Source: a virus. Taken from it: a stretch of 23,791 bases of DNA. Positions 1 through 23,791 of the stretch are shown here, piece after piece. Position 1 is the stretch's first letter; each line of letters begins with the position of its first letter. The stretch is taken from the IMG/VR virus record IMGVR_UViG_3300011116_000454, positions 1 through 23,791 of that record; one strand, written 5' to 3'. A program made the position numbers and the translations under genes. The notes beneath the pieces are model-generated. The model saw only the letters and a list, made by a program, of their open reading frames with translations, ran no database searches and had not been told where the DNA came from.

Positions 1-187
1 AGTTTTTCAGCCAAATAAGGATTGATAACTCACCTTTTCTGAATTGTAGACTTTTTTCGTCTGCAATCGTTGAAATATTATTCAAAGGTTCAATCATTTT
101 GTCAACATCTTCCATCAAATCTATCCAACCTTGTGTGGACATCGTGGAAAATCTCTCTTCATAGTATTTTTGAAGCTCTGGGTTCAT
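1..187 (-). CDS. Hypothetical protein downstream of portal (partial, C-terminus outside window)
   Basis: An open frame starts with ATG at 187 and runs leftward off the window edge, giving 62 readable codons. The protein begins MNPELQKYYEERF and is acidic and helical-looking, with no recognisable motif. Its ATG overlaps the portal stop codon (ATGA at 184-187), so it is translationally coupled to the portal gene and belongs to the packaging/head operon. Small genes of unknown function directly after portal are common in podovirus-type phages, some being scaffold or head-assembly factors. No specific role can be assigned here. Confidence 0.75.
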   Translation of the reverse strand, partial: MNPELQKYYEERFSTMSTQGWIDLMEDVDKMIEPLNNISTIADEKSLQFRKGELSILIWLKN

Positions 188-2151
188 TGTCTAGTCATCT
201 GTTTTTCAACAATCTTAGCCTTATTTTGAATATCTGCCTCTTTTAGCATCAATTCAGCAATCTTGACTCGCTTATCAAACTCTTTTGAAGCCAAAGCATC
301 ATCAGTTGGGAGGTTCTTGGTGTTAGCCGCCATACTCTTTGCTTGCAATTCAATAGGCATCAATTGCGCTTCAGTCAATAACTTTTGCGCTTCAGCCTTA
401 TTCTGCTCTGCTTGAGTCGTTTGGACAGCAATCTGAGCCTGAGCCAATTGCAAAGCCAGTTGTTGTTGCATCTGAGCCGCTTGTTGGGCTTGTGGATCAG
501 CTTGAGACATCTTATCGAGCATCTCAATCAACTCAAATCTGTTTGACAGAGAAGAATTAGCCATAATACCCTTCAAAATGATAGGCAAAACAGGAGTATT
601 TGGGCCAAGAGTCTGGAGTAAACCAATCATTTGTTGTTGTTCATGCTCACGGGCAATGATTCCCAAGGCAGCAGTTGGGATAAATCTCATGTCCACAGTA
701 GGATAACGCTCGGGGTCGAACTGCATATAGCGATAGGCGGCTTTGGTGATGAAGGGGATCATAAAATCCTCTTGGAAGTTCACCAAGGTACGCTTGTATT
801 TCTTGATAATTGAGGCTACTGCCATCGAAATACCGCCCTGACCCGCATCTCTAGCAACGGCAGATACCATTCCCTGAGAATCAAGAGTGCCTGTTGCCAT
901 CAAAAGCATACGTTCAAACTCTTTGGCGGTTGTCAGGTTAGAACTATCCGTATTGCCAAACTTGAACGGGAAAAGAATCTCATTTGGATTTCCGTTTGTC
1001 AGAATAGCCTTGCCTGGTTTCACCTCAAACTTAGCACCCCTTGGGAGGCGAGTCGCATCCATCGCCATCATTGGGCTAGTTGTGAGAGCGAGAGAATCTA
1101 AGTGGCTACGCACTTGGGCATCAATAGCCTTCTGTGAGTTGTAAGCCTTCTCTACAGTACCACGACCCAATAAGCGATTAGGAACTGTGTCGTCCTGATA
1201 GGCTAGGATTGGGCGGTCTTTCATCATGTATGGGTTCTTTTCTGCTTTGAGAAGAACACCATCATTTGCAATCACGATAATTGCCTCAACCAAATCGGAA
1301 TACTCATCCTGAATAGAGTCTTCAGGGAATAAATCCTCTACTTCAGCACCATCTTCTAGTTCTTCAAGGTACTCACGGGGAACGAGTCCATAGTACGTTA
1401 GGAGCTTAACCTTGTCGTCTTCGTACTGAGTAATCTCTTGGGTAGGCTCTAAGTCTGTGTCCATAGAGTCCGTACCGACCTTTACCTTGCGATAAATGCC
1501 ATCTTCTTGACCTTTGACGATCTTGTGGATAGAGACGTACTTCTCAATAGCCACACCCATACAGTCATCAATAGATGTTCCATTAGGGTCAAACAGGAAG
1601 TTACGGGGGTTTACAGGAACAATCTTGACTGCAATTCGGTCTTTTTCTACCACTCCGATAGCGGCTTGACCGATTTGACCAGGTATTGCTTGGGTACTCG
1701 GAACAAAGATTTTCTCTGTTTTAACAACAATTTCACCGATGCCCGTACCATAAAGTTCAGCAAGCAGTTCAATCTGGTCGATAGATTTGCGAATCTTATC
1801 AACCTTGAAATCTTCCATCAGTTGAGTCTTGATAGCTTCAACGTCTAGGGGACTACCATTGACATCACGAATATCGTCTTGGATGTCAAAGAACTCACCT
1901 TGACCAAAGATGGCTTCCATGATCTCAGCATGGCGTGTCTCTACGGCTTGTTGGGTAGCGGGAGTAACGATTCTTGAACGCTCGGAATCCCTAGTCTTGT
2001 CTTGGGAGTCCCATTCACCATTGAAGATACGCTCGTATTCAAGCCAATCATCAAGGTAGTTTGTGTCCCGATAGTCTCTCCAGCGATCACAATGGTCTAC
2101 AACGAAGGAAACTAGTTCCTTATCCGAGTCGCTAGGTTCTTGGAATTCCAT
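184..2151 (-). CDS. Portal protein
   Basis: This is a 655-residue protein of podovirus portal type. The dodecameric portal forms the DNA entry/exit channel at one capsid vertex and docks the terminase. Supporting evidence is its size, its position directly after TerL, and an N-terminal half resembling portal proteins of podoviruses (acidic N-terminus, W/Y-rich helix, later TPATQQAVETRHAEI segment). The last ~105 residues are rich in Gln and Ala and predicted coiled coil, as expected for a C-terminal barrel or clip extension. I chose the ATG at 2151 rather than one 36 bases upstream, because an AGGGG ribosome site lies just before it and the TerL stop is at 2154-2156. It was assigned by context and resemblance, not by a search. 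Confidence 0.88.
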   Translation of the reverse strand: MEFQEPSDSDKELVSFVVDHCDRWRDYRDTNYLDDWLEYERIFNGEWDSQDKTRDSERSRIVTPATQQAVETRHAEIMEAIFGQGEFFDIQDDIRDVNGSPLDVEAIKTQLMEDFKVDKIRKSIDQIELLAELYGTGIGEIVVKTEKIFVPSTQAIPGQIGQAAIGVVEKDRIAVKIVPVNPRNFLFDPNGTSIDDCMGVAIEKYVSIHKIVKGQEDGIYRKVKVGTDSMDTDLEPTQEITQYEDDKVKLLTYYGLVPREYLEELEDGAEVEDLFPEDSIQDEYSDLVEAIIVIANDGVLLKAEKNPYMMKDRPILAYQDDTVPNRLLGRGTVEKAYNSQKAIDAQVRSHLDSLALTTSPMMAMDATRLPRGAKFEVKPGKAILTNGNPNEILFPFKFGNTDSSNLTTAKEFERMLLMATGTLDSQGMVSAVARDAGQGGISMAVASIIKKYKRTLVNFQEDFMIPFITKAAYRYMQFDPERYPTVDMRFIPTAALGIIAREHEQQQMIGLLQTLGPNTPVLPIILKGIMANSSLSNRFELIEMLDKMSQADPQAQQAAQMQQQLALQLAQAQIAVQTTQAEQNKAEAQKLLTEAQLMPIELQAKSMAANTKNLPTDDALASKEFDKRVKIAELMLKEADIQNKAKIVEKQMTRQ

Positions 2152-2153
2152 TC

Positions 2154-3413
2154 TTATACCCCTGAAATAATATCTATCGGTTCCCACTCCTCGGAGTCAT
2201 CTTCTTCCATATAAGAAGTGACAGCAAGTTGGTCAATGTAACTAAGGGAGTCTGGCAAGTCATCGTGAACCCCTTGTGCAGGGAACAGGATTAACTGGTC
2301 TACGAACTCATCCCAATCTTCTTCCGAATTTAACACAATTCTGCCATGCTCGAACCTACCTTGTAAAGCCCAGATGATTCGATCTGCTTTTTTTCTATTC
2401 CCGTGGGTCAAATCTACGATATGGGCAAAGGTATTGTTCTTTCTCATCAGGTCGCTCAGATAAGGCAAAACAGCGTTCTTTAGCGCCCCCCTCTCTATCC
2501 CTACACTCAAGGGTCGGTAGTCCCTAATGGCTATCAGAATCTTGGAAGCGGTCTCACGGATGTCCCATCTCCCGTGTTCAATCTTCTCAACAAACCACTT
2601 CCCATCGTCTGTGACCTTGACTATGGAGATAGCAGACTCATCCAGACGCTTCTTGGCATTGGCGGCTTGTTTGGCAACTTCCTCGAATCCCGCAAGGTCA
2701 ACAGCGATGTAATAGCTTCCATGTTCAGGCTTAACCCCGTATTTGATCCACTCTTCCTTGAAGATATCCGAACCCGCATTGGTAAACGAAGCCATGTACT
2801 CTTGTTTAAAAGCAAAGGTACTTAGGGTCTTTTTAGCACTTTCTATCTCTGTTTGGTCAATCAGAGGGTTATCAGCAGTGGTGAAGTGCCAACTCTTCCA
2901 ATCAGGATCATCCTCGCTCTCACCTAGTTTGAAGGTGTCATAGAACCAATTTCTACCTTTAGGAGTGCCGATGAAGAGTGCTCTACCCCGTTTATCAGAC
3001 AAACTGGCACGAATGACCTGTTCCCACGCCTCGGGTTTGATGTCGGCTACCTCGTCTAGTACGGCATAGGTCAGAGACACACCACGAAGGGTATCAGGTC
3101 TATCCGCACCACGAACGTATATCCTAGCCCCGTTTATCAGGGTAATGTCTAGGTTATTTACATGGGAGGACTGAATAACCTCTCTGCCAAGGTCTAGCAG
3201 TAAGTCCCAGATAATCTGCCTTGATTGTCCCATAGTGGGACTCACATAAAGAACCGCAGAGCCTTGTGGACACTTGAGTCCTTCGATAAGTAGGGTAACT
3301 GCCGCCATTCGAGACTTACCGCATCTACGACCAGCAGCCACAACCTTGAACCGAGTCGTGTCTTTGAATACCTCTTGTTGCCAAGGAAGGAGACTAAAGT
3401 TCAAGTCAGCCAT
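2154..3413 (-). CDS. terL: Terminase large subunit (packaging ATPase and nuclease)
   Basis: A 419-residue large terminase, the motor that pumps DNA into the prohead and cuts the concatemer. Walker A is seen as AAGRRCGKS (residues 26-34), Walker B as YAVLDE (116-121), and a coupling-type FIGTPKG motif near 147-153. The C-terminal RNase H-like nuclease domain begins around YIAVDLAG, with further acidic residues and HDDLPDSL near the end. It is slightly shorter than many TerL proteins but appears complete. Its ATG overlaps the end of terS by eight bases, and portal follows within three bases, giving the order TerS-TerL-portal. Confidence 0.95.
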   Translation of the reverse strand: MADLNFSLLPWQQEVFKDTTRFKVVAAGRRCGKSRMAAVTLLIEGLKCPQGSAVLYVSPTMGQSRQIIWDLLLDLGREVIQSSHVNNLDITLINGARIYVRGADRPDTLRGVSLTYAVLDEVADIKPEAWEQVIRASLSDKRGRALFIGTPKGRNWFYDTFKLGESEDDPDWKSWHFTTADNPLIDQTEIESAKKTLSTFAFKQEYMASFTNAGSDIFKEEWIKYGVKPEHGSYYIAVDLAGFEEVAKQAANAKKRLDESAISIVKVTDDGKWFVEKIEHGRWDIRETASKILIAIRDYRPLSVGIERGALKNAVLPYLSDLMRKNNTFAHIVDLTHGNRKKADRIIWALQGRFEHGRIVLNSEEDWDEFVDQLILFPAQGVHDDLPDSLSYIDQLAVTSYMEEDDSEEWEPIDIISGV

Positions 3414-3774
3414 ATTTAGCCTCTACATCTTCTGCTTGCTCAACAATGGTTGGCTCTTGTCCAAGTCCTGTGATATTGATGGTTACAGCACTCCTCTGAC
3501 TCTTGTCCTTTTCAAACAAAGAAACAGGTAGAGTCCTATCTAAGCACATCTTAAGGGCTACTAATTGATGGGGATGGTCATCATTAAGGGCTATCTCTAT
3601 CACCTTCTGAGCCACATCCTTACCTCCACTCCTAATCATCAACTCCTTTAGTTCCTTGAGCCTCTGGTGGTCTGTCTTAGGCAATACAGCAGGTGGGTTG
3701 TCAGCAAACCTCTGTATGGTCATCTTGACTGAACCCTTTGGTCTACCACGACCTCTTTTTAATTTCGTTTCCAC
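3406..3774 (-). CDS. terS: Putative terminase small subunit
   Basis: A 122-residue protein directly upstream of and overlapping terL. The N-terminus is very basic with an AT-hook-like stretch (KRGRGRPKGS), followed by a helical central part. This fits the role of TerS, which recognises the packaging site and forms a ring that loads TerL. The start is GTG at 3774 with an AGGGA ribosome site about six bases before it. No ATG is available in a sensible place. The assignment rests on position, size and the basic N-terminus. It heads the leftward packaging operon and is preceded by a 281-base control region. Confidence 0.7.
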   Translation of the reverse strand: METKLKRGRGRPKGSVKMTIQRFADNPPAVLPKTDHQRLKELKELMIRSGGKDVAQKVIEIALNDDHPHQLVALKMCLDRTLPVSLFEKDKSQRSAVTINITGLGQEPTIVEQAEDVEAKYG

Positions 3775-3858
3775 TTTTTTCCCTTTCTAGGAAGTGATGA
3801 CTTAGTTTATTCGATTTGGCTTTTTTGGTATAGAGGAGGCTCCACAAATATCTACCAA

Positions 3859-3881
3859 CCCAACCCACCCCCTCCCCCCCC
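3859..3881 (-). promoter_or_regulatory. G-quadruplex-forming tract in the terS leader
   Basis: Read on the minus strand this is four G-runs (8, 5, 3 and 3 Gs) separated by one or two bases, meeting the usual G3+ short-loop rule for an intramolecular quadruplex. It lies 85-107 bases upstream of the terS start, on the strand that would be mRNA for the terminase operon. It could be an RNA or DNA quadruplex, part of a packaging site, or just low-complexity sequence. The motif is seen directly; any role is inferred. Confidence 0.55.
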
Positions 3882-3930
3882 ATACATTCTCTACACCTAG
3901 GGTTTCTACTACTGTCTATCCATACAGCAT

Positions 3931-3957
3931 AGGGTAAACCCTGATAGGGAAAACCCT
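3931..3957. promoter_or_regulatory. Tandem operator-like dyads upstream of terS
   Basis: Two near-identical dyads, AGGGTAAACCCT (3931-3942) and AGGGAAAACCCT (3946-3957), are spaced 15 bases centre to centre. The same core, AGGGAAAACCC, recurs at 11646-11656 in the other divergent control region. This is the pattern expected of binding sites for one phage regulator. They would lie just downstream of a possible leftward -10 (TATAAA on the minus strand, 3966-3971). The promoter is weakly supported because no good -35 is visible. Confidence 0.45.
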
Positions 3958-3983
3958 CATGGTTATTTATACAGTTGTCTAGA

Positions 3984-3998
3984 TGCGAATGATTCTCA
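3984..3998. promoter_or_regulatory. Fur-box-like inverted repeat, site 1
   Basis: The sequence TGCGAATGATTCTCA matches the 7-1-7 Fur box (TGATAATNATTATCA) at 11 of 14 informative positions. It differs by one base from the symmetric TGAGAATNATTCTCA variant seen in known Fur sites. It lies 210 bases upstream of terS, just upstream of a possible minus-strand -10 at 3966-3971. The match is read directly; binding by a host Fur protein is inferred. Confidence 0.45.
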
Positions 3999-4055
3999 TT
4001 TAGATTTCATGCAAGTGTAAGAGAGTGATGCACCATTTCAGTGTTACTTGAATTC

Positions 4056-4271
4056 TTAATGAGAATTATTCTTATTCGTAATCAAGGTGATTCTATCTAG
4101 TGGCTCTCCTACCCTATATCCCAATGAGTAAACATGATGGTAAAGGGCTATTAGGTTCTCGAAGCCATCGCTGATGTTCCCTTCTCCCGCACTCAATAGA
4201 ATGGCTCTCTTGGGGTTATCTAATACCCTTCTGAACTGAATGGTTTTATCGCTTGGGGGTCTGCCTGACAT
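4056..4271 (-). CDS. Small hypothetical protein
   Basis: A 71-residue leftward frame starting MSGRPPSDKTIQF, with a mixed charged and helical body and no motif I recognise. The start is ATG at 4271 with only a weak GGGAA-type ribosome site. AT-rich sequence with TATACAAT upstream (about 4309-4316 on the minus strand) could hold its promoter. It stands alone between the terminase operon and the rightward small-gene cluster, a position that often holds a regulator. However, I see no helix-turn-helix or ribbon-helix-helix signature. Codons near the stop overlap Fur-like site 2. Confidence 0.5.
   Translation of the reverse strand: MSGRPPSDKTIQFRRVLDNPKRAILLSAGEGNISDGFENLIALYHHVYSLGYRVGEPLDRITLITNKNNSH
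4060..4074. promoter_or_regulatory. Fur-box-like inverted repeat, site 2
   Basis: The sequence TGAGAATTATTCTTA again matches the 7-1-7 Fur box at 11 of 14 positions and has one mismatch to TGAGAATNATTCTCA. It overlaps the last codons of the small gene ending at 4056. A neighbouring AATTCT copy at 4051-4056 extends it to three alternating hexamer arms, as in extended Fur sites. Its centre is 76 bases from site 1. Confidence 0.4.
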
Positions 4272-4378
4272 CGTTTCATTTCCCGAATTTAATAATTTAA
4301 ATAATTGTATACCTATGTTCTCAGGGTTTCTACTATTAGGGTTTTGGAGGGGTCTTATAAATCAACAACTTACGAGAG

Positions 4379-4407
4379 TTGGCACGATTCTATTATGCTT
4401 ATATAGT
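4379..4407 (+). promoter_or_regulatory. Sigma70-type promoter for the rightward small-gene cluster
   Basis: The -35 box TTGGCA (4379-4384) is separated by exactly 17 bases from the -10 box TATAGT (4402-4407). Each matches the consensus at five of six positions. The start site would be near 4414, about 45 bases before the first gene at 4460. This is the best promoter in the window. Confidence 0.75.
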
Positions 4408-4435
4408 GAGAGGGTAGATTTTTACTCTCTCTTTT
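4408..4435 (+). terminator. Leader hairpin with T-run just after the promoter
   Basis: A nine-pair stem (4408-4416 with 4423-4431, one G-T pair) has a six-base loop and is followed by TTTT (4432-4435). It overlaps the predicted start site, so it could be a regulator-binding dyad, a 5' mRNA-protecting hairpin or a weak attenuator. If transcription starts at ~4414, only part of the stem would be in the RNA, which favours the DNA-operator reading. Confidence 0.4.
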
Positions 4436-4459
4436 ATCAACTCTGAATAGGTGTCAACA

Positions 4460-4666
4460 ATGAAAAACTTTCCAAACATTGAAAAATCGGCCTTTCGTAA
4501 AGGTGAATATGTAGGCTATTGCGAAGGCAAAATTTACCGCATAAGCAAAACTAATAGCAGCTTCGGCACATGGTTTGCCCATGATTGCGAAAACTACAAT
4601 GACCAAATTTTTGCGTTTGGCCTTGAATCTATGTCCAACAAGTTGCAAGCAAAGGCCGCATCATGA
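4460..4666 (+). CDS. Small conserved phage-type protein
   Basis: A 68-residue protein (MKNFPNIEKSAFRKGEYVGY...) that is the first gene of the rightward cluster. The ATG at 4460 is chosen over a GTG nine bases upstream because AGGTG at 4448-4452 is then well spaced as the ribosome site. The FRKGEYVGY...YRI pattern looks like small beta-rich proteins often found in phages, but I know of no function. Its stop overlaps the next start (ATGA at 4663-4666). Confidence 0.7.
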   Translation: MKNFPNIEKSAFRKGEYVGYCEGKIYRISKTNSSFGTWFAHDCENYNDQIFAFGLESMSNKLQAKAAS

Positions 4667-4890
4667 AAAGTACAAGATCAGAATATCTCAATTTTTTCAC
4701 TAACTGGTTGCACTATCAGTTCCCACGCAATGCGGACATTGTTCGCAACGTCTTAATCATGCGGGAGGTTCAAAATATCGTTGATAGCGACTCTGAGGCG
4801 GTTTATTGGGGTGATCGTGATTGTTGGACAATGCACGACATGGCAAACAAGAAAATTCAATCTAGGGCTATTGAGGGCATCACAGCATGA
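4663..4890 (+). CDS. Small hypothetical protein
   Basis: A 75-residue soluble protein with aromatic and acidic content (MKSTRSEYLNFFTNWLHY...). It overlaps its neighbours by ATGA at both ends, so it is translationally coupled in the operon. No domain is recognised. Confidence 0.7.
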   Translation: MKSTRSEYLNFFTNWLHYQFPRNADIVRNVLIMREVQNIVDSDSEAVYWGDRDCWTMHDMANKKIQSRAIEGITA

Positions 4891-4982
4891 AAAATACAAT
4901 TTTAGATTATCTGACGGCCATTGCCTTGGGTTTGGCCCTTTGCGTGGGTTTTCTGGCTTACTTTGACGTTTTGGTTAAATAA
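4887..4982 (+). CDS. 31-residue single-pass membrane miniprotein
   Basis: This frame starts ATG at 4887 inside the stop of the previous gene (ATGA) and ends TAA at 4980-4982. The protein, MKNTILDYLTAIALGLALCV followed by GFLAYFDVLVK, is essentially one membrane helix with short polar ends. Very small membrane proteins in early phage operons can act on host membrane functions, but nothing here indicates a target. Confidence 0.55.
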   Translation: MKNTILDYLTAIALGLALCVGFLAYFDVLVK

Positions 4983-4991
4983 AGGGTTTAT

Positions 4992-5180
4992 ATGTCTTAC
5001 AAAGAATCAGATATTGCATACGAAAAAGGCCAATTTTGGGTCTTAAACCTAGGGTCTAAGGGTTTTGAGGTCTATAAAAATGGCATTACACACTCTACAC
5101 GTTGCGCTGTTATCGGGTTTTCAGGTCAAAACGGCCTAGATCGTGCCATTGTTGAAATTGACAGACGATTAGCCGCCTAA
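4992..5180 (+). CDS. Small hypothetical protein
   Basis: A 62-residue protein starting MSYKESDIAYEKGQFWVLNL. It appears to alternate beta strands and ends in a charged helix (AIVEIDRRLAA). A GGG-type ribosome site lies just upstream. The pattern 'piece of equipment to read a value and a short helix' is common among phage small proteins of unknown role. No family was identified. Confidence 0.65.
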   Translation: MSYKESDIAYEKGQFWVLNLGSKGFEVYKNGITHSTRCAVIGFSGQNGLDRAIVEIDRRLAA

Positions 5181-5251
5181 TGTTTAGACTGATAACTCTC
5201 AAATTGGGGGTTATTGGCCTAGGTATTTCCCTAGGGTTTAATATTTTTTAA
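5180..5251 (+). CDS. 23-residue hydrophobic miniprotein (tentative)
   Basis: An ATG at 5180 shares its A with the TAA stop of the previous gene (TAATG) and opens a 23-codon frame (MFRLITLKLGVIGLGISLGF...). The product is a short hydrophobic helix. It fills an otherwise empty 81-base gap in a cluster with no other gaps, and its start arrangement is typical of coupled genes. Its very small size keeps confidence low. Confidence 0.35.
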   Translation: MFRLITLKLGVIGLGISLGFNIF

Positions 5252-5261
5252 GGTTAATAAA

Positions 5262-5513
5262 ATGCAAGCTATACACACAAAATACATACCCGCTTCAAAT
5301 GTCAAAGGCTCACGAATCAAAGCCATATCTGACAGCAAATTGAGCGTGACCATATCCTACCCGCACGAATTATCAGGCCATTTGGTGCATTTTGAGGCTG
5401 TTAAGGCCTTGGTTGCTAAACACAAGCTCACATGGAACATTGACGAAATGTGTTATGGCGGCTCAAGTGATGGCAAGGGCTTTACATTTGTTTTTTGCGA
5501 ATCAAAGGTCTAA
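5262..5513 (+). CDS. Conserved small phage protein
   Basis: An 83-residue protein starting MQAIHTKYIPASNVKGSRIK. From memory this opening (QAIHTKY...GSRIKA) and the following YPHELSG...HFEAVKAL pattern resemble a small protein found in many phage and prophage genomes, with no known function. The ribosome site AAGG lies at 5250-5253. Confidence 0.75.
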   Translation: MQAIHTKYIPASNVKGSRIKAISDSKLSVTISYPHELSGHLVHFEAVKALVAKHKLTWNIDEMCYGGSSDGKGFTFVFCESKV

Positions 5514-5515
5514 AA

Positions 5516-5758
5516 ATGAAAAAATACACAATAACTCACGGGTCTATTGCTGCCGTTCAATATGTCACCTTACCCGATGGCGACAAGGTAATTGTCACTG
5601 ATGCAAGGGATGGGTCAGAGAGGGAATTGCCAAAACTGCCATTTGAAGTTCAAGCGGCTGTTAATCGTCAATTTGAAGCTATCTTTGCATTGCCTTATGA
5701 CAGCCGCCAAAGTTTTATTGATAACTCTATTTCCTTTGAAGTTGAGGTGACAGAATGA
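5516..5758 (+). CDS. Small hypothetical protein
   Basis: An 80-residue acidic protein (MKKYTITHGSIAAVQYVTLP...). The ATG at 5516 follows an AAAGG ribosome site (5504-5508) and gives no overlap with the previous gene. An upstream in-frame start at 5495 would overlap it. Beta-rich N-terminal half, helical middle; no recognised family. The stop overlaps the next start by ATGA. Confidence 0.65.
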   Translation: MKKYTITHGSIAAVQYVTLPDGDKVIVTDARDGSERELPKLPFEVQAAVNRQFEAIFALPYDSRQSFIDNSISFEVEVTE

Positions 5759-5982
5759 CCACTTATAAAAATGACCCTTGGCATGACAAACATTTTGGCC
5801 CTGTGGTTGAGGTGTTTATCCCTATTTCTAAGCCAAAAAGCTACTATGAAAGCGAGTTTTTGAGGCTTGGCAACACTCCAGCGACCATGCAAATTAGAAA
5901 CGAGCAAGGGCAAACCCGCTGGATGACGATCAAACCCCAGCAAATTCAAGCTATTTTAAAAATTCTTAATCAAGAGGCGTAA
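5755..5982 (+). CDS. Small hypothetical protein
   Basis: A 75-residue protein (MTTYKNDPWHDKHFGPVVEV...), basic, with a C-terminal Gln-rich helix. Coupled by ATGA to the gene before it. No motif recognised. Confidence 0.65.
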   Translation: MTTYKNDPWHDKHFGPVVEVFIPISKPKSYYESEFLRLGNTPATMQIRNEQGQTRWMTIKPQQIQAILKILNQEA

Positions 5983-5984
5983 AA

Positions 5985-6143
5985 ATGCACGATACAAAAC
6001 AACAAATTAGCATCATTTGGGATGCTTTAGAGGCTTATCGGTCTGATCTTATCCCCGAAGGGGATGAGCAATTTGACGCAATTTGGGATGATATTTGCAC
6101 ATCAATGGCAATTATTGAGGAAAATTTGAAGGTGGCAGCATGA
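5985..6143 (+). CDS. Small acidic hypothetical protein
   Basis: A 52-residue frame starting MHDTKQQISIIWDALEAYRS, strongly acidic and helical (EGDEQFDAIWDDI). It starts two bases after the previous stop and ends overlapping the next ATG (ATGA 6140-6143). Acidic small early proteins can be DNA mimics or inhibitors of host enzymes, but this is only a size-and-charge observation. Confidence 0.65.
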   Translation: MHDTKQQISIIWDALEAYRSDLIPEGDEQFDAIWDDICTSMAIIEENLKVAA

Positions 6144-6370
6144 AACACGTTGAAATTTGGTTTGGCAATATGACACACGGGGATTTTGAAATTGGGCGGC
6201 ACAATAACCCAATGGTCATCATTAACAGCATTGAAGAAAAGGCCATCATTGACCCCGTTGACGTTGACGAATATATGCTGTCTGAGGGACACGATAGCTA
6301 TCTAATACCCTCTGAATTCAAGGGCGACATTGTATTTTCACAAGATTTTTTCAAAGGCTTATCAAAATGA
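6140..6370 (+). CDS. Small hypothetical protein
   Basis: A 76-residue acidic protein (MKHVEIWFGNMTHGDFEIGR...), beta-rich in appearance, with a central EEKAIIDPVDVDEY acidic stretch. Both ends overlap neighbours by ATGA. No family recognised. Confidence 0.65.
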   Translation: MKHVEIWFGNMTHGDFEIGRHNNPMVIINSIEEKAIIDPVDVDEYMLSEGHDSYLIPSEFKGDIVFSQDFFKGLSK

Positions 6371-6537
6371 CACAAATAGAAGCACTCACACAATGCCTAG
6401 TTCTTGCTTTAACTGCGCCCAATGACCAAAAAGCGCAACAAGCCAGCGAATTAGCGGAACAAATAGCCCACGGGTTAACCAAAAAGCAAGTCAATCAATG
6501 CAAGCAAGCTGCAATTAAATTATGGGGTGAACAATGA
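6367..6537 (+). CDS. Small helical hypothetical protein
   Basis: A 56-residue all-helical protein (MTQIEALTQCLVLALTAPND...). The pattern of Ala/Gln-rich helices resembles small phage proteins of unknown function. ATGA overlaps on both sides show it is part of the coupled operon. Confidence 0.65.
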   Translation: MTQIEALTQCLVLALTAPNDQKAQQASELAEQIAHGLTKKQVNQCKQAAIKLWGEQ

Positions 6538-6725
6538 AAACTTTTCAGATATTCAAAAACGTGTCTTATGAATACTTTATTGAAGCGGAAACCTTAGAAG
6601 AAGCTCAGAATAAGATCATCAACGAAAACCCCGATTATGAAAGTGAAGAATTGATAGAGTGGGTTTTCTTAGATGAACACGATGGGGCAGACTGGAAATA
6701 TGAGCCAGTTTTGCAAGCAAGTTGA
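6534..6725 (+). CDS. Small protein, possibly DpnD/PcfM-like fold
   Basis: A 63-residue protein (MKTFQIFKNVSYEYFIEAET...). The layout strand, strand, 'IEAETLEEAQNKI' helix, then an acidic strand resembles the small DpnD/PcfM-like C-terminal domain seen in phages and plasmids. This is a weak resemblance only. It is the last gene of the cluster and is followed by the terminator at 6784-6812. Confidence 0.65.
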   Translation: MKTFQIFKNVSYEYFIEAETLEEAQNKIINENPDYESEELIEWVFLDEHDGADWKYEPVLQAS

Positions 6726-6783
6726 TCTACGCTTGTGTTGCCTTAATCCTTAGAATTCTGACAGGCAAGCGTTAAACCCTCCC

Positions 6784-6812
6784 AAACCCGCCCTAAAAAA
6801 GCGGGTTTTTTC
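6784..6812 (+). terminator. Rho-independent terminator
   Basis: A stem of eight perfect pairs (AAACCCGC 6784-6791 with GCGGGTTT 6801-6808) closes a nine-base loop and continues into a run of Ts. It ends the rightward small-gene operon. On the minus strand the same hairpin lacks a T-run, so it probably acts in one direction only. Confidence 0.9.
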
Positions 6813-6859
6813 TTGTCTAAAATTTAAGGGCTGTAGGCTCTTTTTTTACGTCAGGCATA

Positions 6860-7318
6860 CTATGGGAAGTCCTCAGCCCTGAATTGTAGTTCCTGAGCGA
6901 ACCATAAGCGTTCTAGCATGATATTTTGGAGGGTTTGCCTTGCTTCTATGGTCTTTTGAAATCGGTCGCTCATTTCTGCAATTTCTTGCTTATTCCATAG
7001 CACTATTTTTTCTGATTTTGATTCTAAGCGTTTGCGTATGTAATCGGCACGTTCTTGAAGGGTAAAAAATGGCTTATCGGCTAACGCTCGATTACAGTCT
7101 TTACATGAGTTGACAAGGTAAAACCCAATTTTGCGCTCTTTAAACCATTGAAGCTCTTTAGTGTCGCACCACGATAATGGGGGGCAATGATCTAATTCTA
7201 CCCATTTGTCACCACAATAAAAGCAGCCAACCCTACTACTCCAATGGCGCTCATATCTATGCCCATATTGTTTCAACAGTTCTAATCGGTATGTTTTTGA
7301 AGTTCGTTTAATAGCCAT
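6860..7318 (-). CDS. HNH endonuclease-like protein
   Basis: A 152-residue protein with an HNH-type zinc site: Cys32-x2-Cys35, Asp43-His44 as the first catalytic pair, then Cys72-x2-Cys75-Asn76. Basic residues flank the site, and a charged helical tail follows. HNH nucleases in phages act in packaging, homing or recombination. This one ends the leftward DNA-metabolism operon, next to a second nuclease gene, so a DNA-processing role is likely. It lies far from terL, so the packaging role of HNH proteins beside terminases is less likely. It could be a homing-type nuclease. Confidence 0.75.
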   Translation of the reverse strand: MAIKRTSKTYRLELLKQYGHRYERHWSSRVGCFYCGDKWVELDHCPPLSWCDTKELQWFKERKIGFYLVNSCKDCNRALADKPFFTLQERADYIRKRLESKSEKIVLWNKQEIAEMSDRFQKTIEARQTLQNIMLERLWFAQELQFRAEDFP

Positions 7319-7366
7319 ATAAGGCTATTTTACCAATTTACCCCTTACCAAGCCCAAAAAAACGTC

Positions 7367-7657
7367 TTAAAAGGGGCTTTTATCGCCTTTAATCGGCATT
7401 TCCTCGCACAATCTTCGGATGGTTTCGTTTAGGGCTTCAATTTCTCCCATTTTAGCGATAGCCCATGCCCTCTTTTGACCATGCCATCCCATAACTGGAT
7501 TTCGATGGCAATCGACACAAAGGGCTATACACGTATATTGCAACCCTTGTTTTAAATGGTGGGCTTCTGAGGGTGGCGGTGCATGGCAAACGCTACATGG
7601 TAGGCTTTTAACCCTTGCAAGGTGTAGCCGTTCCTTTGCCGTTAGTTTGTTGTTCAA
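7367..7657 (-). CDS. Ref-like (RecA-dependent nuclease family) HNH protein
   Basis: The frame codes for a short protein with Cys-x2-Cys (PCSVC), then EAHH, then CVDCHR and a GWHGQ motif. This order matches the HNH-type zinc fold of the phage P1 Ref family of RecA-dependent nucleases. I choose a TTG start at 7657 (96 residues), whose bases overlap the stop of the upstream gene as TTGA and which has an AAGG site seven bases before it. The alternative ATG at 7708 (113 residues) would overlap that gene by 55 bases. Ref enhances recombination and cuts at RecA-ssDNA joints, fitting the neighbouring RusA and annealing-protein genes. The family call is from motif memory. Confidence 0.7.
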   Translation of the reverse strand: MNNKLTAKERLHLARVKSLPCSVCHAPPPSEAHHLKQGLQYTCIALCVDCHRNPVMGWHGQKRAWAIAKMGEIEALNETIRRLCEEMPIKGDKSPF

Positions 7658-7977
7658 GTTGTGGCCTTCATTTCCATGCGGGCTGAATATTGGGCGGTTC
7701 TCCAACACTCGACCTTAGCTTGTGCAGCGGTCATTAACCAACGATATCGTTCTTCTATTTCAACGGCTGCCCTGATTCCTTCGAGTATCTCTACATATTC
7801 GGGGTGTGCATAAGCAAATGTGTCCTGCTTTCCCAGTACTTCAGTTTTTGCAAGGCTCTTGAGTTGGGCGTGTTTTGATCGCCTGAATTCCTCAAGGAAC
7901 ATACGATCAGACTTAGCTTTGGCGTAAAGTGGTGCTGTTTTTATGATGAACTCTATCGCAAGTGTAGGCTCGTTCAT
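7654..7977 (-). CDS. Conserved phage protein of unknown function
   Basis: A 107-residue helical protein. The pattern YAKAKSDRMFLEEFRRSKHA ... AYAHPEYVEILEGIRAAVEIEERYRWL ... AAQAKVECWRTAQ resembles a family common in beta- and gammaproteobacterial phages, whose role is unknown. It is probably a coiled coil. It overlaps the previous gene (ATGA 7974-7977) and the next one. Confidence 0.8.
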   Translation of the reverse strand: MNEPTLAIEFIIKTAPLYAKAKSDRMFLEEFRRSKHAQLKSLAKTEVLGKQDTFAYAHPEYVEILEGIRAAVEIEERYRWLMTAAQAKVECWRTAQYSARMEMKATT

Positions 7978-8138
7978 TTGATAAACCCTTCATAGTGCCG
8001 ATAAGTTGGGGCGGGTTCATCTCTCCCGCACCTTCTACCATGCTCGTTAGCCTCTTGCAAAGCCTGAAAAGCCCATTTGCAGTTAGTGCACACCCAGTAA
8101 GGAGGGTTGCCTGGTGCGTCTTTCTTTTGTTCAATCAT
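7974..8138 (-). CDS. 54-residue zinc-ribbon-like protein
   Basis: The ATG at 8138 opens a frame coding MIEQKKDAPGNPPYWVCTNC followed by a short helix and a third Cys (RRCGRDEP). It ends TGA at 7974-7976, overlapping the next gene by ATGA. The Cys-x2-Cys with a later Cys suggests a partial zinc site. Its start overlaps the previous gene by eight bases, like terS/terL. A longer frame in another phase at 7913-8134 lacks sensible signals. Confidence 0.65.
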   Translation of the reverse strand: MIEQKKDAPGNPPYWVCTNCKWAFQALQEANEHGRRCGRDEPAPTYRHYEGFIK

Positions 8139-8376
8139 AAGTAACGACCCTTTGTCGGATAATTTTTGCGCAATCTTGAATAGTTGTTCTCTCTACTTGG
8201 GCAAATTCAGGTTGATCGGGCCATTCTAGGGTCATGTTTTCCACCAGTTTTGCGTCTTCCTCTCTCTGTTGTTTTGCAACTAGGATAGCGAAGCGCTCAA
8301 GTGCTTTGGGGTGCGTTATGTGACAAGCTGGCAAATTAGCCTTTTGTGCCATTTTGTAAATTTCGTCTTTAGTCAT
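8131..8376 (-). CDS. Small conserved phage protein, MTxDEIxxMAxxA family
   Basis: An 81-residue protein starting MTKDEIYKMAQKANLPACHI, with ALERFAILVAKQQREE and a C-terminal CAKIIRQR. I recognise this layout as a very common phage family of unknown function. The ATG at 8376 is preceded by AAGGGA and overlaps the upstream stop (ATGA); starts further upstream would bury the upstream gene. A second member lies at 8663-8851, two genes away. Confidence 0.75.
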   Translation of the reverse strand: MTKDEIYKMAQKANLPACHITHPKALERFAILVAKQQREEDAKLVENMTLEWPDQPEFAQVERTTIQDCAKIIRQRVVTYD

Positions 8377-8666
8377 ATTTTTTCCCTTGTCGCATCCATG
8401 TGAACTAAACAAGTGTTCCTCGCTGGGCAATTTCTGCCTTGGCTGCAGTTTCCATGACACGGAGGGCAAACCTTCATGTTTCGCACGAATATGGCAAAAC
8501 TTGAAGCAGTGTCACCAAAGGGCATCTTGTCGAATTCCTTTGCCACTTCCTCCAAAACTTGATTCCTTTGGGATGGGGACACAAAAACCTCAAAGTGATA
8601 TGGCTGCCCTCGCATTTGGTTTTCATGCTCTATGCGGTCAAATTCATCATCTTCATAGGTTTTCAT
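8373..8666 (-). CDS. Hypothetical protein with C-terminal Cys cluster
   Basis: A 97-residue protein. The N-terminal half is acidic and charged (MKTYEDDEFDRIEHEN...); the C-terminal third carries six Cys in CPPCHGNCSQGRNCPARNTC, likely one or two zinc knuckles. Coupled by ATGA to both neighbours. No family assigned. Confidence 0.65.
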   Translation of the reverse strand: MKTYEDDEFDRIEHENQMRGQPYHFEVFVSPSQRNQVLEEVAKEFDKMPFGDTASSFAIFVRNMKVCPPCHGNCSQGRNCPARNTCLVHMDATREKI

Positions 8667-8851
8667 GTTCTTTCCCTAATCAAATCCATTTGAACGTAAC
8701 CAGTTGAATCTTCCAAAATTTGGATTATTTCATTGCGTTCATGCTCTGCTACCAGCATGGCAAAGTGTATCAATATCTGTTGACAGACATCAATTTCTTC
8801 ATCAGCAAACCCTGCCTGTTTTGCCATGCGGATAATGCCTTCTATGGTCAT
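8663..8851 (-). CDS. Small conserved phage protein, paralogue of the gene at 8131-8376
   Basis: A 62-residue protein starting MTIEGIIRMAKQAGFADEEI with IHFAMLVAEHERNEI. The N-terminus and the FA-x-LVA segment match the gene at 8131-8376, so the two are probably paralogues. ATGA overlaps at both ends. Function unknown. Confidence 0.7.
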   Translation of the reverse strand: MTIEGIIRMAKQAGFADEEIDVCQQILIHFAMLVAEHERNEIIQILEDSTGYVQMDLIRERT

Positions 8852-9081
8852 ACATCCTCCAACTTATAGTTGAGTTTGTGATGCTGAAAACGCATTGCCG
8901 CCTCGCACTCTAGTTCCTTAAAAGACTCGTCACTTAGCAAACCGATGCAATTACGCCCTTCGAACCAGACTTCCCGCACAGACTCATTGAAGGTGGAATC
9001 TAGGTCTTGCTCATATTCGTAAACTACTGTCACGACCTCGCTACCTGCTCCTACTGTTGTGTCAAATTCCCATGTATTCAT
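8848..9081 (-). CDS. Small hypothetical protein
   Basis: A 77-residue beta-rich acidic protein starting MNTWEFDTTVGAGSEVVTVV. The ATG at 9081 follows an AAGGG ribosome site at good spacing, better than the GTG nine bases upstream. The preceding 60 bases to rusA hold AT-rich sequence with no clear promoter. No family assigned. Confidence 0.65.
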   Translation of the reverse strand: MNTWEFDTTVGAGSEVVTVVYEYEQDLDSTFNESVREVWFEGRNCIGLLSDESFKELECEAAMRFQHHKLNYKLEDV

Positions 9082-9141
9082 AATATTCACCCTTGTTAAA
9101 AATTAAATGTTATCAATGATTTTGTATTTTTCTATTAGGAC

Positions 9142-9573
9142 TTACCCTAAGTCTTCCTTAATCATTACTTCTACTGCTGGTGTTTCTGCATAGACCTTGG
9201 TCACATGAAGATTTGTTACTTGTTTGTCATCAAAAATGATGATTCCTCCTTGGATTGCATCGAGGTGGCACTTGGCTATGTTGTCAATATCGGGCTTCTT
9301 TGTTGGCTTGAGTATTCCCGCCAAGGCATCTTTTCGCTTCTGCTTTGAGTAGGATGCGGGTATTCCAACTCTGATATAAATTGCGACTGTTACAGGGGTT
9401 TCTAGTGGCTCTGAACTACCCATTGCAGCTCTAGCCATCATCCTGATTTCATCTTCATAGGTCTTGGTCTTTTGTGGACTGTAAGTAGAAACAAAATTCC
9501 CTCTACGGGCAAACCTTGGGCGACCTTTTCCTACTGGCTCTCCATAGACTGTGTACATCACAATAAAACTCAT
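9142..9573 (-). CDS. rusA: RusA-like Holliday-junction resolvase
   Basis: A 143-residue RusA-family endonuclease, which dimerises and cuts four-way DNA junctions symmetrically, needed to resolve branched DNA before packaging. The sequence shows the family N-terminus (GEPVGKGRPRF), the KPDIDN motif (93-98) with catalytic Asp95 and Asp97, Asp105 in the following helix, and FDDKQV (114-119). Length is normal (about 120-145). It overlaps the small gene upstream by ATGA (9570-9573). Confidence 0.92.
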   Translation of the reverse strand: MSFIVMYTVYGEPVGKGRPRFARRGNFVSTYSPQKTKTYEDEIRMMARAAMGSSEPLETPVTVAIYIRVGIPASYSKQKRKDALAGILKPTKKPDIDNIAKCHLDAIQGGIIIFDDKQVTNLHVTKVYAETPAVEVMIKEDLG

Positions 9574-9782
9574 AGAAGTGTCCCATTTTGAATTTGTTGC
9601 ATAAAAGCCCTTATGCGATCTCTTGCGCCAGTTCCGTAAATTCTTTCTGCCCTTTCAAGTCTCGCCCTGATGAGGTCACGATTTTTTGATGACTCCCAAT
9701 TTCGATAAAGCTCTCTTGCCTCGGCTTGCTCAAGGATCATTCTATCGCTTGCGCCTTGAATATTTCTTCTACTCCAAGTCAC
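9570..9782 (-). CDS. Small basic helical protein
   Basis: A 70-residue protein rich in Arg (MTWSRRNIQGASDRMILEQA...) starting with GTG at 9782, with GGAG about nine bases before it. Coupled to rusA by ATGA. A GTG start overlapping the tail of the preceding miniprotein is unusual but is the only option covering the frame. Arg-rich helices suggest nucleic-acid contact, otherwise unknown. Confidence 0.65.
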   Translation of the reverse strand: MTWSRRNIQGASDRMILEQAEARELYRNWESSKNRDLIRARLERAERIYGTGARDRIRAFMQQIQNGTLL

Positions 9783-9858
9783 CAGTTAACTCCAGTGCTT
9801 TGTTTATCAGGTGTATCGGAAATGGTACGCCCTCACGCACCTTGTCCAGTAGTTTCAT
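9769..9858 (-). CDS. 29-residue miniprotein
   Basis: The ATG at 9858 opens MKLLDKVREGVPFPIHLINK followed by nine residues to TAG at 9769-9771. It occupies the only gap between the P-like gene and the next gene and overlaps the latter by 14 bases. The amphipathic helix-loop-helix is reminiscent of a small conserved protein near rusA in other phages, as I remember, but this is unverified. Confidence 0.4.
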   Translation of the reverse strand: MKLLDKVREGVPFPIHLINKALELTGDLE

Positions 9859-9862
9859 TGCG

Positions 9863-10258
9863 TCATAGTGGGACATTTGTTTTCCATTTGTGTTGCTCAA
9901 GCCACTTTTTAGCCTTCTCTTTAGCTTCTAGGGCTGCTTGTCTTTCCGCCTCGGTAGATTGCTTCTCGATCTGCAAAACCTCTTTAGTTGGGATATGTGG
10001 CCCTTGGTTGCACAGATTTCGGAACTTGATGGCACTCGGAATAAACTCACCCTCAAGTTTGGCAATGGCAAAGTCCATGCTTGGGCGGTATGTTAGGAAT
10101 CGACCTAGTTGGCTTTTCCACTCTTGTCTCACAAAGTCTGGGTCTATGCCATCAAAGTGGCGGTTAAATGGTGTTCCAAAGATAGCCATCATTCTCGCAA
10201 AGATGTAATCCAATCCTTGGTCTGCTGTACAGAAATCAGTTTCCGAGTAGTTTGACAT
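9863..10258 (-). CDS. Putative replication protein P-like (helicase loader)
   Basis: A 131-residue protein with the pattern FARMMAIFGTPFNRHFDGID ... VRQEWKSQL ... IAKLEGEFIPSAIKFRNLC, followed by a charged C-terminal coiled coil. This resembles replication P-type proteins in beta- and gammaproteobacterial phages, which bring the host DnaB helicase to the initiator. It directly follows and overlaps the O-like initiator by 23 bases, the usual O-P order. The ATG at 10258 (GGAGG five bases upstream) is better than a TTG twelve bases upstream. Confidence 0.55.
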   Translation of the reverse strand: MSNYSETDFCTADQGLDYIFARMMAIFGTPFNRHFDGIDPDFVRQEWKSQLGRFLTYRPSMDFAIAKLEGEFIPSAIKFRNLCNQGPHIPTKEVLQIEKQSTEAERQAALEAKEKAKKWLEQHKWKTNVPL

Positions 10259-10910
10259 TGCCACCTCCAATTAAGCCTCTTGTTAAACCTGAAATAACCC
10301 GTTGGTTCATCTGACCTGTTTTGCTTAGGTTTTCGTCTTTTACCCAATCAGCTTTGAAAGACTGCCAGTTTCGGACAATGGTTTCTTTCAATGCGTCTTC
10401 CAATGACCAACCCGCAATACTTGCTTCCTTTTGTATGCCATCAATAACCAACTGAGTGACACGAGCCTTCTTTGACTTTCTATGAGAAACAAACTCTTGC
10501 CAAACAGAATCAGAAACACCGATAGGTGTTGCAACGACAGTTGCTCTCTTCTTTGTCTCTGTCTCTTTCTCTGTCTCTCCCTCTGTCTCTGGGATAGCAT
10601 TATGCTTTCGTTCTGCTAGCACTCCGCTAACAACTACGAAAAAGTCTTTATCAATCAATGGCTTAACTCCATCTTGATATTCTTTTGGCGTGATGTGAAG
10701 TCTAAACACTAGCTCATCTAGTGAGCCATCAAAAACACCATCTTTTGACTCACTTGCAAGCAACCAAAGCATTGGTGCTAGTGCTTTGCTAGCAATAGGC
10801 AAGCAGATATAAGCTCTATTGTTTAACAGATCACGATGAAGTTTTATCCAAGGTGGGCAGCGATCTTTGTAATGTTGAAAGACGGCCCAATTTTTCGGCT
10901 GTAATAGCAT
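10236..10910 (-). CDS. Phage O-like replication initiator (winged helix)
   Basis: A 224-residue protein. The N-terminal ~100 residues (KNWAVFQHYKDRCPPWIKLH...YICLPIASKALAPMLWLL...LHITPKEYQ) form a winged-helix DNA-binding domain typical of phage replication initiators. A low-complexity linker of Glu/Thr repeats (PETEGETEKETETKKR) follows, then a C-terminal domain (VWQEFVSHRKSKKARVTQLV...WQSFKADWV) of a kind found in phage replication proteins. It would bind the phage origin and recruit a helicase through the P-like protein. A 36-base hexamer array lies in the linker. Confidence 0.75.
   Translation of the reverse strand: MLLQPKNWAVFQHYKDRCPPWIKLHRDLLNNRAYICLPIASKALAPMLWLLASESKDGVFDGSLDELVFRLHITPKEYQDGVKPLIDKDFFVVVSGVLAERKHNAIPETEGETEKETETKKRATVVATPIGVSDSVWQEFVSHRKSKKARVTQLVIDGIQKEASIAGWSLEDALKETIVRNWQSFKADWVKDENLSKTGQMNQRVISGLTRGLIGGGNVKLLGN
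10555..10590. repeat. Six imperfect GTCTCT hexamers within the initiator gene
   Basis: Reading the plus strand there are six consecutive hexamers (GTCTCT x2, TTCTCT, GTCTCT, CCCTCT, GTCTCT). They encode the Glu/Thr linker of the initiator on the minus strand. Because the unit is six bases, length changes would keep the reading frame. In lambda the origin iterons sit inside gene O, so an origin role is conceivable. Confidence 0.7.
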
Positions 10911-10973
10911 GATTTTTCCTAGCTCTGTCCTCTACTGAAAGAAACAATCGGCAGGCGGAGAGGCTCGCTTTTC

Positions 10974-10995
10974 GATAGGGAGATCAAGCCCTATC
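10974..10995 (-). promoter_or_regulatory. Leader hairpin upstream of the initiator gene
   Basis: GATAGGG and CCCTATC form a seven-pair stem around an eight-base loop. A further GGCT/AGCC pair could extend it across an internal loop on the minus strand. It lies in the ~95-base leader between the predicted promoter at 11013-11021 and the initiator gene. There is no T-run, so it is not an intrinsic terminator; it may be an RNA structure or a protein site near the origin. Confidence 0.4.
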
Positions 10996-11012
10996 TAGCC
11001 GTGTTTCAAAAC

Positions 11013-11021
11013 ATTGTATCA
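11013..11021 (-). promoter_or_regulatory. Extended -10 promoter for the replication genes
   Basis: On the minus strand the sequence TGATACAAT has an extended TG and a five-of-six -10 (TACAAT). It overlaps the last codon and stop of the winged-helix gene. No good -35 is visible, which extended -10 promoters can lack. Transcription would start near 11006. Confidence 0.45.
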
Positions 11022-11387
11022 AATAAATTGATTATTTGTAATTTCATTTGTTTTTGGTCTGCCAAACAAACGAACAGCTTGGTTGTTCATAGAAGCATAC
11101 TCAGACTTAGTGAAGATGCCTTTAGCGTTTCTAATGTCAAAAGGGTTTAACTTGTTATATGGCTCATCATTGGCGGCTTTTGTGGCCTCAATCATGTGTG
11201 GCTCTAGGGTGTATTTCATTATCCAAGACCTACCCATCTTAATCTTTATAGCGGTAAGTTCCTTCTTACGAATCATTTTCTTGCAAGCAGCGACAAGGGA
11301 ATTCCTTGGGATGCCTGTCAAGTTCTCCATGTCATAGGATGTTAGCGATCCGTTCTGGAGGCATTTAATGATGGATTCTTGGGTCAT
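11019..11387 (-). CDS. Winged-helix DNA-binding protein
   Basis: A 122-residue basic protein. Residues ~5-50 (IIKCLQNGSLTSYDMENLTG, then PRNSLVAACKKMIRKKELTAI) form a helix-turn-helix with wing, as in transcription regulators; the C-terminal half is basic and unrecognised. Being upstream of the initiator and near a divergent control region with AGGGAAAACCC dyads, it is the best candidate in the window for a phage transcription regulator. Coupled by ATGA (11384-11387) to the small gene upstream. Confidence 0.65.
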   Translation of the reverse strand: MTQESIIKCLQNGSLTSYDMENLTGIPRNSLVAACKKMIRKKELTAIKIKMGRSWIMKYTLEPHMIEATKAANDEPYNKLNPFDIRNAKGIFTKSEYASMNNQAVRLFGRPKTNEITNNQFI

Positions 11388-11563
11388 TTAAAGAGTCTTT
11401 CTAGGTTGATTGGGCAATTGAGATGAAGTTCTAGCGTTCTGGCAAGCAAAGCTGTTACAGCCGCATCAAAGTCCTCTGGTTCGGTTGTGTAAGCATCTGC
11501 CATTGTTTGAGAGTACCCAAGCAAGGCTTCAGCGCATCTTTGTTCAAGTATTTCAGAGTGCAT
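11384..11563 (-). CDS. Small hypothetical protein
   Basis: A 59-residue helical protein starting MHSEILEQRCAEALLGYSQT and ending TGA at 11384-11386, overlapping the next start by ATGA. It is first in the leftward operon. The 20 bases upstream of its ATG are almost all pyrimidines with no Shine-Dalgarno sequence, an odd feature for this genome. No family assigned. Confidence 0.65.
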   Translation of the reverse strand: MHSEILEQRCAEALLGYSQTMADAYTTEPEDFDAAVTALLARTLELHLNCPINLERLFK

Positions 11564-11634
11564 AAGAGGAAGGAAGTAGAAGGAAGGGCTATTAGTTAAT
11601 AGGACAAGTCTTTTTAGATTAGCATAGAAAAAAG

Positions 11635-11663
11635 TTGCGTAAATTAGGGAAAACCCCTATGTA
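11635..11663 (+). promoter_or_regulatory. Weak promoter with an operator-like dyad in its spacer
   Basis: TTGCGT (11635-11640) and TATGTA (11658-11663) are separated by 17 bases; each matches the consensus at only three of six positions. The AGGGAAAACCC core dyad (11646-11656), identical to that upstream of terS, lies in the spacer. A regulator bound there would directly control RNA polymerase. The promoter call is tentative; the shared dyad is plain. Confidence 0.4.
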
Positions 11664-11693
11664 AATTCAGGAATCCATGTGGCACATTAGTGG

Positions 11694-11719
11694 TGTGGGC
11701 AGTAAAAAACCCACATTTT
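11694..11719 (+). terminator. Leader hairpin with T-run before the rightward early operon
   Basis: TGTGGG (11694-11699) pairs with CCCACA (11710-11715) around a ten-base loop and is followed by TTTT. Two flanking G-T pairs could extend it. It lies between the candidate promoter and the first gene at 11741, so it could act as an attenuator or a 5'-stabilising hairpin. Confidence 0.4.
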
Positions 11720-11740
11720 AATAAACCTACAGGAGTGAAT

Positions 11741-11929
11741 ATGAAAATTACATTGCGTGACTACTTTGCGGCTAGGGCTATGCCAGTTGCACTAAAAACC
11801 TTGATGCATGACTACACAAGAGATGATAAACATTGGTTCTGGGAAGACTACATTGACAATGATATGTTAGCCGAGCGTTCCTATGAAATGGCAGATGCAA
11901 TGTTAGTGGCAAGAAAATCACAGGAGTGA
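11741..11929 (+). CDS. Small conserved phage protein (LRDYFAARA family)
   Basis: A 62-residue protein starting MKITLRDYFAARAMPVALKT and containing a C-terminal AYEMADAML-like motif (SYEMADAMLVARKSQE). I recognise this as a widespread phage family with no known function. The ATG at 11741 is preceded by AGGAG. The upstream in-frame ATG at 11690 lies inside the leader hairpin and is unlikely. It is first in the rightward operon. Confidence 0.8.
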   Translation: MKITLRDYFAARAMPVALKTLMHDYTRDDKHWFWEDYIDNDMLAERSYEMADAMLVARKSQE

Positions 11930-11931
11930 AT

Positions 11932-12132
11932 ATGCCAGTTCTTAATGGAAAAAAGGTTGTAGACCTAGAGATAGATGGAGTAGATAGCAGAGATTTCCCA
12001 GACTTCTCTGATGCCTACTTTTCAAATGGATGCTATGAAGATGGCACACCATTGACAGAAGATGAGTTAAATCAGCTCACCGATCTGGCGGGTGATGTTC
12101 TATGGGAAATGTGTTACGAAAGCCTCACATGA
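11932..12132 (+). CDS. Small acidic phage protein
   Basis: A 66-residue acidic protein (MPVLNGKKVVDLEIDGVDSR...). The pattern DGVDSRDFPDFSDAYFSNG ... DGTPLTEDELNQL is one I have seen in other phage operons, function unknown. ATG at 11932 has AGGAG at 11922-11926. The stop overlaps the next start (ATGA). Confidence 0.75.
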   Translation: MPVLNGKKVVDLEIDGVDSRDFPDFSDAYFSNGCYEDGTPLTEDELNQLTDLAGDVLWEMCYESLT

Positions 12133-12317
12133 AAACACTATTTCAATTCTTTGTGGAAGAGTTCTCAGACATCCACTACTGCCCCTATTGCTTGACAATC
12201 AAGGGAGATAAAATAGTTTGCTGCCAAGAAGCAGACTTTATCGAGTTCAAGGATTTAGACCTTGACCAACAAAAAGAGATTATTCAACAAGAGTTAGATG
12301 AAAATCAAAGGAGTTAA
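12129..12317 (+). CDS. Small protein with CPYC zinc-type motif
   Basis: A 62-residue protein starting MKTLFQFFVEEFSDIHYCPY. CPYC and a later CC give a possible zinc site; the C-terminus is an acidic helix. The ATG at 12129 overlaps the upstream stop. An in-frame ATG 27 bases earlier would lie inside the upstream gene. No function known. Confidence 0.75.
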   Translation: MKTLFQFFVEEFSDIHYCPYCLTIKGDKIVCCQEADFIEFKDLDLDQQKEIIQQELDENQRS

Positions 12318-12318
12318 T

Positions 12319-12927
12319 ATGTCAATAGAAGCGTTACTGAAAAAAGATGTCAATTCTCATACAGAGAAGAAAAACAACCTGACCTACCTGTCATGGGCAT
12401 GGGCATGGCAAGAGGCTCTCAAAGCTGATCCTACCGCCACCTATAAGGTAGAGATGTTTGGCGACAAGTGTTTCATGGAAATCAATGGTACGGCAATGGT
12501 ATTCGTTACCGCTACCATGTTTGGCAAACCAATGACTTGCCAGTTACCTGTGATGGACTATCGGAACAAAGCCATCCCCAATCCTGATGCTTTTGCGGTC
12601 AACACAGCAATTATGCGGTGCATGACAAAGGCTTTAAGTCTGCATGGCTTGGGTCTATACATCTATGCTGGTGAAGACCTCCCAGAAGAGGGTAGATCAG
12701 TAGTGATTACACCTACCCAAGGTGCAATGGATAATATTCCTCAGGAGGAATTACAGTACTTGCAAGAGATGGCAGTCGAATTGATTGCTACCTGTGAGCA
12801 AGGTGACCCCAAGGCAGCTTGGGATAAGTTGGAAGGAGAGAACCTTGATGACCAACAGAAAATCGCATTATGGACACTCCTACCCAGTAAAGTAAGAAGT
12901 GCGTTAAAGAAAGCAAAGGAAATGTGA
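12319..12927 (+). CDS. DUF1071 / Sak3-like single-strand annealing protein
   Basis: A 202-residue protein with the family signature near its N-terminus (YLSWAWAW, residues 23-30), then 'MDYRNKAIPNPDAFAVNTAI' and a C-terminal HGLGLYIYAGEDLPEE. DUF1071 proteins are the Sak3 group of phage recombinases, which pair complementary single strands in recombination-dependent replication and repair. The ATG at 12319 has AAGGAG before it; upstream frames enter the previous gene. It lies directly before an SSB-tail protein, forming an annealing module, while RusA and the Ref-like nuclease lie in the leftward block. Confidence 0.85.
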   Translation: MSIEALLKKDVNSHTEKKNNLTYLSWAWAWQEALKADPTATYKVEMFGDKCFMEINGTAMVFVTATMFGKPMTCQLPVMDYRNKAIPNPDAFAVNTAIMRCMTKALSLHGLGLYIYAGEDLPEEGRSVVITPTQGAMDNIPQEELQYLQEMAVELIATCEQGDPKAAWDKLEGENLDDQQKIALWTLLPSKVRSALKKAKEM

Positions 12928-13163
12928 TGGAAAAGAAAGATAACTCAGGCGTTTTGTTCAAGAACGACAAAAAAGAGTCAGAGAAACACCCTGATTACAA
13001 AGGAAATATCACAGTAGGCGGTCAGGATTACTGGCTATCTGCATGGATTAAAGAGGGTAAAAGCGGTAAGTTTATGGGTTTAGCAGTATCACCCAAAGAA
13101 GACTATCAGCCAAAACAAGCCCCTAAGAAGGCAAGTTTTGAAGACGAAGACCTGCCCTTTTGA
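12927..13163 (+). CDS. DUF736-like protein with SSB-type C-terminal tip
   Basis: A 78-residue protein. The segment HPDYKGNITVGGQDYWLSAW resembles DUF736-type small beta proteins. The last residues, EDEDLPF, copy the acidic Asp/Glu-rich tip ending in Pro-Phe of bacterial SSB, which recruits DNA-repair partners. It starts at ATG 12927, overlapping the annealing-protein stop (TGATG). I infer a single-strand-binding or partner-recruiting role in recombination. There is no separate SSB gene in the window. Confidence 0.7.
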   Translation: MEKKDNSGVLFKNDKKESEKHPDYKGNITVGGQDYWLSAWIKEGKSGKFMGLAVSPKEDYQPKQAPKKASFEDEDLPF

Positions 13164-13177
13164 GTTAATATAAACCC

Positions 13178-13233
13178 GAGGGGGGAGCTGTGCAAAGGAT
13201 TTTCCTAGCTTGCAGACGAGCAGTTTTCCCCTC
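13178..13233 (+). ncRNA. Structured RNA element (56-base hairpin)
   Basis: A 13-pair outer stem (13178-13190 with 13221-13233, three G-T pairs) encloses a five-pair stem (TGCAA/TTGCA) and a four-pair AGGA/TCCT tip with a TTT loop, plus bulges of three and six bases. It lies in the gap between the SSB-tail gene and the winged-helix gene, whose ribosome site follows eight bases later. There is no T-run after it, so it is not a terminator. It could be a translational control element or a stable small RNA. Pairing is read by eye. Confidence 0.6.
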
Positions 13234-13251
13234 ACCCAATAGGAGTTAATG

Positions 13252-13581
13252 ATGACATTAGATAAAGCATGGTTTGGTGGTGCAGTAGAGAAATTCTTTG
13301 GCTCACCAGCGTTTAAACTGGCTAGAAGAGAAGACCCTGTAACGAGCCATCAGGCGGCTCAAGCAGTTGATACCACCAAGCTAGAAACAATGGTCTATGA
13401 AGCCATTAAAGGCTTTCCAGATGGGTGTATCTCAGACGACATCCTCGGAATGTTCCCAAACTACCCATATTCCTCGATAACAGCAAGGTATCGTGCTTTG
13501 TTAGACAAGGGATTTATTGAAGTGTCGGGTGTCAAACGTGGCAAGTTTGGCAGAAATCAACGAATTATGAAGGCCAAGTGA
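13252..13581 (+). CDS. Winged-helix protein, phage family with DPVTSHxAA motif
   Basis: A 109-residue protein. The segment ARREDPVTSHQAAQAVDTTK and the following VYEAIKGFPDGCISDDILGM ... YPYSSITARYRALLDKGFIE match, from memory, a common phage winged-helix family that may bind DNA or replication partners. ATG 13252 is better spaced from AGGAG (13241-13245) than ATG 13249. It is preceded by the hairpin at 13178-13233, so its translation may be regulated. Confidence 0.75.
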   Translation: MTLDKAWFGGAVEKFFGSPAFKLARREDPVTSHQAAQAVDTTKLETMVYEAIKGFPDGCISDDILGMFPNYPYSSITARYRALLDKGFIEVSGVKRGKFGRNQRIMKAK

Positions 13582-13769
13582 TGCTAGAAAAACCACCCTA
13601 TTCCAAGATTAGTTACCCATCAGTAGCAACAAAAGACTTCAAGTGGGAGTCAGGATCAGATGTCCAAGCCCTTTGGAGAAAGCATGGATGGACTCCACCC
13701 TCGGAGAGCATGACTCCACCACCACCGCCACCTGAGAAGTATCAAGAACCTTTGAGGAGAGTAAGGTAG
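13581..13769 (+). CDS. Small conserved phage protein with proline-rich C-terminus
   Basis: A 62-residue protein with SGSDVQALWRKHGWTPPSES followed by a Pro run. The W-x-K-x-GWTPPSE pattern is one I recognise in small phage proteins, function unknown. ATG at 13581 overlaps the upstream stop (TGATG). Last gene of the rightward operon; the convergent leftward operon ends nine bases away. Confidence 0.7.
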   Translation: MLEKPPYSKISYPSVATKDFKWESGSDVQALWRKHGWTPPSESMTPPPPPPEKYQEPLRRVR

Positions 13770-13777
13770 CCTATAAG

Positions 13778-13921
13778 CTACTTAGCCAACAGATAAAGCC
13801 CCACATTGCTAAAGGCGTACCCTGCGTACACAATAGCCATGTGCGGGTTATCTTTCAATAGCTGCTCACCTGCAATATAGGCATAGATACCGCCTGTCAA
13901 GATGATTAGCCAAGCACTCAA
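13778..13921 (-). CDS. 47-residue membrane protein (possible holin-like)
   Basis: A frame starting TTG at 13921, overlapping the stop of the metallophosphoesterase gene as TTGA, and ending TAG at 13778-13780. The product (LSAWLIILTGGIYAYIAGEQ, then a short polar part and VYAGYAFSNVGLYLLAK) has two membrane helices. Small membrane proteins of this layout often sit near lysis genes in phages. It may be a holin-related or membrane-accessory protein; assignment uncertain because no ATG is present. Confidence 0.55.
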   Translation of the reverse strand: MSAWLIILTGGIYAYIAGEQLLKDNPHMAIVYAGYAFSNVGLYLLAK

Positions 13922-14904
13922 AACGCACCTACATTAATAACTTCGCCTCTGAACTGAACCATATCCTCATCAAATTTATGGACGAGTTCAGGCCATAAAA
14001 GCTGACCATTGAAGAAGTTTAGCACAGCAAAACCTGATCTGTGGTTGTTTGGGTTTATCTCAGCATAGGTAAATTGTGGCCCGTCAGTCTCAGCCAAAGT
14101 CCCTGTATCTACCCCATATCGAACCCCGTTATAGTCGCTAAAAGGGGTTACTTTTAGGCTATGAAGATGCCCCGTGACCACCGAGACACCCGCATTGACA
14201 GTATTGTTGTGAGTGGCATGGACTCCACCCTTGTATCGGTGCTTGATAATGACGTTATCTGTAGGCCATACTGCCCAACAGAAATCCCAATCTGGGATAT
14301 GGTCTGTCAGTTTAAAGCCCTGAACTTCTTTAAATTGGGGTGCTTGTTGGGCAAGTCGATTGCCAAACCGAATATCGTGGTTTCCCCATGTAAACAGTAG
14401 CTTTACATTGTGCCTTGCTGCTTTAGCAACCTCTTCTATCTCACCCAACGCACCTTGCGTAGCTTTTAGCTCTTGAACAACAGAAGTCTGGGGCTGGTCA
14501 GTTATATCGTGGCGAGATATAGAAGCCCCATCAAAAGCATCCCCGTTACAGATTATCGCCTTGGGTTTGAACTTCTCTATAGCCCATAGAAGCCCTTTAA
14601 AGGCAGTTGTTCGTTGACCAGGTATGAAGTGAGCATCTGAGAACACGATTACTGTGCCATCCAGTATGCCAAGGTCTATTTGTTTTAAAGGAGAGAAGGA
14701 TTTAGGCTTGTTTTTATCGTATTTGACACCACGCCAATCACTTGCGCTAAGTGCCATGTTGTATTGTTTTTCAATATACCTTCTGCGGAGATGAGTTGCT
14801 CTAACACTTATTCCAAGATGCTCGGCTACTCTTGTGGCAGATTGAAGTTGACCCCAAAGCTGGATAAACTCGGTATCGGTACACGTTTCGGTACTACTTC
14901 CCAT
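13918..14904 (-). CDS. Metallophosphoesterase with N-terminal helix-turn-helix
   Basis: A 328-residue protein. Residues ~10-45 look like a helix-turn-helix (TRVAEHLGISVRATHLRRRY). The calcineurin-like phosphoesterase fold follows: FSDAHF (Asp90, His92), GDAFDG (Asp122), GNHD (174-177), a later His pair (HATHNN), and GHLH (245-248), all the metal-binding signatures. The substrate is unknown; phage members act on nucleotides, DNA or proteins, and this one could remove phosphates from DNA or nucleotides. It overlaps the peptidase gene upstream by 11 bases. Confidence 0.85.
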   Translation of the reverse strand: MGSSTETCTDTEFIQLWGQLQSATRVAEHLGISVRATHLRRRYIEKQYNMALSASDWRGVKYDKNKPKSFSPLKQIDLGILDGTVIVFSDAHFIPGQRTTAFKGLLWAIEKFKPKAIICNGDAFDGASISRHDITDQPQTSVVQELKATQGALGEIEEVAKAARHNVKLLFTWGNHDIRFGNRLAQQAPQFKEVQGFKLTDHIPDWDFCWAVWPTDNVIIKHRYKGGVHATHNNTVNAGVSVVTGHLHSLKVTPFSDYNGVRYGVDTGTLAETDGPQFTYAEINPNNHRSGFAVLNFFNGQLLWPELVHKFDEDMVQFRGEVINVGAF

Positions 14905-15265
14905 TGGAATCCTTTGAAAGTAACTTTTCTAAAAGATTTATGACTCTATGCTCTTGCATTTCCACCTCATCTTGAGAGGATTTAGGGTCTTGAGCCACAG
15001 TCATTAAATCGTGCAGAAACACATGAAGTAACTCATGTAAAGCAGTCTGATCCAGAGATTCTGGTGTTATCTTCTCAGCACCAAAGTCACCCAATCTATA
15101 AGTAGCCAACCGAGCCTGAGTATTAAACTCCACAGAAGCCATAGCCGCCTTTGCCGCCTTACTTCCCTTCTCTATTCTCCAATCACCCAAACTGAGCACT
15201 TGTTGCCACTTTTTGACACTTTGTGCGAACAGTTTTGTATCTTCTGGCGTAGGAATGTTAGGCAT
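14894..15265 (-). CDS. Zinc metallopeptidase-like protein (HExxH)
   Basis: A 123-residue protein with a zincin motif, HELLH (77-81), followed by EMQEHRVINLL near the C-terminus that may give the third ligand. Small HExxH proteins of this kind are common in phages. The role is unknown (regulation, protein cleavage or a catalytic remnant). AAGGTG five bases upstream supports ATG 15265. A 30-base gap separates it from the lysozyme gene upstream. Confidence 0.7.
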   Translation of the reverse strand: MPNIPTPEDTKLFAQSVKKWQQVLSLGDWRIEKGSKAAKAAMASVEFNTQARLATYRLGDFGAEKITPESLDQTALHELLHVFLHDLMTVAQDPKSSQDEVEMQEHRVINLLEKLLSKDSNGK

Positions 15266-15295
15266 TTCAACACCTTATAGCGTTATTATGACATT

Positions 15296-15739
15296 TTAAT
15301 TTAACAAAGCACATTCAGCGACTCTACGCTTGGTCAAACCCGCTAGAACCTTCCCACCGCCTTTGTTCCAAAGCATGAGCTGTTCTTTAGCGCCTTCCCA
15401 ATCTTGGGCATTGATTTTACGCTTGAGAGTGGAGGTTTGAAGTCTGCCAATGCCTAAGTTGTAGCAGAAATCAACGATAGCATTGCACTTACGCTCATCT
15501 GTCAGAAGGATCGGACAGTTCCTTAGAACGCCTGGTAGGTAGGTATGTTCTAGTTCATACATTAGCAATATCCTTGCATTTTCTTCATCTATTGGAGAAT
15601 CTGCAAGGTTAACTTTACGACCATCAGCGTAGTAGGTAGAGCCATAACCAATCGTAGCTACGTTAGCAGGGCAAAGGTAGGGCTTAGAACGAAAGCCCTC
15701 AAACCTTTTGCATAGTTCTGCTGCCAACTCTAAGTTCAT
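15296..15739 (-). CDS. Endolysin, GH24 lysozyme (muramidase)
   Basis: A 147-residue glycoside hydrolase family 24 lysozyme, which cleaves the N-acetylmuramic acid to N-acetylglucosamine bond of peptidoglycan to release progeny. The catalytic triad appears as Glu14, Cys23 and Thr29 (E-8aa-C-5aa-T); Cys at the middle place, where T4 has Asp, is a known variant. The core IGYGSTYY, and later NLGIGRLQTSTLKRKIN, match the family. No signal-anchor segment is seen, so it needs a holin. It overlaps the candidate holin by ATGA. Confidence 0.92.
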   Translation of the reverse strand: MNLELAAELCKRFEGFRSKPYLCPANVATIGYGSTYYADGRKVNLADSPIDEENARILLMYELEHTYLPGVLRNCPILLTDERKCNAIVDFCYNLGIGRLQTSTLKRKINAQDWEGAKEQLMLWNKGGGKVLAGLTKRRVAECALLN

Positions 15740-16230
15740 ATTCCACGCTTAGAGAGAGTGCGATCTAAGAACCAATAATTAATAGTTCCTGAGAGCAAGG
15801 CAGAAAAGTCAGGAGTCATCATTGTTTTGAAGACTTCAGTAGCTGGCGCACCTGCTAACCATGCGTTCCAAGCAAACCAAACATGGATAAATGACCAAAC
15901 AAACAAAACCCAATAGGTGACCACAGGACGCACAGAAGCAGAAAGTGAGGCCACCCATCCACCTGCCGCCTTAACCATCTCTGCTTGCTGTGTAATGGCG
16001 TTATTGAAGGCATCCATCACACCCACGTCAACTGCGGCTTCCCTTTGTGCGCCTATTTCTGCGAGTTTCTGTGCGCCTCTTTGAGCCTCCAAGTCGCATT
16101 GGAACTTGAACATATTGAGTTCATGCTCACGCTCATTTTTCTTATCCATCCATTTAAGGACTTCAGGGGCAAGGCGAAACACCCCACCAAAGATAGAGCC
16201 TAGTATTCCACCAGATAACATTTCAAACAT
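15736..16230 (-). CDS. Holin candidate, GTA_holin_3TM-like
   Basis: A 164-residue membrane protein. The N-terminus has a hydrophobic Gly-rich stretch (LSGGILGSIFGGVFRLAPEV), a charged coiled-coil middle, then ASVRPVVTYWVLFVWSFIHV and another hydrophobic segment near the end. This layout (N-terminal helix, coiled coil, SVRPV-TY transmembrane region) resembles the three-transmembrane holins of gene-transfer agents (GTA_holin_3TM). It directly precedes the lysozyme, as expected for a holin-endolysin pair. AAGGGA seven bases upstream supports the ATG at 16230. Confidence 0.75.
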   Translation of the reverse strand: MFEMLSGGILGSIFGGVFRLAPEVLKWMDKKNEREHELNMFKFQCDLEAQRGAQKLAEIGAQREAAVDVGVMDAFNNAITQQAEMVKAAGGWVASLSASVRPVVTYWVLFVWSFIHVWFAWNAWLAGAPATEVFKTMMTPDFSALLSGTINYWFLDRTLSKRGI

Positions 16231-16232
16231 AG

Positions 16233-16478
16233 TTAGTCCCTTTTACAATGTTTATTGTCTTCGTCATGCGATAGCTTTACACCTGCCAAAAGGCCAATAA
16301 AGCCACCAATAATGGTTTGAAATGCGGGGCTGAGCAGGGAAAAAATTTCCGAGTTATCAACCTCTTTTGCCCATAGACCAAGAATGAAAGCAGCTACCAT
16401 CCCTAGAATACAAATACATAGCGTTGCACTAACCATAAAGGTTACATAGAAAGTCAGTCTGCCTCTTAAATCTTCCAT
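16233..16478 (-). CDS. Small membrane protein, second holin candidate
   Basis: An 81-residue protein with two clear membrane helices (YVTFMVSATLCICILGMVAA and a second near IIGGFIGLLAGVKL) joined by an acidic loop and a charged C-terminal tail. Two-helix proteins beside an endolysin are often holins or antiholins. GAGGA just upstream supports ATG 16478. Confidence 0.7.
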   Translation of the reverse strand: MEDLRGRLTFYVTFMVSATLCICILGMVAAFILGLWAKEVDNSEIFSLLSPAFQTIIGGFIGLLAGVKLSHDEDNKHCKRD

Positions 16479-16484
16479 ATATCC

Positions 16485-16721
16485 TCACACATAAAGGTCT
16501 AGTTTACGATTTTGAAATATCTCAAGTCTTAACTTATTCTGTTCAGCCTTCTTAACATATAGCTCAAATGCTATATCTTCAATTTTATCTTGTACCTTTT
16601 TTTGCTCCAATAAAGCACGATATTCCTCATGGTGCTTCTCAACTCTACGCTCTAAGGCATCTGTCTTATCAGGATACCCAGAAGGTTGAACAGTAGGGAA
16701 TAATTTGATGGTATCGATCAT
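16485..16721 (-). CDS. Coiled-coil protein in lysis region
   Basis: A 78-residue protein; residues 20-70 are charged and heptad-like (ALERRVEKHHEEYRALLEQK...), consistent with a coiled coil. No transmembrane segment and no signal peptide, so it does not look like an Rz spanin. Coupled to its neighbour by ATGA (16718-16721). Function unknown. Confidence 0.65.
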   Translation of the reverse strand: MIDTIKLFPTVQPSGYPDKTDALERRVEKHHEEYRALLEQKKVQDKIEDIAFELYVKKAEQNKLRLEIFQNRKLDLYV

Positions 16722-17005
16722 TTCTTCTCCCTTTCTACAGCATCCTTGTAAGCAATAACAACTTTATGTCTTAACTCAGCACTATCTGCACTACCCGCCC
16801 ATTCCGATAAGTTATTCCATATAACAGTCATGTCAGAACTTTTACACAATGTTTTATGTTTTGTAAGCCAAGCAGACATTTGTTGATGACGCTCTGACGG
16901 GTTATGTACTGTGTAAGCTATTCCATAAAACTCACGCACACTACATAGGTCTTTCCCTGTAGATTGAAGCGATAGAGTTAAAACAAGTGCTATTAGCCAT
17001 CTCAC
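16718..17005 (-). CDS. Secreted protein with signal-peptide-like N-terminus
   Basis: Starting GTG at 17005 gives 95 residues beginning MRWLIALVLTLSLQ, a classic short signal or anchor sequence, then a Cys-containing region (KDLCSVREF ... KTLCKSSDM). The GTG overlaps the stop of the upstream miniprotein (GTGA), which favours it over an upstream TTG at 17017. The first Cys is not in a clear lipobox. The place between virion and holin genes suggests a lysis or envelope function. Confidence 0.6.
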   Translation of the reverse strand: MRWLIALVLTLSLQSTGKDLCSVREFYGIAYTVHNPSERHQQMSAWLTKHKTLCKSSDMTVIWNNLSEWAGSADSAELRHKVVIAYKDAVEREKK

Positions 17006-17094
17006 GGGTACGCCCAAATTATGATGTAACTACAAAAGATGACAAAACAACCAATACAGACTATCGCGATGATTGCTTCAGCCCAATCAATCAT
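17002..17094 (-). CDS. 30-residue membrane miniprotein
   Basis: The ATG at 17094, directly after the stop of the large virion gene (TAA 17095-17097), opens MIDWAEAIIAIVCIGCFVIF followed by CSYIIIWAYP. It is a single membrane helix. It ends overlapping the next start by GTGA. It would be a small lysis- or membrane-associated protein. Confidence 0.5.
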   Translation of the reverse strand: MIDWAEAIIAIVCIGCFVIFCSYIIIWAYP

Positions 17095-19680
17095 TTAGTC
17101 GCCCGACAGAAGTTTGTTAGTCCCACGAATTTCCATCTTAAATGGCGGTTGTGGGTTTGTTAGCAAGCCTTCACGGAAAGCCGCACGAGTCTTTGGCCCT
17201 TGTTGCTTACCACTAACATCAGGTCTTGATAGCCTTAATGTTTCTTCTATTTGCTCGGCAGTATCGTATAGACGATCTCTGTTGGCAATGGCTTCCCTTT
17301 GCGCATCTCTAGTTTTCGCACGATTTGCTATTTCTTGATAGGCAATAGCTTTATCACGAGCCTTTTTAACTGCATCTTTAGCCCACTCAACATCTTGAAG
17401 TCTATTCAAAATAGTCTCATTAGAAAGAGTTTTCATGCCTGGAACAACTTCACCCAAGTCAACTTTGAGCTTATTCCATGCAATTTTCTCTTCAGCAGTC
17501 ATTGCAAACGCTTGATTAACACCACGTTCAAATGTTGTTTCGCCTTCTGTTTTTACAATCCGTGTGTATGGTTTAGCACCAGTTTTAGGAGAGATTGTTT
17601 GAGTTCTGTAGCTTGTGCTAGGTTGCTCAATAACTTGCCCAGACATTTTCTGAATAGCAGACTCTAAGGCGGTAGGCAATACGCCACCCGCCCCAGAAGT
17701 GGTTACTGGAACAAGGTTTCCAACAGCATCAAATGTAAACTCAATGCCTCCACTTGCAGGTTTGCGTTCCGCAGCCGCCCTAAACTCTTGTGCCATTTCT
17801 GCACGCTTTTGAGCTTCGTAAATTTGTCGTGGCACTTCATTGGGCAAACCACGTTGAGACTCAAATACAGTTGGGCCAAATGGTGGTTGTTGTTGTGGCG
17901 TTGTAAAGCCTTGACGGGGTTCTTCTGGCTTGTAAATGGGTCGCCCATTTTCATCATAGACAACACGCAATTTTCCAGCAGGCCCACCAACCGATGGATC
18001 AAATACTTCTTGTTGATAAGGAACAATTGCCTGACCTTGAGGAATAGGCTGTGCCGCAGTTGCTACCTGACTAACAGGAATACGTGCGTCACGCAAACTC
18101 AATCCCGCTTGATATTTGGGAGATGACATGATGTTGGACGCAAACATGCCCGCACCTTCACCCGCAAGTACACCCGCAGCAGTACCAAGAACAGAACCCG
18201 TAACGCCACCTAGTTGATAGCCAAGAGTAGCACCAGCTGTACCACCAATGCCAGATCGAGTAATTCGAGGCGCACTTAAAATAGACTCTGTTGCTTTAGT
18301 AGTAAATGCGTCAGGGAAATTACCAGCAATCTTGCCAAGAGCAGCAATATCACCCGTCATAGCATTATCTTTTGCGGTAACTCGGCTGAGTTTATTGACA
18401 TCAATCATGCCAGTGTTAAAGTCTGTAGCGGCTTCATAGGCATACGTCTTAGCCATCTTCTGACGGGCTTGTCTGAAATCAGATAACAACTTAGGATTGA
18501 AAATGTTAGATTCAATCATTGCCTCTAAAGAGTTGGCAATCGCCAATCGTGTGTCTGCAAGATCAAGAGCCTGTAAATCGGCACTTTTATTGTTGTATGT
18601 TTTCTTTGCTTCTTGGCGAAGTGTTTGAACATTCTTAAGAATTTGAGCGCCATCTAGTCCAGCACTTGTTTTGTTTATTGCATCATCAATGATTGCGTTT
18701 ATCGATTTTGCTTTTTGATTAGCACCAATCACTGCTAAATCTGGCCTTAAATCATTAAGAGAAGAAATTAAATTTTCATCAGCCACCATTATTGGCAATT
18801 TTTTTACTTGACTATAAGGTTCTGCAACACGCATTCTTGCTTCACTAAATGGTGCTTTGCTATCAAATTGCGTAGTTTCTGGCAAACCCAATTCATTTAT
18901 AGCAATTTTGCGTATTTGATTCTTATTTGCATTAGCAATAGCATCAGTACCACGTTGACCCGCAACAGCAGATAAGGTTTTAGGGATTAATGTTGGTTGA
19001 ATTTGCTCTGGACTTAAAGCAATACCAAGACGTTGTGCCTCTTTAGCTGCATCAATTTGTGGGCCACGAGCATAGTCCTCTAAGGACATTCTTTCACGCC
19101 TAGCTTGCATCATTGGCTCAAAAGGCATCTTTGCGCCAATAACGGCTTTCTCTAATGCGGGTGCGGCTAACTCTTGTATTGTTCGAGCAGCAGGTTTGGC
19201 AATAGCGGGTGCGGCAAGGCTTAATGAAGCCATGTAACTTTCAACATCTGAAGTAGGAATGCCAGTTTTATCAGCAATCCATTTAGCTCCTTTTTGAAAG
19301 TTTTCACCAATGAAGTCCATGATCTGACGACCAGCTTCACCTTGATATTCTGGAGTCTCAGTAACGCCCGCCATTTTTCCAAATGGTTTGTCAACGGCAG
19401 ATACCAATCTTTGCGTAGCGGCTTGTGCTTCTTCTGGTGAACGTCCTAAACGTGCCAAAGGATAGCCAACCATTTGTGCGGCAGCAGGTAATACTCCACC
19501 AACAGTAATGTCAGCAAGAGAAGCAGTAGATCGACCAAGAGAAATCGCAGATTGAAGCAATTGACCTAAAGATGTCTTTTCTTCTTTAGGTGCAACTAAT
19601 GGTTGTTGCGTTACAAAGGTTGCAAAAGGATTTTCTTGTGCTGGTTCAGCAACAAATTCAGCAAATGGGTTGGTAGCCAT
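17095..19680 (-). CDS. Large virion protein, probable ejection (internal) protein
   Basis: An 861-residue protein starting with two copies of a NPFA-x-FV motif (near residues 4-10 and 17-23). The middle is helical; Gly/Ala-rich hydrophobic segments (GIGGTAGATLGYQLGGVTGS) around 490-530 look like membrane-active hairpins. The C-terminal third is Gln/Pro-rich. Large helical proteins with such N-terminal NPF motifs and glycine-rich membrane segments are typical podovirus internal or ejection proteins, which leave the capsid before DNA. It sits at the end of the virion block. It could alternatively be a tail protein. Confidence 0.7.
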   Translation of the reverse strand: MATNPFAEFVAEPAQENPFATFVTQQPLVAPKEEKTSLGQLLQSAISLGRSTASLADITVGGVLPAAAQMVGYPLARLGRSPEEAQAATQRLVSAVDKPFGKMAGVTETPEYQGEAGRQIMDFIGENFQKGAKWIADKTGIPTSDVESYMASLSLAAPAIAKPAARTIQELAAPALEKAVIGAKMPFEPMMQARRERMSLEDYARGPQIDAAKEAQRLGIALSPEQIQPTLIPKTLSAVAGQRGTDAIANANKNQIRKIAINELGLPETTQFDSKAPFSEARMRVAEPYSQVKKLPIMVADENLISSLNDLRPDLAVIGANQKAKSINAIIDDAINKTSAGLDGAQILKNVQTLRQEAKKTYNNKSADLQALDLADTRLAIANSLEAMIESNIFNPKLLSDFRQARQKMAKTYAYEAATDFNTGMIDVNKLSRVTAKDNAMTGDIAALGKIAGNFPDAFTTKATESILSAPRITRSGIGGTAGATLGYQLGGVTGSVLGTAAGVLAGEGAGMFASNIMSSPKYQAGLSLRDARIPVSQVATAAQPIPQGQAIVPYQQEVFDPSVGGPAGKLRVVYDENGRPIYKPEEPRQGFTTPQQQPPFGPTVFESQRGLPNEVPRQIYEAQKRAEMAQEFRAAAERKPASGGIEFTFDAVGNLVPVTTSGAGGVLPTALESAIQKMSGQVIEQPSTSYRTQTISPKTGAKPYTRIVKTEGETTFERGVNQAFAMTAEEKIAWNKLKVDLGEVVPGMKTLSNETILNRLQDVEWAKDAVKKARDKAIAYQEIANRAKTRDAQREAIANRDRLYDTAEQIEETLRLSRPDVSGKQQGPKTRAAFREGLLTNPQPPFKMEIRGTNKLLSGD

Positions 19681-21146
19681 TATTTGTTTCCTTTTATTTG
19701 TTTAGCAGCGCCTACTCCAAATATCGCATCAAACTGAGCTTCTGTTCCTTCACCACGATTTAGTGCATCAATAGCCTTTTGTGGAATATTATTAGGAATA
19801 GTTCTTTGTGTAGGAATTTGTGAGGCAGCAGACTCTTTAACTCTATAGGTTTTAAGTTCAGGTCTATCAAACAAAGATTTACCGCCTTCACCACTAAACC
19901 AAGCATCTTCTGCTCCATCATAGGTTGAATTTGTTTTCCACCATTTATCGTAAAAATTACGTTGGTCAATATCTCTCTTCAATTGAGCCTTTGCAACACT
20001 AATTAAGAAACGATTTGCTTCTTTTGTATTACCAAATTGTGCGCCAGTAGTGGTAATTCGTTGAGCATCGGATTCTGTTTGAGGGCCTTTTTGCTCTAAT
20101 TGGCGTTGTAAAACAGCAGCATTAGCATTTGCTAAGAATGTTTGAGCATTTGTAGCAAGGCGTTCAGCTTCTGGAACACCCAAAGCCGCCAACACTTTTG
20201 CACCTGCGGCAACAACTTCAGTACCAAATCCAGTATCAAAACCTTTATCTAATATTGATAAATTTGATTCTAAAGATGGCAATGTTCTAGTAGCAATGCG
20301 TGCTTGATCTGAAATACCCTCATATTGTTTAACCAACATTTTTCCACGAGCACCTTTTTCTTCTTTTTCTTGCTCTGGTAATTTAACGCCAACTTGTGTG
20401 GTTGATGTAACCCTATTAACTTGACCAACATAAGGTTTGCGATATTGCTTACCATCAGCACCAATTTCGTATGTAAATTGTTGGTCAGAATTAACATCCA
20501 AAAATACAGCTTTCTTAGTTCCTTCTGCAACACCAACAGTTTTAACATTGGGAGTAATTTGTTTTTCAACTTTTGAAGTTAAACGCTCAAGTTGGGTCAA
20601 TTGAGTAGTCAACAAGTTCATTGCACGATCACGCTCTGGAGAAGCAGGTTGATCTTTAAGCTGGTCAAGAGCATCTGTTAATGATGCCATTTGTGTAGCA
20701 ATCTGAATATCATTAGGAGTTGCTTGTTGACGCTCACGAGCTGCCTGTGCCAAAGATGCTTTACTTGCCGCCAAACGCTGTTCTGTTTGAGCAACATCAC
20801 CTTGGGCTTGACGAGCATATTGAGCTAAAGCCATAGCACCTTGTTGGTCACCCATTTGAGACAACATCTGAGCACCTTTTAGGATCGACTCAGGATTGGT
20901 TTGGTCAATCTGTTGGGCAATAGCATTCCTAGCACTGATTAGCTTCAACTGAGGGTCTTCTATGCCCATAGCACCTGCAATGCCACGACCTATTTGACCA
21001 ATGCCAGCACCCAACTGCGCTCTAGCCGCAGCACCAGGATCGAGTTGAGCTAATTCATAGCCCCTTTTTAAGTCTTGGTTGTATTGTTGACCCTGATACA
21101 TATCAGGAGTCAATCCAAATAGACCCGCTACTATATTGTCTGCCAT
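19680..21146 (-). CDS. Probable internal virion protein
   Basis: A 488-residue, mostly helical protein starting MADNIVAGLFGLTPDMYQGQ, with Gln/Ala-rich repeats (residues ~100-220) and coiled-coil segments. It lies between two other large virion proteins, overlapping the next gene by one base (TAATG), and is likely an ejection or core protein. No catalytic motif is seen. Confidence rests on context. Confidence 0.7.
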   Translation of the reverse strand: MADNIVAGLFGLTPDMYQGQQYNQDLKRGYELAQLDPGAAARAQLGAGIGQIGRGIAGAMGIEDPQLKLISARNAIAQQIDQTNPESILKGAQMLSQMGDQQGAMALAQYARQAQGDVAQTEQRLAASKASLAQAARERQQATPNDIQIATQMASLTDALDQLKDQPASPERDRAMNLLTTQLTQLERLTSKVEKQITPNVKTVGVAEGTKKAVFLDVNSDQQFTYEIGADGKQYRKPYVGQVNRVTSTTQVGVKLPEQEKEEKGARGKMLVKQYEGISDQARIATRTLPSLESNLSILDKGFDTGFGTEVVAAGAKVLAALGVPEAERLATNAQTFLANANAAVLQRQLEQKGPQTESDAQRITTTGAQFGNTKEANRFLISVAKAQLKRDIDQRNFYDKWWKTNSTYDGAEDAWFSGEGGKSLFDRPELKTYRVKESAASQIPTQRTIPNNIPQKAIDALNRGEGTEAQFDAIFGVGAAKQIKGNK

Positions 21147-21155
21147 GATGAATCC

Positions 21156-23219
21156 TTACGAAAATAGACCGCCAAACACATTACCAAGTGCTTGACCAAA
21201 CATGGCATTTGGATTACCTGCCGCCATCAATGCTTGAGCATAAGGGTTAGCAGTAGCATTAGCACTTGTCGCTAAATTGGTGCTTAATTGCGCTCCTGTT
21301 AATCCTAGTTTTCCAACATTTGTACCTGCTGTAGCTGCTTGTTGACCAAGAGCCGCACCCATTGTGAGTGGTTGTTGTGCCAAAGTTTCTAAGTTTTGCA
21401 CCTGTCCCAAAGCAGTTGTGTATGGTTGATAAGCCGCTGTTTGACCGCCATAATACTGACCCATAGCTTGTGAGCCTTGGCCTAATAGACCCGCACCAAA
21501 TAAGACGTTTTGTTGACCATACTGTTGAGCATTGGCCGCCAATTGAGCCTCTTGTTGCGCTCTAGCGTTATACAAAGCCTGTAGTTCAGGAGTTGTAGCA
21601 CCCATAGTGCCACCTTGAGCAACAGAAAGACCACCACGACCTTGTTGTTGGAGTTTATTTTGCAGATTTGCTAACTCAGTCTCTCTGCCTGGTTGCAATA
21701 AAGCCATCTGTTGATTGAGATAATTCTGAGCAACAGATTCAGGAGTTTGAGCAATGTATTGATTGCCAAGGTTAAACAAATTCTGTGCGCCCGTTTGCAA
21801 AGGAGCAAATTGTTGTTGTGCCGCTTCTGCTTGAGTTAAACCTTGACCTGCCAAAGTAATAAATCGGTCTTGAGCATTCTTAGCTTCAGGGCTTAGTGTA
21901 TATCCTGCGCTTGTCAATTGACCAGTAACAGGATCAACTTGGAACTGTGAAGTACCAAACCTTGTGGTCATGCCAACTGGTCTGAATGCGGCAGCTTGTT
22001 TGGCAACAGCAGTCTCAGCATCAATCATTGCTTGGGCTTTTTGAGCCGCTTCTTTAGATGCTTGTTGTTGTAATAGGCTTCCCGTAGTACCTAAACCACC
22101 AGAGAAAAGATTTGCTAAATTACCAGAAGTAAGACCGCCTAAAGCAGTTCTAGCAGCAGTATTTGCAAGGTTAGAGCCAACTGTAGAACCCAATGTTGAA
22201 CCAAGAGTAGACCCAAGTGTTGATCCTAAAGTAGAGCCAACAACACCAGTTGTCAAACCACCCAAAGTAGAACCAAGAGTAGAGCCACCAAGCAAAGTAT
22301 TAGAACCTGCTAAACCGCCAGCAGTAGTCAATCCTGTAACTCCACCTGCGCCTGTGGTTAAACCAGTAATTCCACCTGCACCTGCGGTTAGTCCACCAGC
22401 ACCGCCCATTCCTGCAACAGTACCTGCGCCACCAGCTGTTAACAAACCAGCGCCTGTCGCACCACCAGCACCATATAAAGCCGCAGACTCAGCCGCAGTC
22501 AACGCACCCGCACCCGCAGTACCGCCCAACTCAGCTAATGTCAAACCTGTAGCCTCTGCTCCAATTGTTCCTAAAGTTGCGCCAGCAGGTGCGCTACTTA
22601 ACAATCCCTCTGAAACGCCAGGTATGCCAAAAGCAAGTGCCGCCAATGCCAAGCCACTCAGAATAGTTTTCTTGTCGCTTGTATCTTTACTCCATGTGGA
22701 AATAACAGGAGTGCCATCAGCATTCTTTTTAAGTTCATAAATAGTGCCACCGCCACCAGTAAAGGTAGAGCCAAAACGTCTATTTGTTTCGGTTGCATTT
22801 GCCTGATTAAGATCGGTATAGCCTTCTTTTATAAGATGACGACTCATGTCCAAAACAACTTGCTCTGCCGCTGTTGCAGGCTTTCCTAAGATTTTGGAGG
22901 CTTCATCATAGTTAAATCCAACACTCTCTCCAGAAGTCTCGAAAACACCACCCTTTACATTTTTAGGATCAATTGCCGCAGCGATCTGTTGAGATAACTT
23001 AATAACAGTTCCACTATCGTATTGTTTGCCTTGATAGTCTGTAACAGTTGGTGCAACTGCTTGGGCGAATCGAACGGCAACTTCTTGTGCAGGTGCGCCA
23101 GTAGCTTGAGCTAACTGAGCAGGAGTTACTCCATTTTGCTGCATTGCAGTAGCAATCTGAGCATCTGTCAGATTGGGAGTTTTTAGAAACTCTAAAATTT
23201 GTTGATTGGTTACAGCCAT
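21156..23219 (-). CDS. Probable virion protein with Gly-rich repeats
   Basis: A 687-residue protein. The N-terminus (QQILEFLKTPNLTDAQIATA ... NGVTPAQLAQATG) has a helical repeat I remember from virion proteins of other phages. Residues ~190-370 are very rich in Gly, Ala, Ser, Thr and Leu, including tandem GSTL units and AGG/TGA units. The C-terminal third is Ala/Gln-rich. It may be an ejection protein or a fibre/adhesin-like protein. A ribosome site (GGAG) precedes ATG 23219. Confidence 0.7.
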   Translation of the reverse strand: MAVTNQQILEFLKTPNLTDAQIATAMQQNGVTPAQLAQATGAPAQEVAVRFAQAVAPTVTDYQGKQYDSGTVIKLSQQIAAAIDPKNVKGGVFETSGESVGFNYDEASKILGKPATAAEQVVLDMSRHLIKEGYTDLNQANATETNRRFGSTFTGGGGTIYELKKNADGTPVISTWSKDTSDKKTILSGLALAALAFGIPGVSEGLLSSAPAGATLGTIGAEATGLTLAELGGTAGAGALTAAESAALYGAGGATGAGLLTAGGAGTVAGMGGAGGLTAGAGGITGLTTGAGGVTGLTTAGGLAGSNTLLGGSTLGSTLGGLTTGVVGSTLGSTLGSTLGSTLGSTVGSNLANTAARTALGGLTSGNLANLFSGGLGTTGSLLQQQASKEAAQKAQAMIDAETAVAKQAAAFRPVGMTTRFGTSQFQVDPVTGQLTSAGYTLSPEAKNAQDRFITLAGQGLTQAEAAQQQFAPLQTGAQNLFNLGNQYIAQTPESVAQNYLNQQMALLQPGRETELANLQNKLQQQGRGGLSVAQGGTMGATTPELQALYNARAQQEAQLAANAQQYGQQNVLFGAGLLGQGSQAMGQYYGGQTAAYQPYTTALGQVQNLETLAQQPLTMGAALGQQAATAGTNVGKLGLTGAQLSTNLATSANATANPYAQALMAAGNPNAMFGQALGNVFGGLFS
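22171..22290. repeat. Degenerate 12-base repeats coding GSTL units
   Basis: The plus-strand sequence repeats a pattern like GTAGAACCAAGA, encoding GSTLGSTLGSTLGSTLGSTV-type units on the minus strand. Copies differ, so it is an old or drifting array. Such repeats can change copy number and alter protein length. Confidence 0.6.
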
Positions 23220-23231
23220 TATTTTTCTCCA

Positions 23232-23723
23232 TTAAGGCGCATCAGGCCAAGTAATAGTCCAAGGGAAACCAGACTGAGTAGGCACATCTCTTAATGCTTG
23301 GCAGTAGTCTTTCCATGCTTGTGATGGAGTCATATCACTACGAAATCGCCAGTCAGTTTCTGCTAATTTAGCATCACGAGTAGCACGAACATTCTTAGCC
23401 TGTTCAGCGTCTTTTGCTGTTTTGTAAGCAGCCTCATTGGCCGCAGCAGTTGTGACATTGCCAGACTCGTCTGTGGTGTCTGTAAACACTGGTCCAAGAA
23501 TGTGCTTTGTGTACCACTTACCATCAATCTGCTCGACACCAGCGGCTTGAGAGTATTGGTAAACAGTACCGCCTGACGCTTGTGCGCCTTCAAAGACTAC
23601 ATCAGCACCAAACTCATTTAATAGTGCCTCTGATAGTTGTTGTGGCATTGATGTGTTTGGATGCAATGCACGAAATTCACTCTCGTACATGACTGCGCCT
23701 GTTTCTCTGATTCGTACTTGCAT
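23232..23723 (-). CDS. Tail-assembly-chaperone-like protein
   Basis: A 163-residue protein. The N-terminus (MQVRIRETGAVMYESEFRAL) is a small beta domain; the C-terminal part AETDWRFRSD ... AWKDYCQALRDVPTQSGFPW matches the tail-assembly-chaperone pattern seen beside phage tail fibres. These proteins help fibres fold or assemble. ATG 23723 follows GAGG, better than an upstream ATG at 23741 that would enter the upstream gene. It heads the virion block visible here. Confidence 0.8.
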   Translation of the reverse strand: MQVRIRETGAVMYESEFRALHPNTSMPQQLSEALLNEFGADVVFEGAQASGGTVYQYSQAAGVEQIDGKWYTKHILGPVFTDTTDESGNVTTAAANEAAYKTAKDAEQAKNVRATRDAKLAETDWRFRSDMTPSQAWKDYCQALRDVPTQSGFPWTITWPDAP

Positions 23724-23733
23724 TTTAATTTCC

Positions 23734-23791
23734 TCAAGCAATTGCTAAATTATTGCCGTATGTAAAGCCATATTTTTTATGTTTGGCTCTC
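23734..23791 (-). CDS. C-terminal fragment of an upstream virion gene (partial)
   Basis: The last 18 codons of a leftward frame (ending YGFTYGNNLAIA) stop with TGA at 23734-23736. The stop overlaps the ribosome-site region of the next gene. The rest lies beyond the window. By position it would be a tail or virion protein. Confidence 0.45.
   Translation of the reverse strand, partial: RAKHKKYGFTYGNNLAIA

Follow-up and report, generated by a model that had tools for sequence, protein, structure and literature searches.

At positions 13178 to 13233 on the plus strand of the window, as we call the whole analysed stretch of 23,791 nt from the virus record IMGVR_UViG_3300011116_000454, lies a real and conserved structured RNA. 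It stands between the gene of a small protein resembling single-stranded DNA-binding proteins (SSB) and a winged-helix protein gene. The element very probably belongs to a larger group of RNAs with a long conserved core, and this group is almost certainly a widespread and so far undescribed family of structured RNAs lying between phage genes. The locus has the following features:

12298 to 12927, plus strand: gene encoding a Sak-type single-strand annealing protein, an upstream member of the operon (Pfam SSAP_Sak, E 1.2e-40; PHROG Sak-like ssDNA annealing protein)
12924 to 13163, plus strand: small ssDNA-binding-protein-like gene with the acidic tip ...DEDLPF, stop at 13161-13163 (PHROG single strand DNA binding protein, E 4.4e-15)
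13178 to 13233, plus strand: structured RNA element of the window ('dominant') subtype (fold z -2.8, covariation, 99.2 % identity)
13178 to 13190, plus strand: P1/P2 5' strand, pairing with 13221-13233 (fold, covariation)
13191 to 13194, plus strand: P3 5' strand UGCA, pairing with 13211-13214 (fold, covariation)
13196 to 13206, plus strand: hairpin at the apex, AGGA-UUU-UCCU, corresponding to the part that varies across the wider family (fold, covariation)
13211 to 13214, plus strand: P3 3' strand UGCA (fold, covariation)
13215 to 13220, plus strand: bulge GACGAG, six bases on the 3' side, recurring in nearly all close relatives
13221 to 13233, plus strand: P1/P2 3' strand (fold, covariation, compensatory changes in relatives)
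13234 to 13236, plus strand: unpaired ACC directly 3' of P1, conserved in the family (C frequency in long-form loci)
13241 to 13245, plus strand: AGGAG, ribosome-binding site of the winged-helix gene, not included in the hairpin
13249 to 13581, plus strand: winged-helix protein gene (phrog_1123, unknown function; PHROG, AlphaFold, Foldseek)

The gap from the upstream stop codon TGA to the next start codon ATG at 13249 measured 85 nt, not the 88 bases given in an earlier description made from the letters of the DNA (the sequence-only reading). The architecture given there was reproduced by the predicted fold: 13 pairs, four pairs of UGCA with UGCA (TGCA with TGCA in the DNA) as a second, nested stem, and a tip of the AGGA/UCCU type (AGGA/TCCT in the DNA). 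The fold also shows the GACGAG bulge. As also described, the hairpin ends just before the ribosome site, which starts 7 nt past its end, and no T-run follows. An intrinsic terminator was rejected: a T-run is lacking after the G+C-rich stem, and a scan for terminators reported none at this place. For 13165-13260 the minimum-free-energy fold had -29.8 kcal/mol compared to a mean of -20.35 (sd 3.41) for shuffled sequences (z -2.77), and three of 200 shuffles folded as well. This single-sequence energy is by itself only moderately unusual; the element is secure because of its conservation and covariation. The minus strand of the 56 nt folded much less stably than the plus strand (-17.6 vs -26.7), because the stem holds G-U pairs. 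In the 23.8 kb of the window the element is present as a single copy.

Relatives were collected from IMG/VR by way of the downstream winged-helix gene, the SSB-like gene and the Sak gene, yielding 223 loci, some of them overlapping in contig. A recognisable form of the element was present in 209; among the remaining 14 loci several end at a contig edge and others are divergent variants outside the search patterns. In 1166 pairwise comparisons the identity of the element was 99.2 %, as against 72.5 % at the third codon positions in the adjoining gene. The compensatory changes proposed as a check in the sequence-only reading were present: GAGGGG/CCCCUC was replaced by GGAGGG/CCCUCC, and an A-U pair of the long stem by G-C. 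For the 21 distinct sequences of the window subtype the covariation score was 0.202, compared to 0.154 +/- 0.009 after shuffling, a score reached by none of 500 shuffles; slid pairings scored at most 0.127. The window element matched the covariance model R2 of its subtype and close variants, which was built from near-identical relatives, with 88.7 bits and an E-value of 8e-17. Exceptions in the bulge were GUCGAG in four relatives (L081, L133, L134, L136) and a degenerate form in two (L376, L377), which demonstrate that GACGA can be lost. In these last two loci the degenerate element lies directly 3' of the SSB-like gene, with GAAAGAACAG replacing GACGAGCAG and an otherwise usual context.

More distant relatives fill this slot with elements in which GAAA and either GAGUA or GUA interrupt the lower stem and the bulge reads GGACGAA or GGCGAG. 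Other loci, again 3' of the same SSB-like gene, hold GAGGCGAAAGCGGAUGC, an insert and GACGCAGCGAGUAGCCUC. The core of the family consists of GAAAGCGGAUGC, the stem P2 with a variable hairpin, and GACGCAGCGAGUA, with a covarying stem enclosing the whole. This long form was detected by a strict pattern in at least 120 IMG/VR contigs, and a pattern search found short and composite forms in 31 contigs. The alignment of the long form was anchored on the constant blocks alone, and scoring covered the two flanking stems, P1 with 5 pairs and P2 with 4. Their covariation was 0.622 vs 0.199 in shuffled alignments (none of 500 reached the value; slid controls were at most 0.131), with 82 vs 25.6 double-change cells and double changes in nine of nine pairs. 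The first three pairs of P2 contained 28 G-U and one A-C combination, therefore the folded molecule is the RNA of the gene-sense strand. A function as folded DNA or as primer RNA in phage replication, e.g., a single-strand origin or a primosome site, would suit a position amid replication and recombination genes, but a DNA hairpin would not favour G-T mismatches. Because G-U pairs are kept and A-C pairs are not, a role at the DNA level is quite improbable, and the weaker fold of the minus strand also speaks against it. The covariance model of the long form, R1, found one copy in nearly every locus. Among 20 phage records 17 were matched, with single copies except for one tandem pair and one marginal extra match elsewhere. 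A long and a short form in tandem occurred in four loci (L035, L242, L288, L305). The family is characterised by structure in the sense-strand RNA, covariation, a near-invariant core, variable stems and normally one copy per genome. Four further loci (L191, L220, L264, L282) have a core whose P1 is poorly paired, and lack a clear gene downstream; these may be decayed or different copies.

R1 did not match the window element, even with filters off, and R2 as the model of the window subtype did not match the short, composite or long forms, a negative result for direct homology. Membership of the window element in the long-core family hence rests on intermediates and synteny. Two loci (L013, L075) combine a GAAAGC/GUAG base as in the long form with an inner hairpin as in the window form; they are matched by R1 with E-values of about 0.01 and sit between the same two genes as the window element. 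R1 also matches the short forms that stand next to a long form in the tandems (E 0.002-0.007), and long, short, intermediate and window forms occupy the equal position beside the same genes. On these grounds we consider the membership highly probable. The forms may be arranged in a series from the long over the short form, GAAA/CGUA and GAAC/UUAGUA to the window form with its plain stem, a GACG-containing strand being kept throughout. The GACGAG bulge is the likely counterpart of GGACGAA in the short and GACGCA in the long form. The window subtype would then be derived: its outer core would have turned into a plain helix, with the GACGAG bulge retained. Constant internal loops combined with freely varying stems are also a trait of a small self-cleaving ribozyme, which could detach the SSB message from that of the following gene. 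We regard such a ribozyme as very improbable, because the window form has lost the outer core to a plain helix and circularly permuted forms were absent from the IMG/VR search.

In accordance with the sequence-only reading, which had seen no obvious match to a known RNA family, Rfam 15 with curated cut-offs yielded no match for the window or for 12 loci of all subtypes. Relaxing the threshold to E-values up to 5-10 produced nothing credible. Candidates among the Rfam members, including STAXI, CRISPR and tRNA, were rejected for lack of a match. Most motifs of a 2017 survey of 224 candidate RNAs should be in Rfam. In the open-access papers searched, neither the core sequence nor RNA elements of phage SSB genes were found. 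The mRNA of gene 32 of phage T4 has a pseudoknot before the gene, which is bound by gp32 itself in an autoregulation. Both cases present a structured RNA within the mRNA of a phage ssDNA-binding protein; however, the RNA of the family described here is located 3' of the gene and accompanies SSBs of unrelated folds. The nearest described motif by context is the STAXI RNA motif of unknown function, a pseudoknot in two to three tandem repeats near the gene of a single-stranded DNA-binding protein and other DNA-handling genes (Weinberg 2010, PMC2864571). It shares with our family the structured motif in an ssDNA-binding gene context, whereas the family of the window forms a single extended hairpin that contains conserved internal loops and is normally present in one copy, and a test for tandem pseudoknots was negative.

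The genes beside the element differ in their constancy. Upstream proteins tested singly were assigned to SSB PF00436 (OB-fold), Enc34 ssDNA-bd, DUF669, RecT, Pam3_Gp34 and DUF2303. About 20 of 41 non-redundant upstream proteins matched PHROGs for ssDNA-binding or annealing; about half belonged to other or unknown families. Leading PHROGs among the 41 were single-strand DNA-binding families with 9, 6 and 3-5 members, followed by Gp2.5-like (2) and RecT (1). The ssDNA-binding and annealing proteins thus span several unrelated folds (OB-fold SSB, Enc34-type, DUF669, RecT, Gp2.5-like). The downstream genes are mixed, with phrog_1123 winged-helix, MazG, PAPS reductase, DNA polymerase, primase, RdgC, HNH and others; in the annotated phage MW202710 the element lies between genes annotated as 'single strand binding protein' and 'ntP-ppase'. 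The flanking genes change while the element persists. An additional gene stands between SSB and element in L184, and other genes intervene between element and winged-helix gene in L049, L051 and L069. Next to the element in four loci (L195, L222, L238, L257), before or after it, a tiny secreted-looking protein of about 49 amino acids, ending in TTCCYGGNCTTNCY, is encoded.

The sequence-only reading had recognised the downstream product of the window as a winged-helix protein, and this was confirmed by an AlphaFold model with a block of pLDDT 82-89 from residue 41 onward and by Foldseek, which matched it mostly to winged-helix regulators of the MarR, PadR and Fur types (lowest E 0.002). Relatives of phrog_1123 have alternative N-termini (MTLDKAWFGG..., MNDIFGSMK..., MDIKSAFDRIF...), followed by a common DPxTSxxAA domain. 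A specific tie of the RNA to this gene was not supported: in other phages a different gene follows; it is the preceding gene, often one for an ssDNA-binding or annealing protein, that recurs. A regulation specific to the winged-helix gene was rejected on account of the varying next gene and the intervening genes in the three loci named above.

A riboswitch-like element which binds a ligand and controls the translation of the next gene, e.g., by nucleotide sensing, has to be considered. P1 and the adjacent ACC(U) would gate the ribosome site. The aptamer-like make-up of conserved internal loops and variable stems, the ACC directly 3' of P1 (among 110 long-form loci, 68 % have C at position +2 past P1 and 73 % at position +3) and the short distance to the ribosome site agree with this. 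But the downstream genes share no common pathway, the ribosome site of the window is outside the hairpin, and pairs involving it are short and weak. Sequestration of the Shine-Dalgarno (SD) sequence by the apical UCCUA was rejected, since the possible UCCUA-UAGGA pairing is lost in relatives; no other SD-sequestering alternative fold was found conserved in relatives. A riboswitch is therefore improbable.

As RNAs of a phage operon, the nearest described elements are putL and putR of phage HK022, early-operon RNAs of about 70 nt with two stem-loops near a promoter that act without a dedicated phage protein (PMC9378689). Transcription antitermination of this kind would agree with the similar size, and put RNA needs no partner of phage origin. 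Two adjacent stem-loops and binding to the RNA polymerase beta' zinc-binding domain were taken as the marks of a put RNA. The window element, however, is a single extended hairpin in a mid or late position of the operon with little left to transcribe, and a test for two stem-loops was negative. Antitermination is very unlikely because so little operon remains downstream, about 540 nt in the window, where genes on the opposite strand follow, and about 350 nt in MW202710.

The reading we favour, held with somewhat less than even confidence, is an intercistronic RNA, transcribed within the mRNA of ssDNA-binding and annealing operons, that binds a partner and acts in cis. Since the upstream function recurs and the gene downstream changes, an effect on the SSB or annealing mRNA (stability, processing, insulation) is favoured over the regulation of a single downstream gene, and we propose a cis mechanism on the mRNA of the SSB operon in a similarly tentative manner. 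The element would be transcribed as part of the mRNA encoding ssDNA-binding and annealing proteins. The conserved non-helical strands GAAA/GAGUA and GACGNA would bind a partner common to many hosts, which could be a metabolite or a host protein. Its binding may act in cis on mRNA processing, on mRNA stability or on translation of the flanking genes, and the outcome would be abundant SSB, whatever gene stands next. By its letters, GAAA/GAGUA resembles a sarcin-ricin or loop-E motif. Glutamine and lysine riboswitches use a GAA/AGUA loop-E motif; the family differs from these in core sequence and gene context and has no match in Rfam. Against the favoured reading stands that genes other than SSB genes also occur upstream, given about half of the 41 proteins with other assignments and the intervening gene in L184, and that a nearly frozen sequence with a hypervariable tip equally suits an RNA acting in trans. 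A covarying family on more than 100 phage contigs, new to Rfam 15, recurs at the ssDNA-binding and annealing locus regardless of the protein fold, and this recurrence points to a shared, undescribed need in phage replication or host takeover.

Three features are absent from the sequence-only reading: the GACGAG bulge, the core of the long form and the hypervariable tip. The tip is best illustrated by two close genomes, L335 and L342: the downstream 150 nt were 100 % identical, the upstream 200 nt 86 %, and the apical insert 57 %, the latter as gapped identity with the shared P2 ends included. In the long elements of L335, L342 and L231 the flanks are closely similar and the apical hairpins unrelated, as if cassettes had been swapped at a conserved core. 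In the dominant window subtype the tip is not variable. For the tandem of L035 (4794-4975) ARAGORN called no tRNA, and the core of its long copy holds a hairpin resembling a tRNA T-arm (GUGAG-UUCGAAU-CUCAC).

As a consequence of the hypervariable tip, a small RNA acting in trans is a serious rival, if a rather unlikely one. Located in the mRNA gap, it would be excised by host RNases, with the core as scaffold or protein-binding handle and the tip either targeting RNAs of the host or of rival phages or evading recognition. Unrelated apical hairpins in close genomes, the very high conservation of the window subtype, the persistence of the element beside changing neighbours and the normally single copy per genome are all in line with it. 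On the other side, neither a terminator nor a convincing promoter of its own was found around the window copy, and the tip is invariable in the dominant subtype. The fixed spacing to both neighbour genes suggests action in the mRNA: the stop codon typically lies 9-15 nt upstream of the long core and the next start codon 20-26 nt downstream, which just accommodates a ribosome site. An unlikely extension is that the constant core with swappable, hypervariable tips presents an RNA cassette in the recombination/SSB locus, functioning as an anti-defence or host-takeover factor. If true, the exchange of tips between phages would hit or escape changing targets in hosts or rivals.

BLAST searches for copies in cultured phages retrieved only two annotated genomes, both from a spring sample, and the element was not found in a BLAST search against plasmids. 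Bacterial genomes yielded 11 pattern matches. The 29-nt matches in Bacteroidetes, Planctomycete and Prevotellaceae genomes leave no room for an insert and are probably due to chance, and a match in Imhoffiella is doubtful. Copies in a Limnohabitans MAG and in Comamonas were confirmed by the model: the one in the Limnohabitans MAG lies among phage genes with an SSB gene about 1.8 kb upstream, the one in Comamonas is without obvious phage genes nearby. Within the Comamonas family the element was present in three of 401 genomes.
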